Positions 1 to 64,000 of a stretch of 64,000 bases of DNA are shown here, piece by piece. The translations under genes and the position numbers were made by a program. This DNA is from Bacteroidia bacterium (GTDB lineage: Bacteria; Bacteroidota; Bacteroidia; Flavobacteriales; Flavobacteriaceae), in NCBI GenBank assembly GCA_030432635.1, contig JAUIMB010000007.1, positions 62,001 to 126,000 on the forward strand, in the 5' to 3' direction. Numbering within the stretch: the first letter of the stretch is position 1; each line of letters opens with the position of its first letter. A model generated the notes under the pieces. It was not told where the DNA came from, made no database searches, and saw only the letters and a program-made list of their open reading frames with translations.

Positions 1-76
1 TACCCGTTCCTGTGCGGTCTCCTTTTTCGTTGCCGTGTTCTAGTACGTGTTTTACTAAGTCGTGGTATTGTTTCAT
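1..76 (-). CDS. thyA: Thymidylate synthase, N-terminal fragment (cut by window edge)
   Basis: The minus strand encodes about 25 residues beginning MKQYHDLVKHVLEHGNEK and continuing GDRTGTG, the conserved start of thymidylate synthase (dUMP to dTMP using methylene-THF). GDRTGTG includes the phosphate-binding Arg region. The rest lies outside the window. A second in-frame ATG lies two codons upstream (ends at 82); an AGGA sits just before it, which suits the ATG at 76 slightly better. It follows the nucleoside transporter on the same strand, fitting pyrimidine salvage and dTMP supply. Confidence 0.85.
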   Translation of the reverse strand, partial: MKQYHDLVKHVLEHGNEKGDRTGTG

Positions 77-311
77 GCCCATGTCCTGAGATAACAGGAG
101 TCTCTTTAATTAAACCTTAAACTAAGTGTCATTTTAAACATTTGAAAGTAAGATGTCTCGCTTCATTTAAAATGACCTCTAAAGAATGCTAAAAATATAA
201 AAAAGCCTCAACGACCAATATTGGAAATTTTAAATGATATTAAAAGTTATTAACCGAACTGTAAGGTGTTTTTGCTTCCTAGTGCATAAGGTAATCCTTT
301 GTGATTCGCAT

Positions 312-2030
312 CTAGCCGATGATCATTCCCGCAATTGTCGCGGAAATTAATGAGGCCAAAGTACCTCCAATTAAGGCTTTCATTCCGAACCTTGACAATT
401 GTGTTCGTTGACCAGGAGCCAAGGATCCAATGCCTCCAATTTGAATTCCGATAGAAGCAAAATTTGCGAAACCACAAAGCATATAGGTCGCCATGATGAC
501 TGACTTTTCATACTTTAAATGTGTGGCGTTGGCGACATTTTTAAGGTCAGCCAATTGGATATACCCAATAAATTCACTAGCTGCTAATTTGATGCCCAAT
601 AGTTGTCCCATGAGCGCCATATCTTCCGTAGCCACTCCAATGAGCCACATGAGCGGAGCAAAAATATAACCTAGAATGAATTCTAGTGAAAGCGCAGTGT
701 AATCTGTTGCATTTACAATCCAATCATTCAATCCTGTATAATAACCTATGATGTTAAAAATCCAATTTACCATAGCGATGAAAGCTACAAATACCAATAA
801 CATGGCACCCACGTTAACCGCTAGTCTCAGTCCTTCTGTGGTCCCATTGGCAATAGCTTCCAGTATGTTTGACCCAATTTTTTCTTGGGATACTGAAACA
901 TCTGTGTTTACACTTTCTGTTTGAGGATATAATATTTTGGAAATCACAATGGCTCCAGGCGCAGCCATAACTGAGGCTGCCAGAAGGTGTTTTGCATAAA
1001 ACAAACGTAAGGCTTCATCTTCGCCACCTAAAAACCCTATGTAGGCTGCCAAAACAGCGCCTGCTACGGTTGCCATTCCACCTATCATGACAAGCAGGAT
1101 TTCAGATTTGTTCATTTTTTCGAGGTATGCCTTTATTAATAGAGGTGCTTCTGTTTGACCCAGAAATATGTTTCCGGCAACACTTAAGCTTTCAGCTCCT
1201 GAAATACCAAGAAGTCTTGTAAGCAGGATGCCCATAGCTTTGACTATCCACTGAATGATACCTAAATAAAACAAGACAGAAGTTAGTGCAGAAAAGAAAA
1301 TAATGGTTGGTAATACCTGAAACGCAAAGATGAACCCAAAGGAATCGACGTTGAGCATTCCTCCGAACAGAAACTCGCTTCCTGCTCTAGTGAACTCAAG
1401 TACCTGTACAAAAAGTCCGCCAATTAATTCAAAGGCCTTTTTGATAAAGCCAACCTTTAATACACCAATGGCAATAATGAGTTGAAATCCTAACCCTAAA
1501 CCTACTGTTTTCCAATTTACAGCTCTTCGATTGCTACTAAATAAGAATGCGATAAATACTAGGGTGAGCATTCCTAATGCTCCTCTCCAAAGGCTGTTTA
1601 TAGAAAAGCCTTGGCTTGGAATAATTGAATCGGATGTTGAATCATTTGCAGCTACAATAGCTTCAGCTGAATTCTCTTTAGATGTTTTGAATTTGTAAAC
1701 TACATTCTTTTCTGAAAACACAAGAGTAGAATCGGTTAATTCTGAAATTTTGTAGCGTCTAATGGTATCGTTAGGTGTTGTGTAGTAAAAGACCAACAAA
1801 TTATTTTGGTAAAGATAATCTCCTGAAGCCTTTAGGTTGTTTTTGGCTTTCAAGCTATAGCTAAACTCACCTGCTTCAAATTGAAGCATATCTTCTTCGG
1901 AAATATTGAATAGTGAGACGCTGTTGTCATTTTCTATTGCCTCAAATTGCCATTTTTTTTCTAAGTCCTGACCGAATATTGTTGTTAGTCCAAAAAAAAT
2001 AGCTGCAATAGCTAATAAAAAATGTCTCAT
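312..2030 (-). CDS. Concentrative nucleoside transporter (NupC/CNT family) with N-terminal lipocalin-like domain
   Basis: Inner-membrane cation-coupled nucleoside importer. Residues from about 148 to the end form the CNT fold with many hydrophobic segments and the family motif GNIFLGQTEAPLLIKAYL. At 572 residues it is about 170 longer than a typical NupC (about 400). The extra part is a signal peptide (residues 1-20, ending before QDLEKKW) followed by about 120 polar residues with beta-strand character (WQFEAIEND, FSYSLKAKNN, LVFYYTTPNDTIRRYKI). This resembles a lipocalin-like domain and would sit in the periplasm. It lies between bfn and thyA on the same strand. The transport call is firm; the role of the extra domain is unknown. 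Confidence 0.88.
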   Translation of the reverse strand: MRHFLLAIAAIFFGLTTIFGQDLEKKWQFEAIENDNSVSLFNISEEDMLQFEAGEFSYSLKAKNNLKASGDYLYQNNLLVFYYTTPNDTIRRYKISELTDSTLVFSEKNVVYKFKTSKENSAEAIVAANDSTSDSIIPSQGFSINSLWRGALGMLTLVFIAFLFSSNRRAVNWKTVGLGLGFQLIIAIGVLKVGFIKKAFELIGGLFVQVLEFTRAGSEFLFGGMLNVDSFGFIFAFQVLPTIIFFSALTSVLFYLGIIQWIVKAMGILLTRLLGISGAESLSVAGNIFLGQTEAPLLIKAYLEKMNKSEILLVMIGGMATVAGAVLAAYIGFLGGEDEALRLFYAKHLLAASVMAAPGAIVISKILYPQTESVNTDVSVSQEKIGSNILEAIANGTTEGLRLAVNVGAMLLVFVAFIAMVNWIFNIIGYYTGLNDWIVNATDYTALSLEFILGYIFAPLMWLIGVATEDMALMGQLLGIKLAASEFIGYIQLADLKNVANATHLKYEKSVIMATYMLCGFANFASIGIQIGGIGSLAPGQRTQLSRFGMKALIGGTLASLISATIAGMIIG

Positions 2031-2045
2031 GGGAAGGAAAGTTAG

Positions 2046-2654
2046 TTAGCGTTTAGAAATTTCATCTCTTATTTTGGCCGCTTTTTCGTAGTCTTCATTT
2101 TTAACGGCTTCTTCGAGCAACGTATGTAGCTCTTGAATGGACTTGTCCATATAATTGTCTTGGATGCTAGCTTCAATTTCTTCGGCTACCATATCATCAA
2201 CTAAAATAGAGTCCTGTTCTTCGTTTTCCTTTTTTGGATTGACTTTAAGATAGATACCTGCTTTATCCAAAATATTTTTATAGGTAAAAATAGGTGCTTT
2301 AAATCGCAATGCCAATGCAATGGCATCACTGGTTCTTGCATCAATGATTTCCTCAATCTTGTCACGTTCACAAATTAAGCTCGAATAAAAAACGCCATCG
2401 ACCAATTTATGTATGATCACTTGCTTCACAACAATGTCAAAGCGATCTGCAAAATTTTTGAATAGATCATGGGTCAATGGTCGAGGAGGTCTGATTTCCT
2501 TTTCGAGAGCTATCGCAATGGATTGGGCCTCAAAGGCACCAATAACAATAGGTAATTTACGATCACCTTCTACTTCGTTTAAAATAAGGGCATAGGCACC
2601 ATTTTGGGTTTGGCTGTACGAAATTCCCTTTATGTTTAATCTTACTAAGCTCAT
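2046..2654 (-). CDS. Bifunctional nuclease (DUF151) with C-terminal UVR motif
   Basis: Residues 1-135 match the bifunctional nuclease fold (DNase/RNase, DUF151): ISYSQTQNGAYALILNE, LPIVIGAFEAQSIAIALE and DARTSDAIALALRFKAPI are characteristic. The last 35 residues (LHTLLEEAVKNEDYEKAAK then IRDEISKR) form a UvrB/UvrC-type coiled-coil motif. I start at the ATG at 2654 (MSLVRLNIKG), which is the usual family N-terminus; an upstream ATG at 2705 would add 17 residues unlike the family. It ends 15 bp before the transporter start, so the two are probably co-transcribed. Confidence 0.88.
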   Translation of the reverse strand: MSLVRLNIKGISYSQTQNGAYALILNEVEGDRKLPIVIGAFEAQSIAIALEKEIRPPRPLTHDLFKNFADRFDIVVKQVIIHKLVDGVFYSSLICERDKIEEIIDARTSDAIALALRFKAPIFTYKNILDKAGIYLKVNPKKENEEQDSILVDDMVAEEIEASIQDNYMDKSIQELHTLLEEAVKNEDYEKAAKIRDEISKR

Positions 2655-2770
2655 ATTCTGAAAAACAAAAAGAACTGTTTTTATTGAGGACTTTACAAAC
2701 CGCAAAATGCAGATTTATCAATAAAGAACCAAATGAAAACAGCTCTTTTCTAGCTACAATTTATAAAAAA

Positions 2771-3733
2771 TTAAGCGTTTTGAGCTTTAAATGCTTTTAA
2801 TTTTTCAATTAGCGTAGGTACAACCTCAAAGGCATCACCAACAACACCATAGTCTGCAGCCTTAAAGAAAGGCGCTTCAGGATCCGTGTTGATGACCACT
2901 TTTACTTTTGAAGCATTGATACCTGCTAAGTGTTGAATTGCTCCAGAAATTCCGATGGCAATATAGAGATTGGATGCCACAGGCTTTCCAGTTTGCCCAA
3001 CGTGTTCACTATGTGGTCTCCAGCCTAAATCGGAAACTGGTTTTGAACATGCGGTTGCTGCACCTAAGACCTCGGCCAATTCTTCTACCATTCTCCAATT
3101 TTCGGGACCTTTTAGACCACGACCACCAGAAACAACAATTTCAGCGTCTGCAATGGTTACTTTATCGGTCGCTTTGTCAACAGATTGAACTGTCACACCC
3201 GAAGTGTCTACTGATGGTGAAAAATCTTCTGAACTTGCACTTCCGCTTGATTCAACCAATCCGAAAGCGTTTTTTGAAACACCTACGATTTTGACATCAG
3301 TAGTAATGGAAGTCATATTGAATGCCTTGTTTGTAAACGCTGTTCGCTTTACTGTAAAAGGGGCTGTGTTAGAAGGAGCTTCAACAACATTGGATGCGTA
3401 TCCAGCATCCAGTTTGATCGCCAACATTGGAGCAAGGTATTTACTGTCTGCACTAGAACTCACCACAACGACCGTTGCGTTTTCGTGTTTGGCAGCTTGC
3501 TCTATGACACTTGCATAAGCATTGGCATTAAATTTTTCGAGTTCAGCATTGTTCACTTGCAACACCTTGTCAACACCATAGTTTCCTAATTCTGAAGCAT
3601 CAGCTGCATTGATGGTAATTGCCGTAACATTGGTTCCCAATTGCTGAGCTACGGCTTTGGCATAAGAAGCTACTTCGAAAGCCGTTTTTTTGAATTTTCC
3701 TTGTTCTGATTCTGTATATACTAAAACTGACAT
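2771..3733 (-). CDS. etfA: Electron transfer flavoprotein alpha subunit
   Basis: FAD-carrying subunit of the EtfAB heterodimer, which takes electrons from acyl-CoA dehydrogenases and passes them to ETF:quinone oxidoreductase. The 320-residue length is normal. The C-terminal FAD domain is clear: SGGRGLKGPENWRMVEELA, then HVGQTGKPVASNLYIAIGIS, then NTDPEAPFFKAADYGVVGD. It lies 84 bp downstream of etfB in the usual beta-alpha order. It ends about 115 bp before the bfn start, so the operon may continue. Confidence 0.96.
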   Translation of the reverse strand: MSVLVYTESEQGKFKKTAFEVASYAKAVAQQLGTNVTAITINAADASELGNYGVDKVLQVNNAELEKFNANAYASVIEQAAKHENATVVVVSSSADSKYLAPMLAIKLDAGYASNVVEAPSNTAPFTVKRTAFTNKAFNMTSITTDVKIVGVSKNAFGLVESSGSASSEDFSPSVDTSGVTVQSVDKATDKVTIADAEIVVSGGRGLKGPENWRMVEELAEVLGAATACSKPVSDLGWRPHSEHVGQTGKPVASNLYIAIGISGAIQHLAGINASKVKVVINTDPEAPFFKAADYGVVGDAFEVVPTLIEKLKAFKAQNA

Positions 3734-3817
3734 AATTTTTTTAAATAAATTTCAAAAACTCAATTCCAATAATCTAATCGTCTATTCAATTGGAATTCAG
3801 AAATTGTGATTGGGTTA

Positions 3818-4564
3818 TTAAATGACTTTAGCTTCGTTATGAAGTAGATTTACGAGTTCGTCAATATTATCTGGATCTACTAGAGTCACAGCACCTTTTG
3901 GAGCTGGTTTTTCAAATTGAACTGAACTTGTTTCAACAGAAGCATTGATTGGGTCTAAAATCGTTAAGGGCTTTTTTCTAGCCATCATGATACCTCTCAT
4001 ATTAGGAATTCGAAGGTCACTTTCTTCTACCAACCCTTTTTGTCCTCCAATAACTAATGGTAAACTTGTGGATACGGTTTCCTTTCCTCCATCAATTTCT
4101 CTTGTGGCAGTAGCATTTGTGCCATCTACCTCAAGATTGATACAGTTGGTTACAAAATTTGCATTGGCTAGTGTTGCGAGCATGCCAGGTACCATACCAC
4201 CATTATAGTCAATCGATTCACGACCAGCAATAACAAGATCATAACCGCCTTGACTTACAACATTGGCAAGTTCTTTTGCGACTTGAACACCATCTTTTGC
4301 TTCAGTGTTTACCCGAATAGCAGCATCAGCTCCTATAGCTAAAGCCTTCCGTAATGTAGGCTCTGTTTCAGGACCACCAACATTAACAACGGTTACATTA
4401 GCACCTTGTTTTTCTTTGAACCACATGGCTCTGGTCAAGCCAAATTCGTCGTTTGGATTGATCACGAATTGTACACCATTTGTATCAAACTTGGTGTCGC
4501 CTTCAGTAAAATTGATTTTTGAAGTCGTATCAGGAACATGACTAATACATACTAATATTTTCAT
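3818..4564 (-). CDS. etfB: Electron transfer flavoprotein beta subunit
   Basis: AMP-binding subunit of ETF, 248 residues. The start MKILVCISHVPDTTSKI is the family N-terminus, and VEESDLRIPNMRGIMMARKK matches the ETF beta signature. It is the first gene of etfBA. Upstream at 4613-4606 (minus strand) a TATCTTCG box resembles the TAnnTTTG -7 element and would give a leader of about 35 nt. A 16-bp inverted repeat further upstream separates it from the T9SS gene. Confidence 0.96.
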   Translation of the reverse strand: MKILVCISHVPDTTSKINFTEGDTKFDTNGVQFVINPNDEFGLTRAMWFKEKQGANVTVVNVGGPETEPTLRKALAIGADAAIRVNTEAKDGVQVAKELANVVSQGGYDLVIAGRESIDYNGGMVPGMLATLANANFVTNCINLEVDGTNATATREIDGGKETVSTSLPLVIGGQKGLVEESDLRIPNMRGIMMARKKPLTILDPINASVETSSVQFEKPAPKGAVTLVDPDNIDELVNLLHNEAKVI

Positions 4565-4618
4565 ATCAAATTTATTTATGTTGAATGTGTTTTTCTTTCA
4601 GTGCACGAAGATACTTAT

Positions 4619-4664
4619 AATAATCCGAATTTTACTATGCACGCATAATAAAATTCGGATTATT
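4619..4664 (-). terminator. Perfect 16-bp inverted repeat between a T9SS gene and etfB
   Basis: Arms at 4619-4634 (AATAATCCGAATTTTA) and 4649-4664 are perfectly complementary around a 14-nt loop. It lies downstream of the minus-strand gene ending at 4686 and upstream of etfB. There is no clear U-tract, so a factor-assisted terminator or RNA-stabilising hairpin is as likely as intrinsic termination. Confidence 0.5.
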
Positions 4665-4685
4665 CAATTTTGATTACGAAAACTA

Positions 4686-5816
4686 TTATTTCTTGAGAAA
4701 TTTGGTTGTCATAAGATTTCCCGAATCATCAGACAATCGAACAAAGTACACACCACTTTTTAAATGATCAACTCGTACTGTTTGTTCTTTGTAATTAGTT
4801 TTATCTATGAGTTGCTGACCAGATATATCGAAGATTTCTATATCGAAGGTTTCTGATTTAAGGTTAGCAATTTGAAGAAATGGATTGTCTTGTTTTTCGA
4901 AAACAAAAACATCTTGCAAGTCATCAAATTCATTTAGGGATAAACTGGCATCTTCAAATCTAAATTCGTGATAACCAAATAACACATGGTCACGATAAAG
5001 GTTTATCGAGCTGTTAGGTTCATCAATTGTTACTTTAAAGTTTCCAAAGGCAGAATTTTGGCAAGATATATTCAAAAGAGCATATAATTCGAATTCTATA
5101 GCGTCGCATGGTGGATTTGAAAAATCGATTTCTTGTTCAGTAATAGGAATCAACTCCCATGTTTGAAGTGTTAAATAGTTGTCAGGATCATATAAGTCGT
5201 TACTATTTCCACCTTTAAATTTGATGGAGAAGTTGTTTCCGCAAGGCGTATTATTAACCAATTGCATGATTAAAGTATCACTATCCAATTCATAGTCAAA
5301 TTCGACATATAAATCATAATATTCTGGCACATCCTGTAATGGACAATCCACATTACAACCATATTCATCTGTATAAATACTTTGTTTTAGTTTAAACGTC
5401 TTATCATCTACAAACGTAATTATTTCAGTTTCTAAGGGCGAATAACTAAATTCGGCTGCGTGATTATAATCTACATAGGCATAAAAAATTGTGTTGGGTA
5501 CAGTGGTACTTAAATCAACAATCAAATCTTTTGATAAATACTCTACAGCATAGGTTTTTCGTAAATTTTCTGAATTACTTGTCGGATAGACTTGCCAGAA
5601 ATCCAAAATAACATATTCTGAAAAAATCTCATTTATGTAATCTTCAGGGTGTGTAAGTGTAATGGTTCCGTCATCATTATTTGTAATAATGGGTACATCG
5701 GTTTCATGTTCTATCTTGAAACCAGCGGTTTGCGATGGACATAGGTAGCTTGTCTGTGAAAAGGAAAGATTAACAAATAAAAGAACGAATAATCGAAAAG
5801 CCATTTTTGATTTCAA
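4686..5816 (-). CDS. Secreted protein with T9SS type A sorting domain
   Basis: A signal peptide is present (FRLFVLLFVNLSFSQT, cleavage near residue 20). The middle of the protein is not recognised; it is beta-rich and contains a CNVDCPLQDVP stretch and further cysteines that could form disulphides. The last 80 residues are a type IX secretion C-terminal domain: FDIEIFDISGQQLIDKTNYK, then VDHLKSGVYFVRLSDDSG, ending KFLKK. It is therefore expected at the cell surface or secreted. Function unknown. It is divergent from pdhB. Confidence 0.8.
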   Translation of the reverse strand: MKSKMAFRLFVLLFVNLSFSQTSYLCPSQTAGFKIEHETDVPIITNNDDGTITLTHPEDYINEIFSEYVILDFWQVYPTSNSENLRKTYAVEYLSKDLIVDLSTTVPNTIFYAYVDYNHAAEFSYSPLETEIITFVDDKTFKLKQSIYTDEYGCNVDCPLQDVPEYYDLYVEFDYELDSDTLIMQLVNNTPCGNNFSIKFKGGNSNDLYDPDNYLTLQTWELIPITEQEIDFSNPPCDAIEFELYALLNISCQNSAFGNFKVTIDEPNSSINLYRDHVLFGYHEFRFEDASLSLNEFDDLQDVFVFEKQDNPFLQIANLKSETFDIEIFDISGQQLIDKTNYKEQTVRVDHLKSGVYFVRLSDDSGNLMTTKFLKK

Positions 5817-5899
5817 TTTAGAATGTTAAATGTTAAAGGTAGAATAATTCCTAGTAAAATTAAAAATAACTCTTTCAGGAAAGATTCTGAATAATTCCT

Positions 5900-5907
5900 A
5901 TTTTTGT
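5900..5907 (+). promoter_or_regulatory. Promoter -7 box of pdhB
   Basis: TATTTTTG fits the Bacteroidota -7 consensus TAnnTTTG and lies 25 bp before the pdhB ATG. No exact TTG is seen at the -33 distance. Confidence 0.55.
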
Positions 5908-5932
5908 TCTTCGTTTAAAAATCAAAACAAAG

Positions 5933-6910
5933 ATGAAGACAATTCAATTTAGGGAAGCTATTGCTGAAGCCATGAGCGAAGAGATGCGAAGAGATGAGAG
6001 CATCTATTTAATGGGTGAGGAAGTGGCTGAATATAATGGAGCGTATAAAGCTTCTAAAGGAATGTTGGACGAGTTTGGACCAAAACGTGTGATAGATACA
6101 CCGATTGCTGAATTAGGTTTTGCAGGTGTGGCTATAGGTTCAACCATGACAGGAAACCGTCCGATTGTTGAATACATGACCTTTAACTTTTCTCTGGTTG
6201 GAATTGATCAAATTATAAACAATGCTGCCAAAATCAGACAAATGTCTGGTGGGCAATTTAAGTGTCCGATTGTATTTCGTGGTCCAACAGCTTCAGCAGG
6301 ACAACTTGCAGCAACTCACTCTCAAGCCTTCGAAAGTTGGTTTGCCAATACGCCTGGTCTAAAAGTGGTTGTGCCTTCAAACCCATACGATGCTAAGGGC
6401 TTGTTGAAATCGGCTATTCGTGATGATGATCCTGTGATTTTTATGGAAAGTGAACAAATGTATGGTGATAAAGGCGAAGTGCCAGAGGGTGAATATACCA
6501 TTCCGTTAGGTGTTGCCGAAATCAAACAGGAAGGTACTGATGTGACGATCGTTTCCTTTGGAAAGATTATCAAGGAAGCTTATAAGGCAGCAGATGAATT
6601 GCAAAAAGAAGGCATTTCCTGTGAAATCATCGATTTACGTACAGTACGTCCTATGGATCGTAAGGCCATTGTCGATTCGGTGAAGAAAACGAATAGGTTA
6701 GTTGTACTTGAAGAAGCGTGGCCTTTTGGAAATGTTGCTACAGAAATAACTTATCTCGTGCAATCGGAAGCTTTTGACTATCTCGATGCACCAATTGTAA
6801 AAATCAACACCGCAGACACACCAGCGCCATACTCACCAGTATTGTTGGAAGAGTGGTTGCCAAACCATGAAGATGTCATCAAAGCGGTGAAAAAAGTGAT
6901 GTACCAATAA
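5933..6910 (+). CDS. pdhB: Pyruvate dehydrogenase E1 component, beta subunit
   Basis: Beta chain of the thiamine-diphosphate E1 of pyruvate dehydrogenase (pyruvate to acetyl-CoA). The 325-residue length is normal for a separate E1 beta. Typical stretches include MKTIQFREAIAEAMSEEMRR, GEEVAEYNGAYKASKGM, YMTFNFSLVGIDQIINNAAK, GPTASAGQLAATHSQAFESW and LEEAWPFGNVATEI. The alpha subunit and E2 are not in this window. It appears to be transcribed alone, with its own -7 box and a downstream hairpin. Confidence 0.95.
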   Translation: MKTIQFREAIAEAMSEEMRRDESIYLMGEEVAEYNGAYKASKGMLDEFGPKRVIDTPIAELGFAGVAIGSTMTGNRPIVEYMTFNFSLVGIDQIINNAAKIRQMSGGQFKCPIVFRGPTASAGQLAATHSQAFESWFANTPGLKVVVPSNPYDAKGLLKSAIRDDDPVIFMESEQMYGDKGEVPEGEYTIPLGVAEIKQEGTDVTIVSFGKIIKEAYKAADELQKEGISCEIIDLRTVRPMDRKAIVDSVKKTNRLVVLEEAWPFGNVATEITYLVQSEAFDYLDAPIVKINTADTPAPYSPVLLEEWLPNHEDVIKAVKKVMYQ

Positions 6911-6930
6911 ATCACCTATAATTGCGTTCT

Positions 6931-6968
6931 AAAACTTCATTGGCATTATTGTTGGTGAAGTTTTACTA
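6931..6968 (+). terminator. Terminator after pdhB
   Basis: AAAACTTCA (6931-6939) pairs with TGAAGTTTT (6956-6964); the U-rich end follows the stem. Confidence 0.7.
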
Positions 6969-6986
6969 TTATAAAAGCCCATGAAC

Positions 6987-7022
6987 CATAGGTTTTACAA
7001 AATGAATGATCAAAAACCTATG
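6987..7022 (+). other. Inverted repeat just upstream of the DUF5686 gene
   Basis: CATAGGTTTT (6987-6996) and AAAACCTATG (7013-7022) form a perfect 10-bp inverted repeat with a 16-nt loop, ending 13 bp before the ATG at 7036. It may be a 5' leader hairpin, an operator or a second terminator arm. Function not known. Confidence 0.55.
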
Positions 7023-7035
7023 AGTATCTTTTAAG

Positions 7036-9546
7036 ATGAAACAAAAGCTCCTTTTTTTATTTACAATCTTCAATATTTGTGTTGCCCTTGCCCAAACTAA
7101 GGTAAGTGGTTACGTTTTTGATGAAAATAATGATCCTGTTGCTTTCGCAAATGTCTTGTTTAAAGGGTCAACAGAAGGTACCATCACGAATGAAAATGGA
7201 AAATTTTATCTAGAATCCGAATCCACTTGGGATACTGTAGTGGTGTCGTTTCTCGGATATGAAGTGTTAGAGATTCCTTTGGAAAGTAAGGTCAATTACG
7301 ATTTGAGATTTACCTTAAAGGAAGAAGCTGCAGCGCTTAATGAAGTCGTCATAGTCTCTGGAAAGCAATCGAAGAAGGCATCAGAAAATCCAGCGATTAG
7401 AATTTTGAAAAAAATATGGGAGCGTAAACGTAATAACGGTTTGCGACAGTTCAAACAATACCAATTTGACAAATATGAGAAAGTTGAGTTTGATTTGAAT
7501 ACCATCGATAGTGCCCTCATCAAAAGCAAGCTGTTTAAAGGGATGGAATTTGTGTTTGAAGAAGTTGACACATCCAATGTAACGGGTAAAACCTACTTGC
7601 CTATTTTTCTTAATGAATCGGTGAGCAAGGTCTATGGTGATAATATCCTCAAAAAGGAAAAAGAAGATCTTCAAGGCAATAAAAATTCAGGGTTTAGTAA
7701 TAACCAGGTGATTATTGACTTTATTGATGATCTTTATGCTGATTTTGACATATACGATAATTACCTTAAGTTTTTCGATAAGAGTTTTGTGAGTCCGTTG
7801 TCTCGTACTGGAATTCAGACCTACAATTATGTATTGTCTGATAGTGCCTTTATAGATAACAAATGGTGTTACAATATCATTTACTATCCAAGACGAAAAA
7901 ATGAATTGACCTTTAAGGGTGATTTTTGGGTAAACGATTCGACCTATGCTATAAAGGATATCAATCTGCAAGCTTCAAAAAGTGCCAATATCAACTGGGT
8001 TAAGGAAATTTATATCGAACAGGAATTCGAAGTGTTGAATGATTCGGTCTTTCTAATAAAGCGTGATTATATGCTTTCTGACTTTGCCTTCAGTAAAAAA
8101 GAAAAATCTCGAGGCGTTTATGGAAAACGAACGACCTTGTATGACAACTATGAGTTTGACATCCCTAAGGATGAAAAATTCTATGATATAGAAGTCTATA
8201 ATTACGACAAGGATGTTTACAATCGTGATGAACAATTTTGGGCAAAAAATCGATTGGAATCCTTGAACCAAGATGAAAAAGGCGTCTACAAGATGTTAGA
8301 TACCTTGAAAACTGTTAAAAAGTTCAAGCGCTTATACAATGTAGGAAGTATCTTGGCTTCTGGTTATATCGAATTTCCGAGTATCAATTTTGATTACGGT
8401 CCGATATTTTCTACGTTCGGATTCAATGAAGTTGAAGGTCTGAGGCTTCGTACAGGAGGGCGAACGTATTTCGGTCCTAATGATCTATGGCGTTTGGAAG
8501 GATTCATTGCCTATGGCTTTCGTGATGATAAGTTTAAATACGGGATGTCAGGAAAATGGCTGATCGATAAAAAAAGTCGGTTCATTGTTTCTGGCGGAAA
8601 TCGGCGAGATGTCGAACAAATAGGAGCGAATTTAACCGCTTCAACTGATGTTTTAGGACGAAGTCTGGCGTCTTCGGCAGTGGTTGGTACAGCAGCTAAT
8701 GATAAACTTACAACAATTAATTTATCCACTTTGGCTTTGGAAGTTGAGCCCTTTCGAAATTTTATAATTCGAACAAGCGGAACATACAGAACCTTGGAGT
8801 CAGCATCACCAACCTTTAGTTTAGACTACAACGATCCGACGTCTCCAACTGGTGTGTCATCTGAAGTAAAACAATTTGAGTCGATATTATCTTTCTCGTA
8901 TTTTCCTGGTAGGAAAATGACAGGTTTTGGTGTAGAGCGACGAACCGCAAATGATTGGTTCCCGAGGTTTTTTGCACAGGTCACACATGGTGATCGCAAC
9001 TGGTTTAAAAGTGACTTTGACTACACGAAACTTCAGTTTTCATATATCCAGCCATGGCAAGTTGGAGGTTTTGGAAGGCTAACAACTACGGTCGAATTAG
9101 GTAAGACTTTTGGAGAAGTTCCTTTAGGACTTTTGAGCGTGGTTCCTGGAAATCAGACCTATTTTTCCATCTACAATACTTTTCCGCAATTGGACTTCTA
9201 TGAATTTGTGACAGATACCTATACGTCAATGCATCTTGAGCATAATTTTAACGGACGCATATTTTCAAGGATTCCTTTCCTGAAAAAGTATAATTTGAGA
9301 GCTATAGTGGGAGTTCGAGGTGTTTGGGGAGAGTTATCTAACGAGAATATTGCCCTGAACACCACAGGTAATCCCGTTGAGATTCCTTTGGTTGCTCCAG
9401 ATAGTAAGTTATACTATGAATATAGTTTTGGTGTAGGCAATATTTTTAAGATCCTTCGTATAGATTTTAATTTCAGGGGAAATTATCTCGATCGTCCCGA
9501 TGCGCGACGTTTTGGAATTACAGGTGGTTTTGGGTTTGATTTTTGA
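7036..9546 (+). CDS. DUF5686 family outer-membrane protein with carboxypeptidase-regulatory-like domain
   Basis: A signal peptide (residues 1-19, ending VALAQT) is followed by a CarboxypepD_reg-like beta domain (VSGYVFDENNDPVAFANVLF, about residues 22-105). The long remainder has the DUF5686 pattern and a C-terminal aromatic-rich beta barrel ending RFGITGGFGFDF. Such proteins are predicted outer-membrane barrels related to TonB-dependent receptors but without a recognisable plug. The 836-residue length is usual. Substrate unknown. It is probably monocistronic, since ppa has its own promoter. Confidence 0.85.
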   Translation: MKQKLLFLFTIFNICVALAQTKVSGYVFDENNDPVAFANVLFKGSTEGTITNENGKFYLESESTWDTVVVSFLGYEVLEIPLESKVNYDLRFTLKEEAAALNEVVIVSGKQSKKASENPAIRILKKIWERKRNNGLRQFKQYQFDKYEKVEFDLNTIDSALIKSKLFKGMEFVFEEVDTSNVTGKTYLPIFLNESVSKVYGDNILKKEKEDLQGNKNSGFSNNQVIIDFIDDLYADFDIYDNYLKFFDKSFVSPLSRTGIQTYNYVLSDSAFIDNKWCYNIIYYPRRKNELTFKGDFWVNDSTYAIKDINLQASKSANINWVKEIYIEQEFEVLNDSVFLIKRDYMLSDFAFSKKEKSRGVYGKRTTLYDNYEFDIPKDEKFYDIEVYNYDKDVYNRDEQFWAKNRLESLNQDEKGVYKMLDTLKTVKKFKRLYNVGSILASGYIEFPSINFDYGPIFSTFGFNEVEGLRLRTGGRTYFGPNDLWRLEGFIAYGFRDDKFKYGMSGKWLIDKKSRFIVSGGNRRDVEQIGANLTASTDVLGRSLASSAVVGTAANDKLTTINLSTLALEVEPFRNFIIRTSGTYRTLESASPTFSLDYNDPTSPTGVSSEVKQFESILSFSYFPGRKMTGFGVERRTANDWFPRFFAQVTHGDRNWFKSDFDYTKLQFSYIQPWQVGGFGRLTTTVELGKTFGEVPLGLLSVVPGNQTYFSIYNTFPQLDFYEFVTDTYTSMHLEHNFNGRIFSRIPFLKKYNLRAIVGVRGVWGELSNENIALNTTGNPVEIPLVAPDSKLYYEYSFGVGNIFKILRIDFNFRGNYLDRPDARRFGITGGFGFDF

Positions 9547-9605
9547 GACTGCTTTTCGAGTTGGTTGAAGGTGATTTGATATGGGAAATATTGATGCGCA
9601 TAAGA

Positions 9606-9635
9606 TTGTAATAACCAAACATTAGCGTATCTTTG
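9606..9635 (+). promoter_or_regulatory. Promoter of ppa
   Basis: TTG at 9606-9608, a 19-bp spacer and TATCTTTG at 9628-9635 match the Bacteroidota TTG-N(17-23)-TAnnTTTG promoter. The ATG follows 25 bp later. Confidence 0.75.
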
Positions 9636-9660
9636 CAGCCCGAAATTAGAAAACACAAAC

Positions 9661-10188
9661 ATGACAAAAACAGGCAATTTGACCATAGATGCTCTAATAG
9701 AAATTCCAAAAGGGAGCCGAAATAAATACGAATATGATTTTGAACTGAAGAAAATTCGATTTGATCGAATGTTGTTCTCATCCATGATGTATCCAGGAGA
9801 TTATGGCTTTATCCCAGAAACCCTTGCGCTGGATGGCGATCCATTGGATGTTTTGGTGATGGGAACAGAACCAACCTTTCCAATGTGTGTTATGGAAGTA
9901 AAGCCAATAGGTGTCTTCCATATGGCTGATGAAAAAGGTCCTGATGAAAAGTTGATATGTGTTCCTGTTACAGATCCCATTTGGAATAGCTACGAAGATA
10001 TCACCGACTTAAATCCGCATCGAAAAGAAGAAATTACCCATTTCTTTCAAGTCTACAAGGATTTAGAAAAAAAGAAAGTCGATGTTGGTGGATGGGGAAA
10101 TGCAGCTGAAGCTTATGATATTTTAAATAAATGTATCGAAAGATATGAAAACAGCGACCATAAAGCCAATGGCAATTTTAGTATTTAA
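9661..10188 (+). CDS. ppa: Inorganic pyrophosphatase, family I, soluble
   Basis: Cytoplasmic Mg-dependent hydrolysis of PPi to two Pi. The family I pattern is complete: EIPKGSRNKYEYD (substrate-binding Lys and Arg), YPGDYGFIPETL and the metal-binding DGDPLDVLVM. The 175-residue length is normal. It is followed by a strong terminator and then by the membrane pyrophosphatase, so the cell makes both PPi-hydrolysing enzymes from adjacent, separately promoted genes. Confidence 0.95.
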   Translation: MTKTGNLTIDALIEIPKGSRNKYEYDFELKKIRFDRMLFSSMMYPGDYGFIPETLALDGDPLDVLVMGTEPTFPMCVMEVKPIGVFHMADEKGPDEKLICVPVTDPIWNSYEDITDLNPHRKEEITHFFQVYKDLEKKKVDVGGWGNAAEAYDILNKCIERYENSDHKANGNFSI

Positions 10189-10212
10189 TGTTGCTTAAAA
10201 TGATGAAACTTT

Positions 10213-10246
10213 AACCCTATGTTATTAAGGACATAGGGTTTTTTAG
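10213..10246 (+). terminator. Intrinsic terminator after ppa
   Basis: AACCCTATG (10213-10221) pairs with CATAGGGTT (10232-10240), followed by a T-run. Confidence 0.88.
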
Positions 10247-10262
10247 TTTTAATGGTTTTCAC

Positions 10263-10270
10263 TACTTTTG
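10263..10270 (+). promoter_or_regulatory. Promoter -7 box of hppA
   Basis: TACTTTTG fits TAnnTTTG and lies 41 bp before the ATG at 10312. It rules out the upstream in-frame ATG at 10252, which would precede the transcription start. Confidence 0.65.
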
Positions 10271-10311
10271 CCCAGTTAAAAAGGAAAATAACTAATCACA
10301 ATAAATACAAT

Positions 10312-12771
10312 ATGGAATCTTACATGATTTACATGCCAATAGTATTGGCTATTTTAGGACTGGTCTACATGGCAATAAAACGGTCTTCAATAATGAAACA
10401 AGATGCTGGTGACGGCAAGATGAAAGAAATATCAGATCATATATATGTTGGAGCTCTGGCATTCTTAAAGGCTGAATATCGCCTACTTACTTTTTTCGTT
10501 ATTGGTGCAAGTATAGCTTTAGCTGCTGTTGCGGCAATAGTGCCAACAACAAGTTATTTAATAATTGTTGCGTTTATCATAGGTGCTGTTTTTTCTGCTA
10601 TCGCTGGAAACATAGGAATGCGTATTGCAACTAAAACCAATGTGAGAACAACCCAAGCAGCTAAAACAAGTTTACCAAAAGCCTTAAATATTTCTTTTGG
10701 AGGTGGTACTGTTATGGGACTTGGTGTTGCTGGATTGGCAGTATTAGGATTGACTGCGTTCTTTATTATATTTTACCAAATGTTCATGGGAGGTTCATGG
10801 ACCAATACAGGAGATATGACTCTGGTTTTGGAAACACTAGCAGGATTCTCTCTTGGTGCTGAGTCCATTGCATTGTTTGCTAGAGTTGGTGGTGGTATTT
10901 ACACAAAAGCTGCCGATGTTGGAGCCGATTTAGTAGGTAAGGTTGAAGCCGGTATTCCTGAAGATGATCCTCGTAACCCAGCTACAATTGCAGATAATGT
11001 TGGTGACAACGTAGGTGATGTTGCAGGTATGGGAGCCGATTTATTCGGATCGTATGTGGCAACAGTTTTGGCTGCTATGGTATTAGGAAACTACATCATA
11101 AAAGATATGGGAGGTGCCATAGAAGATGCTTTTGGAGGTATTGGTACTATTTTATTACCAATGGCTATTGCTGGAGCTGGTATTATTATTTCTATCATTG
11201 GTACGTTCTTAGTTAAAATATCATCAAATGATGCTAAAGAAGCTCAGGTGCAAAAGGCGTTAAACATAGGTAACTGGACTTCAATTGCTTTGGTGGCAGT
11301 TGCTTGTTTTGGGTTGGTAACTTGGATGCTTCCAGAAACTATGAAAATGGAATTCTTTGGTGAAGGTCTAAAAGAAATTTCTTCAATGCGCGTATTCTAT
11401 GCAACCTTGGTTGGTTTAGTTGTTGGAGGTGCTATTTCCTCATTTACGGAATACTACACAGGTTTAGGAAAGAAACCAATTTTAAATATTGTTCAACAAT
11501 CCAGTACTGGTGCTGCAACTAATATCATTGCAGGTTTGGCAACAGGTATGATTTCAACATTTAGTTCTGTGTTATTGTTTGCAGTTGCAATTTGGGCATC
11601 TTACGCTTTTGCTGGATTCTACGGTGTTGCTATGGCAGCATCTGCTATGATGGCTACTACCGCAATGCAGTTGGCTATTGATGCTTTTGGTCCTATTGCT
11701 GATAATGCTGGTGGTATTGCTGAAATGAGCGAACAAGAACCAATTGTAAGAGAGCGTACAGATATTTTAGACTCTGTTGGTAATACAACGGCTGCTACAG
11801 GGAAAGGATTTGCAATTGCTTCTGCAGCATTGACAGCTTTAGCGTTGTTTGCGGCTTATGTAACGTTTACTGATATTGATGGGATCAACATCTTTAAAGC
11901 ACCTGTCTTATCCATGTTATTTGTTGGTGGTATGGTACCAGTTGTGTTCTCTGCATTGGCGATGAGTTCAGTTGGTAAAGCTGCTATGGAAATGGTAGAG
12001 GAAGTGCGTCGTCAGTTTAAGGAAATTCCTGGTATCATGGAAGGTACAGGAAAGCCTGAATACGATAAATGTGTTGATATTTCTACAAAAGCATCTTTAA
12101 GACAAATGTTATTGCCAGGTATTCTAACCATTGGTTTTCCGATTGTTATTGTATTGATCGGATTGTTTATCTACTCAGATAACCACAGATTGGTTGCTGA
12201 AATGTTAGGTGGTTATATGGCAGGTGTTTCTGTATCAGGTGTGCTTTGGGCGATTTTCCAAAACAATGCTGGTGGTGCTTGGGATAATGCTAAAAAATCG
12301 TTCGAAGCTGGTGTTGAAATAAATGGTGAAATGACTTATAAAGGTTCTGATGCTCATAAAGCTGCAGTTACTGGAGATACTGTTGGTGATCCGTTTAAGG
12401 ATACTTCCGGACCATCAATGAATATCTTGATCAAATTAACTTGCCTTATCGGATTAGTTATTGCTCCAATTTTGGGAGGTCATTCTACTGAAGAAGCCAT
12501 GGCAATGCATAACAATTCCAAAACAACCTCTGTTGAAAAGGAAATTTCAGTAGAGATGAATAGCAATGATGATGGGACGTACACTGCTGTTGTTACAACT
12601 ACTACTGTAAAAGATGGGTTGACATCAAAAGCTGAAGAAACACTTACAGGAAAAACCAAAGAGGAATTGGAAGCAAAGATTGAAGCCATGAAGGATATTA
12701 AGATGGATTCAAATGATAAAATCGAAGTTGAAACTATTTTTGAAAAGGTAGAGGTAAAGGAAACGAACTAA
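10312..12771 (+). CDS. hppA: Membrane-bound ion-translocating pyrophosphatase
   Basis: Couples PPi hydrolysis to H+ and/or Na+ export. The catalytic loops are present: [20 protein letters not shown] (start ARVGGG), [20 protein letters not shown] and [35 protein letters not shown] has Ala rather than Lys at the position that marks K+-dependent enzymes, so this is likely the K+-dependent type; the pumped ion cannot be read from sequence alone. I use the ATG at 10312 (819 residues) because the promoter box lies between it and the earlier ATG. After the last membrane helix there is an unusual hydrophilic tail of about 85 residues, rich in Glu, Lys and Thr. Confidence 0.95.
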
Positions 12772-12792
12772 AACCTTCTAAAACTTTAGCCT

Positions 12793-12823
12793 AAAAGCCT
12801 CATCAAGTGATGAGGCTTTTTCT
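12793..12823 (+). terminator. Intrinsic terminator after hppA
   Basis: AAAAGCCTCATCA (12793-12805) pairs with TGATGAGGCTTTT (12808-12820) and a T-rich end follows. The same stem sequence recurs at 16175. Confidence 0.9.
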
Positions 12824-12903
12824 TTTACAATATGTTAACCTAAAACTAACAACCTTGGTTGTATTGAATAGTAATTTTATCCAAATCAAATTAATCCAAT
12901 CAA

Positions 12904-15900
12904 ATGAAAAAAATTACTATTCTTTTGGCCGTATTGTTTTCGGCTATAGCTTTTTCACAAGCTAATCTTCAAATTTCAGAAATATTTTCGGGACAATCAG
13001 GAACCGATTTAACAGAAGACTGGTTCGAAATTCATAATTCAGGTGATATGGCTTGGACTTCTTCTGTCGATGCAGATTTGTATTATGATGACGACTCAGC
13101 TGATGGAACCACAGCAGATCTTATTCAAGGAATTACAAATATTCAACCAGGTGAACGTGTGATAGTCTTAGTAACGGATAATACAGGTGGAGAAGTGGCT
13201 AACTTCATTTCGGTTTGGGCAGAAGTTGTTGACTTAACCGGAATTGAAATAGGATTTACAGATGGCTCAGGTCTAGGTGGTGGAGGTGATGCCGTAACCT
13301 TATGGATGGGAGATCCCTTAAGCACTGCGCCAATTGCTTCTGGTTCTTATCCAGATACAGCGTCAAACGATGGCCAGTCTTATGACTTAGAACTTTCTGA
13401 ATTCAGTACGGTTGGTAATCCAAACTTTGCCGTAGAAACCGTTGCTTTGGGTGGAAGCGCAAGTGATGTTCCAAATATAGGTTCTCCAGGAAATGTGCCA
13501 CCACAAGCACCTGATTTGGTAATTACAGAAATCTTTTCGGGTCAAGAAGGCGATGATATAACGGCAGATTGGTTTGAGATTTATAATACAGGTACTGCGG
13601 CTTGGACCTCTGGTTTAAATGATGATTTATATTACGATGACGATTCAGCAGATGCTAGTACGGCAGACCTTATTCAAGGTGTCTCGGTTATTCCACCAGG
13701 TGGATATGCAATTGTTTTGATTACCGATAATATGGAAGGTGAAGTAAGTGATTTTGTAACAATATGGAGCGAGGTTTTGGATTTAACTGGAGTAGAAGTT
13801 GGTTTTACTGATGGATCTGGCCTTGGTGGAGGAGGTGATGCGGTTAACTTGTGGTTAGGCGATCCAACATTGTCTATGCCAATAGATATGGCATCTTATC
13901 CAGACACCGCTTTAAATGATGGGCAATCGTATGATGTACAATTAAGTGCTTTTAGTACTGTAGGTAATGCAAACAATGCTGTGGCAACCCTTGTTCTAGG
14001 AGGCGATATGATGGATGTCCCTAACATTGGTTCTCCAGGAAATGTAACAACTACAGGAACTTCAGTTCAAGTTGAGTTTACTGAAGTTTATAATTCTGTT
14101 ATGGAAAATGATGGTAGTATTGACCTTACCGTTTCCATTTCTGATGCACCAACAACTGATATTACTGTAGAAGTAGACGTAATGATTGGTGGAACTGCGA
14201 TTGAAGGCGTTGATTTTACTTTAGCTTCTGCTCAATCCCTAACATTTCTGTCAGGTAGCACAAATAGCCAAACCATTACAATTCCTATTCTGGATGATAC
14301 AGAAGATGAAAGCGATTTATATTTTATGGTAACCCTTCAAAATGCTGTAGGTGCTTCCATAGGAAATGAATCAGAATTTTCAGTTTATATTTTAGATGAT
14401 GATACTTTAGTGCCTACAGAAAACACTTCAGAATTAGATGCTAATTACTTAGCGAGTTATTTAGTTGATGATAGTGGTACTGCCGAAATTACGGCTTATG
14501 ATCCTGCATCTCAGCGTTTGTTTGTGACCAATAGTACAAGCATAGAAGTCTTGGATTTTTCAGACCCAAGTAATATTTCTCCAATTTCATCAATAAGCTT
14601 ACCACCAAACACCAGTGGTGTGCAAAGTGTTGCAGTAAGAAATGGCATATTGGCTGCTGCAATTTCGGCTAATCCGTCAACAGATCCTGGCTTTGTGATG
14701 TTTGCCGATACTGATGGTGATAACCAGGTTACGGTTTCAGTAGGTGCCTTACCCGATATGATCACGTTTACACCAGATGGTACTAAATTATTATCGGCTA
14801 ATGAAGGTGAGCCAAATGGAGATTACTCTATAGATCCGGAAGGAAGTGTTTCTATTATCGATGTGACGGGTGGATTGGCAGATATCGACCAAAGTGACGT
14901 CACAACTTTAAACTTTAATGCTTTCGATTCGCAATTGGCAACATTACTAGCTGAAGGCGTTCGGATTTTTGGACCTGGTGCATCTGTGTCCCAAGATTTA
15001 GAGCCAGAGTATATCACGGTTTCAGATGATAACTTAATGGCTTATGTAGCACTACAGGAAAATAATGCTTTAGCTACTATTGATTTAACTACAAATACAA
15101 TTGTAAGCGTGTCTTCTTTCGGATTAAAGGACCATAGTTTGTCAAACAATTCGTTGGACACAAGTGATGAGACAGACTTTGTATTCAATGCTTCTTGGCC
15201 AATTTACGGTGTATATATGCCAGATGCGATAGATTATTTCAATATTGGAGGAACGGGTTATATCATCACAGCAAACGAAGGTGATGCTAGAGAGTTCAAC
15301 GGGTTTGAAGAAGAGCGTAAGCTTGGTGATAGTGATTATGTTCTAGATCCAACTGTTTTTGGCGATGCAGATATTCTTGCATTGGAAACGAATCTTGGTG
15401 ATATAGGAATTACCAATGCTTCTGGAAATACAGATGGTGATGCCGAATATGAAGAAATTCACGTATTTGGCGGACGTTCTTTTAGTATTTTTAACGCAAG
15501 TACAGGTGATATCGTTTCTGATAGTGGAAATGATTTTGAGGTCATTACTGCAGCTCATCCAATCTATGGTACAATTTTTAACGCAAGTAATAGTAACAAT
15601 GGTTTTAAAAACCGTAGTGATAACAAAGGGCCAGAACCGGAAGGTGTTATTGTTGAGGAAATCGATGGTTCTTATTATGCTTTTGTATTGTTGGAGCGTA
15701 TTGGTGGTTTGATGATCTACGATGTCACTGTTCCATCGTCACCAGTATTCCTACAATATCTAAATAATAGAAATGCAGTTGCTGGAGGTGAAGAAAACGG
15801 TGATTTAGGTCCAGAAGGGATTGTCTTTGTCAACGAGAATGAGAGTCCAACAGGTACAGCGCTTATCATAGTGTCCAACGAAGTGAGTGCTACGTTATCC

Positions 15901-16152
15901 ATCTATTCTTTAGATAATGTTACTTTAGGATTGGAAGAACACAACTATAACAATAACTTTAGTATGTACCCTAATCCAACAAATACTGTTGTGAACTTTA
16001 GTAAAAGAGACACTTACAAGTTGTACGATATCTCAGGTCGATTGGTAAAGCAGGTCGAAAATGTCACTGCTATAACTGTGGAAGAATTAACACCTGGAAT
16101 GTACATTGTGAATAACTCTAACGGACTATCGAGAAAGCTAATCGTAAAATAA
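12904..16152 (+). CDS. Large secreted T9SS protein: two lamin-tail-like repeats, Calx-beta, choice-of-anchor I domain
   Basis: A signal peptide (1-19) is followed by two tandem lamin-tail-like repeats (about residues 20-195 and 204-380; both carry EIFSGQ, YYDDDSAD and GFTDGSGLGGGGDAV), a Calx-beta domain (about 390-500; FLSGSTNSQTITIPILDDTE), a choice-of-anchor I/beta-propeller region (about 510-1000; LLSANEGEPNGDYSIDPEGS, ITANEGDAREFNGFEEERK) and a type A T9SS sorting domain ending NGLSRKLIVK. It is an exported surface protein. The Asp-rich loops suggest calcium binding. A phosphatase-like or structural role is possible but unproven. Confidence 0.85.
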   Translation: MKKITILLAVLFSAIAFSQANLQISEIFSGQSGTDLTEDWFEIHNSGDMAWTSSVDADLYYDDDSADGTTADLIQGITNIQPGERVIVLVTDNTGGEVANFISVWAEVVDLTGIEIGFTDGSGLGGGGDAVTLWMGDPLSTAPIASGSYPDTASNDGQSYDLELSEFSTVGNPNFAVETVALGGSASDVPNIGSPGNVPPQAPDLVITEIFSGQEGDDITADWFEIYNTGTAAWTSGLNDDLYYDDDSADASTADLIQGVSVIPPGGYAIVLITDNMEGEVSDFVTIWSEVLDLTGVEVGFTDGSGLGGGGDAVNLWLGDPTLSMPIDMASYPDTALNDGQSYDVQLSAFSTVGNANNAVATLVLGGDMMDVPNIGSPGNVTTTGTSVQVEFTEVYNSVMENDGSIDLTVSISDAPTTDITVEVDVMIGGTAIEGVDFTLASAQSLTFLSGSTNSQTITIPILDDTEDESDLYFMVTLQNAVGASIGNESEFSVYILDDDTLVPTENTSELDANYLASYLVDDSGTAEITAYDPASQRLFVTNSTSIEVLDFSDPSNISPISSISLPPNTSGVQSVAVRNGILAAAISANPSTDPGFVMFADTDGDNQVTVSVGALPDMITFTPDGTKLLSANEGEPNGDYSIDPEGSVSIIDVTGGLADIDQSDVTTLNFNAFDSQLATLLAEGVRIFGPGASVSQDLEPEYITVSDDNLMAYVALQENNALATIDLTTNTIVSVSSFGLKDHSLSNNSLDTSDETDFVFNASWPIYGVYMPDAIDYFNIGGTGYIITANEGDAREFNGFEEERKLGDSDYVLDPTVFGDADILALETNLGDIGITNASGNTDGDAEYEEIHVFGGRSFSIFNASTGDIVSDSGNDFEVITAAHPIYGTIFNASNSNNGFKNRSDNKGPEPEGVIVEEIDGSYYAFVLLERIGGLMIYDVTVPSSPVFLQYLNNRNAVAGGEENGDLGPEGIVFVNENESPTGTALIIVSNEVSATLSIYSLDNVTLGLEEHNYNNNFSMYPNPTNTVVNFSKRDTYKLYDISGRLVKQVENVTAITVEELTPGMYIVNNSNGLSRKLIVK
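12961..14046 (+). repeat. Tandem intragenic duplication of a lamin-tail-like domain
   Basis: Two in-frame units of about 540 bp (about 12961-13500 and 13513-14046) encode clearly similar domains, aligning almost without gaps from ISEIFSGQ / ITEIFSGQ to DVPNIGSPGNV in both. Confidence 0.85.
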
Positions 16153-16174
16153 TTATCCCATAAATAACAGCGGT

Positions 16175-16204
16175 AAGCCTCATCATTTGATGAGGCTTTT
16201 TTAA
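16175..16204 (+). terminator. Intrinsic terminator after the T9SS gene
   Basis: AAGCCTCATCA (16175-16185) pairs with TGATGAGGCTT (16188-16198), followed by a T-run. Confidence 0.9.
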
Positions 16205-16226
16205 TTTTACGTTTTCAGGATTTTAA

Positions 16227-17222
16227 ATGTTTAAAAAAGACCCACTTCAAATCATCACGTTCCAGAGTTACGGAACCGATTCGCATTTTTATATGCGCGG
16301 ACGAGCATTGGAAGACGAAACCATCGATTTGGAACAAAAGGGACTTCTAGGATTGTTGATTAACTCCTGGAAGCGTTTTGAGACTGACGAGATTAAGCAT
16401 ACCGAACTTAAATTGGTTTTGCCTAACGGAAGGATATTGAAAACAGTTACTGATAACCATGGTTATTTCAAATTTGATGAACCCATCAATGACCTGAGAG
16501 CAATGGCAAATTCTGAAGGTTGGCTCCATTTTATAATGTCTTATAACGATGTCAACATAAAGCGTCATATACAAAACGAGAATCGTTTTCCTGGAGAATT
16601 GTTGGTGCCTTCTGCTACGGCAGATTTTGGTGTTATTAGCGATATTGATGATACGATTTTACATACTGGTGTGGTATCGACGCTAAAATGGAAAGTGATT
16701 ATCAATAGTATTTTCAAAAGTGCGGCAAGTCGAATTCCGTTGGAAGGTGCAGCAACCTTTTATCATAGGTTACATCGTGGTGTTTCTGGAGAAAACGCCA
16801 ATCCGATTTTTTATGTAAGCCATAGTCCGTGGAATTTATATCGCTATTTGGAGTTCTTTTTAAAACAGAACGATTTTCCTAAAGGACCAATTCTCTTAAG
16901 AAGTTTCAAGGCCATTTTTGCCAAGAAAAGTGATGATAAGCCACAAAAGCAGATTGAAATCATAAATATCCTAAAGTCATATCCAACTATGAAATTTATA
17001 CTCATTGGTGATAGTGGAGAATACGATGCCGATATCTATTTGGATGTGGTTGCCCAATTCCCAAAACAGGTATTGGCAATATACCTTCGAACCGTTAAAC
17101 ACAATAGGAAAATGCAGCGCATTCGTCAACTGTTTGAAAATTTTGATGTGGTGCCTGTGCTTTTGGTGGATGATAGTGAACAAGCGATAAAACACGCGAG
17201 AGCACATGGTTTTGTAAAATAG
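16227..17222 (+). CDS. App1-like phosphatidate phosphatase family protein (DUF2183)
   Basis: The catalytic core has the HAD-type motif ISDIDDTILHTGVVST (about residues 135-150), then NPIFYVSHSPWNLYRYL and KFILIGDSGEYDADIYLDVV. This is the App1/DUF2183 arrangement, a family whose yeast member is a Mg-dependent phosphatidate phosphatase. The N-terminal 130 residues look like a beta domain. There is no signal peptide, so it is cytoplasmic or membrane-associated. The lipid substrate is inferred from the family only. It is convergent with the deoxynucleoside kinase. Confidence 0.85.
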   Translation: MFKKDPLQIITFQSYGTDSHFYMRGRALEDETIDLEQKGLLGLLINSWKRFETDEIKHTELKLVLPNGRILKTVTDNHGYFKFDEPINDLRAMANSEGWLHFIMSYNDVNIKRHIQNENRFPGELLVPSATADFGVISDIDDTILHTGVVSTLKWKVIINSIFKSAASRIPLEGAATFYHRLHRGVSGENANPIFYVSHSPWNLYRYLEFFLKQNDFPKGPILLRSFKAIFAKKSDDKPQKQIEIINILKSYPTMKFILIGDSGEYDADIYLDVVAQFPKQVLAIYLRTVKHNRKMQRIRQLFENFDVVPVLLVDDSEQAIKHARAHGFVK

Positions 17223-17226
17223 GGTT

Positions 17227-17360
17227 TGCGTTAAGGATGGAGCTATTTGTTTGAGCTCTTTAGGTTTTACACTTCAACATGGAATTTCATGTAAAAACCT
17301 AAAAGCGAGTAGCGAGAGCCTGACCAACCAAAGTTTTGACGACGGTTGGTAACGCCCAAA
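17227..17360 (-). repeat. Structured intergenic repeat, copy B
   Basis: Read on the minus strand it begins TTTGGGCGTTACC, has a short hairpin (AACC...GGTT), then GGTCAGGCT, a longer hairpin (AGGTTTTTACA...TGTAAAACCT) and ends ATCCTTAACGCA. The GCGTTA and TAACGC ends can pair, giving a multibranch fold. The conserved segments match copy A at 33292-33390; the hairpins differ in sequence and length. It lies between convergent genes. Confidence 0.75.
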
Positions 17361-17383
17361 TGGTAATACGCAATGGTCAAAAT

Positions 17384-17998
17384 TTAAAATAACCCGTTAA
17401 TTTGAGCGTCAATTCTATTGATGATATCACCAAGGTCTTCAGGATTGGCTACAAAATCGAGGTTGTCTACATCTATAATTAGGAGATTGCCCTTGTCATA
17501 ACCGTGAATCCAAGCTTCGTAACGCTCGTTAAGCCGACTTAGGTAATCGATGCTGATTGAGTTTTCATAATCGCGACCACGTTTGTGGATTTGAGCCACT
17601 AGGTTTTGGATGGAACTGCGTAAATAGATCAATAAATCTGGACCTTCGACGAAGCTTTCCATCAAGTCGAACAAGGATCGGTAATTCTCGAAATCACGGT
17701 TGGTCATCAAACCCATAGCATGAAGGTTTGGCGCAAAAATATGGGCATCTTCATAAATGGTTCGGTCTTGTATGATGTCTTTTCCGCTTTTTCGAATTTG
17801 GGTCACTTGACGGAATCGACTGTTCAAAAAGTAGACCTGAAGGTTAAAGCTCCAACGTTCCATTTGGTTATAGAAATCATCGAGATATGGATTGTCGACC
17901 ACGTCTTCAAGTTGAGGTTCCCATTTGTAGTGTTTTGCCAGTAATTTTGTTAGTGTCGTTTTCCCTGCTCCAATATTTCCTGCAACTGCAACGTGCAT
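17384..17998 (-). CDS. Deoxynucleoside kinase (dNK family)
   Basis: Phosphorylates deoxynucleosides for salvage. The P-loop AGNIGAGKTTLTKLLAKHY is at residues 6-24, and DRTIYEDAHIFA holds the DR(S/T) motif that binds the nucleoside and phosphates. LLIYLRSSIQ and IQKRGRDYE-like segments (here IHKRGRDYENSI) match the LID region. Length (204) is normal. Whether it prefers dA, dC or dG is not readable. It starts 3 bp after the stop of the upstream gene, so they form an operon. Confidence 0.9.
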   Translation of the reverse strand: MHVAVAGNIGAGKTTLTKLLAKHYKWEPQLEDVVDNPYLDDFYNQMERWSFNLQVYFLNSRFRQVTQIRKSGKDIIQDRTIYEDAHIFAPNLHAMGLMTNRDFENYRSLFDLMESFVEGPDLLIYLRSSIQNLVAQIHKRGRDYENSISIDYLSRLNERYEAWIHGYDKGNLLIIDVDNLDFVANPEDLGDIINRIDAQINGLF

Positions 17999-18000
17999 AT

Positions 18001-18783
18001 CTATTCGATTTTTAGTTGGTATGTATAGCGTTTTTTAGAGTCGTAAATATACAAGGTTTCATTGGTCAATAAAAACTGATTTATTAACAATTTTGGCGTT
18101 TTTAACCCGAGTATTTCTGTGCTTTTTTTGGGTTTGTAATACAAATTTTCACCACTTTTTAATACGAGATTTTCATTGTGGACAGCAAAGGACGTGTAGC
18201 CTTTGTTTTCGAATTTTGCGATAAGACTACCGAAATAGGTGTATTGGTATAAAAAATTCTCGGTTAGCAGCCAGCAATAATTGTAATCGCTTTTTAAATC
18301 CAATACATCAGATTGTACAGGAACTGTTGTAGCTCTTATCTTATGGTTTTTGTAATCGTACAGTTCCAAATGCTGAAGGTCTTGATTAAAAATCCAGAGT
18401 GTATTATCATATCCTGTGGAAATGTGCGACACATTTTTATAGGGTTGCTTTGTGTTGAAATCAATTTTGAAAATTTCGGCCAATCGATTGTCTAGAATGA
18501 TCACTGTATTGAAATCCTGATAAAACATATTGATTTTTAAGGGATTGAAAGCGTTGACTGTTGTAGGGATGCCGAGTTGAACATTACTATAATTAATGGC
18601 AGGTTGGTCTTTTGGTTTTTTATATAGGATTGGTCCTTTGGTATAATACATGGTGTCGAAATTATCGATCGCAACAATCCGATCGACAATGAAGTCCATT
18701 GAGTCTAAGGCAACCGGTTTAATTCTGGTTTGCGCAACCGAAACACTCACGAACAGTAATAAAAAACAACGAAATAGAGCCAT
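18001..18783 (-). CDS. Conserved exported protein, propeller-like
   Basis: A signal peptide is present (residues 1-17, FLLLFVSVSVAQT). The remaining 240 residues show repeating short beta-type segments (TVIILDNRLAEIFKIDF, LWIFNQDLQHLELYDY, YCWLLTENFLYQYTY) like blades of a six-bladed propeller. I do not recognise a named family. It lies immediately upstream of the deoxynucleoside kinase with a 2-bp gap, implying joint expression, though a functional link is not evident. Confidence 0.7.
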   Translation of the reverse strand: MALFRCFLLLFVSVSVAQTRIKPVALDSMDFIVDRIVAIDNFDTMYYTKGPILYKKPKDQPAINYSNVQLGIPTTVNAFNPLKINMFYQDFNTVIILDNRLAEIFKIDFNTKQPYKNVSHISTGYDNTLWIFNQDLQHLELYDYKNHKIRATTVPVQSDVLDLKSDYNYCWLLTENFLYQYTYFGSLIAKFENKGYTSFAVHNENLVLKSGENLYYKPKKSTEILGLKTPKLLINQFLLTNETLYIYDSKKRYTYQLKIE

Positions 18784-18897
18784 GTTACAATTATGGATTT
18801 GAAAAGTACAAAAATTGAACCATTTTCTATGAATGAACGCATCTGGACTTATTTTATTTCCTGAAAAAATGATTGAAGTTTTTGAGTTTGGTTGTAA

Positions 18898-18930
18898 TGA
18901 AAAAGCGCCTTTGTAGAATAAAGGCGCTTT
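18898..18930 (-). terminator. Intrinsic terminator of the minus-strand T9SS gene
   Basis: On the minus strand AAAGCGCCTTT (18930-18920) pairs with AAAGGCGCTTT (18912-18902), with further Ts. Confidence 0.88.
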
Positions 18931-18955
18931 AACGAATTGCTATTAATCAAAATTC

Positions 18956-20545
18956 TTATTCTTTCACGATTTTGAAATTTGTTGAGGTCTTGCCAGAATT
19001 TACCGTAACGATATATAGTCCAGTAGCAAGGTTTGATACATCCAAAGCAAGATCTTGTGCATTGGTTTCTTCGCTAAGAACAGCTTTCCCAAGAATAGTA
19101 TTTATAGTGACCTTGTCAATAGTTTGATTGTATTTAATATGTAATTGATTATTGGTTGGGTTCGGGTAATAACTTAAGTTGGAGGTGTCAAATTCATTTA
19201 CACTAAGTGTCGCATCATAAGCACCAATTCTAAATTTACCAAATTGGTATGCCCAACCCCAAACTCTTATAATAACAGTTTCTCCAGGAGTTTTGTCTAA
19301 AAATGTCATTCCAGCAAAAGCATCCTCAAGCACAACAAATTGATTGTTGCAATAATCGTCTGGGTTAGGAGGTTGACTGTAATAGAAAGGAACCAAGGTT
19401 TCAGTACCACAGGATCCAGTATAGGATTCCATTGCAGTATCGCTAAGATTGGTCTCTGAAGGCTCAGCACGTGTTTCAATTACAAAATTTCCAGATTCAG
19501 GGACAACAACAGTAAACCATACATCTCTACCATAAATACCAAAATCAGGTAGAGTGCCACAACTAGGAAAATTGGAGTTTCCAGGGTTGACCGAAGCAGA
19601 TGTGTTTGTAGCAACAATAAAGCTGTCTTCAAATGTTGCACCAACGGTTAAAGGAATTGGGTTTGTGCAATCATCATTTGAAGGTGCGTCAGGTGACATA
19701 TAGGCACACAGTTCAAAATAGATGGCTTGCGACGAATTTGAAGATGTAACACTTACATAATATGTTTCACCAGCCGATAAATCGGCTAGAACGATATCTT
19801 GACATTGGATTGTTGGAGATGTCGTTGTTTCAGGAAAGGGATTCAAAAACCCAGGAGTTCCACTGTATACACCAATGTATAAGGGAGTTGCACCATTAAC
19901 TAGATCAGCTCTAAATGTGTATTCTCCAGATTCGGTTGGAGTGAAGCTGTACCATACATCAGGGTTTGATGTGCTACATTCGACTTCACTGGTATAGGTT
20001 GCATTAGTTGTATAACCAATTGAGGCATTTTCGCATACTTCAAAAGTAGACTCTAGCAAAACATCGGCAGTTTCTGGTTCGTCATTTGTAGGAGTGTCAG
20101 GAAATGGATAAACGCACAATCGATATTCGGTACTTTCACTTGCACCTCTTGTATTGATATAATAGGTTTGTCCCATGGTTAGTGTAGCACTAAAATATCT
20201 AGTTGCACAACCCGTCATACTTGATAGATTGCCTATAGTACCCGAAAAGACACCAATTCGAACATCAAAAACACTTCCATTCAATGTTTCAATTTCAATC
20301 GAATAGTCTCGTGTCTCTGTTGGTGTAAATGCGTACCAAGAATCTACCCAATTTGCATATTCAGCACCAGGACATACTTCAAATTCAGCAGATTTAGTGA
20401 ATCCGACAAAATTGCCAGTAACTTCATTTTCACAAGTAAAGGATGTAGAAGCCATAATAGGTGTTGCACCATTAGCTTCATCTGTTTGACCACTTACGAT
20501 TTGGGATAAAAAAGCAGCAAAGATTAAGAGTAATTTTTTTGTCAT
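18956..20545 (-). CDS. Secreted T9SS protein with pre-peptidase-C-like repeats
   Basis: A signal peptide (1-19, FLSQIVSGQT) precedes three related beta domains of about 130 residues. Each has a cysteine-containing start (CENEVTG, CENASIG), a WYAFTPTETRDYSIE / WYSFTPTESGEYTF / WFTVVVPESGNFVIE core and YYINTRG / YYVSVTS segments, the pattern of bacterial pre-peptidase C-terminal domains. The end is a type A sorting domain (YYPNPTNNQLHIKY, LATGLYIVTVNSG). No enzyme domain is present, so an adhesive or structural role is likely. It is divergent from 20737 with a GTTAAC operator between. Confidence 0.83.
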   Translation of the reverse strand: MTKKLLLIFAAFLSQIVSGQTDEANGATPIMASTSFTCENEVTGNFVGFTKSAEFEVCPGAEYANWVDSWYAFTPTETRDYSIEIETLNGSVFDVRIGVFSGTIGNLSSMTGCATRYFSATLTMGQTYYINTRGASESTEYRLCVYPFPDTPTNDEPETADVLLESTFEVCENASIGYTTNATYTSEVECSTSNPDVWYSFTPTESGEYTFRADLVNGATPLYIGVYSGTPGFLNPFPETTTSPTIQCQDIVLADLSAGETYYVSVTSSNSSQAIYFELCAYMSPDAPSNDDCTNPIPLTVGATFEDSFIVATNTSASVNPGNSNFPSCGTLPDFGIYGRDVWFTVVVPESGNFVIETRAEPSETNLSDTAMESYTGSCGTETLVPFYYSQPPNPDDYCNNQFVVLEDAFAGMTFLDKTPGETVIIRVWGWAYQFGKFRIGAYDATLSVNEFDTSNLSYYPNPTNNQLHIKYNQTIDKVTINTILGKAVLSEETNAQDLALDVSNLATGLYIVTVNSGKTSTNFKIVKE

Positions 20546-20613
20546 GATTCATAATGTTTTGTTCACTAGCAAAGATGATAAAAAATAGGATTTTGCTTCC
20601 ATGTTTAGTTACC

Positions 20614-20632
20614 GTTAACTTATCGTTAACCG
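20614..20632. promoter_or_regulatory. Candidate response-regulator operator, GTTAAC direct repeat (copy 1)
   Basis: GTTAAC at 20614-20619 and 20625-20630 recur with exact 11-bp spacing in a 19-bp segment that matches 18 of 19 bases at 26161-26179. It lies between divergent T9SS genes, 69 bp from the minus-strand start and just upstream of the plus-strand -33 element. Confidence 0.6.
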
Positions 20633-20640
20633 ACAAATGC

Positions 20641-20671
20641 TTTGTTGAATACGTAATTGTAGATAAGTTTA
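20641..20671 (+). promoter_or_regulatory. Probable promoter of the 20737 gene
   Basis: TTTG (20641-20644), a 19-bp spacer and TAAGTTTA (20664-20671), one base off TAnnTTTG. The GTTAAC operator lies directly upstream, a typical activator position. Confidence 0.5.
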
Positions 20672-20736
20672 CAGTCTGAAAGAATTGCCTGTAGGACAGC
20701 AGGTTAATTCTGAATTAAAACTTAAAGTTCAATACA

Positions 20737-23700
20737 ATGAAAAAACATTACTTATTTCTTGCCCTGACGGTCTTTAGTTTTTGTGTGTTCGCACAAACCG
20801 TAGAGATTAATGACGTTACACTTGGTGGAATAACGACAAGTACATTCCAAGAAACTCCAATCGATCCTGACGACAATTATTCTTATTCGCAAAGCATATA
20901 CTTGCAATCTGAAATAAACCAAGCAGGTACGATTTCTAAGATTACCTTTTATACCGACGGTGTTTTGGAGAACTCTAACGATATTCTCGTATATATGGCA
21001 GAAATACCTAATGATGTGTTTGCCGATAATTCAGACTGGGTAGCATTGGGAAGTTTAACACAGGTGTATGCTGGTACATATACCGTTTATGATAATGAGG
21101 TGTCCATTATTTTAGATACACCTTTTGCATATTCTAATACAGCTAACTTGATTATTGCGGTGGACGAGAATCAAGAAGGAAATGATACCAAGGATTTTAT
21201 TGCGCACAATTTAGGGTTTTCAGAAGCTAACGGTAGAGTGCTTCATTATGGGAATAACTTTACCAATCCTGATCCAGCGTCACCACCTTCAGGTGTGTTG
21301 GATTATTACAGACCTAATATTGAGTTGGACTTTAATGCGATTTCATGTTATCCTCCAAGTGATCCAAATATCACAGCGACTTATGAGACATCTGTTGATG
21401 TGAGTTGGACATCTGACGGATCTAATTGGGATTATGTGGTTCAGCCTGCAGGTGCAGGAAATCCAGATGTAGCAACTCCAGTTGATGTTGCATCTAACAT
21501 GGTCAATGTTCCTGGTTTGACCAATAATACGGCATATGAATTTTATGTAAGAACTGATTGTGATACCGATGGTGTTAGTGATTGGATAGGTCCTATATTT
21601 TTTAGAACCGCTTGTGGTATCGTTGATGATTTTTCTGAAAACTTCGAAAGTATGCCAGATGAATTGGTGACACCATACTGTTGGACAACCATTACAAGCT
21701 CCACTGGAACAGCTCCTATAATTAAAGTGAATACGAGTTCATCACAATCGTATTCTCCTGATAACTATTATGAAATCCAAATGAGTGATGATGATACTGT
21801 AATTTTGGCTTCTCCAGAAAGTACCATTATTGCTGATGGCATGCATCGCGTAGAGTTTGCTGCAAAAGTAAATTCTGGTGAAGACACTGTGCTTAAAGTA
21901 GGACTAATGTCAGACCTAAATGACGAAAACACATTTGTGGAGCTTAACAGTTTCACATTAACTAATTCTTCAGACGATACGAATAATTATTCGCTTTACT
22001 ATGTCAATGTTCCTTTTGATGCTGCGGCAAGCTATTTAGCTTTCAAACCTGAAACAACATCCACTTTCAATAAGATTGTTTATATAGATGATATTGTTGT
22101 GACTACGCAACCCACTTGTTTTGAGGTTTTAAATGTTGAGGCTAGTAACATTTCGGATGTATCTTTCGATTTGGAATTCACGTCAGATATCCAAATACAA
22201 ACCGAATGGGAAATGGTTATTGTGCAAACCGATTTAAACTTTAATCCAGCTTTGGAGACTCCTATAATAACGAGTTCATTATTTAATGCCATTACGGTAG
22301 ATTCTGATGGTGCTCCAATCATACCTAACAGTCCGTATAGAATTTTCGTCAGAGCCAATTGTGATGCTGCTGGGAGTGATGGTTCTGGATATAGTACTTG
22401 GTATGGGCCTTACGATACAAGAACGGCTTGTGCACCATTTACTAGTAATTATACTGAAAATTTTGATGCTTATGCTGATGCAGATTTTCCATTTTGTTGG
22501 AACAAGAATGTAAGTTCAACGGGTTCAGCTTTAGTTGAGGTTAATACATCGGCTTCATTTGCCAATTCTGGAAGCAATGCCATCATCATGAATACTGGTA
22601 ATGATGCCAATGCCAATGTTCTTCTCATTTTACCACAGCATACCATGGCTAATGATGGTGCGCACAGATTAGAGTTTTATGCTAAAAAGAATAATGAAAA
22701 TATAGCAGCAAGCATTATTGTAGGAACCATGAGTGATCCTGCTGATGCCAATACATTTCAAGAAATTACAGAACTTCCAATTACAACAGGTGGTTTTTCA
22801 GGAAGCTTTCTTCAATATTTTGTGAATCTTCCAGCAAGTACAGACGAATATGTAGTGATAAAGCATGGTGCAGGTGTTGGTGCAAGTATTGCATTTTATA
22901 TCGATGATGTTACTATTACAGATCAACCTGCTTGTACAGAAGTGTATAACGTTACAGCTGAAAATGTAACTGCGACTTCTGTTGAAGTGAGCTGGGAATT
23001 TCTTGGAGGCCAAACCAATTGGGAATATGTTGTTCAAACTGCTGGAACTGGTGAGCCTGTTTCAGGTACAGCTACTGCATCCAACACTTTTAATGCCGAT
23101 TTTAATACATTGGAAGCCAATACAGCTTACGAAATTTATGTAAGGGCAGATTGTGATGTTGATGGGACAAGCCCTTGGATAGGACCAGTGAATTTTACAA
23201 CCCTATGTGTTCCCGAGTCTGGTACCTTCAACACAGGATTTGAAGGAAATGACAATAATACAGAAATTGTCCCTTGTTGGTCTAGCTTGATAGATCCATT
23301 ATCGACGAGTCCTTATGTGAGATACAGTACTTCACAGTCTCAAGAAGGTGCTGTGAGTGTAAGAATGTATAGTGGTAATGATGAAACAGCAGGTGTTTAT
23401 TTGATTACGCCAATGTTATCTGATTTTGATAACAGCAAGCAGATGGTTTTCCATGTTTATGACGATAACAATGGTGCTTTGGAAGTTGGAACCATGACAG
23501 ATCCAACAGATGCTTCGACATTTACTTCGTATCAAGTGTTTATGGATGCGGATTTAGCTGATGATGCTTGGGATGAAAAGACCGTTGCCTTTGACAGTTA
23601 TTCGGGAACTGATAACTACATCGCATTTAAGTTCAATGCAGCTTCCACTTTTGATAATCTCTATATCGATAATGTGACCTACGAAGATAATCCTACTTTG

Positions 23701-23946
23701 AGTGTCAACAATGTTGATGTAAATAATGCTGTTGCGATCTTTCCTAATCCTGTCATGAATGAATTGCACATTCGAGGTATGCTGATTGAAGCGGTTCAAA
23801 TTTATAGTGTCAATGGAACACGTATTCTATCCCAAAATTCGAATTCGCAAAAAATAGATGTATCCAACCTATCAAGTGGGATGTACTTTATAAACCTAAA
23901 GGATGTTAATGGAACGACCGTAATAAGGAAGTTTGTTAAACATTAG
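20737..23946 (+). CDS. Large secreted T9SS protein with fibronectin III and choice-of-anchor J-like modules
   Basis: A signal peptide (1-19) and an N-terminal beta domain (about 20-200) are followed by fibronectin type III domains (first about 205-292, with AYEFYVRTDCDTDG; others near 465-560 and 735-820, with AYEIYVRADCDVDG). These alternate with three choice-of-anchor J/MAM-like modules marked by ENFESMPDE, ENFDAYADADFPFCW and FEGNDNNTEIVPCW. A type A sorting domain ends the protein (IFPNPVMNELHIRG, LSSGMYFINL). It is a multimodular surface or secreted protein, perhaps adhesive. No catalytic domain was seen. Confidence 0.85.
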   Translation: MKKHYLFLALTVFSFCVFAQTVEINDVTLGGITTSTFQETPIDPDDNYSYSQSIYLQSEINQAGTISKITFYTDGVLENSNDILVYMAEIPNDVFADNSDWVALGSLTQVYAGTYTVYDNEVSIILDTPFAYSNTANLIIAVDENQEGNDTKDFIAHNLGFSEANGRVLHYGNNFTNPDPASPPSGVLDYYRPNIELDFNAISCYPPSDPNITATYETSVDVSWTSDGSNWDYVVQPAGAGNPDVATPVDVASNMVNVPGLTNNTAYEFYVRTDCDTDGVSDWIGPIFFRTACGIVDDFSENFESMPDELVTPYCWTTITSSTGTAPIIKVNTSSSQSYSPDNYYEIQMSDDDTVILASPESTIIADGMHRVEFAAKVNSGEDTVLKVGLMSDLNDENTFVELNSFTLTNSSDDTNNYSLYYVNVPFDAAASYLAFKPETTSTFNKIVYIDDIVVTTQPTCFEVLNVEASNISDVSFDLEFTSDIQIQTEWEMVIVQTDLNFNPALETPIITSSLFNAITVDSDGAPIIPNSPYRIFVRANCDAAGSDGSGYSTWYGPYDTRTACAPFTSNYTENFDAYADADFPFCWNKNVSSTGSALVEVNTSASFANSGSNAIIMNTGNDANANVLLILPQHTMANDGAHRLEFYAKKNNENIAASIIVGTMSDPADANTFQEITELPITTGGFSGSFLQYFVNLPASTDEYVVIKHGAGVGASIAFYIDDVTITDQPACTEVYNVTAENVTATSVEVSWEFLGGQTNWEYVVQTAGTGEPVSGTATASNTFNADFNTLEANTAYEIYVRADCDVDGTSPWIGPVNFTTLCVPESGTFNTGFEGNDNNTEIVPCWSSLIDPLSTSPYVRYSTSQSQEGAVSVRMYSGNDETAGVYLITPMLSDFDNSKQMVFHVYDDNNGALEVGTMTDPTDASTFTSYQVFMDADLADDAWDEKTVAFDSYSGTDNYIAFKFNAASTFDNLYIDNVTYEDNPTLSVNNVDVNNAVAIFPNPVMNELHIRGMLIEAVQIYSVNGTRILSQNSNSQKIDVSNLSSGMYFINLKDVNGTTVIRKFVKH

Positions 23947-23952
23947 ACCGTT

Positions 23953-23982
23953 TACTTTTTATCATTAAAAAGTAGTTTTTTT
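23953..23982 (+). terminator. Terminator of the 20737 gene
   Basis: TACTTTTT (23953-23960) pairs with AAAAAGTA (23967-23974), followed by a run of seven Ts. Confidence 0.75.
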
Positions 23983-23990
23983 CATAAAAG

Positions 23991-24022
23991 AAAAGCCAGT
24001 AAATATGTTTTGCTGGCTTTTT
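23991..24022. terminator. Second, bidirectional terminator between convergent genes
   Basis: AAAAGCCAG (23991-23999) pairs with CTGGCTTTTT (24013-24022). It is A-rich on one side and T-rich on the other, so it can serve both the plus gene and the minus-strand response regulator. Confidence 0.75.
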
Positions 24023-24028
24023 AGATGT

Positions 24029-24733
24029 CTAGGACGCTTTGATTATAAATTCCAAACCAACACCTCGCACGCTGTTGATACTGATATTTGGGTCTTCTTT
24101 AAGGTGCTTTCTTACTCTGGTGATAAAGACGTCCATGCTTCTGCCTGAAAAAAAATTACTCTGTCCCCAAACTTTTGCAAGTATATCATCTCGAGGAATG
24201 AGCTTGTTCTTATTGCTATATAGGAAATAGATAAGTTGTGCTTCTTTTTCAGTGATTTTTGAACTTTTACCATGTATGGTTAATGTCAGGTTGTTGGTAT
24301 CGAATAGATATTTCCCGATGGCAATAGGTTCTTCTTTTTCAGTCTCTAAGGAAATGGTTTGCTGTTGCTTGGTTCTTTTGATAATGTTGTTGATGCGTAA
24401 AATAAGTTCTTCAACTTCAAAAGGTTTAGAGATGTAATCATCGGCACCAATACTCAATCCTTTAATACGGTCTTCCTTGGTTTTCCTTGCTGTTAGAAAT
24501 AAAAAAGGAGTTTCAGGATTTTTCTTAGAGATCTTTTTAGAGAGTTTAAAGCCATCTAATTTGGGCATCATAACATCGATGATACAAATGTCAAAGCTGT
24601 GCATTTTGAACACCTCTATAGCTTCAATGCCATCTTTGGCCCATATCACTTCAAACTTATTGAGCTCTAGATATTGCTTTAAAGTCGTTCCAAAATCAAT
24701 ATCATCATCGGCTAATAGAATTCTCTTTTCCAT
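24029..24733 (-). CDS. OmpR-family response regulator (pair 1)
   Basis: The receiver domain (1-120) has acidic residues in LLADDDIDFG, phosphoacceptor Asp53 in IIDVMMPKLDGF, and the Thr/Lys switch (FLFLTARKTKED, DYISKPFEVEELI). The C-terminal winged helix (about 140-234) has LTEKEAQLIYFLYSN-like and WGQSNFFSGRSMDVFITRVR segments. Its start overlaps the kinase gene by 29 bp, so the two are translationally coupled. The likely target is the GTTAAC repeat upstream of its own operon. Signal unknown. Confidence 0.92.
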   Translation of the reverse strand: MEKRILLADDDIDFGTTLKQYLELNKFEVIWAKDGIEAIEVFKMHSFDICIIDVMMPKLDGFKLSKKISKKNPETPFLFLTARKTKEDRIKGLSIGADDYISKPFEVEELILRINNIIKRTKQQQTISLETEKEEPIAIGKYLFDTNNLTLTIHGKSSKITEKEAQLIYFLYSNKNKLIPRDDILAKVWGQSNFFSGRSMDVFITRVRKHLKEDPNISINSVRGVGLEFIIKAS

Positions 24734-26111
24734 GCTCTATTGGAATTTTTATATAGAACGTCGAGCCTTCATTGACTTTACTTTCAACGTCTAATATTCC
24801 ATGGTGAGCTTTTATAATTTGGCTACAGTAGTACAAGCCTAAACCTAAACCTTTGTAATTGTGAGTGTTTTTTTCGCTCACACGATAGAATTTATCAAAG
24901 ATAAGTTTTTTATTCTTTTTGGAAATCCCAATTCCGTTGTCAGATATGGCAATGGTATGCTTATCATCGATAAGATTATAGGTTACTTTCAAAACTGTAC
25001 CGTCAAATTTTACGGCATTATTCAAAATATTGATAATAGCTGTACCTAGGTAAAACGTATCGATTTCAGAAGTTACTTTAGTTGGATCAATACTTCTTAG
25101 AAACTGAACATGATTGGGTACTGTCAATGAAAAATCATCACAGAGTTCGTTTATAAATTCTGAAATAACTACAGGCTCAAGGTTCAGTTCTATATCGTTG
25201 TAGCCTAAACTGGTATCTACGACCTGGTCTATCAAGTTTTGAAGTCGCTTATTTTGTCTGTTTATTGTTTCGATAGACTCTTGGGAAATGTCGGTATTGT
25301 CTTTTGCAAACTTGTTGGTCAAGGTTTTTGTTGCGATGGATAAGGTTGCTAAAGGTGTTTTTAGCTCATGTGTAATATTATTGATGAAATCGGTTTTGAT
25401 TTCAGATATGCGCTTGAGCTTTAGCAGATTTCTAATGGAATATGCGACTAAAGTAATGGTAAATACAAACAAAAGGAATGCAATAAAAAACAGAAGAAGT
25501 AATTGTTTGAATATGATTTTGTCCCAATCGATGATCTTCATGTAAATACTCGAACTAAATTTTATGACGATCGATTCTGTATCACCATTTTCGTATACAA
25601 CAGGTTGGTCAAAAGTCCAATTCCAACCATTAATCTGAAGACCTGTTTCGGTTATGAAGTTCTCTCCAAGTAAAAAAATTGGAGTATTAGCTCGTTTGTC
25701 CAATATAACTTCAGGATGCCCTTTACTATCTATCAATACAATGGATGACGCAAATTTCTTATACAGTACATTTTCGTTTAAACCTACTTGTTTTGCCGCT
25801 TCATTAAAATATTGTTTAAACTCAGTGTTTTTCAGCTGAGCACTATCAGATAGCACTTGCAAGAGTTCTTCTTTTGAAATGAGTCCGTTTTTATAATCAG
25901 GAATTTTTCTTGCAAAGGCATTTCTAAAGTCCCAAGATAATGAGTCGATATGAGGTTGGTTGACAATAGACCCAATTTTGGTTCTCGACTCTACTGCAAA
26001 TTCCTTTTTTCTTAAATCATAGGTGTTAAAGGTTAAATACCCTTGCATGGTCGTTAACGCGATTAGGGCAACAATGGCTCCTGCAATCAAAAATCTGGAC
26101 TTAATTTGCAT
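24705..26111 (-). CDS. Membrane sensor histidine kinase (pair 1)
   Basis: The first membrane helix (about 8-25) and second (about 203-228) flank a periplasmic sensor region of about 175 residues with no recognised fold. The cytoplasmic part has the HisKA H-box FINNITHELKTPLATLSIA (phosphorylated His near residue 248), N-box NILNNAVKFDG, and G-boxes ISDNGIGISKKN and GLGLGLYYCSQI. No HAMP is obvious. It partners the response regulator that overlaps its 3' end, and is a paralogue of the kinase at 26882-28414. Confidence 0.92.
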   Translation of the reverse strand: MQIKSRFLIAGAIVALIALTTMQGYLTFNTYDLRKKEFAVESRTKIGSIVNQPHIDSLSWDFRNAFARKIPDYKNGLISKEELLQVLSDSAQLKNTEFKQYFNEAAKQVGLNENVLYKKFASSIVLIDSKGHPEVILDKRANTPIFLLGENFITETGLQINGWNWTFDQPVVYENGDTESIVIKFSSSIYMKIIDWDKIIFKQLLLLFFIAFLLFVFTITLVAYSIRNLLKLKRISEIKTDFINNITHELKTPLATLSIATKTLTNKFAKDNTDISQESIETINRQNKRLQNLIDQVVDTSLGYNDIELNLEPVVISEFINELCDDFSLTVPNHVQFLRSIDPTKVTSEIDTFYLGTAIINILNNAVKFDGTVLKVTYNLIDDKHTIAISDNGIGISKKNKKLIFDKFYRVSEKNTHNYKGLGLGLYYCSQIIKAHHGILDVESKVNEGSTFYIKIPIEHGKENSISR

Positions 26112-26160
26112 AACGTTAAATTACAATAAATGTAATTGAGCAGTTGGTTTTTTGTATGCT

Positions 26161-26179
26161 GTTAACTTATTGTTAACCG
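26161..26179. promoter_or_regulatory. Candidate response-regulator operator, GTTAAC direct repeat (copy 2)
   Basis: GTTAAC at 26161-26166 and 26172-26177 with 11-bp spacing, 50 bp upstream of the pair 1 kinase start (minus strand). The 19-bp segment differs by one base from 20614-20632. It suggests autoregulation by pair 1 and a shared regulon. Confidence 0.6.
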
Positions 26180-26208
26180 TAAACAGATTCAAAAATAAGG
26201 AAATCAAA

Positions 26209-26889
26209 TTAGCATATGAGCTTATACCCAAATCCACGTACATTAATTATTTGAACGTCAGTATCATGTTGAAGTTTTTTACGCAGTTTGGTAATAAATA
26301 CATCCATACTTCTAGCAGAAAAGAAATCGTCATTGCCCCAAAGTTTTTTAAGGATTTCAGATCGATCTAGAACCTTGTTTCTGTTTTTGACCAAGTGGTA
26401 TAGCAAGTGTGCTTCACGATGTGTGAGTTGAATGGTATTTCCGTCATGCTTTAATAATTGTTTAGGAAAATCAAAGACATAGGCACCAATGTTGAGGATT
26501 TCAGCTGTTTTTTGAACATGTGTTCGCTTGAGTAGGTTGTTGATGCGAGCGATCAATTCTTCCATGCTGAAAGGTTTTTTCAAATAATCATTACCACCAA
26601 TATGAAAGCCTTCAACCACATCTTGGGTTTGGGATTTGGCAGTAAGGAAAATAATCGGAATTTCAGTGTTTATCATTCTTATGTCCTTCGCCAAGGTAAA
26701 ACCATCTTTTTTGGGCATCATCACATCGAGAACCAGTAGCTTTGGGTTTTCTTGTTCATAGACATGCAAGGCTTTTTCACCATTGTCACAAAGCAAGACT
26801 TCAAAATTCCTGGTTTCTAAACTCTCCTTAATGATTTGTCCAAGTGCAGGTTCATCTTCTGCCAATAAGATGGTTATACGTTTACTCAT
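26209..26889 (-). CDS. OmpR-family response regulator (pair 2)
   Basis: The receiver has acidic residues in LLAEDEPALGQI, phosphoacceptor Asp55 in LVLDVMMPKKDGF, and the switch residues in PIIFLTAKSQTQD and YLKKPFSMEELIARI. The C-terminal winged helix contains LTHREAHLLYHLVKNRNK and WGNDDFFSARSMDVFITKLR. I start at 26889 (MSKRITILL); an earlier in-frame ATG at 26925 adds 12 residues unlike the family. It overlaps the kinase stop by 8 bp. It resembles the pair 1 regulator closely enough to suggest a duplicated operon. Confidence 0.92.
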   Translation of the reverse strand: MSKRITILLAEDEPALGQIIKESLETRNFEVLLCDNGEKALHVYEQENPKLLVLDVMMPKKDGFTLAKDIRMINTEIPIIFLTAKSQTQDVVEGFHIGGNDYLKKPFSMEELIARINNLLKRTHVQKTAEILNIGAYVFDFPKQLLKHDGNTIQLTHREAHLLYHLVKNRNKVLDRSEILKKLWGNDDFFSARSMDVFITKLRKKLQHDTDVQIINVRGFGYKLIC

Positions 26890-28414
26890 TTGGAAGTGTG
26901 ATTTGGAAGGTTGTAGACTTACCATCTAATATTAACTGAATGATTCCATCGTGCTTTTCTATGATTTTCTTGGTATAATACAAACCAATTCCAAAGCCTT
27001 TAACATCATGAGTGTTCCCTTTTGGAACGCGATAGAATTTTTCAAAAATCTTGTCTTTGTTGGTCTTGTTTAAAGAGTGGCCTGAATCTGAAATTGAAAT
27101 GCTGATGTATGCCATATGATGCTTGATTTCAACCGAAATATCATCACCACCATATTTTACGGCATTATCCAAAATATTATTGATTGTATTTTCAAAATGA
27201 AAGGCATCAACCATAGCGAAAACAGATTTTGAAGACGAAGCGCAAATAATCGGAGTGCCTTCTTTTTGCAAATTATAGTTGTCAACAAGTAGCTGTATAA
27301 GCTCTACAATGTCTATACGTTCCTTGTTGAGTTTTAAGTTCTCACTATCTAAAGTTGATGTTTCCAATAGTTTTTCTACCATAGTGTTCAGCTTGTTAAG
27401 CTGGTCGTTGGACATGTCTATGTAGGACATTGTTTTTTGTTTATCGTCAATACCATTGAAATCCTTTATACTTTCAAGAGCAACACTAATGGTTGCGATG
27501 GGTGTTTTGAATTCATGTGTAATATTACTGATGAGATCGTTTTTAACTTCGGCCAATTGCTTTTGGTGCCTGATTATTTTCAGTAGGTAAAACAAACAGC
27601 TGATAACCGCCAAGATGAGGACTGAAGAAATTAAAATGCCTCCAAGCATTCGGTTTAAGATTACCTCAGACGTATTTGTAAAGAGTATTGTAAGCGTGCT
27701 GCCTTGAGGAAGGAAGGTCGATTTGGAATGAGTTGAAAGGAAAACCGCAGACTTTTGGCTTTCATTCAACGACAATTTATGTTCTGATTTTTCCGAATAA
27801 TTTATGATATGTCTTGGGTGGTCGAACTCCAAATGGAAATCCACAGAAAGATTTTTCCGTTGAAGTTCCAATGATACAAGACTGTCGATGGTTTTTAAGT
27901 TTAAGGAATCGTTTACTACAGATAAAAAGACTTTAGAAGTGAGCGTTCCAATGTGTTCAGTGAAAAGAGTATCTATCGAAAGTTCAGTAGACCATTCGCC
28001 TATCATGGTAGAGTCATAGAGTGTTAATGCATCAAAATTTTCAATTGATTTTAATGTTGTGTCACCATGCGTACCTTTTATAATGTTTATACTTTTAAGG
28101 GACGACGTATCTGTCTTGAATTTTAATCGTCTTTGAGTACTATCAATTTGATGTATAATACTATCCATTGAACTGAAGGAGCGATGGTTGCCATTTTTGG
28201 AATCGGTTGCAATTGCCAAACTAAAAGAAGTTTCCTTGGCTAGACTTGCGTAATAATCGTCAACAGCTTTATCTAAGCTTACCTGTACATCGTTAATAAG
28301 CTGCTGCTTACTATTTAAGTAGTTTTTATAATTCCAGTACGCTTGTATGCCAATGGTACATAGAGTCACAAAGATTATGGTGTATAATATGTACTTGTAT
28401 CTCAGTGCATTCAT
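26882..28414 (-). CDS. Membrane sensor histidine kinase (pair 2)
   Basis: Membrane helices near residues 8-26 and 255-278 flank a sensor domain of about 230 residues, longer than in pair 1. The H-box is LISNITHEFKTPIATISVA, the N-box NNILDNAVKYGG, and the G-boxes ISISDSGHSLNKTN and GFGIGLYYTKKI. The first G-box has DSGH where DNGI/DTGI is usual, a mild departure. It is transcribed away from the GLPGLI genes, with a triple TTAAC array in the shared intergenic region, and is probably co-transcribed with its regulator. Confidence 0.92.
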   Translation of the reverse strand: MNALRYKYILYTIIFVTLCTIGIQAYWNYKNYLNSKQQLINDVQVSLDKAVDDYYASLAKETSFSLAIATDSKNGNHRSFSSMDSIIHQIDSTQRRLKFKTDTSSLKSINIIKGTHGDTTLKSIENFDALTLYDSTMIGEWSTELSIDTLFTEHIGTLTSKVFLSVVNDSLNLKTIDSLVSLELQRKNLSVDFHLEFDHPRHIINYSEKSEHKLSLNESQKSAVFLSTHSKSTFLPQGSTLTILFTNTSEVILNRMLGGILISSVLILAVISCLFYLLKIIRHQKQLAEVKNDLISNITHEFKTPIATISVALESIKDFNGIDDKQKTMSYIDMSNDQLNKLNTMVEKLLETSTLDSENLKLNKERIDIVELIQLLVDNYNLQKEGTPIICASSSKSVFAMVDAFHFENTINNILDNAVKYGGDDISVEIKHHMAYISISISDSGHSLNKTNKDKIFEKFYRVPKGNTHDVKGFGIGLYYTKKIIEKHDGIIQLILDGKSTTFQITLPNE

Positions 28415-28454
28415 AAGTCAAATGTAACTGTAAAAACGATTTATAGCTAATCGC

Positions 28455-28479
28455 TTAACACTAGTTAACAGTCATTAAC
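28455..28479. promoter_or_regulatory. Triple TTAAC array, candidate response-regulator operator
   Basis: TTAAC occurs at 28455-28459, 28465-28469 and 28475-28479, an exact 10-bp period on one DNA face. It lies between the pair 2 kinase start (28414) and the GLPGLI start (28537), and the last copy is 22 bp before an AATATTTG box (28502-28509) that could be the -7 element. Confidence 0.6.
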
Positions 28480-28536
28480 TTAGATGTTGGCAACAAATTT
28501 TAATATTTGTACTGTAATTAATCTAAAATCAAAGTT

Positions 28537-29385
28537 ATGAATACACTGGTAAAAATAGTTATGGTGAGCTTACTGTTGGTCGTTGCCAATGCTAATGCCC
28601 AAGAGTTTCAAGGTGAAGCTATCTATAAATCAAAGCGCAAGGTTGAAATTAAATTGGATAGTACACAAATGGCATCTGGAATGGCCGAGCAAGTTCAGGA
28701 AATGTTGAACAAACAGTTTGAGAAAACCTATGTTTTAAATTTCAACAAAACAGAATCTGTTTATAAAGAAGAAGAATCCTTAGCACCTCCACAACCTCAA
28801 GGAGCAATGGTAATGGTTATGAGTGTTGGAGGCTCTGATGTGCTGTATAAGAACCTCAAGGAAAAAAGGTACACCAATCAGAATGAATCGTTTAGTAAGA
28901 TGTTTTTGATTAAGGATGATTTAGAGGAAATCAAGTGGGAATTAGGATCTGAAACTAAAAACATTGGTAATTACACCTGTTTTAAGGCGACCACGACACG
29001 CGAAGTTGAAGACTTTGATAATGAAGTAAGTTTTAATGGTGATAAGGATTTGAGTACGTCTGATGCTGAACCTAAAATGAAGGACATTACAATTACAGCA
29101 TGGTATACTCCTCAAATTCCAGTGAGCGCTGGACCTGGAAATTATCACGGACTACCTGGTTTAATACTAGAGGCGAATGACGGTTCTGAAACTGTGATTT
29201 GCAGTAAAATTGTTCTCAATCCACAAAACCCTTCACAAATTGAAGAGCCAAAATCTGGTAAGGAAGTCGATCAGGCAACTTATGATAAGATCATGGAAAA
29301 AAAGACCAAGGAAATGGAAGAGCGTTTTCGGTCAAATGATAGCAATAGGGATGGACAAAGCGTGGAAATCAGAATTGGTGGATAA
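28537..29385 (+). CDS. GLPGLI family protein 1
   Basis: A signal peptide (1-21, VANANAQE) precedes a domain holding the family motif: AWYTPQIPVSAGPGNYHGLP followed directly by GLILEANDG. The N-terminal part (FQGEAIYKSKRKVE) and KTYVLNFNKTESVYKEEESL are also family features. GLPGLI proteins are Bacteroidota-specific exported proteins of unknown biochemical role, often found beside outer-membrane receptors. It is the first of two paralogues and is divergent from the pair 2 two-component genes, which probably regulate it. Confidence 0.88.
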   Translation: MNTLVKIVMVSLLLVVANANAQEFQGEAIYKSKRKVEIKLDSTQMASGMAEQVQEMLNKQFEKTYVLNFNKTESVYKEEESLAPPQPQGAMVMVMSVGGSDVLYKNLKEKRYTNQNESFSKMFLIKDDLEEIKWELGSETKNIGNYTCFKATTTREVEDFDNEVSFNGDKDLSTSDAEPKMKDITITAWYTPQIPVSAGPGNYHGLPGLILEANDGSETVICSKIVLNPQNPSQIEEPKSGKEVDQATYDKIMEKKTKEMEERFRSNDSNRDGQSVEIRIGG

Positions 29386-29558
29386 GCGTTAGCTGTCATA
29401 TATTAAGAAAAATTTAACCTTTAACAACTTAACATTTTTACATTTTGAGAGTCTTAAAGTTTTAATTCAATTACATTTGAGCGTTAATTTTTTGATAAAT
29501 CGCATCATTTTGTTTAACGTTTTATTAAATTTGATGAACATTTAAAATTCTCAATACC

Positions 29559-30458
29559 ATGATCACAACGCAAATTGCAAGAACATCTTTAGGTATCATT
29601 ACCATCTTGTTTATGACAATCAACACGTATGCTCAAAACTTTCAAGGGCAGGCGACATACCAAACCAAAACAACTGTCGATATGAGTAGTTGGGGAAATG
29701 GTCAAATGAGTGAACAACAAAAACAGATGATTGCAGAGCGAATGAAGGATATGCTCGAAAAAACTTATGTGCTCAATTTCAACAAGAGTGAAGCAACATA
29801 TAAGGAAGAGGAAAAGTTGGAAGCTCCAGGAGCTGGTGGAGCACCATGGAGAGGTATGATGAGTAGTTTTTCTGATGGTCCTCAGTACAAGAATGTAAAA
29901 GATCAAGTCATATTAGAAGAGCGCGAATTCTTCGGAAAGCAGTTCTTAATCACAGATTCATTGCCTAAACTCGAATGGAAGTTAGAAAGCGAAACCAAAC
30001 AAATTGGTCAATATACTTGTTTCAAAGCGACCACAACCAAAAAGGTTGACGAAATGGACTTTATGAGTATGCGCAGAAGAAATCGTGATAAAGGTTCTGA
30101 TGACGAGAAGAAAGAAGGTAAGGAAACAGCTGATTCAGCTGCTTCTGATGACCCATTTGACGATATTGAAATTCCTAAATTCATTATTGTGACAGCATGG
30201 TACACGCCACAGATACCTGTAAGTACTGGACCTGGAGAATATCATGGATTACCTGGTTTGATTTTAGAAGTCCAGGCAGACAGAACAGTAATGTTATGCA
30301 CAAAAGTTGTGATGAATCCAGAAGAGAAAGAAGCAATTGTCAAACCAGAGAAAGGTGAGGTTGTCACTCGTTCCGAGTACAACAAAATTATGAAGGACAA
30401 AATTATGGAAATGCGTGAGATGTATGGCGGAAGAGGCGGAAGAGGTCGCAGAAATTAA
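29559..30458 (+). CDS. GLPGLI family protein 2
   Basis: A paralogue of the preceding gene: signal peptide (1-25, TINTYAQN), NFQGQATYQTKTTVDM, KTYVLNFNKSEATYKEEEKL and AWYTPQIPVSTGPGEYHGLP then GLILEVQ. It has an acidic/lysine-rich insert near 165-205 (DKGSDDEKKEGKE) and ends in a Gly/Arg tail (YGGRGGRGRRN). Methionine-rich stretches occur in both paralogues. The 173-bp gap before it holds TTAAC-like half sites (29514-29518, 29525-29529) but no other gene. Confidence 0.88.
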   Translation: MITTQIARTSLGIITILFMTINTYAQNFQGQATYQTKTTVDMSSWGNGQMSEQQKQMIAERMKDMLEKTYVLNFNKSEATYKEEEKLEAPGAGGAPWRGMMSSFSDGPQYKNVKDQVILEEREFFGKQFLITDSLPKLEWKLESETKQIGQYTCFKATTTKKVDEMDFMSMRRRNRDKGSDDEKKEGKETADSAASDDPFDDIEIPKFIIVTAWYTPQIPVSTGPGEYHGLPGLILEVQADRTVMLCTKVVMNPEEKEAIVKPEKGEVVTRSEYNKIMKDKIMEMREMYGGRGGRGRRN

Positions 30459-30527
30459 TAATGAATCAACTAATTACGGTTTCGGTGTTCCCAAATACTA
30501 GACTTCATCGAAACAAAACCCAATCAA

Positions 30528-33287
30528 ATGAAATATATCTGTATTCTATTGTTGCTGTTGGTGACAAGTATTGCTAGTGCTCAAATTAGCGTTAGAGGTG
30601 TGGTAAAGGATAGTATAGGAGAGCCATTGGAGCTTGCCAATATCATAGCCATCAATAAGGAAACCAAGGCTATGGCATCGTATGCCATTACTAACGACAA
30701 AGGTCAGTTTAAACTGGATTTAGATAAGAATACAACTTTTAATATTCAGGTTAGTTATATTGGGATGAAGACAATTTCAGAAGAGTTTACAACGTCTGAA
30801 AGCAACATCAATAGAGACTACACCATGCAAACAGATAACGCATTGGCAGCAGTTGAGCTTACCTATGAAATGCCTGTAACTATTAAAGGTGATACCTTGG
30901 TCTATAATGCCGATTCCTTCAAGGATGGTACCGAACGAAAACTTGAAGACGTCCTGAAAAAATTGCCTGGAGTGGAAATCAATGACGACGGACAAATTGA
31001 GGTTGAAGGAAAGGTCGTGTCAAAAGTCATGGTAGAAGGCAAAGACTTCTTTGATGGTGATTCTAAATTAGCCACAAAAAATATTCCTTCAAATGCAGTA
31101 GACAAAGTTCAAGTGCTAAAAAACTATTCCAATGTTGGTCAACTAAGTGGTGTGACCAACAATCAAGATAATGTGGCCATTAATATCAAGCTCAAGGAAG
31201 GCAAGAAAAACTTTTGGTTTGGAGATATTACTGGAGGAACAGGAGTGGCTGATGAAGATGGCCTGTACATCGTGCAACCGAAACTGTTTTATTACAGTCC
31301 AGAGTATAGTGTTAATCTCATAGGAGACTTAAACAATATTGGAGAAGTCGCTTTTACGCGACGCGACTTTTTTAATTTTTCTGGAGGTTTCAGGCCACCA
31401 AGCCAACAAAGCGGAACCAATATCAATCTCGGCAATAACAATCTTGGGTTTTTGACACTTCAGAATAATCAGGCGAAAAGTATCGAGACCAAGTTTGGTG
31501 CAGCTAATTTTAGCTATGCACCTAAAAAGAGTTTGGATATAGGTGGCTTTGCCATTTTTACAAGCTCTCGAATCGACCTTCAAGAAAATCGTTCGGTACG
31601 ATATGTAGATTCTGAATTTGGGACACCTCCAGATGAAGACACACAAAGTAATACAGAACAAAAAAGTGATTTGGCAATGCTTAAGCTAACAGGGAAATAT
31701 AAGCCTAATGCCAATAATCAATTGGATTATTCTGCACTCGGACGTTTGTCTAAAGAATCCCAAGACCAAAACTTCACATCGTCTATCGTTGGAAGTACCT
31801 TGCAGCAAGAGGAAAATAGTCCATACAGTATCAATCAAAGCCTCAATTACTATTACACGCTAAATGATACCAATATTTTTGCCTTTGAAGGCCAACATTT
31901 AATTCAGGATGAAGATCCGTTTTACAATGCCTTATTGGTTAACGACCCAACAAATAATGATAATGGCTTCAATCCATTGGACGATATTCCTAATGAGGAT
32001 GCCTTTGATGCTACAGCCGAAGACCTAGGTTTTAATCGTGATCAGTTTGCTTATGACCTCAATCAGGAGAAACGTATCAAATCCAATCAATTGGATGCCA
32101 AGCTCGACTATTGGAATATCCTCAACAACAAAAGTAATATCAACCTCACTTTGGGTACGATCTTAAGTCGTCAGGATTTTGACAGTAATATGTTTCAGTT
32201 TTTGGATGATGGATCAGTTTTCGACCCAGTACCGACGATTAACGATGGCATAGACAACAACGACATACAATATAATTTCAGTGATATTTACTTAGGAACG
32301 CACTATCGTGTTAAAAGCGGAAAGTTCACGTTTACACCTGGATTTTCAACACACGCTTTTTCAACCAAGAACACGCAGTTGGGAACCGAATTTAAGGATA
32401 ACTTCTTTAGGGTACTCCCAGATTTGAATGTTCGCATGGAACTTAAAAAGAGTGAAAACCTCAATCTGAATTATCGTATGCAAGTCGAATTTACCGACGT
32501 GACACAGTTGGCAAGAGGTTTGGTCATGAACAATTATGACTCCTACTTTAGTGGAAATCAAACCCTCAAAAACGGAACATCACATAATATCAATCTGACC
32601 TATTTCAGTTTTAATATGTTCAACTACACCAATGTGTTCGCAAACTTGTCCTATAGCAATCGTATAGACCAAATACGTAACCTTACCGATTTTGAAAACG
32701 TCATTCGAACAAGTTCACCGTTTAACTCAGGTTTTGCCGATGAGACCTTTAGTGCGAACGGTCGTTTTCAAAGAAGCTTTAAAAAGATAAGAGCGACGTT
32801 GAGCGGAAACTTCCTGTATTCAAAATTCAATCAATTTATTCAGGATAGACGATCGGTGAATGAGAGTTACAGTCAAAATTACCGACTGCAGGTACGCAGT
32901 AATTTTAGGGAAGCGCCAAATGTCGAACTGTCGTATCGCTATGGTATTAACGATAACCAACAAGGAGGTCGAAACACCAAATTTTTCACACACTCGCCTA
33001 CTGTAGAGTTTGATGCCTATATCTGGAAATCGGTCACGTTCCGAACCGATTTCACATACAACGAAACTCGGGATACAGAGCGTACCTTGAATACAAACAA
33101 ATTGTGGAATGCCTCATTGTCGTACAGAAAAGATCGCGATGCAAAGCTGGAATATGAGTTGAAGGCGACCAACTTGCTTGATACCCAATCGCAGTTTAAC
33201 AACTCCCAAGGCGGATTCTCGGTAAGCACGACCGAATATTTTATCCAACCGCGATTTGTGACCTTCAGGATCATCTATAGTTTGTAA
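30528..33287 (+). CDS. Outer-membrane beta-barrel (TonB receptor-like) protein with CarboxypepD_reg domain
   Basis: A signal peptide (1-18) is followed by a carboxypeptidase regulatory-like domain (VRGVVKDSIGEPLELANIIA, about 22-105), a plug-like region (LEDVLKKLPGVEINDDGQIE, VEGKDFFDGDSKLATKNIP) and a C-terminal barrel ending YFIQPRFVTFRIIYSL. This is the outer-membrane beta-barrel family related to TonB-dependent receptors. It starts 70 bp after GLPGLI 2 on the same strand, so it is likely in the same transcription unit. Ligand unknown. Confidence 0.88.
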   Translation: MKYICILLLLLVTSIASAQISVRGVVKDSIGEPLELANIIAINKETKAMASYAITNDKGQFKLDLDKNTTFNIQVSYIGMKTISEEFTTSESNINRDYTMQTDNALAAVELTYEMPVTIKGDTLVYNADSFKDGTERKLEDVLKKLPGVEINDDGQIEVEGKVVSKVMVEGKDFFDGDSKLATKNIPSNAVDKVQVLKNYSNVGQLSGVTNNQDNVAINIKLKEGKKNFWFGDITGGTGVADEDGLYIVQPKLFYYSPEYSVNLIGDLNNIGEVAFTRRDFFNFSGGFRPPSQQSGTNINLGNNNLGFLTLQNNQAKSIETKFGAANFSYAPKKSLDIGGFAIFTSSRIDLQENRSVRYVDSEFGTPPDEDTQSNTEQKSDLAMLKLTGKYKPNANNQLDYSALGRLSKESQDQNFTSSIVGSTLQQEENSPYSINQSLNYYYTLNDTNIFAFEGQHLIQDEDPFYNALLVNDPTNNDNGFNPLDDIPNEDAFDATAEDLGFNRDQFAYDLNQEKRIKSNQLDAKLDYWNILNNKSNINLTLGTILSRQDFDSNMFQFLDDGSVFDPVPTINDGIDNNDIQYNFSDIYLGTHYRVKSGKFTFTPGFSTHAFSTKNTQLGTEFKDNFFRVLPDLNVRMELKKSENLNLNYRMQVEFTDVTQLARGLVMNNYDSYFSGNQTLKNGTSHNINLTYFSFNMFNYTNVFANLSYSNRIDQIRNLTDFENVIRTSSPFNSGFADETFSANGRFQRSFKKIRATLSGNFLYSKFNQFIQDRRSVNESYSQNYRLQVRSNFREAPNVELSYRYGINDNQQGGRNTKFFTHSPTVEFDAYIWKSVTFRTDFTYNETRDTERTLNTNKLWNASLSYRKDRDAKLEYELKATNLLDTQSQFNNSQGGFSVSTTEYFIQPRFVTFRIIYSL

Positions 33288-33291
33288 TATT

Positions 33292-33390
33292 TGGGCGTTA
33301 CCCTCTTTCACTTAACGTTAAAGAGGGTCAGGCTATTCGCTGTATCTTTTTGTGAACAACAAAAAGGATGTCGCTACTATCCTTAACGCA
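33292..33390 (+). repeat. Structured intergenic repeat, copy A
   Basis: It begins TGGGCGTTACC, has hairpin 1 (CTCTTT...AAAGAG), then GGTCAGGCTATTCGCT, hairpin 2 (TCTTTTTGT...ACAAAAAGGA) and ends ATCCTTAACGCA. The outer GCGTTA/TAACGC can pair. The ends and the GGTCAGGCT linker match copy B at 17227-17360 while hairpin sequences differ. It lies between convergent genes, like copy B. Confidence 0.75.
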
Positions 33391-33474
33391 TAAAGGGAAT
33401 TTTACGAAAAGTGTCATTCTGATTCTGAATATAATGCACCTTCAGCCGACTGCAAGCGAATCATTTATTAGCTG

Positions 33475-34731
33475 TTACATAATGTCAAATGCCTTTCTGA
33501 CCTTATCAACGTGATCTAGTTTTTCCCAAGTGAATAGTTCTACATCGACCTTAATATCATCACCATAAGGTTGTGAAAAGGTCTTGCTTACAGTTTCAGA
33601 TTCTCGTCCCATATGTCCATAAGCAGCAGTTTCACTATACATCGGTTGACGCAACTTTAAACGTTCTTCAATCGCAGCTGGTCGCATATCAAAGATATTG
33701 GCAATTTTTTCAGCAATTTCACCATCGGTTAAATTAAACGGACAAGTACCATAAGTATCCACAAAGATAGACGTTGGCTCGACAACGCCAATGGCATAGC
33801 TCACCTGTACCAGGATTTCGTCACAAACACCTGCCGCAACCATATTCTTCGCAATATGTCGTGTGGCATAAGCGGCACTACGATCAACCTTGCTTGGGTC
33901 TTTTCCAGAAAAAGCACCACCACCATGAGCACCTTTTCCACCATAGGTGTCAACAATGATCTTACGACCCGTTAATCCTGTGTCGCCATGAGGTCCACCA
34001 ATCACAAACTTCCCAGTTGGATTGATATGATAGGTGATGTCATCATTAAATAATACTTGGATATGCTCAGGTAATTTGGCAACAACCCTTGGGATTAAAA
34101 TCTCAACAATGTCCTTTCTGATTTTTGCTAGCATCTCGTCATCAGATCCAAAATCGTCATGCTGAGTTGAGACGACAATGGCATCAATGCGCTGCGGAAC
34201 ATTATCATCGCTATATTCAATAGTCACCTGACTTTTAGAGTCTGGTCGCAAATAGGTAATGTCTTTGTTTTCACGTCTTAGATCAGCCAATTCCTTTAAG
34301 ATTCTATGCGATAGATCTAATGCTAAAGGCATGTAATTTTCAGTTTCACGTGTGGCATAACCAAACATCATTCCTTGGTCTCCTGCACCTTGTTCGTCTT
34401 TGCTTGCTCGATCAACACCACGATTGATGTCTTCAGATTGTTCATGAATGGCAGAAAACACACCACAAGAATTACCATCAAACATATATTCGCTCTTAGT
34501 ATAACCAATTTTGTTGATCGTATCACGTGCAATCTTTTGAACATCTAAATAGGTGTTCGATTTAACTTCACCAGCCAAAACGACTTGGCCAGTGGTGACT
34601 AAGGTTTCACATGCAACCTTAGATTCTTTGTCAAAGGCCAAAAAATTATCGATTAAGGCGTCGCTAATCTGATCTGCGACCTTGTCTGGATGGCCTTCGG
34701 AAACGCTTTCAGAAGTAAATAAATAAGCCAT
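33475..34731 (-). CDS. metK: S-adenosylmethionine synthetase
   Basis: Makes SAM from methionine and ATP. All family signatures are present: [55 protein letters not shown] and [19 protein letters not shown] (start GGGAFSGKD). The 418-residue length is normal for Bacteroidota. Its leader of about 220 nt carries a SAM-II-like riboswitch, which would repress metK when SAM is abundant. It is divergent from the metH operon. Confidence 0.97.
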
Positions 34732-34852
34732 GTATTTTATGGGTTATAATTAATAATAGTTTGAAATCATTCTCCATAACAGAAAACGAAAGGCATTTAT
34801 GACCAAGGAAAATAAAGGATGAATTGCGACGTGCTTAAGGAGTAATAGGATT

Positions 34853-34950
34853 ACTGCTTTAGCATTTAATTCCCAACATAATTTGGAATCACTTAAAGTT
34901 AATCCCAAGGTTGGAAGAGGTTGCAATCAGCTCAAATCTTTCCTCTATAA
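34853..34950 (-). ncRNA. SAM-II-like riboswitch in the metK leader
   Basis: On the minus strand AGAGG (34946-34942) and CCTCT (34920-34916) close a stem whose loop reads AAAGATTTGAGCTGATTGCA. A linker hairpin follows (TTCCAAC with GTTGGGA), then AAATGCTAAAGCAG (34867-34854). The loop GATTTGA...TGATTGCAA and the downstream AATGCTAAAGC are the two halves of the SAM-II pseudoknot as I remember the family. The linker is longer than in the minimal SAM-II and holds an extra hairpin. The aptamer starts right after the predicted transcription start. Confidence 0.78.
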
Positions 34951-34959
34951 ATGAAAGTG

Positions 34960-34989
34960 CAAATGTAAACAGTTCATGGAAATCTGCAA
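34960..34989 (-). promoter_or_regulatory. Promoter of metK
   Basis: On the minus strand TTG (34989-34987), a 19-bp spacer and TACATTTG (34967-34960) match the Bacteroidota promoter exactly. Transcription would start near 34953, directly before the riboswitch. Confidence 0.78.
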
Positions 34990-35075
34990 AACCTTTTATT
35001 TAAAACTGAGCAGAATTTGAAAAAATACCATTTCAGACATGTCATTAAGTATTCACAATAAAAATTGCAATAATA

Positions 35076-35108
35076 TTTGGAATTTACATTTTTCTATTGC
35101 AATATTTG
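35076..35108 (+). promoter_or_regulatory. Candidate promoter of the metH operon
   Basis: TTTG (35076-35079), a 21-bp spacer and AATATTTG (35101-35108), one base off TAnnTTTG. Transcription would begin about 25 nt before the SAM-I riboswitch. Confidence 0.45.
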
Positions 35109-35138
35109 TAACAACAAAGTTCAAAAACTTACTGAAAT

Positions 35139-35260
35139 GTTATCAAGAAAGGCTGAGGGACTAGACCCAATGAAGCCTTAGCAACCTCCCAAAATTTTGG
35201 GGAAGGTGCTAAATTCTACCAATTGCTTTGATTCATCAATCAAGCAACAGGATAGATAAC
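35139..35260 (+). ncRNA. SAM-I (S-box) riboswitch of the metH operon
   Basis: Classic S-box sequence: GTTATC (35139-35144) pairs with GATAAC (35255-35260) as P1. In between are AAGAAAGGCTGAGGGACTAG, CCCAATGAAGCCTTAGCAACC with one base variation from consensus, and AAGGTGCTAAATTCTACC. The 128 nt from P1 to the metH start hold two hairpins (35319-35333 and 35343-35374) but no U-tract terminator, so control may be at translation initiation. Together with the metK riboswitch it accounts for most of the 657-bp gene-free stretch 34732-35388. Confidence 0.95.
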
Positions 35261-35388
35261 CAAAACGTCATTGCCCATCTGCAATCACGTATTTTCTTAT
35301 AACATATTTCTATTAAAAACGCTTTAAAAGCGTCATGATAACAATCCTGTTTTTGGTATGCAATATTCAGGATTTAAAAACGTGAAAT

Positions 35389-36390
35389 ATGAGTACAATA
35401 CTTAACGAAATTCAACAACGTATTTTAGTGTTGGATGGTGCCATGGGTACCATGTTGCAACGCTATAATTTTTCTGAAGAAGACTTTAGAGGTGAGCGTT
35501 TTAAGAATTACCCAACTCCACTAAAAGGCAATAACGATTTGTTGTCCATAACGCAACCAGAGGCGATAGCTGAAGTACATAGAAAGTATTTTGATGCTGG
35601 TGCCGATATTGTGGAAACCAATACGTTTTCTGGTACGACTATCGCAATGGCAGATTACCAAATGGAAGATTTGGTATATGAGCTCAATTACGAATCGGCT
35701 AAAATTGCCAAAAAAGTTGCCGATGAGTTTACTAAAGCAAATCCTGAAAAGCCTCGCTTTGTTGCTGGAAGTATCGGTCCAACCAATAAAACAGCAAGTA
35801 TGTCTCCAGATGTCAATAAACCTGATTACAGAGCCATTACTTTTGAAGAACTAAGGGTTGCCTATAAGGAGCAGGTTGAAGCACTTATCGATGGTGGTGT
35901 AGATGTACTATTGGTAGAAACCATATTTGATACACTTAACGCTAAAGCGGCTTTGTTTGCCATTGAGGAAGTAAAGGAAGAACGAGGTGTCAATATACCG
36001 ATTATGGTATCTGGAACAATTACAGATGCCTCTGGTCGCACCTTGTCTGGCCAAACTGTTGAGGCTTTTTTGACATCAGTTTCCCATGTGCCTTTGTTGA
36101 GTGTTGGTTTTAATTGTGCTTTAGGAGCAAAGCAGTTGCAACCTTATTTACAGCGCTTATCAAACAGAACTAGTTTTTATACATCGGCTCATCCCAATGC
36201 TGGACTGCCTAATGCTTTTGGAGAGTACGATCAATCGCCTGAGGAAATGCAGGTTTTAATAGAAGCTTATTTAAAGGATGGTCTGATTAATGTCATTGGC
36301 GGATGCTGCGGTACGACTCCAGGCCACATTAGGGCTATTGCAGAAGTTGCAAAAAATTATAAACCCAGAAGAGTAGTTGTAGGTGTATAA
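35389..36390 (+). CDS. metH: Methionine synthase, homocysteine-binding (zinc) module
   Basis: The N-terminal module of cobalamin-dependent methionine synthase as a separate 333-residue protein. It carries VLDGAMGTMLQRYNFSEEDF, VETNTFSGTTIAMADY, the zinc ligand Cys in VGFNCALGAKQL and the Cys pair in IGGCCGTTPGHIRAIAE. It binds and activates homocysteine for methylation from the B12 module encoded downstream. It is the first gene after the SAM-I riboswitch. Splitting MetH here is common in Bacteroidota. Confidence 0.93.
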   Translation: MSTILNEIQQRILVLDGAMGTMLQRYNFSEEDFRGERFKNYPTPLKGNNDLLSITQPEAIAEVHRKYFDAGADIVETNTFSGTTIAMADYQMEDLVYELNYESAKIAKKVADEFTKANPEKPRFVAGSIGPTNKTASMSPDVNKPDYRAITFEELRVAYKEQVEALIDGGVDVLLVETIFDTLNAKAALFAIEEVKEERGVNIPIMVSGTITDASGRTLSGQTVEAFLTSVSHVPLLSVGFNCALGAKQLQPYLQRLSNRTSFYTSAHPNAGLPNAFGEYDQSPEEMQVLIEAYLKDGLINVIGGCCGTTPGHIRAIAEVAKNYKPRRVVVGV

Positions 36391-36423
36391 TGATTGGTTT
36401 ATAGAATTTAGAGAGAAGTAATT

Positions 36424-36720
36424 ATGAAGAATTATAAAGAGTTGGATGTTTGGATGGCGTCAAGAAAGTTTGTCAAGGCCTTTTATGGCTTAATGTTGAG
36501 CTTTCTTAACAGGGACAGATACAGTTTGATTAGTCCAATTAATAGAAACGTTATTTCTTTGCCTTCTGAGATTTTAGAAGGAATTGGAAGACCATCAGAT
36601 AAGGATACTGTCCAATTTACGGATATTGCAAAAGATTACCTAGATATAGTTCTTAAAGAAAATATATCGCACCAAAAATCATTAAACGGATTCATTAATT
36701 ATTTCAAAAACAAAAAATAA
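36424..36720 (+). CDS. Four-helix-bundle protein (S23/IVS-like family), short
   Basis: A 98-residue helical protein. [20 protein letters not shown] resembles the FxxLxVWxxAxxL start of the four-helix-bundle family first seen in 23S rRNA intervening sequences, and [17 protein letters not shown] resembles its IPxNIAEGxGR motif. It is shorter than the usual 115-125 residues. Its stop overlaps the next gene's ATG by one base, so it is translated within the metH operon, separating the two MetH halves. Role unknown. Confidence 0.75.
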
Positions 36721-39482
36721 TGATGAGCTCAGCACAACCCAAATATCTAAAACTTTCGGGTCTCGAACCTTTAGTGGTTACACCTGAAAGTAATTTTATC
36801 AATGTAGGTGAGCGTACTAATGTTACAGGTTCTCGTAAATTTTTACGCTTGATAAAGGAAGAAAACTATGAAGAAGCGCTAGATGTCGCTCGAGACCAAG
36901 TAGAAGGTGGAGCACAGATATTGGACGTCAATATGGATGAAGGTATGCTTGACGGGAAAAAAGCTATGGTCAAGTTCTTAAACCTAATTGCTTCTGAGCC
37001 TGATATTGCTCGCATTCCTATTATGATAGACAGCTCTAAATGGGAGATCATTGAAGCTGGCTTGCAGGTCGTACAAGGAAAATGTGTGGTAAACTCCATT
37101 AGCCTTAAAGAAGGTGAAGACGAATTTGTTCGCCAAGCGAAATTAGTAAAACGTTATGGAGCAGCAGTCATTGTCATGGCTTTTGATGAGATTGGTCAGG
37201 CAGACACCTACGAAAGACGTATTGAAATCTGTGAGCGTTCCTATAACATCTTGGTTGATATTGTCAAATTTCCTCCAGAAGACATCATTTTTGATCCCAA
37301 TATTTTCCCTGTTGCCACAGGAATGGAAGAACATCGATTGAATGCCCTCGATTTCTTTAATGCCACAAAATGGATTCGTGAAAACCTCCCTTTTGCCAAT
37401 GTTTCAGGAGGTGTAAGCAACGTGTCGTTTTCTTTCCGTGGAAACAACGTAGTACGAGAAGCTATCAATTCAGCATTCTTGTACCATGCCATACAACACG
37501 GAATGAACTTAGGGATTGTAAATCCGACTTTATTGGAAGTTTATGATGAGATTCCAAAAGAGTTGTTGCAGCATGTTGAAGACGTACTCTTTGATAGGCA
37601 TGATGATGCAACTGAGAATTTATTGGCATTTGCCGAAACATTGAAAGGACAGAAAAAAGAGTCGGTCTCAAAAGTTCTTGAATGGCGAAATGACCCTTTG
37701 CAGGATCGAATTACCCATGCTTTGGTCAAGGGTATCGATGAATTTATCATTGAAGACGTAGAGGAAGCACGTTCGACCTCCAAAAAACCTATAGACGTTA
37801 TAGAAGGACATTTAATGACTGGAATGAATGTCGTTGGTGATCTCTTCGGAAGCGGAAAAATGTTCTTGCCTCAAGTTGTCAAGTCTGCTCGTGTGATGAA
37901 AAAGGCCGTAGCTTATCTTCAGCCGTTTATTGAGGCCGAAAAAGATGGTGCTGTCGAATCTGCAGGTAAGATACTAATGGCAACAGTAAAGGGTGATGTT
38001 CATGATATTGGTAAAAATATTGTAAGTGTAGTTCTAGGTTGCAACAATTACGAAATTATAGACCTAGGAGTAATGGTGCCACCGGAAACAATCATCGAAA
38101 AAGCAATTAGCGAAAAGGTTGATATTATTGGGCTTAGCGGATTGATTACCCCTTCACTGGATGAAATGGTTTACCTTTCAAAAGCGATGAAAAAGGAAAA
38201 CCTATCCATTCCTTTAATTATTGGAGGAGCGACAACTTCAAAGGCGCATACCTCTGTGAAGATTGCTCCCAATTACAACCATACGGTTGTTCATATCAAT
38301 GATGCATCTCGTGCTGTGACGGTTGTTGGAAATTTGCTTAAAGCGGATAATCAAGTTTATAAAACGCAAATTCGTGAAGAGTATGATAAGTTCCGTGAGC
38401 AGTTTTTAAAACGCGGAAAACGTAAGGAGTACATTACAATTGATGAAGCACGTAAAAATAAATTTCAAATTCATTGGAATGCTTCGGAAATTGTAAAGCC
38501 AAAAGAATTAGGCATTCAGGTTATCGAGGATTTCGATATAGTTGATTTGGAAGGTTATATCGATTGGACACCGTTTTTTAGAAGTTGGGATTTGCATGGT
38601 AAATTTCCTGAAATCCTTGGCGATGAAGTCGTTGGAAAGCAAGCACAAGATCTTTATGATGATGCGCAACATCTATTGAATGAAGTGTTTAAGAAAAAAC
38701 TTCTGACAGCCAAGGCTGTTTTTGGTTTGTTTCCTGCCAATACAGTGAATGATGATGATATTGAGCTCTCGACTGCGCTCGAACAGACAAATGAACTGTC
38801 ACCTCGAGCATTACCGAGTTCAAAATATATTTTGAACGAAGATAGCTTACGTAGTAAGTCGAGAGGTCTCACAAGATTCCTAACCCTTCGTCAACAACTA
38901 AAAAAACGTGAAGGTGTGCCAAACTTTGCATTGGCTGATTTTATAGCGCCAAAGGAATCTGGTATTCAAGATTATATTGGTGCCTTTTGTGTCACAACAG
39001 GTTTTGGGACTCAGGAATTAGCAGCACAATATGAAGCTGATAACGATGATTATAATTCCATAATGATTAAAGCACTGGCCGATCGTTTGGCCGAAGCTTT
39101 CGCCGAGTACTTACACAAGGAAGTGCGAACAAAACATTGGTGTTATGCTAAAGATGAAGCGTTGAGCAATGATGAACTTATCAAGGAAAGTTATAAAGGT
39201 ATTCGACCAGCTCCAGGTTATCCAGCCTGTCCCGACCATCTCGAAAAGAAAACCATTTGGGAACTATTGCAAGTAGAAGAAACGATTGGTGTTAAACTTA
39301 CTGAAAGTTTAGCCATGTGGCCAGCATCAAGTGTTAGTGGATATTATTTTGCCAACCCAGAAGCTAGATATTTTGGTTTGGGTAAAATCACAGAAGATCA
39401 AGTGGAAGATTATGCAAAACGTCGACAAATAAGTTTGGAAGCGTCTAAAAAATGGCTAAATCCAAATCTGGCTGAGACTTAA
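36720..39482 (+). CDS. metH: Methionine synthase, folate-, cobalamin- and SAM-binding modules
   Basis: The rest of MetH, 920 residues. The pterin-binding module is about 20-290 ([37 protein letters not shown]). The cobalamin module is about 330-560, with the DxHxxG ligand motif in [20 protein letters not shown]. The reactivation module is about 590-910 ([20 protein letters not shown]). It transfers methyl from methyl-THF through cobalamin to homocysteine bound by the separate N-terminal protein. Two ATGs are adjacent at 36720 and 36723; either may be used. Confidence 0.95.
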
Positions 39483-39560
39483 CAATTTCTTAGAATTACG
39501 GTGTTGATAATGTTGTAGCAAAGTCGTAATCTTGCAAAAAAAAATAAAGCCCTAAAGAAG

Positions 39561-39653
39561 ATGAAAAAGTATAAAGTAGAATTAAAGTTTGTATTGCAAC
39601 TAGTGATATTGACAGCTGTGGCGTTAGCTTTGGCGAGTGTGGTAAATAATTAG
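39561..39653 (+). CDS. Small 30-residue single-helix membrane peptide
   Basis: ATG at 39561 to TAG at 39653 encodes 30 residues: a basic start (MKKYKVELKF) then a hydrophobic stretch (VLQLVILTAVALALASVV) long enough to span a membrane, ending NN. An A-rich region precedes the start. It lies in the 240-bp gap between metH and metF on the same strand. No homologue is known to me. The positive-inside N-terminus and uninterrupted hydrophobic core favour a real gene over chance, but only moderately. Confidence 0.45.
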   Translation: MKKYKVELKFVLQLVILTAVALALASVVNN

Positions 39654-39759
39654 CAAAAGGCAAATTTAAAACGCAATCGCGAATTGAAATGATAACATGA
39701 TTATTTATAATAAGTAATCAGGCGTGCCACAAAGTATTCCGAATGTAGAGGAAAGATTT

Positions 39760-40716
39760 ATGAAAGTAACTGAACACATAGAAAGTGCAAACGGAAACAC
39801 CCAGTTTACGTTTGAGATATTGCCACCATTAAAAGGGCAGCATGTCCAATCGATTTTTGATAATATTGATCCGTTGATGGAATTCAATCCGCCTTTTATC
39901 GATGTGACCTATCATCGTGAAGAATATACCTTTAAGGATGTTGGCAATGGACTGCTTAAAAAGCAAATCGTAAAAAAACGCCCAGGAACTGTGGGTATCT
40001 GTGCTGCTATTCAAAATAAATATGGAGTGGACGCTATTCCGCATATCCTATGTGGTGGATTTACGAAAGAAGATACCGAAAATTTCTTGATTGATCTCGA
40101 CTTTTTGGGCATTCATAATGTTATGGCTTTACGTGGTGATGCGGTTAAGAACGAGACCTATTTTAAACCCGAAAAAGAAGGTCATGCTTACGCCAGTGGT
40201 TTGGTTACCCAAATTTCAGAACTGAACAAAGGCACTTATTTGGACGAGGAACTTCAAAATACAGCATCAACTGATTTTTGCATTGGTGTTGCAGCATACC
40301 CTGAAAAACATATGGAAGCACCAAGCTTGGATAGTGATATTCACTTTCTGAAAAAGAAAATCAAAAAAGGTGCAGAGTACATTGTTACGCAAATGTTCTA
40401 CGATAATGAGAAGTATTTTAAGTTTGTGGAAAAATGTCGAGAGGAAGGAATTACTGTGCCTATCATTCCAGGACTGAAACCAATCGCAACCAAGCGTCAA
40501 CTCAATATGATTCCACATCGTTTTCATGTCGATTTACCTGAAGAGTTGATTATCGAAATTGTAAAATGTAAGGACAATCAAGCTGTGAGACAAGTAGGTG
40601 TAGAATGGTGTATTGAGCAATCCAAGGCACTTCAAAAGGCAGGAATCCCAGTTTTGCATTATTATTCCATGGGTAAAAGTGATAATATAAAAGCCGTAGC
40701 CGAAGCTGTATTTTAG
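39760..40716 (+). CDS. metF: Methylenetetrahydrofolate reductase
   Basis: Reduces methylene-THF to methyl-THF, the methyl donor for MetH. TIM-barrel FAD enzyme, 318 residues, with FTFEILPPLKGQ (catalytic Glu), FIDVTYHREEY, NVMALRGDAVKNE, CIGVAAYPEKHMEAPSLDSD and ITQMFYDNE-like (here VTQMFYDNEKYF). I start at the ATG at 39760 (MKVTEHIESANG), the typical N-terminus; a GTG at 39724 in frame would add 12 residues. It lies downstream of metH and completes the remethylation pathway. Confidence 0.95.
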   Translation: MKVTEHIESANGNTQFTFEILPPLKGQHVQSIFDNIDPLMEFNPPFIDVTYHREEYTFKDVGNGLLKKQIVKKRPGTVGICAAIQNKYGVDAIPHILCGGFTKEDTENFLIDLDFLGIHNVMALRGDAVKNETYFKPEKEGHAYASGLVTQISELNKGTYLDEELQNTASTDFCIGVAAYPEKHMEAPSLDSDIHFLKKKIKKGAEYIVTQMFYDNEKYFKFVEKCREEGITVPIIPGLKPIATKRQLNMIPHRFHVDLPEELIIEIVKCKDNQAVRQVGVEWCIEQSKALQKAGIPVLHYYSMGKSDNIKAVAEAVF

Positions 40717-40753
40717 AAAAATTCCCATGTTTCGATAATGGTTTTAATATGCT

Positions 40754-40761
40754 TACTTTTG
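40754..40761 (+). promoter_or_regulatory. Promoter -7 box of the PagL-like gene
   Basis: TACTTTTG matches TAnnTTTG and ends 17 bp before the ATG at 40779. Confidence 0.6.
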
Positions 40762-40778
40762 TCGCATAATCAAAATGA

Positions 40779-41876
40779 ATGAGGCATTCTATTTTCTACC
40801 TATTATGCTTGTACTGTGTCTATGCTGTTGCTCAAGACCAAGATCCCAAGCTATTTTCTTTAGATGCCAATGTGTTCTATGGCACCATTTTAGAGCATAA
40901 TCCTGACATTTCCCACCTTATTACAGAGCATCCATCAGGATTGATATTGAGCTATAATCGAAAAACCTTTGGTTTTGAGGAATGGGAAAGCCGTTACAAC
41001 TATCCAGATTGGGGAATGTCCTTTGTATATCAAGACATGAAAAACACCTATTTAGGTGAGAATTATGGCCTGTATGCACACTACAATTTTTATTTTTTTA
41101 AACGGCATCTACAATTTCGTGTGGCACAAGGAATCGCCTATAATACCAATCCGTATGATAAGGTCGATAACTTTAGGAATAACGCCTATGGTTCAGATCT
41201 TTTGAGTTCAACGTACATCATGCTTAATTATAAAAAGGAAAACCTATTTAAGGGATTTGGTATTCAGGCTGGGATTTCGGTGGTACACTATTCGAATGCA
41301 AATTTTAAAGCGCCTAATACGTCAACAAATACCTTTGCCTTTAATGTAGGCACAAATTACGTGTTTGATCAAGATGAGTCACCCGAATTTTTACCAAATG
41401 ACGATCAAAAATCATACAAGGAACGTATAAAATATAATCTTGCCTTTAGATCAGGAATTAACGAAAGTGATATCATCGACACAGGACGCTATCCGTTTTA
41501 CATTCTCTCAGCATATGCCGATAAGCGCTTAGGTCGAAAAAGTGCTGTGCAGTTAGGTGCAGATGTGTTTTTTTCTACATTTTTGAAAGAGCTGATTTAC
41601 TTTTATTCCGTTGCTTTTCCTGAATTAAATGTATCTGGAGATGAAGATTGGAAACGTGTAGGTGTATTTGTTGGACACGAACTTTTTGTTAATAAAATGT
41701 CCGTCATTACCCAATTGGGCTATTATGTGTATTATCCTTATGATTTTGAAGGGCAGGTTTATAATCGTATCGGACTCAAACGGTATTTGGGAGATAAGAT
41801 TTTTGGAGCCATAACCTTAAAGTCTCATGGAGCTAAAGCTGAAGCTGTCGAATTTGGAATAGGAATTAGATTATGA
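40779..41876 (+). CDS. Acyloxyacyl hydrolase / PagL-like lipid A deacylase, outer membrane
   Basis: A signal peptide (1-18) is followed by a beta-barrel protein of 365 residues whose central part fits the PagL/acyloxyacyl hydrolase family: LNYKKENLFKGFGIQAGISV then VVHYSNANFKAPNTSTNTF. The H-x-S pair in HYSNA matches the catalytic His and Ser of PagL. PagL removes a 3-O-acyl chain from lipid A. At 365 residues it is about twice the length of Pseudomonas PagL, with an extra C-terminal barrel part. The next gene overlaps by 4 bp. Confidence 0.78.
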   Translation: MRHSIFYLLCLYCVYAVAQDQDPKLFSLDANVFYGTILEHNPDISHLITEHPSGLILSYNRKTFGFEEWESRYNYPDWGMSFVYQDMKNTYLGENYGLYAHYNFYFFKRHLQFRVAQGIAYNTNPYDKVDNFRNNAYGSDLLSSTYIMLNYKKENLFKGFGIQAGISVVHYSNANFKAPNTSTNTFAFNVGTNYVFDQDESPEFLPNDDQKSYKERIKYNLAFRSGINESDIIDTGRYPFYILSAYADKRLGRKSAVQLGADVFFSTFLKELIYFYSVAFPELNVSGDEDWKRVGVFVGHELFVNKMSVITQLGYYVYYPYDFEGQVYNRIGLKRYLGDKIFGAITLKSHGAKAEAVEFGIGIRL

Positions 41877-42622
41877 GAACACTCGGAATTTTAGTATTGT
41901 CAATTTTTCTTTTTGCTTGCAACGGTGAAAATGTGCCTGATTGTTTTCAGAACTCTGGTGATATTGTCGAAAGGGAGTTTCAACTCGAACCCTTTACGAA
42001 GATTACGACATACCCAAGAATAGAATTGATTCTTACCGATGCACCAGAACAAAGCGTTATTGTGCAAACTGGTGAATATTTGATTAATGATATTGATGTT
42101 CGTGTCGTGAATGACCGATTGGAATTGGTAAATAATAATTCGTGCAATCTCACTAGGGATTATGGAATTACCAAAGTATTTGTGAGCGCACCTCAACTTA
42201 CTGAAATTAGAAATGGATCAGGTTTGCCAATTAGAAGTGACAATGTGCTGAGTTATGATAGATTGGATCTGGTTTCAGAGAATTTTACCAATGATGAAGA
42301 CTTTAATAGCGATGGAGACTTTATACTTGAACTAGATTGCGATGTTGTCAATATCAACATCAATAACTTATCCAATTGCTTTATTTCAGGATTTGCCAAC
42401 CAATTATATATTGGTTTTTATTCTGGTGATGCTAGATTTGAAGGTCGCCAATTTGTTGCACAGGAAGTGACCGTATACCACAGAAGCACCAACGACATGA
42501 TTGTTAATGCCCAACAATCCTTAACTGGGCAAATTCGAAGTACAGGTGATGTGATTTTGGTTAATACGCCTCCAGTCGTAGAGGTCGTACAATATTATTC
42601 TGGGCAATTACTGTACGAATAA
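41873..42622 (+). CDS. GIN-domain (DUF2807) lipoprotein
   Basis: A lipoprotein signal with lipobox LSIFLFAC (Cys at residue 16) precedes the head-GIN/DUF2807 beta-helix-like domain: FQLEPFTKITTYPRIELILT, VIVQTGEYLINDIDVRVVND and SAPQLTEIRNGSGLPIRSDN. It is exported and lipid-anchored. Biochemical role unknown; the family is widespread in Bacteroidota. The ATGA overlap with the PagL-like gene shows translational coupling and a probable joint role in the envelope. Confidence 0.85.
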   Translation: MRTLGILVLSIFLFACNGENVPDCFQNSGDIVEREFQLEPFTKITTYPRIELILTDAPEQSVIVQTGEYLINDIDVRVVNDRLELVNNNSCNLTRDYGITKVFVSAPQLTEIRNGSGLPIRSDNVLSYDRLDLVSENFTNDEDFNSDGDFILELDCDVVNININNLSNCFISGFANQLYIGFYSGDARFEGRQFVAQEVTVYHRSTNDMIVNAQQSLTGQIRSTGDVILVNTPPVVEVVQYYSGQLLYE

Positions 42623-42647
42623 AGCACACTGGATTTCAAGCCATTAA

Positions 42648-43541
42648 TCACGAAGTCAATTCGTGAAATAGACTCTCGAGACTCGCATTTTTTTGATTGA
42701 GCTGAAGAATTTTTAGTTCGTTGTCATGGGCAAAATCAAAAACGTGGGAGCGCATATCTTCAGACGTGGAAAATGTAATTTCATACACAAATTCATGTAC
42801 ATTTTTTACCGATTTTGCATTAGGAAGTTTAAGTAAAAAAGCATCTTCAATACGATAATCAAACTCAACTATAATCGTTTGTTCCTTGTCATCACGAAGT
42901 TCCTGGAGTTTTTTGTCGGCAACAATTTGCCCTTTGTTGATAATGATGACACGATCACAAATGGCTTCAACCTCTTGCATGATGTGAGTTGACAAAAAGA
43001 CGGTTTTGTCGCTTCCAATGGTTTTGATCAAATGTCTAATATCAATCAATTGGTTTGGGTCTAATCCTGTTGTGGGCTCATCCAATATCAAAACAGAAGG
43101 ATCATGCAACAAGGCATTGGCCAATCCAACGCGTTGCCTATAACCTTTTGAAAGTTGACCAATGGTCTTATGTGCTTCGGGTGTTAATCCTGTGAGTTCA
43201 ATGATATCTTGGATTCGTGATTTTGATACCTTGTAGATGCCCGCGTTAAAGGCTAGATATTCCTTGACATACATTTCCAAATACAAGGGATTGTGTTCGG
43301 GTAAATATCCTACACTTCTTTGAACGTTTTTTTTGTCAAGACTTACATCAAAACCATTAACAATGGCAGTACCTTCAGAAGCATCGATATAAGTGGTCAA
43401 AATCTTCATGAGTGTTGACTTTCCTGCGCCATTAGGACCTAAAAAACCAACGATCTCACCTTTTTTTACAGAAAAGGAAACCTCATCAAGTGCCTTTTGT
43501 TTATCGTAATATTTTGAAATACCATCAACCTCTATAGACAT
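42648..43541 (-). CDS. gldA: Gliding motility ABC transporter ATP-binding protein GldA
   Basis: An ABC ATPase of 297 residues with Walker A (GFLGPNGAGKSTLMKIL), signature (IGQLSKGYRQRVGLANALLH), Walker B (SVLILDEPTTGLDPNQLIDI) and the switch His (STHIMQEVEAICDRV). The beginning (MSIEVDGISKYYDKQKALDE) and the C-terminal NELKILQLNQKNASLESLF match GldA, which works with GldF and GldG and is associated with gliding. GldFG are not adjacent, as is usual. A TACTTTTG -7 box lies at 43566-43559. Confidence 0.88.
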   Translation of the reverse strand: MSIEVDGISKYYDKQKALDEVSFSVKKGEIVGFLGPNGAGKSTLMKILTTYIDASEGTAIVNGFDVSLDKKNVQRSVGYLPEHNPLYLEMYVKEYLAFNAGIYKVSKSRIQDIIELTGLTPEAHKTIGQLSKGYRQRVGLANALLHDPSVLILDEPTTGLDPNQLIDIRHLIKTIGSDKTVFLSTHIMQEVEAICDRVIIINKGQIVADKKLQELRDDKEQTIIVEFDYRIEDAFLLKLPNAKSVKNVHEFVYEITFSTSEDMRSHVFDFAHDNELKILQLNQKNASLESLFHELTS

Positions 43542-43558
43542 GTGAAACAGTGTTTGTT

Positions 43559-43566
43559 CAAAAGTA
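43559..43566 (-). promoter_or_regulatory. Promoter -7 box of gldA
   Basis: On the minus strand TACTTTTG, 17 bp before the gldA ATG. Confidence 0.55.
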
Positions 43567-43646
43567 ATAATTATAACTTTTGATGCACATTTATATTGGG
43601 AATACTTTAAATTTCTTCCAAAAGATTAAAAATAGCACTTAACAAT

Positions 43647-43676
43647 TTTGATTTCTTGAAATAATACCTACATTAG
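43647..43676 (+). promoter_or_regulatory. Candidate promoter of the aromatic operon
   Basis: TTTG (43647-43650), an 18-bp spacer and TACATTAG (43669-43676), one base off TAnnTTTG. Transcription would begin near 43683, a few bases before the leader-peptide ATG. Confidence 0.5.
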
Positions 43677-43690
43677 CAATTCAATAAAAA

Positions 43691-43768
43691 ATGATGAATA
43701 GTCGTAATTACACATATTATTGGTTTTATTTCTTTTTTACAAAGAAGAAAGAGGCATTGTATGTATAA
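43691..43768 (+). CDS. Aromatic-rich leader peptide of the pheA operon
   Basis: A 25-codon ORF beginning MMNSRN, then YTYYWFYFFF, then TKKKEALYV and a TAA stop. Nine of the ten residues at positions 7-16 are Tyr, Trp or Phe. It is followed 24 nt later by an intrinsic terminator and then by genes for Phe and Tyr synthesis. This is the architecture of a ribosome-mediated attenuator: stalling on scarce aromatic aminoacyl-tRNAs would prevent terminator formation. A second ATG immediately follows the first. Confidence 0.85.
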   Translation: MMNSRNYTYYWFYFFFTKKKEALYV

Positions 43769-43791
43769 TTGTATGACCAAAAATATACTAT

Positions 43792-43822
43792 AAGTCTCGA
43801 TGAAAATCGGGACTTTTTTTTG
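43792..43822 (+). terminator. Attenuator terminator upstream of pheA
   Basis: AAGTCTCGAT (43792-43801), a GAAA loop, and ATCGGGACTT (43806-43815) form a 10-bp stem with one G-U pair, followed by a run of Ts to 43822. It lies between the leader peptide and pheA. I could not draw a convincing antiterminator by eye. Confidence 0.88.
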
Positions 43823-43866
43823 CTGAACCATTCTAATAAAAAGAATTGTTTAGTCTGATAAAATAA

Positions 43867-44703
43867 GTGAATAGTTTGATTTCAAAAGTAGCCATCCAAG
43901 GAGTAAAAGGATCATTTCACCATATTGTGTCACAACAATGTTTTGATGAAAATGTAACGGTCATTGAATGCCTAACGTTTGACAAGGCCATAGAATGTTT
44001 ATTGACAAATCAATGTGATGCTGCCATTATTGCTATAGAAAATTCCATAGCTGGTTCCATCATCCCAAATTATGCCTTAATCGATAACCATAATTTGTCT
44101 ATTGTTGGAGAATATTACTTAGATATACAGCATCATTTGATGGCTTTACCGAATCAAGACATCTCAGATATCAAGGAAGTGTATTCGCATCCAATGGCAT
44201 TATTACAATGTAAGGAGTTCTTTAAAAAACAGCCACATATCAAACTTATTGAGGATAAAGATACTGCGGAAGTTGCACAGCGCATCCAACAAAATCAATC
44301 GAAACAAGTTGCAGCGATCGCTTCGAGATTGGCCTCAGAACTTTTTGACCTTGAGATTATTTCTGAAAGCATTCAAACGATAAAACATAATGAAACACGA
44401 TTTGTTATCGTGAAGACCCAAAATTCAGAAGCCATAAACGAAAAGGGCAACAAGGCCTCAGTTAAATTTGAACTCGACCACAAACGCGGAAGTCTGGCAA
44501 GTCTATTGAACGTTCTCAGTGATTGTCAACTTAACCTAACCAAAATTCAATCGTTGCCTAAGATTGAAACACCATGGAAGTATGCGTTTTTTGTAGATTT
44601 GACTTTTGAGGCGTATTCTGACTTTGAAAAAGCAAAGTCCATTATGGCAATAATGGCACAAGAATTTAAAGTATTGGGTGAATATAAAAATGCAAGACAA
44701 TGA
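43867..44703 (+). CDS. pheA: Prephenate dehydratase
   Basis: Converts prephenate to phenylpyruvate for Phe synthesis. The catalytic domain (1-185) contains VAIQGVKGSFHHIVSQQCFD, AIIAIENSIAGSIIPNYALI and the catalytic Thr-Arg-Phe in HNETRFVIV. The C-terminal ACT domain (about 195-278) has RGSLASLLNVLSDCQLNLTK but IQSLP where the Phe-binding ESRP motif is expected, so allosteric control may differ. The start is GTG at 43867; no ATG suits better. Its stop overlaps the aminotransferase start by 4 bp. Confidence 0.93.
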   Translation: MNSLISKVAIQGVKGSFHHIVSQQCFDENVTVIECLTFDKAIECLLTNQCDAAIIAIENSIAGSIIPNYALIDNHNLSIVGEYYLDIQHHLMALPNQDISDIKEVYSHPMALLQCKEFFKKQPHIKLIEDKDTAEVAQRIQQNQSKQVAAIASRLASELFDLEIISESIQTIKHNETRFVIVKTQNSEAINEKGNKASVKFELDHKRGSLASLLNVLSDCQLNLTKIQSLPKIETPWKYAFFVDLTFEAYSDFEKAKSIMAIMAQEFKVLGEYKNARQ

Positions 44704-45845
44704 TAGATATTGCAAACCGACTAAAACATGTTGAGGAATACTATTTCTCAAGGAAATTGCGCGAAGTAAGGTGGCTTCAGTCCGAAGGGAAGGACATCAT
44801 TAACTTGGGTATTGGTAGCCCAGATTTGAATCCACCAGAACGTGTGCTCAACGCACTTGTTGAAACCTTCAATGAAGAAGGTGCACATAAGTATCAAAGC
44901 TACCAAGGAATCCCTGAATTACGTGTGGCTATTGCCAATTTTTATCGAGAAAAATTTAGGGTGTCATTAGATGCGATGACCGAAGTCTTGCCCTTAATGG
45001 GAAGCAAGGAAGGAATTTTACACATTTCGATGGCGTTTCTAAATGAAGGTGACGAAGTACTAATTCCTAATCCAGGCTACCCAACCTATGCTTCGGTTAC
45101 AAACTTGGTTGGAGCCAAACCTGTGTATTACGATTTAAATGAAGACGGTAATTGGCTACCAGATTTAGTGAAGCTTGAACGACAAGGAATGCAGAATGTT
45201 AAATTGATGTGGGTAAATTATCCGCACATGCCTACAGGAGCCATTGGGACGAACAAGCTTTTTGAGGATCTTATCACTTTCGCAAAGCGCAACGATATCT
45301 TGATTGTAAATGACAATCCCTACAGTTTTATTTTGAACCGTTTCCCTAGGAGTATCCTAAAATACAAAGGTGCAAAAGAGGTCTGTCTTGAGTTGAATTC
45401 TCTTAGTAAAACCTTTAATATGGCTGGTTGGCGTGTTGGAATGCTATTAGGGAAAAGTGATCATCTCAATGCCGTTTTACGTGTAAAAAGCAATATGGAT
45501 TCTGGAATGTTTTTAGGGATTCAAAAAGGTGCCGTCGAAGCTTTAAACTGTTCCGATATTTGGTACATGTCCTTAGCAAGTGTTTATGAACAGCGTAGGG
45601 AAATCGCATGGAAACTAGCAGAAGCTTTAAACTGTACTTACAATAAAGCTGCCTCTGGTTTATTTGTTTGGGCAAAACTACCTAAGAATACCAATTCTGA
45701 AAAGTTTGTCGATTTGCTGCTGCACGAAAAATCTATTTTTATTGCACCTGGTTCGATTTTTGGCACCAATGGTAATGGTTATATAAGAATCTCTTTGTGC
45801 GCAACGGAACACGATTTGGAAGAGGCACTGAAAAGGGTAACCTAA
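44700..45845 (+). CDS. PLP-dependent aminotransferase, class I/II
   Basis: A fold-type I aminotransferase, 381 residues. It has the substrate-binding GIGSPDLNPPERVLNAL, YQSYQGIPELRVAIANFY, the PLP-contacting NYPHMPTGAIG and VNDNPYSFI, and the Schiff-base Lys in ELNSLSKTFNMAGWRVGM. Given its place between pheA and tyrA it probably transaminates phenylpyruvate and 4-hydroxyphenylpyruvate, or prephenate, as the last step to Phe and Tyr; aspartate or DAP-type activity cannot be excluded from sequence. Confidence 0.88.
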   Translation: MIDIANRLKHVEEYYFSRKLREVRWLQSEGKDIINLGIGSPDLNPPERVLNALVETFNEEGAHKYQSYQGIPELRVAIANFYREKFRVSLDAMTEVLPLMGSKEGILHISMAFLNEGDEVLIPNPGYPTYASVTNLVGAKPVYYDLNEDGNWLPDLVKLERQGMQNVKLMWVNYPHMPTGAIGTNKLFEDLITFAKRNDILIVNDNPYSFILNRFPRSILKYKGAKEVCLELNSLSKTFNMAGWRVGMLLGKSDHLNAVLRVKSNMDSGMFLGIQKGAVEALNCSDIWYMSLASVYEQRREIAWKLAEALNCTYNKAASGLFVWAKLPKNTNSEKFVDLLLHEKSIFIAPGSIFGTNGNGYIRISLCATEHDLEEALKRVT

Positions 45846-45875
45846 TTATTTGTAGAAGCAATAGCTTAAATACAT

Positions 45876-46727
45876 ATGAAAAACATTTACATTATAGGCG
45901 TGGGATTGATTGGTGGGAGTTTGGCATTGGATATAAAGTCCAATAATCCTGAAGCCAAAATCTCTGGCATTGATTCAAATGAGGCACATTTGGATGAGGC
46001 TTTAAGTCTTCAAATTATTGACCTCAAGGCAGACTATGACGATTTGAATACAGCAGATTTGGTAGTGCTAGCTGTTCCTGTGGATAAGGCCATAGCGATT
46101 CTACCAAAAGTGTTGGATCTCGTTTCCGACCATACTTTGGTCATTGATGTAGGTTCAACGAAACTGCCAATTTGTAAAGCTGTCGCACAGCATGATAAAC
46201 GACGTAATTTTTTGGCGACACACCCTATAGCTGGCACAGAGTTTTCTGGCCCAAAAGCGGCTGTTCACGGTTTGTTTCAGAAAAAAACAAACATCATTTG
46301 CGAGGTAGAGCAAACCACTTTTAAGTTACAGGAAAAGGCCTTGCAATTGTTTTCAAACTTAGGAATGCGCATTCGCTATATGAATCCCAAAGCCCATGAC
46401 AAACACATAGCTTATGTGTCGCATTTGTCACATATCAGTTCGTTTATGCTAGGGAAAACGGTTATTGAGAAGGAGAAGAACGAACGCGATATTTTTGATA
46501 TGGCTGGCAGTGGTTTTGAAAGTACGGTACGTTTGGCAAAAAGCTCTCCTGCTATGTGGACACCAATTTTTGAACAGAATAAAGCGAACGTCATCGAAAC
46601 ATTGGATGAATATATTAATAATCTCAAACAATTTAAGGCGTTTATGGAAGCTGATGATTTTTCGGAAATCTATTCCGAAATGAAAAACACCAACCATATC
46701 AAGGATATATTAAACGGAATCAACTAA
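45876..46727 (+). CDS. tyrA: Prephenate dehydrogenase
   Basis: Oxidative decarboxylation of prephenate to 4-hydroxyphenylpyruvate for Tyr synthesis. The Rossmann motif GVGLIGGSLALDIKS is at the N-terminus. VIDVGSTKLPICKAV, FLATHPIAGTEFSGPKAAV and AYVSHLSHISSFMLG (catalytic His) are typical. Length 283 with no fused mutase, which instead is fused to the next gene product. Third gene of the aromatic operon. Confidence 0.93.
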   Translation: MKNIYIIGVGLIGGSLALDIKSNNPEAKISGIDSNEAHLDEALSLQIIDLKADYDDLNTADLVVLAVPVDKAIAILPKVLDLVSDHTLVIDVGSTKLPICKAVAQHDKRRNFLATHPIAGTEFSGPKAAVHGLFQKKTNIICEVEQTTFKLQEKALQLFSNLGMRIRYMNPKAHDKHIAYVSHLSHISSFMLGKTVIEKEKNERDIFDMAGSGFESTVRLAKSSPAMWTPIFEQNKANVIETLDEYINNLKQFKAFMEADDFSEIYSEMKNTNHIKDILNGIN

Positions 46728-46780
46728 GAAGTTAAACTTCAAGATTCATTTAGAACATGAGTTTTGGAATGTAAAAATCT

Positions 46781-47863
46781 ATGGAAAACAAAAAAGAATT
46801 AAGACAGTGGTTAGATGCATTCGGGCTTGAGCATCCTCTAGTGATTGCTGGACCATGTAGTGCAGAAACTGAAGAACAAGTATTAAACATCGCGCACCAA
46901 TTAAAGGATAGCGATACGACAGTATTGAGAGCAGGTATATGGAAGCCTAGAACGCGACCTGGGAATTTCGAAGGTGTTGGAGCTCTAGGACTCAAATGGC
47001 TGCAAAAGGCAAAAGCAGAAACAGGATTGCTCACAACAACTGAGGTGGCCAATGCCAATCATGTAGATTTGGCATTGAAGCATGATATTGATATCCTATG
47101 GATTGGCGCACGTACCACGGTAAGCCCGTTTATTGTTCAAGATATCGCAGATGCGCTAAAAGGAACAGATAAAACGGTGTTAATCAAAAATCCAGTTAAT
47201 CCAGACTTGTCATTGTGGTTAGGAGCTGTGGAACGTTTTTATTCTGCTGATGTCAAAAAACTAGGTGTAATCCACAGAGGATTTTCAACCTATGAAAAGA
47301 CACGTTATAGAAACAATCCCGAATGGCAAATTGCAGTCGATTTACAAAATCGTTTTCCAGATTTACCGCTTATCTTGGATCCATCGCACATCGCTGGTCG
47401 TCGGGATATTATTTTTGATTTGTGTCAAACTGCTTTAGATCTCAATTATGACGGATTGATGATCGAAACACATCATGATCCAGACAACGCATGGAGTGAT
47501 GCAGCCCAACAAATTACACCTGAAACCTTAAAACAGTTTACCGTTGATCTTAAAATCAGAAAGGAGACCGATAACGAAGCCGATTTTAAAAATGCACTTA
47601 ACACCTTGCGAACAAAGATAGATGTCATTGACCATCAATTAATCGAAATGTTAGGGAAGCGTATGGTTGTTGCCGATCGAATAGGTGAACTTAAAAAATC
47701 AAGAAATGTGGCTGTACTTCAAACCAAACGGTGGAATGAGATATTAGGAAAGATGATTTTGCAAGGCGAAGAAAAGAACTTAAGCGAAGAGTTTATATTA
47801 AGGGTCTTTAAGGCCATACATCAAGAATCGATAAATCATCAAGAGAAGATCATCAATGGGTAA
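46781..47863 (+). CDS. DAHP synthase fused to chorismate mutase
   Basis: Bifunctional: residues 1-260 form DAHP synthase (PEP plus erythrose-4-P, first shikimate step) with VIAGPCSAETEEQVLNIA, AGIWKPRTRPGNFEG, LWIGARTTVSPF, VLIKNPVNPDLSLWLGA and LDPSHIAGRR. Residues about 270-355 form an AroQ-type chorismate mutase (LRTKIDVIDHQLIEMLGKRM, VADRIGELKK). The fusion lets the entry enzyme and the branch-point mutase interact, and the mutase domain often serves as a feedback sensor. Fourth gene of the aromatic operon. Confidence 0.95.
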   Translation: MENKKELRQWLDAFGLEHPLVIAGPCSAETEEQVLNIAHQLKDSDTTVLRAGIWKPRTRPGNFEGVGALGLKWLQKAKAETGLLTTTEVANANHVDLALKHDIDILWIGARTTVSPFIVQDIADALKGTDKTVLIKNPVNPDLSLWLGAVERFYSADVKKLGVIHRGFSTYEKTRYRNNPEWQIAVDLQNRFPDLPLILDPSHIAGRRDIIFDLCQTALDLNYDGLMIETHHDPDNAWSDAAQQITPETLKQFTVDLKIRKETDNEADFKNALNTLRTKIDVIDHQLIEMLGKRMVVADRIGELKKSRNVAVLQTKRWNEILGKMILQGEEKNLSEEFILRVFKAIHQESINHQEKIING

Positions 47864-47929
47864 AGCCATGTCATTCAAGTTACGATGACCCCTTTTTATA
47901 AATGCTAAATAATTAGCATCTTTGCTGTA

Positions 47930-48877
47930 ATGACAGGAACCGTATATAAATCAACAGGTAGTTGGTATACCGTAAAAACCGATTTAGGAGCAAGTTACCA
48001 ATGTAGAATCAAAGGGAAATTCCGTATTAAGGGAATTAAAAGCACAAACCCTGTAGCTGTTGGTGATCATGTGGATTTTGAATTGGAAACCAACAATGAC
48101 CAACAAACGGGTGTCATTCACAATATTCTTGATCGCAGCAATTACATTGTTAGAAAGTCGGTCAATCTATCAAAACAAACCCATATTATTGCGGCAAATA
48201 TCGATCAAGTCTTTTTGCTTATAACAATTGATAATCCGCCAACTTTTACCAGTTTTATAGATCGGTTTTTGGTGACTGCCGAAGCGTATTCAGTAACTAC
48301 AATTCTGTTGTTCAACAAAATTGATACTTATGATGAAAGCACATTGGATGAAGTACGTTTCTTAGCACATACCTACCGAAAGATAGGATATGAATGTATA
48401 GGAATTTCAGCAACCAATGGAAAAAATATTGATAAAGTCAAGGCAATGATGCGAGACAAAGTGAGTATGTTTGCTGGACATTCAGGTGTTGGAAAATCTA
48501 CTTTGGTTAATGCGATAGAGCCTGAACTGGATTTGAAAACAAAGGCAATATCGGTGCAACATAGCCAAGGGCAGCATACAACAACTTTCGCTGAGATGTT
48601 TGATTTGAATTTTGGTGCTAAAATTATTGATACTCCTGGAATCAAAGGGTTTGGAGTGGTGGATATGGATAAGGAAGAAGTGGGAGACTATTTTCCAGAG
48701 TTTTTTGAGCTCAAACAACATTGTAAATTCAATAACTGCCTGCATGTCGAAGAGCCAAAATGTGCCGTAAAGGAAGCGCTTGATAATGGTGAAGTCGCTT
48801 ACTCCAGATATCGAAGTTATCTGCAAATATTGAATGGCGAAGAAGAACATTACAGAACCGATAATTGGGAAGGATAA
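47930..48877 (+). CDS. rsgA: Ribosome small subunit-dependent GTPase A
   Basis: A late 30S assembly GTPase with circularly permuted G motifs: an N-terminal OB-fold (about 1-70), G4 (LLFNKIDTYDES), then the P-loop AGHSGVGKSTLVNAI, G3 (IIDTPGIKGFG) and a zinc-binding C-terminal part (CKFNNCLHVEEPKCAVKEAL). Length 315 is normal. It starts 66 bp after the DAHP synthase stop. A CATCTTTG sequence ending 4 bp before the ATG is close to a -7 box, so it may have its own near-leaderless transcript. Confidence 0.95.
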   Translation: MTGTVYKSTGSWYTVKTDLGASYQCRIKGKFRIKGIKSTNPVAVGDHVDFELETNNDQQTGVIHNILDRSNYIVRKSVNLSKQTHIIAANIDQVFLLITIDNPPTFTSFIDRFLVTAEAYSVTTILLFNKIDTYDESTLDEVRFLAHTYRKIGYECIGISATNGKNIDKVKAMMRDKVSMFAGHSGVGKSTLVNAIEPELDLKTKAISVQHSQGQHTTTFAEMFDLNFGAKIIDTPGIKGFGVVDMDKEEVGDYFPEFFELKQHCKFNNCLHVEEPKCAVKEALDNGEVAYSRYRSYLQILNGEEEHYRTDNWEG

Positions 48878-48924
48878 TCCAGTAGATTTCAAATGAAAAT
48901 GTATTTCTAATCACTACCAACATT

Positions 48925-49377
48925 ATGAAAGCAGTCATCCAAAGAGTATCATATGCTTCAGTAACCATTTCAGGAAAGAAGGTGGCCGACATACAATCAG
49001 GTTTGCTTATTCTTTTAGGTATAATTGATAACGATGCACAAGAGGATATTGAGTGGTTGTGTAATAAGATTGTTAATCTTCGAATTTTTTCAGACGATAC
49101 AGGTGTGATGAACGAATCGTTACTTCAGAAAAAAGGAGATGTCATTGTGGTAAGTCAGTTTACACTCCATGCAAGTACAAAAAAAGGCAATCGTCCCAGT
49201 TATATGCTAGCGGCAAAACCTGATGTAGCCATTCCTCTATATCAAGCTTTTGTAAAGCAACTGGAATTTCATTTAGGGAAGTCTGTTCAAACCGGTGAAT
49301 TTGGAGCCGACATGAAAGTCGAGTTGCTGAATGATGGTCCAGTTACGATTGTTATTGATACAAAAAACAAAGTATAA
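48925..49377 (+). CDS. dtd: D-aminoacyl-tRNA deacylase
   Basis: Removes D-amino acids (and Gly mischarged on tRNA-Ala) from tRNA. 150 residues. It begins MKAVIQRVSYASVTISGKKV; the catalytic SQFTLHASTKKGNRPSY motif and the cis-Pro NDGPVTIVIDTKNK motif are both intact. It lies 47 bp after rsgA on the same strand. Confidence 0.95.
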   Translation: MKAVIQRVSYASVTISGKKVADIQSGLLILLGIIDNDAQEDIEWLCNKIVNLRIFSDDTGVMNESLLQKKGDVIVVSQFTLHASTKKGNRPSYMLAAKPDVAIPLYQAFVKQLEFHLGKSVQTGEFGADMKVELLNDGPVTIVIDTKNKV

Positions 49378-49456
49378 GGGCAAAGGACATAAATTTGGGG
49401 ATTTTAAAAAGTTGAGATTTTTTTCGATTAATAAGTCGTTTTTTTGTTAAAAAAAT

Positions 49457-49464
49457 TATATTTG
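49457..49464 (+). promoter_or_regulatory. Promoter -7 box of the DUF3857 operon
   Basis: TATATTTG fits TAnnTTTG, 28 bp before the ATG at 49493; no clear -33 TTG. Confidence 0.55.
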
Positions 49465-49492
49465 AAAAGCTATTATCAATTATACTCATCTC

Positions 49493-51391
49493 ATGTCATT
49501 TCGGTTTTTGTTGCCAGCTTTTTTTATCATTTTTAGTTTACATGCTCAAAATGACGATCTTCTAAAAGCTACTACAATCCCATTGGAATTAATGATTAAG
49601 TCAAATGCCGTTGTAAGATTTGATAATTCCAACATAGAAGTTAAGGCACACGATAGGTACATATACAACAGGAAAAGAATTGTTACGGTATTCAATGAAA
49701 AGGGGATTTCGGACCAAGGCACTTATGTCTTTTATGATTCGTATGTAAAAATCAACACTTTAGAAGCTCGAATTTATAATAAGAATGGCAATGAGATTAA
49801 AAAATTCAAGAAAAACGATTTTGAGGATGCAAGTGCAGTTAGTGGTGGAACTTTGTATTCTGACGATCGTGTAAAATATCTGGATTATACACCCATAAGT
49901 TATCCGTATACTATTGTTTTTGAGCTTGAGGTAGACTATAGGAGTACGGCTTTTTTTCCACAATGGCGACCACTTGAAGGGTTCTATGTGAGTACGGAAA
50001 ACTCTGAGTACAAAATTGTAAACAATTCTGGGATTACACTCAGGATAAAGACAAAGAATTTTGAGGATTATAATATTGAAAAACACAGCGATTTACATTA
50101 TTCAGCAACCCACCTTTCTTCCCTAAGGCCTGAAGCATACAGTCCTTCATTCAAAACCTTTGCGCCTATTTTACGCGTAGCAATGACAGATTTTGAAATG
50201 AATGGTGTTAGAGGAGTTAATAACAATTGGGAAGATTTTGGGAAATGGATGCACGACGAATTACTGACTGGTACTGAAGTTCTTCCCGAGAATGTCAAAG
50301 TTGAAATCAAGAACCTAACCAAAGATGCCAACACTGATATCGAAAAGGCCAAAATTGTATACAACTATATGCAAAATAAAACACGATACATCAGTGTGCA
50401 AGTTGGTATTGGTGGATGGAAGCCCATGTTGGCCGAAGATGTTGAACGATTGGGATATGGTGATTGTAAAGGCTTATCCAATTACACCAAGGCCTTACTG
50501 GATGAGGCAGGAGTCAAATCTCATTATGCCGTAATTTATGGAGATAGGGATTTGGTGAGCATAGACAAGGAATTTTCAACTACTGAAGGAAATCACGTTG
50601 TTCTATATGTTCCCAACAATGATGAAGGTGTTTGGCTTGAATGCACCAGTCAAACCAATCCGTTTGGTTTTATTGCGAGTTTTACCGATGATCGCGATGC
50701 CTTGTTGATTACGCCTGAAGGTGGAAAAATAGTGCATACTACAATATACACTGCTCAAGAGAATCTAAAAACTACCAATGCTGAAGTCAGTCTTACTAAA
50801 GATGGTGCCATTACTGCTGATGTCGTGATCCAAACCCAAGGGTATCAATATGCTTTACATGAAGGTGTTCAAAACAAGCCTTTAAGAGATCAGAAGTTAG
50901 CGCTTTCAGATTACTGGAGCTACATTAATAATCTCTCAGTAGAATCAATTTCTTACGATAATAACAAGGAACAAATTGTGTTTACCGAAAATACAGCAGT
51001 AGTATCTCCACGATATGCTACCAAAACCGGAAAACGATTACTGTTTCATCCGAACGCATTTAACAGAGTTACCAAAATTCCAACACGTTATAAAAATAGG
51101 TCTTTGGATTTTGAAATTGAAAGAGGGACTACCGATAAAGATGAATATACCATAACTATTGATCCTTCATTGGAAATAGAAGCGGTTCCGAACGATATCT
51201 CGATAGAGAATCAATTTGGAAGTTATCAATTCTCAATTGAAAAAATTTCAGATCATAAATTACGATATAAACGTCAATTCATTCGAAATAAAGGTCATTT
51301 TCCAAAAGAGGATTATGCCAAATTTCGAGATTTTATAACCTCTGTGGTGAAACACGATAACTCAAAAATTGTATGTATTTCAACAAACTAA
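49493..51391 (+). CDS. DUF3857 and transglutaminase-like domain protein 1
   Basis: A signal peptide (1-18, IIFSLHAQND) precedes a DUF3857 domain (about 50-240) and a transglutaminase-like domain (about 270-390) with intact Cys in GYGDCKGLSNYTKALLDEAG and His in EGNHVVLYVPN. A C-terminal beta domain ends the protein. Located in the periplasm or on the outer membrane. The substrate is unknown; the core is compatible with a cysteine peptidase or transglutaminase. The paralogue follows 2 bp after its stop. Confidence 0.85.
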   Translation: MSFRFLLPAFFIIFSLHAQNDDLLKATTIPLELMIKSNAVVRFDNSNIEVKAHDRYIYNRKRIVTVFNEKGISDQGTYVFYDSYVKINTLEARIYNKNGNEIKKFKKNDFEDASAVSGGTLYSDDRVKYLDYTPISYPYTIVFELEVDYRSTAFFPQWRPLEGFYVSTENSEYKIVNNSGITLRIKTKNFEDYNIEKHSDLHYSATHLSSLRPEAYSPSFKTFAPILRVAMTDFEMNGVRGVNNNWEDFGKWMHDELLTGTEVLPENVKVEIKNLTKDANTDIEKAKIVYNYMQNKTRYISVQVGIGGWKPMLAEDVERLGYGDCKGLSNYTKALLDEAGVKSHYAVIYGDRDLVSIDKEFSTTEGNHVVLYVPNNDEGVWLECTSQTNPFGFIASFTDDRDALLITPEGGKIVHTTIYTAQENLKTTNAEVSLTKDGAITADVVIQTQGYQYALHEGVQNKPLRDQKLALSDYWSYINNLSVESISYDNNKEQIVFTENTAVVSPRYATKTGKRLLFHPNAFNRVTKIPTRYKNRSLDFEIERGTTDKDEYTITIDPSLEIEAVPNDISIENQFGSYQFSIEKISDHKLRYKRQFIRNKGHFPKEDYAKFRDFITSVVKHDNSKIVCISTN

Positions 51392-51393
51392 CC

Positions 51394-53400
51394 ATGAAAA
51401 CTACCACTACATTACTGTTATTTTTAATTGCTTTCAGCGTCCAAAGTCAAAACTATAAATTTGGGAAAGTCTCCAAAGAAGAGCTACAGGAAAACATAAA
51501 CCCTCTTGATTCATCGGCAAATGCAACTGTGCTGTATAGAAATGAAAGTATATGGTTCGATTTTAGTGGAGAGTCTGGCTTTGTTCAAAAGCGAAGCGTA
51601 CATGAGCGCATCAAAATCTATAATAAGGAAGGCTACAAATGGGCCACAAAAAAAGTTAGACTGTACAACAAGTCCAATTCGAGTAGCGAGGACTTACTAT
51701 CTTTAAAAGGCTATACTTACAATTTGGTCGATGGTAAAGTTGAAGATGATAAGCTCAAAAAGGATGGGATTTTCAAGGAAGAAGTCAATAAGTATTGGAA
51801 AACAAATTCGTTTACCATGCCTAATATCAAAGATGGCTGTGTTATTGAATATTCTTACATCATCTCCTCTCCATTTCTAGGGATTGACGATATAGATTTT
51901 CAGTTTACGATTCCGATAAAGAAATTTGATTTGTCTGTTAAGACACCAGAATATTTTAGTTACAATAAACTATTAAACCCAAAGGCCATTTACCATCCTA
52001 AACTAACAGATTCAAAAAGAGCCAGACAAGAATCTTGGACAACAAGAAGGGACATAACCCGTTCAAGGGATGCAGGTTCTTACCAATCTGAGATTAAGTT
52101 TGATGAGAATATTATCAATTGTAATGAAGAAAATATTCCTGCCTTGAAACCCGAACCATATGTAAGTAATATCGGGAATTATAAATCGAAATTAAGTTTG
52201 GAACTCAGTGCCATTAAGTACCCAAACGAACCTTATAAGACATTTTCTTCAAGTTGGGAATCAGTGACCAGAACGATATATAATAATGAAGATTTTGGAG
52301 GTCAGTTAAGTAAAACCAGTTATTTCAAGGATGACATTGATGCCCTTGTTTCAGGTGTAGGAGACATACAACAAAAAACAGGTTTGATTTTCGATTTTAT
52401 AAGGTCAAAAGTAAAGTGGAATAGCTTTTATGGGTATACAAGCGATATAGGTGTTAGACGAGCCTATAAAGATGGTTCGGGAAATGTGGCTGATATCAAT
52501 TTAATGCTGATTGCAATGCTGAGATATGCAGGCATAAACGCCAATCCTGTTTTGGTGAGTACGAGAGACAACGGAATTCCATTGTTTCCTACAAGAAATG
52601 GCTTCAACTATGTCATCTGCTTAATAGAAAGTGAAGGGTTTAATGTGCTTCTTGATGCAACAGCTCCATTTAGTACTTTTAATGTGCTTCCAACACGAAC
52701 GTTGAATTGGCAAGGACGTGTTATTAGAGAACATGGCAGTTCAACTTGGATAAACCTCACGCCTATGTCACCATCAATGGAAGCGACTTCATTAAACGCA
52801 AAGATCAATCCAGACTTTTCAATTGAAGGTAAAGTGAGACAGCAAAAGCTAAATTACAGGGCAATGAGTTATAGAAATGCTTATGCTGGTTTGAGTGATG
52901 ATGGCCTTATTAAGAATATTGAGGAAGATAACGCAGGATTAACGGTGTCTGAAGTTAATATGGAGAATGCCAAGAATAGTCATCTTCCATTGCAGCTCAA
53001 CTACGACTATACTCTAGATAATAGCATTGAGGAAATTGGAGAGAACCTTTACTTTTCTCCTATGCTGTTCCTAGCTTCTGAGGAAAATCCATTTAAGGCC
53101 GAATCAAGAAAATTCCCAATCGATCTGAGCTATCCGTTTTCTGATAAGTTTATGATAAACATCATGCTGCCTGAAGGGTATGCTATTGAGTCCTTGCCTC
53201 AGAATGAAAAACTTGAGTTTGATGGCATAGGTGATTTTACATATCTTGCGCAACAAAACGGAGCGTATTTACAGCTAACAATAGCGCTCAATGTGACTAC
53301 AGCCATCATACTGCCTCAAGATTACCAGAATTTCAAACAATTTTTCTCAAGGATAATCGAAAAGCAGTCTGAAAAAATAGTCCTGAAAAAAGCGATGTAA
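51394..53400 (+). CDS. DUF3857 and transglutaminase-like domain protein 2, catalytic residues lost
   Basis: Same architecture as the preceding gene: signal peptide (1-19, IAFSVQSQNY), DUF3857 (about 40-260) and a transglutaminase-like fold (about 310-440). The Cys loop reads GSGNVADINLMLIAMLRYAG instead of GDCK, and the His strand reads GFNYVICLIE, so both catalytic residues appear replaced. It is probably a non-catalytic partner of protein 1. I start at the ATG at 51394 (MKTTTTLL), which gives a clean signal peptide. The stop overlaps the next ATG by one base. Confidence 0.83.
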   Translation: MKTTTTLLLFLIAFSVQSQNYKFGKVSKEELQENINPLDSSANATVLYRNESIWFDFSGESGFVQKRSVHERIKIYNKEGYKWATKKVRLYNKSNSSSEDLLSLKGYTYNLVDGKVEDDKLKKDGIFKEEVNKYWKTNSFTMPNIKDGCVIEYSYIISSPFLGIDDIDFQFTIPIKKFDLSVKTPEYFSYNKLLNPKAIYHPKLTDSKRARQESWTTRRDITRSRDAGSYQSEIKFDENIINCNEENIPALKPEPYVSNIGNYKSKLSLELSAIKYPNEPYKTFSSSWESVTRTIYNNEDFGGQLSKTSYFKDDIDALVSGVGDIQQKTGLIFDFIRSKVKWNSFYGYTSDIGVRRAYKDGSGNVADINLMLIAMLRYAGINANPVLVSTRDNGIPLFPTRNGFNYVICLIESEGFNVLLDATAPFSTFNVLPTRTLNWQGRVIREHGSSTWINLTPMSPSMEATSLNAKINPDFSIEGKVRQQKLNYRAMSYRNAYAGLSDDGLIKNIEEDNAGLTVSEVNMENAKNSHLPLQLNYDYTLDNSIEEIGENLYFSPMLFLASEENPFKAESRKFPIDLSYPFSDKFMINIMLPEGYAIESLPQNEKLEFDGIGDFTYLAQQNGAYLQLTIALNVTTAIILPQDYQNFKQFFSRIIEKQSEKIVLKKAM

Positions 53401-53726
53401 TGGATATAAAAAACGCACAACTTGTTGTTGATAATTGGATAAAGACGCACGGAGTTCGGTATTTTAACGAACTTACCAATATGGCACAACTCACCGAAGA
53501 GGTTGGTGAGGTTGCACGAATCATTGCCAGACGGTATGGTGAACAAAGTGAAAAGGAAAGTGATAAGGATAAGGATTTGGGTGAAGAGTTGGCAGATGTC
53601 ATGTTTGTTGTCTTATGTTTGGCGAATCAAACAGGAATCGATTTGCAACGTGCCTTTGATCAAAAAATGGATAAAAAAACCAAGCGTGACCATGATCGAC
53701 ATCACAATAACAAAAAGCTTAAGTAG
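53400..53726 (+). CDS. MazG-like nucleotide pyrophosphohydrolase
   Basis: A small all-alpha NTP pyrophosphatase of 108 residues, cytoplasmic. The metal-binding motif EExxE then ExxD is present as LTEEVGEVARIIARRYG and LGEELADVMFVVLCLANQ. It probably cleans up non-canonical nucleoside triphosphates. It is coupled by TAATG overlap to the DUF3857 gene and followed 4 bp later by aroA, so it sits inside a transcription unit of mixed function. Confidence 0.88.
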   Translation: MDIKNAQLVVDNWIKTHGVRYFNELTNMAQLTEEVGEVARIIARRYGEQSEKESDKDKDLGEELADVMFVVLCLANQTGIDLQRAFDQKMDKKTKRDHDRHHNNKKLK

Positions 53727-53730
53727 CTAA

Positions 53731-54960
53731 ATGCAAGTCTCGCTCCCTAAAACCACATGTGTCCATAACAATACTACAATCCGAATTACTGGATCAAAGA
53801 GTGAATCGAATCGTTTGCTATTGCTCCAAGCCTTATATCCAAGCCTAAGTATTGAAAATCTTTCCAATTCTGACGATACAAAAGTCATGTCAAAGGCTTT
53901 GAAATCTTCCTCCCAAACCATTGACGTATATCATGCAGGCACGGCAATGCGTTTTTTAACTGCTTATTTTGCCTGCCAAGAGGGACGAGATGTGATATTG
54001 ACAGGCTCTGCACGTATGAAGCAAAGACCTATAGGTATCTTGGTTGACGCCTTAAACCAATTGGGTGCAGATATCTCCTATATGGAAAGTGAAGGTTGTC
54101 CACCAATACGTATTAAAGGTAAGGCTTTGACCAAATCTAATGTGCGGTTAAAGGCCAATGTGAGTAGTCAATACATTTCAGCTTTATTACTCATTGCGCC
54201 AAGTTTAAAGAATGGATTGGTGTTATTCTTGGAAGGAAAGATTACCTCAGTTCCATACATCAATATGACTCTTAATTTATTGAATCAAATTGGAGCTTCA
54301 ACCTCTTTTGAAGGTCAAACAATTGTAATCAAACCACTCAAGACGATACACTCTCAACAAACTATTGTTGTAGAATCCGATTGGTCTTCTGCGTCTTACT
54401 TTTATAGTATTGTTGCTTTGAGCCCTAAAAATACTTGTGTGAAATTGATGTCTTATAAACCACAGTCATTGCAAGGTGATTCGGTTTTGGTTGAACTCTA
54501 TAAGGCGTTCGGAGTTCAAACCGAGTTTCAAGATCATTCCATTGTGATCAAAAAAACAGAAAACCCAAGCAAAGCACATTTTGAAGCCCAGCTAAGCGAT
54601 GCTCCCGATATTGCCCAAACCTTAGCAGTAACATGCTTAGCGTTGGGAATGGGTTGCCATCTCACAGGATTACATACCTTAAAGATCAAGGAAACGGATC
54701 GCTTACTTGCCCTAAAGACCGAACTTGAAAAGCTAGGCGCTAAGGTAGAAGTGACAAATCATTCCCTGGCATTGTTTCCAAACATAACCCTAAAGGAAAA
54801 CATCGCAATAGCCACTTATAATGACCATAGAATGGCAATGGCTTTTGCACCATTAGCTCTAAAGACCAATTTAAAGATTGAGGATTATTTGGTGGTCTCA
54901 AAGTCTTATCCGATGTTTTGGAAAGATCTCGAACTACTTGGTATTCAACATTTAAAATAA
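53731..54960 (+). CDS. aroA: 3-phosphoshikimate 1-carboxyvinyltransferase (EPSP synthase)
   Basis: Shikimate pathway step 6: shikimate-3-phosphate plus PEP to EPSP. 409 residues, slightly shorter than E. coli AroA (427). Motifs: TGSKSESNRLLLLQALYP, HAGTAMRFLTAYFACQEG, LTGSARMKQRPIGILVDAL, VSSQYISALLLIAPSL, LSDAPDIAQTLAVTCLALG and LKIKETDRLLALKTELEKLG. It lies away from the pheA operon but supplies the same pathway. It is preceded directly by mazG and followed by queA, which has its own promoter. Confidence 0.94.
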   Translation: MQVSLPKTTCVHNNTTIRITGSKSESNRLLLLQALYPSLSIENLSNSDDTKVMSKALKSSSQTIDVYHAGTAMRFLTAYFACQEGRDVILTGSARMKQRPIGILVDALNQLGADISYMESEGCPPIRIKGKALTKSNVRLKANVSSQYISALLLIAPSLKNGLVLFLEGKITSVPYINMTLNLLNQIGASTSFEGQTIVIKPLKTIHSQQTIVVESDWSSASYFYSIVALSPKNTCVKLMSYKPQSLQGDSVLVELYKAFGVQTEFQDHSIVIKKTENPSKAHFEAQLSDAPDIAQTLAVTCLALGMGCHLTGLHTLKIKETDRLLALKTELEKLGAKVEVTNHSLALFPNITLKENIAIATYNDHRMAMAFAPLALKTNLKIEDYLVVSKSYPMFWKDLELLGIQHLK

Positions 54961-54974
54961 ATACGGTAATTTAC

Positions 54975-55006
54975 TTGACAACCCCTACATTGAGATTGTA
55001 TATTTG
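54975..55006 (+). promoter_or_regulatory. Promoter of queA
   Basis: TTG (54975-54977), a 21-bp spacer and TATATTTG (54999-55006) match the Bacteroidota promoter. The ATG is 27 bp downstream. Confidence 0.72.
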
Positions 55007-55033
55007 CAACTTTAAAAAAACAAAACCAAACGT

Positions 55034-56083
55034 ATGAAACTATCACACTTCAATTTTGACCTTCCAGAAGAATTATTGGCGGAACGTCCTGCAGACATAA
55101 GGGATGAATCGCGATTAATGGTTTTGGATAGAGCCAATCAAACAATCGAACACAAACTATTTAAGGATGTCATTGATTATTTTGATGAAGGTGATGTTAT
55201 GATTTTGAATAATACCAAAGTGTTTCCTGCACGATTATTTGGTAACAAAGAAAAAACAGGAGCTCGAATTGAAGTGTTTTTGTTAAGAGAGCTAAATGAA
55301 GATCAGCGATTATGGGACGTTTTGGTAGATCCTGCGCGAAAAATAAGAATAGGAAACAAACTCTATTTTGGTGAGGACGAAACATTGGTGGCTGAGGTTA
55401 TTGACAATACAACTTCTCGCGGAAGAACATTGCGTTTTCTTTATGATGGTTCCTACAGTGAATTTAGAAGAAAATTGACCGAACTTGGTGAAACTCCACT
55501 TCCTAAGTATATCAAAAGAGATGTTGAGCCTGAGGATGAGGAACGCTATCAAACTATTTTTGCTAAAAATGAAGGTGCGGTTGCTGCACCAACAGCAGGA
55601 TTGCATTTTTCGAGACACTTACTGAAAAGATTGGAAATCAAAGGTGTGGAGCTTCCTGAAGTGACACTGCATGTTGGATTGGGTACATTTAATCCTGTTG
55701 AAGTTGAGGATTTGTCGAAACATAAGATGGACAGTGAGGAAATCATGATCGCCAAGCCAGCAACCGATATCATCAACAATGCCATTGCCAATAAAAAACG
55801 TGTTTGCGCTGTTGGTACTACAGCTATGAGAGCAATTGAGAGTTCTGTGTCTTCAAGTGGTACATTGAATGAGTTTTCTGGTTGGACAAACAAGTTTATC
55901 TTCCCACCTTACGATTTCAGCATAGCCAATTGCATGATTACCAATTTTCACACACCTAAATCAACATTGTTGATGATGGTCTCTGCCTTTGCAGGACATG
56001 ATTTTATGAAACGTGCCTATGAAGAAGCCGTTAAGGAAAAATATCGTTTCTACACCTATGGAGATGCGATGTTAATTATATAG
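55034..56083 (+). CDS. queA: S-adenosylmethionine:tRNA ribosyltransferase-isomerase
   Basis: Makes epoxyqueuosine in tRNA by transferring ribose from SAM to preQ1. 349 residues. It opens [20 protein letters not shown] and contains [17 protein letters not shown], with family segments [59 protein letters not shown] and [20 protein letters not shown]. It is a single-gene unit closed by a strong terminator. Confidence 0.95.
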
Positions 56084-56104
56084 ATAATAAATAAAAAGTA
56101 TATT

Positions 56105-56130
56105 AAGCCTCTATTTTAGAGGCTTTTTTA
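56105..56130 (+). terminator. Intrinsic terminator after queA
   Basis: AAGCCTCTA (56105-56113) pairs with TAGAGGCTT (56117-56125), followed by Ts. Confidence 0.9.
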
Positions 56131-56144
56131 TTTGGGCTTTTCAT

Positions 56145-56152
56145 TACTTTTG
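56145..56152 (+). promoter_or_regulatory. Promoter -7 box of rlmN
   Basis: TACTTTTG lies only 8 bp before the rlmN ATG, so the transcript would be leaderless or nearly so. Confidence 0.6.
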
Positions 56153-56160
56153 CATCACAC

Positions 56161-57201
56161 ATGAATAACAAGAAAAAAGACATACGAGCCTTGACCAAGG
56201 CACAGCTTCGAGAATTTTTTGTTGGAGAAGGCGATAAGGCATTTAGAGGAAACCAGGTTTACGAATGGTTGTGGAGTAAAGGCGCTCATACCTTTGATGA
56301 TATGACCAATATTTCAAAAGATACGCGTCAAAAGCTTCAGGAACATTTTGTTATCAATCATATCAAGGTTGACCGAATGCAAAAAAGTGAGGATGGGACC
56401 ATTAAGAATGCTGTACGACTACATGATGGGCTTATTGTTGAGTCTGTCTTAATTCCTGCTAAAAATAGAACAACTGCATGTGTTTCAAGTCAAGTGGGTT
56501 GTAGTTTAGATTGTAGGTTTTGTGCAACAGCAAAACTAAAGCGGATGCGAAATCTCAATCCAGATGAAATCTATGACCAAGTTGTTGCCATTGACAACGA
56601 AAGTCGACTATATCATAATCGACCATTAAGTAATATTGTGTTTATGGGAATGGGAGAACCACTTATGAACTACAATAATGTACTAAAAGCGATAGACAAA
56701 ATCACTTCTCCAGAAGGTCTTGGGATGTCACCAAAGCGAATCGTTGTGTCAACTTCAGGCGTGCCCAAAATGATAAAGAAAATGGCAGATGAAGAGGTGA
56801 AGTTTAAACTTGCAGTCTCTCTTCATTCAGCAATTGACGAAGTAAGAACATCAATCATGCCTTTTAATGCGACATTTCCATTAACAGATTTAAGGGAAGC
56901 CTTGGAGTATTGGTATGCAAAAACAAAGAACAGAATTACTTATGAATATGTCGTATGGGATGGAATCAACGATAAGCGAAAAGACGTTGAAGCATTAATT
57001 AAGTTCTGTAAGTTTGCTCCAAGTAAAGTCAACTTAATTGAATACAATCCCATAGATGATGGTGAGTTTCAACAAGCGCACTCAAGTGCTATAAATATGT
57101 ATGTTGACATGTTGGAAGCCAATAATATTACGGTAACAGTGAGGCGTTCCAGAGGAAAGGATATTGATGCTGCTTGTGGACAACTAGCCAACAAGTCATA
57201 A
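56161..57201 (+). CDS. rlmN: 23S rRNA (adenine2503-C2) / tRNA (adenine37-C2) methyltransferase
   Basis: A radical SAM methyltransferase, 346 residues. The iron-sulphur cluster Cys motif is in CSLDCRFCATAKLKRMRNL, the glycine-rich SAM motif in IVFMGMGEPLMNYNNVL, and the catalytic C-terminal Cys in DIDAACGQLANKS; the methyl-accepting Cys lies in RTTACVSSQVGCSLDC. The N-terminal accessory domain (EFFVGEGDKAFRGNQVYEWL) is normal. It has its own promoter and a terminator shared with the convergent T9SS gene. Confidence 0.95.
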   Translation: MNNKKKDIRALTKAQLREFFVGEGDKAFRGNQVYEWLWSKGAHTFDDMTNISKDTRQKLQEHFVINHIKVDRMQKSEDGTIKNAVRLHDGLIVESVLIPAKNRTTACVSSQVGCSLDCRFCATAKLKRMRNLNPDEIYDQVVAIDNESRLYHNRPLSNIVFMGMGEPLMNYNNVLKAIDKITSPEGLGMSPKRIVVSTSGVPKMIKKMADEEVKFKLAVSLHSAIDEVRTSIMPFNATFPLTDLREALEYWYAKTKNRITYEYVVWDGINDKRKDVEALIKFCKFAPSKVNLIEYNPIDDGEFQQAHSSAINMYVDMLEANNITVTVRRSRGKDIDAACGQLANKS

Positions 57202-57233
57202 AAAAAGAGCTACAAATTTGCAGCTCTTTTTTA
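57199..57233. terminator. Bidirectional terminator between rlmN and a T9SS gene
   Basis: AAAAAAGAGCT and AGCTCTTTTTT flank CAAATTTG, giving a stem with A- and T-tracts on both sides, between convergent stops at 57201 and 57251. Confidence 0.85.
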
Positions 57234-57250
57234 TGTTATGAAACAGGATT

Positions 57251-58162
57251 TTATTGTTTCAAAATTTTAATAGTCTTAGATTGATCTTCAATAGAGATTT
57301 TGGCTAAGTAAACACCATCCTTCAAATCATTCATTGAAATAACCTCATTGTTTTGAGACAATTGTTCATTGTGCACACGTTGTCCTAAAATGTTGTATAA
57401 TTCAATATTGCTTAATGGCGAAATGGCAGAATTAAGCGTTAATTCATCAGTGTTTTTGTTGAATGAATACGTAAATGAGTTTGCATCAAATTCGTCAACT
57501 CCTAAAGTAGTATCAACTGAAAAATCATCAACCATTAACATATACACATCACTACCTGTGTAATGAATTCCTATTCTAACTGTTTGACCGTCATAATCTC
57601 CTAAGGCAACATTGATTTCTTCCCAATCTGGATAAGTTGCTATACCGGAATGAATAATAGTAAAATCACCAGAGCCAGTTGGTGTACCAGCACCTGTATA
57701 AACTCCTACTTCATAAGGTTCATTTCCATAAGTGTTAGACATAGCCTTAACTTGAAAAGTTACTGAATTTCCAGAGGCGGCCAAATCGATAGAAGGAGAA
57801 GTAAACCAATCGTCGTTAGCTGTTACTGGTGGAGCAGGTGCCGAAGCCCAAGCAGCGGCATATTTCACACCACTAAAAGGGTCAAAATTTCTAACTTCTC
57901 CTGCACCAGGATCAGCATTGTTAGTTACGCCTGCAGCTGAAGGATTGAAAATCATAAAAGCCATAGCGGCATTTTGATTGTCGTAGGTTCCTCCACCTCC
58001 TGTGTACGTGCCTAAGAGGTCAAGATCAAGTACATCCCAATCGCCAATGTCTGCGATTATAAAATCTGTGTAGCTTTCAAAGTCATCAAAGAACAGATTG
58101 GTTTGGGCATTTCCGAGATTAAATGCGAAAATTGTAAATAATAATAGAGTAATTTTTTTCAT
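57251..58162 (-). CDS. Secreted T9SS protein with choice-of-anchor J-like domain
   Basis: A signal peptide (1-19, FAFNLGNAQT) is followed by a choice-of-anchor J/MAM-like beta sandwich (about 22-215: FFDDFESYTDFIIADIGDWD, DDWFTSPSIDLAASGNSVTF, YMLMVDDFSVDTTLG) and a type A sorting domain (LSNIELYNILGQRVHNEQLS, LKDGVYLAKISIEDQSKTIK). Secreted and surface-bound; likely carbohydrate or matrix binding, which is only inferred. The N- and C-termini closely resemble the neighbour at 58372, so the two are paralogues in part. Confidence 0.83.
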   Translation of the reverse strand: MKKITLLLFTIFAFNLGNAQTNLFFDDFESYTDFIIADIGDWDVLDLDLLGTYTGGGGTYDNQNAAMAFMIFNPSAAGVTNNADPGAGEVRNFDPFSGVKYAAAWASAPAPPVTANDDWFTSPSIDLAASGNSVTFQVKAMSNTYGNEPYEVGVYTGAGTPTGSGDFTIIHSGIATYPDWEEINVALGDYDGQTVRIGIHYTGSDVYMLMVDDFSVDTTLGVDEFDANSFTYSFNKNTDELTLNSAISPLSNIELYNILGQRVHNEQLSQNNEVISMNDLKDGVYLAKISIEDQSKTIKILKQ

Positions 58163-58310
58163 AAAATGATAGAGTTTAATGATTAACTCCTAAATATACG
58201 AAAAAATATTTTTGGAAATTTCTTACAGTAAAATTTTAACGTATTCGTTCATACATAGATAGGATTGATGAATAGACAATTTCTATGAGATTCAATGTGT
58301 TGTTTAAATA

Positions 58311-58351
58311 AAAAAAGCGACCAGTGCTCATTTGCACTGGTCGCTTTTTTT
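58311..58351 (-). terminator. Strong intrinsic terminator of the 58372 gene
   Basis: A 17-bp perfect stem (AAAAAAGCGACCAGTGC at 58311-58327 with its complement at 58334-58350) and a 6-nt loop, with Ts on the minus strand. Confidence 0.92.
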
Positions 58352-58371
58352 ATTATCATGAAAGCCTTTGT

Positions 58372-59313
58372 CTAGCTCTTTATGAATTTTACGGTTTTTA
58401 TACCAGTTTCAGTAGAAACTCTAGCCAAATAGATTCCATCCTTAAACGATGAAACATCAATTGAAGCTTCATTTCCAGAAATAGGATTGCTCAAAATACG
58501 TTTACCTAACACATCAAATATTTCAACTGAACTTAATACGTTGTTCGGAGAAACAAGGTTTAGCGTATTCAAATCCGTATTATAAAAGTGTGAAAACGAA
58601 TCTGCTGCAAATTCATCTACAGAAAGGTCTTCGTCGTTGGTTCTGAAATTATCGATATGTGCAAACCCTAGAAAATTATCATGAGAGAATCTTACTTGTT
58701 CAATATCTGTGTCTGGAGTTGCAACAATACCTTGATAAATAGAAGTGTCGTCAATGAAAAACTCTATAGCATTATCATTGAGCTCTATTCTTACATTGAA
58801 CCAAGTTAATGCAGTCCAGTCAGACTCGGTGTCTATGATATCAATAGTACCTGTTCCAGTACCATCATCGACCAATACAGCAATATTTCCTTCAAAAGTA
58901 AATCTGATGTAAGTAAGAAAAACGCCATCCGTAAGGTTTACTAGACCAAAGATATAGTCTGAGGTGTCTGCTGAATCAAATGTATCGATAAACATATCAG
59001 CAGATAAAGTTGCTGTCATGTGAGGAACAGCAGCTGCATAGTTGTAAAACGCACCAACAATAGGGCTATCTTGACCAGCAAAAGCAGTTTCCTGAACAAT
59101 TTTTAATGAATACGTACCATCGCTTGATTGTTCGTCACTAATAACCTGGTTTTCAATGAATGTGCCTGGTCCAGTACCTGTAGTGACCCATCCATTTTGG
59201 GCATTAACATCTCCCAAGGTGAAACCTTCCGAAGATTCAAAAGATATTGTTTGTTGAGAGTAAGTAGCAATACTTAAAAGCATAGCCACCAATAGTAGAG
59301 TAATTTTTTTCAT
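58372..59313 (-). CDS. Secreted T9SS protein with concanavalin-like sandwich domain
   Basis: A signal peptide (MKKITLLLVAMLLSIATYSQ; start chosen at the ATG at 59313, one more ATG lies 9 bp upstream) is followed by a LamG/concanavalin-like domain (about 20-215: ISFESSEGFTLGDVNAQNGW, WFNVRIELNDNAIEFFIDDT, FAHIDNFRTNDED) and a type A sorting domain (LSSVEIFDVLGKRILSNPIS, FKDGIYLARVSTETGIKTVK). Predicted surface protein of unknown ligand. Related at both ends to the 57251 product. Confidence 0.83.
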   Translation of the reverse strand: MKKITLLLVAMLLSIATYSQQTISFESSEGFTLGDVNAQNGWVTTGTGPGTFIENQVISDEQSSDGTYSLKIVQETAFAGQDSPIVGAFYNYAAAVPHMTATLSADMFIDTFDSADTSDYIFGLVNLTDGVFLTYIRFTFEGNIAVLVDDGTGTGTIDIIDTESDWTALTWFNVRIELNDNAIEFFIDDTSIYQGIVATPDTDIEQVRFSHDNFLGFAHIDNFRTNDEDLSVDEFAADSFSHFYNTDLNTLNLVSPNNVLSSVEIFDVLGKRILSNPISGNEASIDVSSFKDGIYLARVSTETGIKTVKFIKS

Positions 59314-59407
59314 GTAGTTCATTTGATTTAATTAATAGCAGATAAATATACAAAAAATCTTAAGCTCTTATATTTGGTAGTATAATTTTAACGATTTTTG
59401 GCGGATG

Positions 59408-59439
59408 TTGAGTAATCAAAGACTTTATGAGTAACTTTG
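59408..59439 (+). promoter_or_regulatory. Promoter of the polyprenyl synthase gene
   Basis: TTG (59408-59410), a 21-bp spacer and TAACTTTG (59432-59439) match the Bacteroidota promoter. It overlaps the earliest in-frame TTG (59437), which therefore cannot be the start codon. Confidence 0.75.
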
Positions 59440-59466
59440 CAAGACAATGATACCGAAATCCTAGCA

Positions 59467-60444
59467 TTGAAAATTACCGAACAGATAAAACAACCGATTG
59501 CCTACGAGATGGAGCTTTTTGAACAAAAGTTTCGCTTGTCGATGTCCAGCAAAGTTGCCTTGCTCAACCGAATTACCCATTACATAGTCAATAGAAAGGG
59601 AAAACAAATGCGACCTATGTTTGTGTTCCTGGTTGCCAAAATGATCCATAATGGTCAGGTAAGTGAACGTACCTACAGAGGAGCTTCGGTAATCGAACTG
59701 ATTCATACTGCAACCTTGGTACACGACGATGTGGTTGACGATAGTAACCGAAGGCGTGGGTTTTTCTCAATAAATGCCCTTTGGAAAAATAAGATCGCAG
59801 TGCTTATTGGTGATTTTCTACTTTCAAAAGGCTTGCTGTTGTCGATAGATAACAATGATTTCGATTTGTTGAAAATTATTTCCATTGCTGTGCGTGAAAT
59901 GAGTGAAGGTGAGTTATTGCAGATAGAAAAGGCGCGACAATTGGATATTACCGAAGCCATTTATTATGATATCATCCGTCAAAAAACAGCAACACTCATT
60001 GCAGCGTGCTGTAGTTTGGGAGCTGCCTCAGTTAAGCCTAATTCTGAAGATGTGGAAATCATGCGTAAATTCGGTGAACTCATTGGAATGGCATTTCAAA
60101 TTAAGGATGATTTATTCGACTATGGCGAGGAAGCCATTGGCAAACCTACAGGTATTGATATCAAGGAACAAAAAATGACACTGCCATTAATTCATGTGCT
60201 AAATAATTGCTCAAATAAAGAAAAAGCGTGGCTCATCAACTCCATAAAGAACCATAATAAAGATAAAAAACGCGTTAAGGAAGTCATCGCGTTCGTAAAA
60301 AATAACAATGGTCTCGATTATGCAGTTCGCAAAATGAAACAGTTTCAGGCCGAGGCATTGCAAATTCTGGAAACCTATCCTGATTCAGAGTTTAAAAGAT
60401 CATTACAACTTATGGTTAACTATGTGATTGAACGTAAAAAGTAA
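59467..60444 (+). CDS. Polyprenyl diphosphate synthase (trans-isoprenyl type)
   Basis: Extends FPP with isopentenyl-PP to a long-chain polyprenyl-PP, most likely the menaquinone side chain. 325 residues from the TTG at 59467 (MKITEQIKQPIAYEMELFEQ), chosen because the promoter -7 box covers the upstream TTG. First Asp-rich motif in LVHDDVVDDSNRRRGFFSIN, second in MAFQIKDDLFDYGEEAIGKP; GKQMRPMFVFLVAKM binds IPP. Chain length cannot be read with confidence. Confidence 0.9.
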   Translation: MKITEQIKQPIAYEMELFEQKFRLSMSSKVALLNRITHYIVNRKGKQMRPMFVFLVAKMIHNGQVSERTYRGASVIELIHTATLVHDDVVDDSNRRRGFFSINALWKNKIAVLIGDFLLSKGLLLSIDNNDFDLLKIISIAVREMSEGELLQIEKARQLDITEAIYYDIIRQKTATLIAACCSLGAASVKPNSEDVEIMRKFGELIGMAFQIKDDLFDYGEEAIGKPTGIDIKEQKMTLPLIHVLNNCSNKEKAWLINSIKNHNKDKKRVKEVIAFVKNNNGLDYAVRKMKQFQAEALQILETYPDSEFKRSLQLMVNYVIERKK

Positions 60445-60599
60445 GGCTTTGATGCCAAGGATTTTCAACTTATCCTTTAATCTCAACAAACTGAGCTTTT
60501 TCCGAAAAAGAATAAAATTTTTAATTTTTTTTATGTCGCAGACAACCATTTGTGCGATTCCTGCGTCTATATAAACAAGAGGACCAAACAAAATCCATT

Positions 60600-61166
60600 T
60601 TGAAAGTCATTCAACTACATCAAAAAAATAATACTACGCTCATCAAAAAGGCAGCCAAAGGAAAGCGTGAAGCACAGCATACCTTGTTTGAGATACACGC
60701 GCCAAAAATGCTAAGTGTTTGTAGATATTATATTAAGGATATGCAATATGCAGAATCTGTGATGTTGAACGGTTTTTTCAAGGCATTTACAAACTTGAAA
60801 ACATTTAAGAATGAAGGGAGTTTTGAAGGTTGGTTAAGACGTATTATGGTAAGAGAATGTATCTCGTTCCTAAGGCAACAAAAGACCATAGAGTTTTCGG
60901 TTGAAGAGGTTATACTGCCACAGGATTATTCGAACAATATCCATACTGAAATTGAAGTAGCTCAGATTCAGCAACTTATTGATGAATTGCCAGAAGGGTA
61001 TAAAATGGTTTTTGTCATGTATGCGATAGAAGGATATAAGCACCATGAAATTTCTGAAATACTTAATATTTCAGAAGGCACGTCAAAATCACAACTATTT
61101 AAGGCAAGACAGTTATTACAGAAGAAAATACAGCACATAAATACTACAAATTATGGCACCAATTAA
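60600..61166 (+). CDS. ECF-type RNA polymerase sigma factor
   Basis: Region 2 (about 20-90: AQHTLFEIHAPKMLSVCRYY, FFKAFTNLKTFKNEGSFEGW, LRRIMVRECISFLRQQ) and region 4 (about 115-175: IDELPEGYKMVFVMYAIEGY, KHHEISEILNISEGTSKSQL, FKARQLLQKK) are clear. I start at a TTG at 60600 (MKVIQLHQKN), which fits homologues; a GTG at 60552 would add 16 residues. It overlaps the next gene by 14 bp. No classical anti-sigma gene follows, but the next product has one membrane helix and may act as such. Confidence 0.88.
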   Translation: MKVIQLHQKNNTTLIKKAAKGKREAQHTLFEIHAPKMLSVCRYYIKDMQYAESVMLNGFFKAFTNLKTFKNEGSFEGWLRRIMVRECISFLRQQKTIEFSVEEVILPQDYSNNIHTEIEVAQIQQLIDELPEGYKMVFVMYAIEGYKHHEISEILNISEGTSKSQLFKARQLLQKKIQHINTTNYGTN

Positions 61167-62010
61167 ATTTGAAGAACAATTAAAGGAAAAGTTAGGGCAG
61201 CGTACCATTCAGCCTTCAGGTGATGCTTGGGAGCAGCTGTCAAACAAACTGGATACGACAGAGAAACACAAATCAAGACGCTTGTTTTTCTATATTGGTA
61301 TTGCAGCAAGTTTAGTGGGTATTTTGTTGGTGTCTAATGTCATGTTTAATACATCTTCAAACCAGTCTGTTGAACCAATGGTTGTGGATGTTGATTTAGA
61401 TAATGCGATTGAAGATGAACAGTCGTCCTTCGCAACGGGAATTGTACCTGAACCCAAATCAAATATTGTGACCACGACGGTCGATGATGTTAATACACCT
61501 AAAGAAGATAAAGTACACTCGCCTTCAGTAAGACCATCAATAAAAAATGAACCAAAAGTTGCCGTGATTTCAAATCAGAACATCCCTTCGGAAGCGAAAA
61601 GCCAACCAAGCCTGAATCCTATAACTGAAAAGGCATTAATAACCGAGCAGTCCGAATCAGTTGTAACAACTACCAATGCCGAAAAGCAAAACCTTCATGA
61701 GGTTCTCAAGCCAGCGAGTACCATGAGTTATGAAGATGCGAAAGCCTTTCAAGTAGTTGCTGAAATCAAGGAACTTGAAATCAATAACGGCAACATTTCA
61801 GATGTAGAGATTGAAAGCCTTTTGAAACAAGCTGAAAAAGAGATTTTGCAACATAAGATATTCAATGAAACAACTCGAACCGTAGATGTCGATGCACTTC
61901 TTCAAGACGTTGAAGAAGATCTTGAACAATCGTTTAGGGCAAAGGTTTTCGAAGGTTTAAAATCGAGTTACAAAACGGTAAAAACTGCAGTTGCCGAACG
62001 TAACAATTAA
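61153..62010 (+). CDS. Single-pass membrane protein of unknown function, sigma-factor partner
   Basis: A cytoplasmic N-terminus of about 45 residues (MAPIKFEEQLKEKLGQRTIQ, then PSGDAWEQLSNKLD) precedes one membrane helix (about 46-67, LFFYIGIAASLVGILLVSNV) and an exported region of about 215 residues that is low in complexity at first (Ser/Pro/Thr/Val), then helical (ELEINNGNISDVEIESLLKQ). The topology and translational overlap with the sigma gene resemble an anti-sigma factor, but no known anti-sigma domain is visible. Confidence 0.7.
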   Translation: MAPIKFEEQLKEKLGQRTIQPSGDAWEQLSNKLDTTEKHKSRRLFFYIGIAASLVGILLVSNVMFNTSSNQSVEPMVVDVDLDNAIEDEQSSFATGIVPEPKSNIVTTTVDDVNTPKEDKVHSPSVRPSIKNEPKVAVISNQNIPSEAKSQPSLNPITEKALITEQSESVVTTTNAEKQNLHEVLKPASTMSYEDAKAFQVVAEIKELEINNGNISDVEIESLLKQAEKEILQHKIFNETTRTVDVDALLQDVEEDLEQSFRAKVFEGLKSSYKTVKTAVAERNN

Positions 62011-62036
62011 ATAATCATCAATTTAAAATAAACATT

Positions 62037-63110
62037 ATGAACACTATTTCAAAATTTGTAGTGCTGGTCAGCCTATGCCTAATAGCGAACACTACAGTAG
62101 CACAGGAAACCCAAGTAGATTCTACTAAAACAAAGGGAGTAGCTTATAAAACTAAGGAGTTAGAAGCATTAAAGGAACGCATCAAGGAAGAAGAACGGGA
62201 ATTCCTCAAAACAGAAGTAGAATTGATCAATAAACGGTTAGAAGCCAAAGCGATTTCTGAGGAAGAAGCCGAGCAGATGAAAAAGGAAGCTGCCAAAAAA
62301 CGCGCCCTAAATATTGAAAACCGAATTGCGATTATTGACAATAAATTAGAGTTGCTTAATCGTAATGAGGTGTACTACGATGATATTGAGGACGGACAAC
62401 TTCGATTTGGACTCAATATAGGAAAGTTCTCTGGGTTTAGCGTGCCAAGAAATGGCAAGCCCAAAAAGTATGATAAGCGAACAACAAGTGATTTTGTTTG
62501 GGCAATGGGTTTCAATAATGCCATTGGCGACGGACAGAAAATTGGGGATGCGTATAATTTTCTAAATTCTGGTTTTGTTGAACTGGGAGTAGCTTGGAAA
62601 ACAAGGGTTTTAAAAGAATCCAACTTTATCCGATTGAAATATGGATTCTCTTTCCAATGGAATAAACTCACACCTAAGGATGATCGTTATTTTGTTCAAG
62701 ATGGAAATGTAACCTCACTCGAAATGTTTCCTGGCGATCTAAAGGAATCAGAATTCAGGATTACCAATTTAGTGATTCCAATTCATTTCGAATTTGGGCC
62801 TTCCAAAAAAATTGAACGCAAGGATTATTTTAGATATTCGACCTCTAAGCATTTTAAAATTGGTATTGGTGGATATGCAGGAGTTAATATCGGAACACAA
62901 CAAAAATTGCGCTATAAAGAGGATGGTGATCGTGTGACCCAAAAAATTAGACGAAGCTATAATGCGACTCCATTTGTCTATGGTTTAAGTGGCTATGTTG
63001 GCTATGGACCACTTTCTGTCTACGCAAAATATGATCTAAATCCGATGTTTGAAAATCAATCATTCGATCAACATAACCTATCCATAGGCTTTAGGTTTGA
63101 TTTGGATTAG
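62037..63110 (+). CDS. Outer-membrane protein with N-terminal coiled coil and beta barrel
   Basis: A signal peptide (1-22, TTVAQETQ) is followed by a charged coiled coil (about 32-108, LKERIKEEEREFLKTEVELI, KAISEEEAEQMKKEAAKKRA) and a C-terminal beta barrel (about 120-357) ending in an aromatic/charged strand (LSIGFRFDLD). It resembles PorT-like outer-membrane proteins without a clear family match. It is the third gene of the sigma-factor cassette, 26 bp after the membrane protein, and is closed by a terminator at 63132. Confidence 0.75.
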   Translation: MNTISKFVVLVSLCLIANTTVAQETQVDSTKTKGVAYKTKELEALKERIKEEEREFLKTEVELINKRLEAKAISEEEAEQMKKEAAKKRALNIENRIAIIDNKLELLNRNEVYYDDIEDGQLRFGLNIGKFSGFSVPRNGKPKKYDKRTTSDFVWAMGFNNAIGDGQKIGDAYNFLNSGFVELGVAWKTRVLKESNFIRLKYGFSFQWNKLTPKDDRYFVQDGNVTSLEMFPGDLKESEFRITNLVIPIHFEFGPSKKIERKDYFRYSTSKHFKIGIGGYAGVNIGTQQKLRYKEDGDRVTQKIRRSYNATPFVYGLSGYVGYGPLSVYAKYDLNPMFENQSFDQHNLSIGFRFDLD

Positions 63111-63131
63111 TCGGTTATAATCTTAAATTCT

Positions 63132-63163
63132 AAGCGTGATGCTCTTGGGTATCGCGCTTTTTT
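63132..63163 (+). terminator. Terminator of the sigma-factor cassette
   Basis: AAGCGTGAT (63132-63140) pairs with ATCGCGCTT (63151-63159), with one G-U pair, and a T-run follows. Confidence 0.85.
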
Positions 63164-63209
63164 GTTATCCGATAAAACGTTAAATTTACACACTTATAAT
63201 CTGAGGAAC

Positions 63210-64000
63210 TTGATAGCTAAATCCACCATAGACCAAGTATTTGAAACCGCTCGTGTTGAGGAGGTTATTGGTGATTTTGTACAATTGAAAAAAGCAGGAA
63301 GCAACTTCAAAGGGTTGAGTCCGTTTAGTGATGAACGCTCTCCAAGTTTTATGGTGTCTCCAGTAAAGCAAATTTGGAAGGATTTTTCCAGTGGAAAAGG
63401 TGGTAATGCAATTACTTTTTTAATGGAGCATGAACACTTTACCTATCCTGAGGCGATTATATATCTTGCAAAAAAGTACAATATTGAAATTGAGGAAACT
63501 GAACGTACTGATGAGCAGAAAAAGGAAGCCAATGAACGCGAGAGTTTGTACTTGGTCAATGAATTTGCAAAGGATTATTTTGAGAAAACCATGTTCAAGA
63601 CCGATCAAGGGCAAGCTATCGGACTCAGTTATTTTAAGGAGCGAGGTTTTACCAACGAGACCATTAAAACCTTTAACCTTGGGTATTCGCTAGATGATTG
63701 GCAAGCCTTTACCGATGAGGCCTTAAAAAAAGGTTACCAGTTAGAGTTTTTGGAGAAAACGGGATTGACAATCGTCAAGGAAGACAAGAAGTTTGATCGA
63801 TTCAAGGGTCGCGTCATGTTTCCAATTCACAGTATGAGCGGACGGGTTTTGGGATTTGGAGGACGTATTTTAAAAGTCGATAAAAAGGCAGCAAAATACC
63901 TAAACTCACCAGAAAGTGAAGTCTATCATAAAAGCAAGATCCTTTACGGTATTTATCATGCCAAGCAAAGCATCGCTAAGGATGATAATTGTTATTTGGT
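63210..64000 (+). CDS. dnaG: DNA primase, N-terminal part (cut by window edge)
   Basis: The frame from the TTG at 63210 (MIAKSTIDQVFETARVEEVI) runs open to the window end. It matches DnaG: VQLKKAGSNFKGLSPFSDER, SPSFMVSPVKQIWKDFSSGK, EHEHFTYPEAIIYLAKKYNI and, in the catalytic core, RFKGRVMFPIHSMSGRVLGF followed by GGRILKVDKKAAKYLNSPES. The N-terminal zinc-ribbon region lacks its usual Cys and His ligands (GLSPFS for GLCPFH, WKDFSSG for YHCFGCG), a degenerate zinc finger. The TOPRIM and C-terminal parts are outside the window. Confidence 0.93.
   Translation, partial: MIAKSTIDQVFETARVEEVIGDFVQLKKAGSNFKGLSPFSDERSPSFMVSPVKQIWKDFSSGKGGNAITFLMEHEHFTYPEAIIYLAKKYNIEIEETERTDEQKKEANERESLYLVNEFAKDYFEKTMFKTDQGQAIGLSYFKERGFTNETIKTFNLGYSLDDWQAFTDEALKKGYQLEFLEKTGLTIVKEDKKFDRFKGRVMFPIHSMSGRVLGFGGRILKVDKKAAKYLNSPESEVYHKSKILYGIYHAKQSIAKDDNCYL

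Follow-up and report, generated by a model that had tools for sequence, protein, structure and literature searches.

The pheA upstream region and its operon

A leader open reading frame (ORF) rich in aromatic codons, a predicted antiterminator and a predicted intrinsic terminator precede pheA on the plus strand of the window, which is the whole 64,000-nucleotide stretch of Bacteroidia bacterium DNA that was analyzed (Table 1). The genes downstream of the leader are those named in the initial annotation, pheA, an aminotransferase gene, tyrA and a gene for DAHP synthase/chorismate mutase, and this agrees with the NCBIfam matches. The chorismate mutase models of NCBIfam matched approximately residues 268 to 359 of the last product, all below their cut-offs. 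The aminotransferase is probably specific for aromatic substrates, judging from the operon context. The operon products act in the biosynthesis of the amino acids encoded in the leader run. The genes rsgA and dtd come after the DAHP synthase/chorismate mutase gene, and gldA is located divergently upstream of the leader. The gene order pheA-aat-tyrA-aroG/CM was present in 76 of the 80 named loci of the Flavobacteriaceae.

Elsewhere in the window, a SAM-II riboswitch (34849-34951, minus strand) is located in front of metK (33475-34731, minus strand) and a SAM-I riboswitch (35137-35262, plus strand) in front of metH, a methionine synthase gene that is split in two (35389-36390 and 36720-39482, plus strand). 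The two riboswitches belong to different classes and stand back to back. A Flavo-1 RNA (RF01705, 55.8 bits) is positioned at 33322-33395 on the minus strand, between metK and the next gene.

Table 1. Positions in the window of the leader elements and of the genes of the operon
Feature	Position	Strand	Basis and remarks
Candidate Bacteroidota-type promoter	43647-43676	+	9 of 10 positions match TTTG-N-TAnnTTTG
Leader ORF	43691-43768	+	25 codons, MMNSRNYTYYWFYFFFTKKKEALYV, stop TAA 43766-43768; ORF list; aromatic leader ORF in 141 of 141 usable family relatives
Control codons YTYYWFYFFF	43709-43738	+	9 of 10 aromatic; segment 1 inside, 43723-43737
Possible protector hairpin 1:2	43723-43755	+	43723-43737 with 43742-43755; minimum free energy fold of the full leader; hides GAGGC
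Antiterminator 5' arm (segment 2)	43751-43767	+	GAGGC-A-TTGTA-T-GTATA; fold of 43746-43803; covariation
Antiterminator 3' arm (segment 3)	43784-43798	+	TATACTATAAGTCTC; 43792-43798 common to the terminator
Intrinsic terminator	43792-43821	+	Stem 43792-43815, T tract 43814-43821; fold; covariation of 7 of 8 pairs in relatives
pheA, prephenate dehydratase	43867-44703	+	NCBIfam PRK11898, 1.3e-60, slightly under cut-off; PF00800 over cut-off
Class I/II aminotransferase	44700-45845	+	Best NCBIfam match PRK09276, below cut-off
tyrA, prephenate dehydrogenase	45876-46727	+	NCBIfam PRK08507, 7.4e-119, over cut-off
DAHP synthase with C-terminal chorismate mutase domain	46781-47863	+	NCBIfam PRK12595, 1.3e-58, below cut-off

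The extent of the leader ORF, its run of nine aromatic codons in ten and its stop codon had been annotated before and were exact to the base. A second in-frame ATG is located at 43694, and the leader, starting from either of these two ATGs, is the sole ORF of 8 to 60 codons with at least 7 aromatic codons in 10 on both strands of the window. When the intergenic region 43542-43866 (325 nt) was subjected to 5,000 dinucleotide shuffles, 9 of 10 aromatic codons were reached in none, 8 in 4, 7 in 15 and 6 in 142 of them. The DNA is AT-rich, and the relatives are therefore a stronger test of the leader than the shuffles.

The predicted terminator (43790-43823) folded with −13.0 kcal/mol (z −5.33), and none of 200 shuffles was equally good. 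A simple terminator scan of 43000-44200 found one terminator compared to 0.8 expected and is by itself not convincing. The initial annotation had assigned 43792-43822 to the terminator; the stem at 43792-43815 followed by a T tract stood, and 43816-43822 turned out to be T tract and flank instead of stem. The mutually exclusive hairpin that had been missed by this first reading was found by folding of 43746-43803 (−11.9 kcal/mol, z −2.55, 3 of 200 shuffles equally good), and it covaries in the relatives. Its 5' arm is composed of the last leader codons and extends into the stop codon. It captures AAGTCTC, which are 7 of the 10 bases of the terminator 5' arm, so that antiterminator and terminator exclude each other. 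The whole leader, 43683-43823, folded with −31.9 kcal/mol (z −3.89).

Conservation and covariation in the Flavobacteriaceae

A PheA search yielded 110 loci, 30 of them in whole genomes of the family including that of the window and 80 on named contigs. Removal of 7 exact duplicates left 103 distinct upstream regions, and two contig ends without a leader region (L021 and L043) were left out, resulting in 101 usable close relatives. These were scored for at least 6 aromatic codons in 10 with an intrinsic terminator behind. Another 40 more divergent family members with 60 to 70% PheA identity were picked before their upstream DNA was viewed. The sample represents genomes with a PheA match (31 of 299 family genomes were without one), with the least similar matches left out.

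Aromatic leader, terminator and antiterminator were present in 101 of 101 close relatives and in 40 of 40 more divergent members, counts that ignore shared ancestry. A retention of the terminator together with a loss of the aromatic run, which would have counted against the initial annotation, did not occur, and both were kept in all 141 usable family regions. At least 5 pairs joined the region after the run to the terminator 5' arm in each of the 141 when folded. The terminator 5' arm contained GTCTCG in 98 of 101 close relatives and in 17 of the 40 divergent members; most of the other divergent members had a GTCCCG-like form. Typical family leaders are TYYNWFYFFFSKRNETLYV, starting with ATG in 140 cases and with GTG in one. 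On the forward strand of the 141 upstream regions (400 nt), 8 of 10 aromatic codons were reached in 114, 7 in 135 and 6 in 139 regions, compared to 0, 1 and 9 regions on the reverse strand. The start codon and the conservation of the codons suggest that the leader ORF is translated. In L008, L034, L035 and L036, three of which are Gelidibacter, the attenuator is positioned 156 to 519 nt before pheA; this distance is 5 to 117 nt for the remaining 137 leaders of the family.

A covariance model of the element, R1, was built on the close relatives and used with strict filters in a genome search. Exactly one match per genome was found in 114 of 199 family genomes, and the best 20 of the 114 matches, when compared by eye with the PheA positions, were all just upstream of pheA. 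No R1 match was obtained in 85 of the 199 genomes, including some with a directly seen leader such as G001 and G050. A second R1 match in the genome of the window (L245, E value 0.16) was rejected; it looks like a mere terminator of similar sequence. The model is available for the annotation of pheA attenuators.

Both helices covaried. In 45 representatives, the antiterminator core was paired in 97.8% of 270 cells and the terminator in 96.1% of 358 cells, and 4 of the 6 antiterminator pairs and 7 of the 8 terminator pairs had changes on either side. Neither value was reached in any of 500 shuffles, and slid versions paired in at most 45% (antiterminator) and 55% (terminator) of the cells. The antiterminator value was obtained with an alignment (A3) of sequences that had been trimmed to a constant distance from the run, a realignment made after the result of the previous one (A2) was known; A2 had given 72.6% of paired cells because the CGAGAC and CGGGAC type arms fell one column apart. 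The terminator 5' arm thus changes together with two partners, CGAGAC-GTCTCG-CGAGAC in one group and CGGGAC-GTCCCG-CGGGAC in another, with GAGGC/GCCTC and CAGGAC/GTCCTG as rarer forms. The pair formed by the switching base (segment 2) and its segment 3 partner was A-T in 112, G-C in 21, G-T in 4 and A-C in 2 of the 139 leaders counted, two of the 141 being not anchorable. Both bases changed in step (Fisher p 7e-19, a value that ignores shared ancestry).

A swap control was weak. A different partner arm still scored at least 10 in 39% of the draws compared to 71% for the own partner, because G-U pairs tolerate the change of the arm. With L141 left out, 23 of 140 own pairs scored below 10, partly because the anchor was shifted by two bases. 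In 38 leaders labelled non-standard, many of which were merely shifted, the standard arm GTCTCG fitted as well as the own arm (mean 10.2 compared to 9.7).

The choice of codons speaks for the protector hairpin. Compared to permuted synonymous codons, the actual placement in the run lowered the folding energy in 123 of 141 leaders, with a mean gain of 1.4 kcal/mol for the run plus the following 19 nt. The third codon from the run end was TTC in 91 of 101 leaders and the next two were TTT in 97 and 94, respectively. Covariation of the protector helix was not found beyond shuffles (72.7% compared to 71.5% paired). The hairpin is uncertain and belongs, together with the weight of Trp, to the least certain parts of the model.

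Upstream of the leader start at 43691, no Shine-Dalgarno-like sequence was visible by eye. The candidate promoter consists of TTTG (43647-43650), 18 nt and TACATTAG (43669-43676), and the pattern TTTG-N-TAnnTTTG is presumably the Bacteroidota-type promoter consensus. Of the 141 family leaders, 105 had a score of 9 or 10 out of 10 for this pattern, compared to 12 of 141 shuffled ones. In 123 of 141 cases, a TAnnTT(A/T)G box ended at a distance of 10 to 24 nt from the leader start, a count made without a control; the box was absent from the 60 nt before the start in 9 of 141. A Bacteroidota-type promoter at this site is probable, and the promoter-like pair and the position of the box place the leader start probably within about 20 nt of the transcript 5' end.

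Ribosome geometry and the proposed switch

In 86 of 101 close relatives, the last aromatic codon was followed at 11 nt by the start of the antiterminator arm; in the 35 Bacteroidia from outside the family, this distance was 6 to 17 nt. Counted from the first base in the P site, the front edge of a ribosome is located about 15 to 16 nt ahead. If the last aromatic codon occupied the A site, this edge would be at about +10 and would not quite reach the arm, and one codon further the ribosome would begin to cover it. The alternative helix that excludes the terminator has thus an arm within reach of a stalled ribosome. The leader stop codon ended 6 to 36 nt after the run in the family. Judged by the stop-codon range, the arm would be masked during termination at the leader stop codon in 131 of the 141 family leaders and in 24 of the 35 others. 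This range was set after the stop positions of the family had been viewed and without a shuffled control, so that only the 24 of 35 outside the family have value as a test. Since 10 of 141 leaders in the family and 11 of 35 outside it ended at positions not within the range, masking by a ribosome at the stop codon cannot be the sole means to hide the arm.

These data bear on the question of whether the aromatic ORF may be a by-product of U-rich DNA, with a terminator that is constitutive or outside any switch. AT-rich DNA readily encodes F and Y, and the shuffles that reached 6 of 10 aromatic codons illustrate this. Nevertheless, no shuffle came to 9 of 10, no reverse strand of the 141 regions came to 8, two mutually exclusive helices covary and the spacing from run to arm is fixed, all of which makes a by-product extremely unlikely.

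Phe and Tyr codons occurred in 141 of 141 family leaders. In 112 of them, the final 12 codons of the run included a Trp codon, which was missing in the other 29. At one position of the run, 101 leaders had TGG in 77, TTT or TTC in 14 and TAT or TAC in 4 cases, so the interchange of F, Y and W keeps the aromatic identity and not the RNA sequence. A combined sensor for Phe, Tyr and Trp had been proposed; Phe and Tyr hold throughout the family, and the codon counts suggest that the Trp part is likely but optional. Sensing of Trp would be reasonable, given that the whole pathway begins with the DAHP synthase encoded in the operon.

This interchange also bears on a second explanation, a peptide-dependent arrest of the SecM or TnaC type, in which the nascent FYFFF-SKRNETLYV would stall the ribosome, perhaps with a ligand, and the switch would read this stall. 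Indeed, a SKRNETLYV-like peptide behind the run looks conserved in many relatives. However, 15 of 141 leaders stop one codon after the run and nevertheless keep the antiterminator RNA, which indicates that the post-run part is conserved as RNA. With F, Y and W being exchanged within the run, and with mainly the aromatic content being kept outside the family, an arrest of this kind is improbable to a high degree.

A structured, conserved leader with a terminator would also be expected for a metabolite riboswitch, a T-box or a protein-bound leader before pheA, with the ORF being incidental. No Rfam family reached its cut-off at the site, and the best matches at loose thresholds were weak. Between ORF and terminator, there is space for no more than the antiterminator arms and a variable loop, and the aromatic ORF was never missing in the 141 family regions. 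A leader of this type has hardly any probability left.

The region 43691-43822 is thus very probably a ribosome-mediated attenuator that senses charged tRNA-Phe and tRNA-Tyr, usually also tRNA-Trp, and controls the pheA-aminotransferase-tyrA-DAHP synthase/chorismate mutase operon. This had been the reading of the initial annotation, and it gained support from the leader and terminator kept in 141 of 141 regions and from the antiterminator that was found and covaries. With ample aromatic amino acids, the leading ribosome would pass the control codons and cover the antiterminator 5' arm; the terminator stem would then form and transcription would stop before pheA. During a shortage, the ribosome would stall in the run with its front edge just before 43751, the antiterminator would form between 43751-43767 and 43784-43798 and prevent the terminator, and the operon would be transcribed. 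If the leader is not translated, the control codons may act as a protector by pairing with the antiterminator arm, and the terminator would win again. In many flavobacteria, the Phe/Tyr operon is likely to be regulated through this attenuator.

Other leaders were seen in the genome of the window. A His leader, MTFIQLHHHFHTCTQAR, with a terminator and an alternative antiterminator is located before hisG (L220, contig C12), and a WWW leader, LNSYLNTTWWWMSRNETIVN, with a TTG start and a terminator before trpE (L222, contig C13); a quick fold of the latter gave no antiterminator. These two indicate that leader-type control may be general in this genome. No match to dihydroxy-acid dehydratase (PF00920, ilvD) was found in this genome (G000), which is rated 99.92% complete, and a branched-chain amino acid auxotrophy is possible.

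Range in the Bacteroidia and relation to known systems

A search of 247 genomes of the class Bacteroidia gave 72 with a PheA match, including that of the window. With G328 and G416 (contig edge, partial match) left out, the survey covered 69 of the 71 other places. Eight members of the own family were part of this survey, and L153 and L155 repeat L132 and L146. An aromatic leader was present in 46 of the 69 places, in 45 together with a terminator not more than 80 nt from the stop codon and in 43 also with at least 5 antiterminator pairs. Without the own family, these numbers were 38, 37 and 35 of 61, and the aromatic leader was absent in 23 of the 61. The reverse strands of the 69 places gave 4 leaders, no terminator and no antiterminator. 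Twenty further regions were chosen for family diversity from 128 genomes with a match, 19 from other classes of the phylum and one from another family of the order. One of the 20 passed the filter, L240, and was judged spurious (GTG start, stop 132 nt after the run).

It is somewhat more probable than the contrary that much of the class Bacteroidia shares one ancestral aromatic attenuator, with no evident Shine-Dalgarno site, a start near the 5' end, an arm that follows the last control codon at roughly one ribosome edge (near 11 nt), and control codons that also serve as protector strand. How closely the ribosome follows RNA polymerase differs between model bacteria. If the ancestral attenuator exists, the fact that it has persisted would imply a first ribosome close behind RNA polymerase in Bacteroidota. 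Deeply conserved, and seen as one model match per genome wherever the model matches, the leader is a natural reporter in Bacteroidia of whether ribosomes stay close to RNA polymerase.

Leader-peptide attenuation, a textbook mechanism, has been described mostly in Proteobacteria, and Vitreschak et al. (2004) reportedly name attenuators of Bacteroidetes/Chlorobi. The initial annotation had considered it far less described in Bacteroidota, and the field is not empty: according to the accessible text of Guerin et al. (2021), structured 5' regions that other Flavobacteriaceae share precede pheA and hisG of Flavobacterium psychrophilum, the pheA element is conserved in other genera with no Rfam match, and there are strong clues to leader-peptide attenuation before amino acid biosynthesis operons (PMC9723704). 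This kind of attenuation is already known, and attention had been drawn to a conserved structured element at pheA in the accessible part of this work (PMC9723704). That element concerns the same gene and family as the leader in the window, a likeness by description, and the accessible text on it states no aromatic leader, codons, antiterminator or range beyond the family (PMC9723704). Naville and Gautheret (2010) knew, in the part available, of ermC as the sole leader-peptide system shown in bacteria other than Proteobacteria and Actinobacteria (PMC2965389). The accessible text of a 2020 map of Bacteroides thetaiotaomicron mentions small ORFs reminiscent of leader peptides (PMC7366714), and that of a 2019 survey of five other bacterial genomes lists candidate upstream ORFs that contain F and Y codons and precede shikimate genes (PMC6429828); these ORFs resemble the leader in the window, by description, in being Phe/Tyr-rich and located before aromatic pathway genes. 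The available parts of PMC4833913, PMC8305728 and PMC7819879 contain nothing direct on an attenuator at pheA. A detailed description of the pheA attenuator was not found in the literature covered, which included few subscription journals and no supplements, and the antiterminator, the codon-to-arm spacing and the Bacteroidia-wide range were not found in its accessible part.

Among known RNA families, Rfam Phe_leader (RF01859) aligned over its full model at 43697-43821 on the same strand. With 24.5 bits (E value 0.051) compared to a gathering cut-off of 55, the leader in the window is not a member. Bacteroid-trp (RF01692), presumably a Trp leader, was not among the three Rfam matches in the window. 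The accessible text of Weinberg et al. (2010) lists it as a cis-regulatory candidate of Bacteroidetes (PMC2864571), a feature shared with the leader in the window, and it is named for tryptophan.

The closest comparison is with the attenuators of pheA (pheL), trp and his in enterobacteria. The sequence relation to these was judged via Rfam only. They have codons for the end product in a leader ORF, antiterminator and terminator helices that exclude each other, and possibly a protector. The leader in the window likewise has end-product codons, exclusive helices and a possible protector formed by the control codons. In contrast to the enterobacterial systems, it belongs to a different phylum, mixes Phe, Tyr and Trp codons and has no evident Shine-Dalgarno site, and its operon also makes Tyr and starts the whole pathway. 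The attenuator is mechanistically ordinary and well supported; it is of interest for how deep it goes in the Bacteroidia, for its clean geometry and because it can serve to test coupling.
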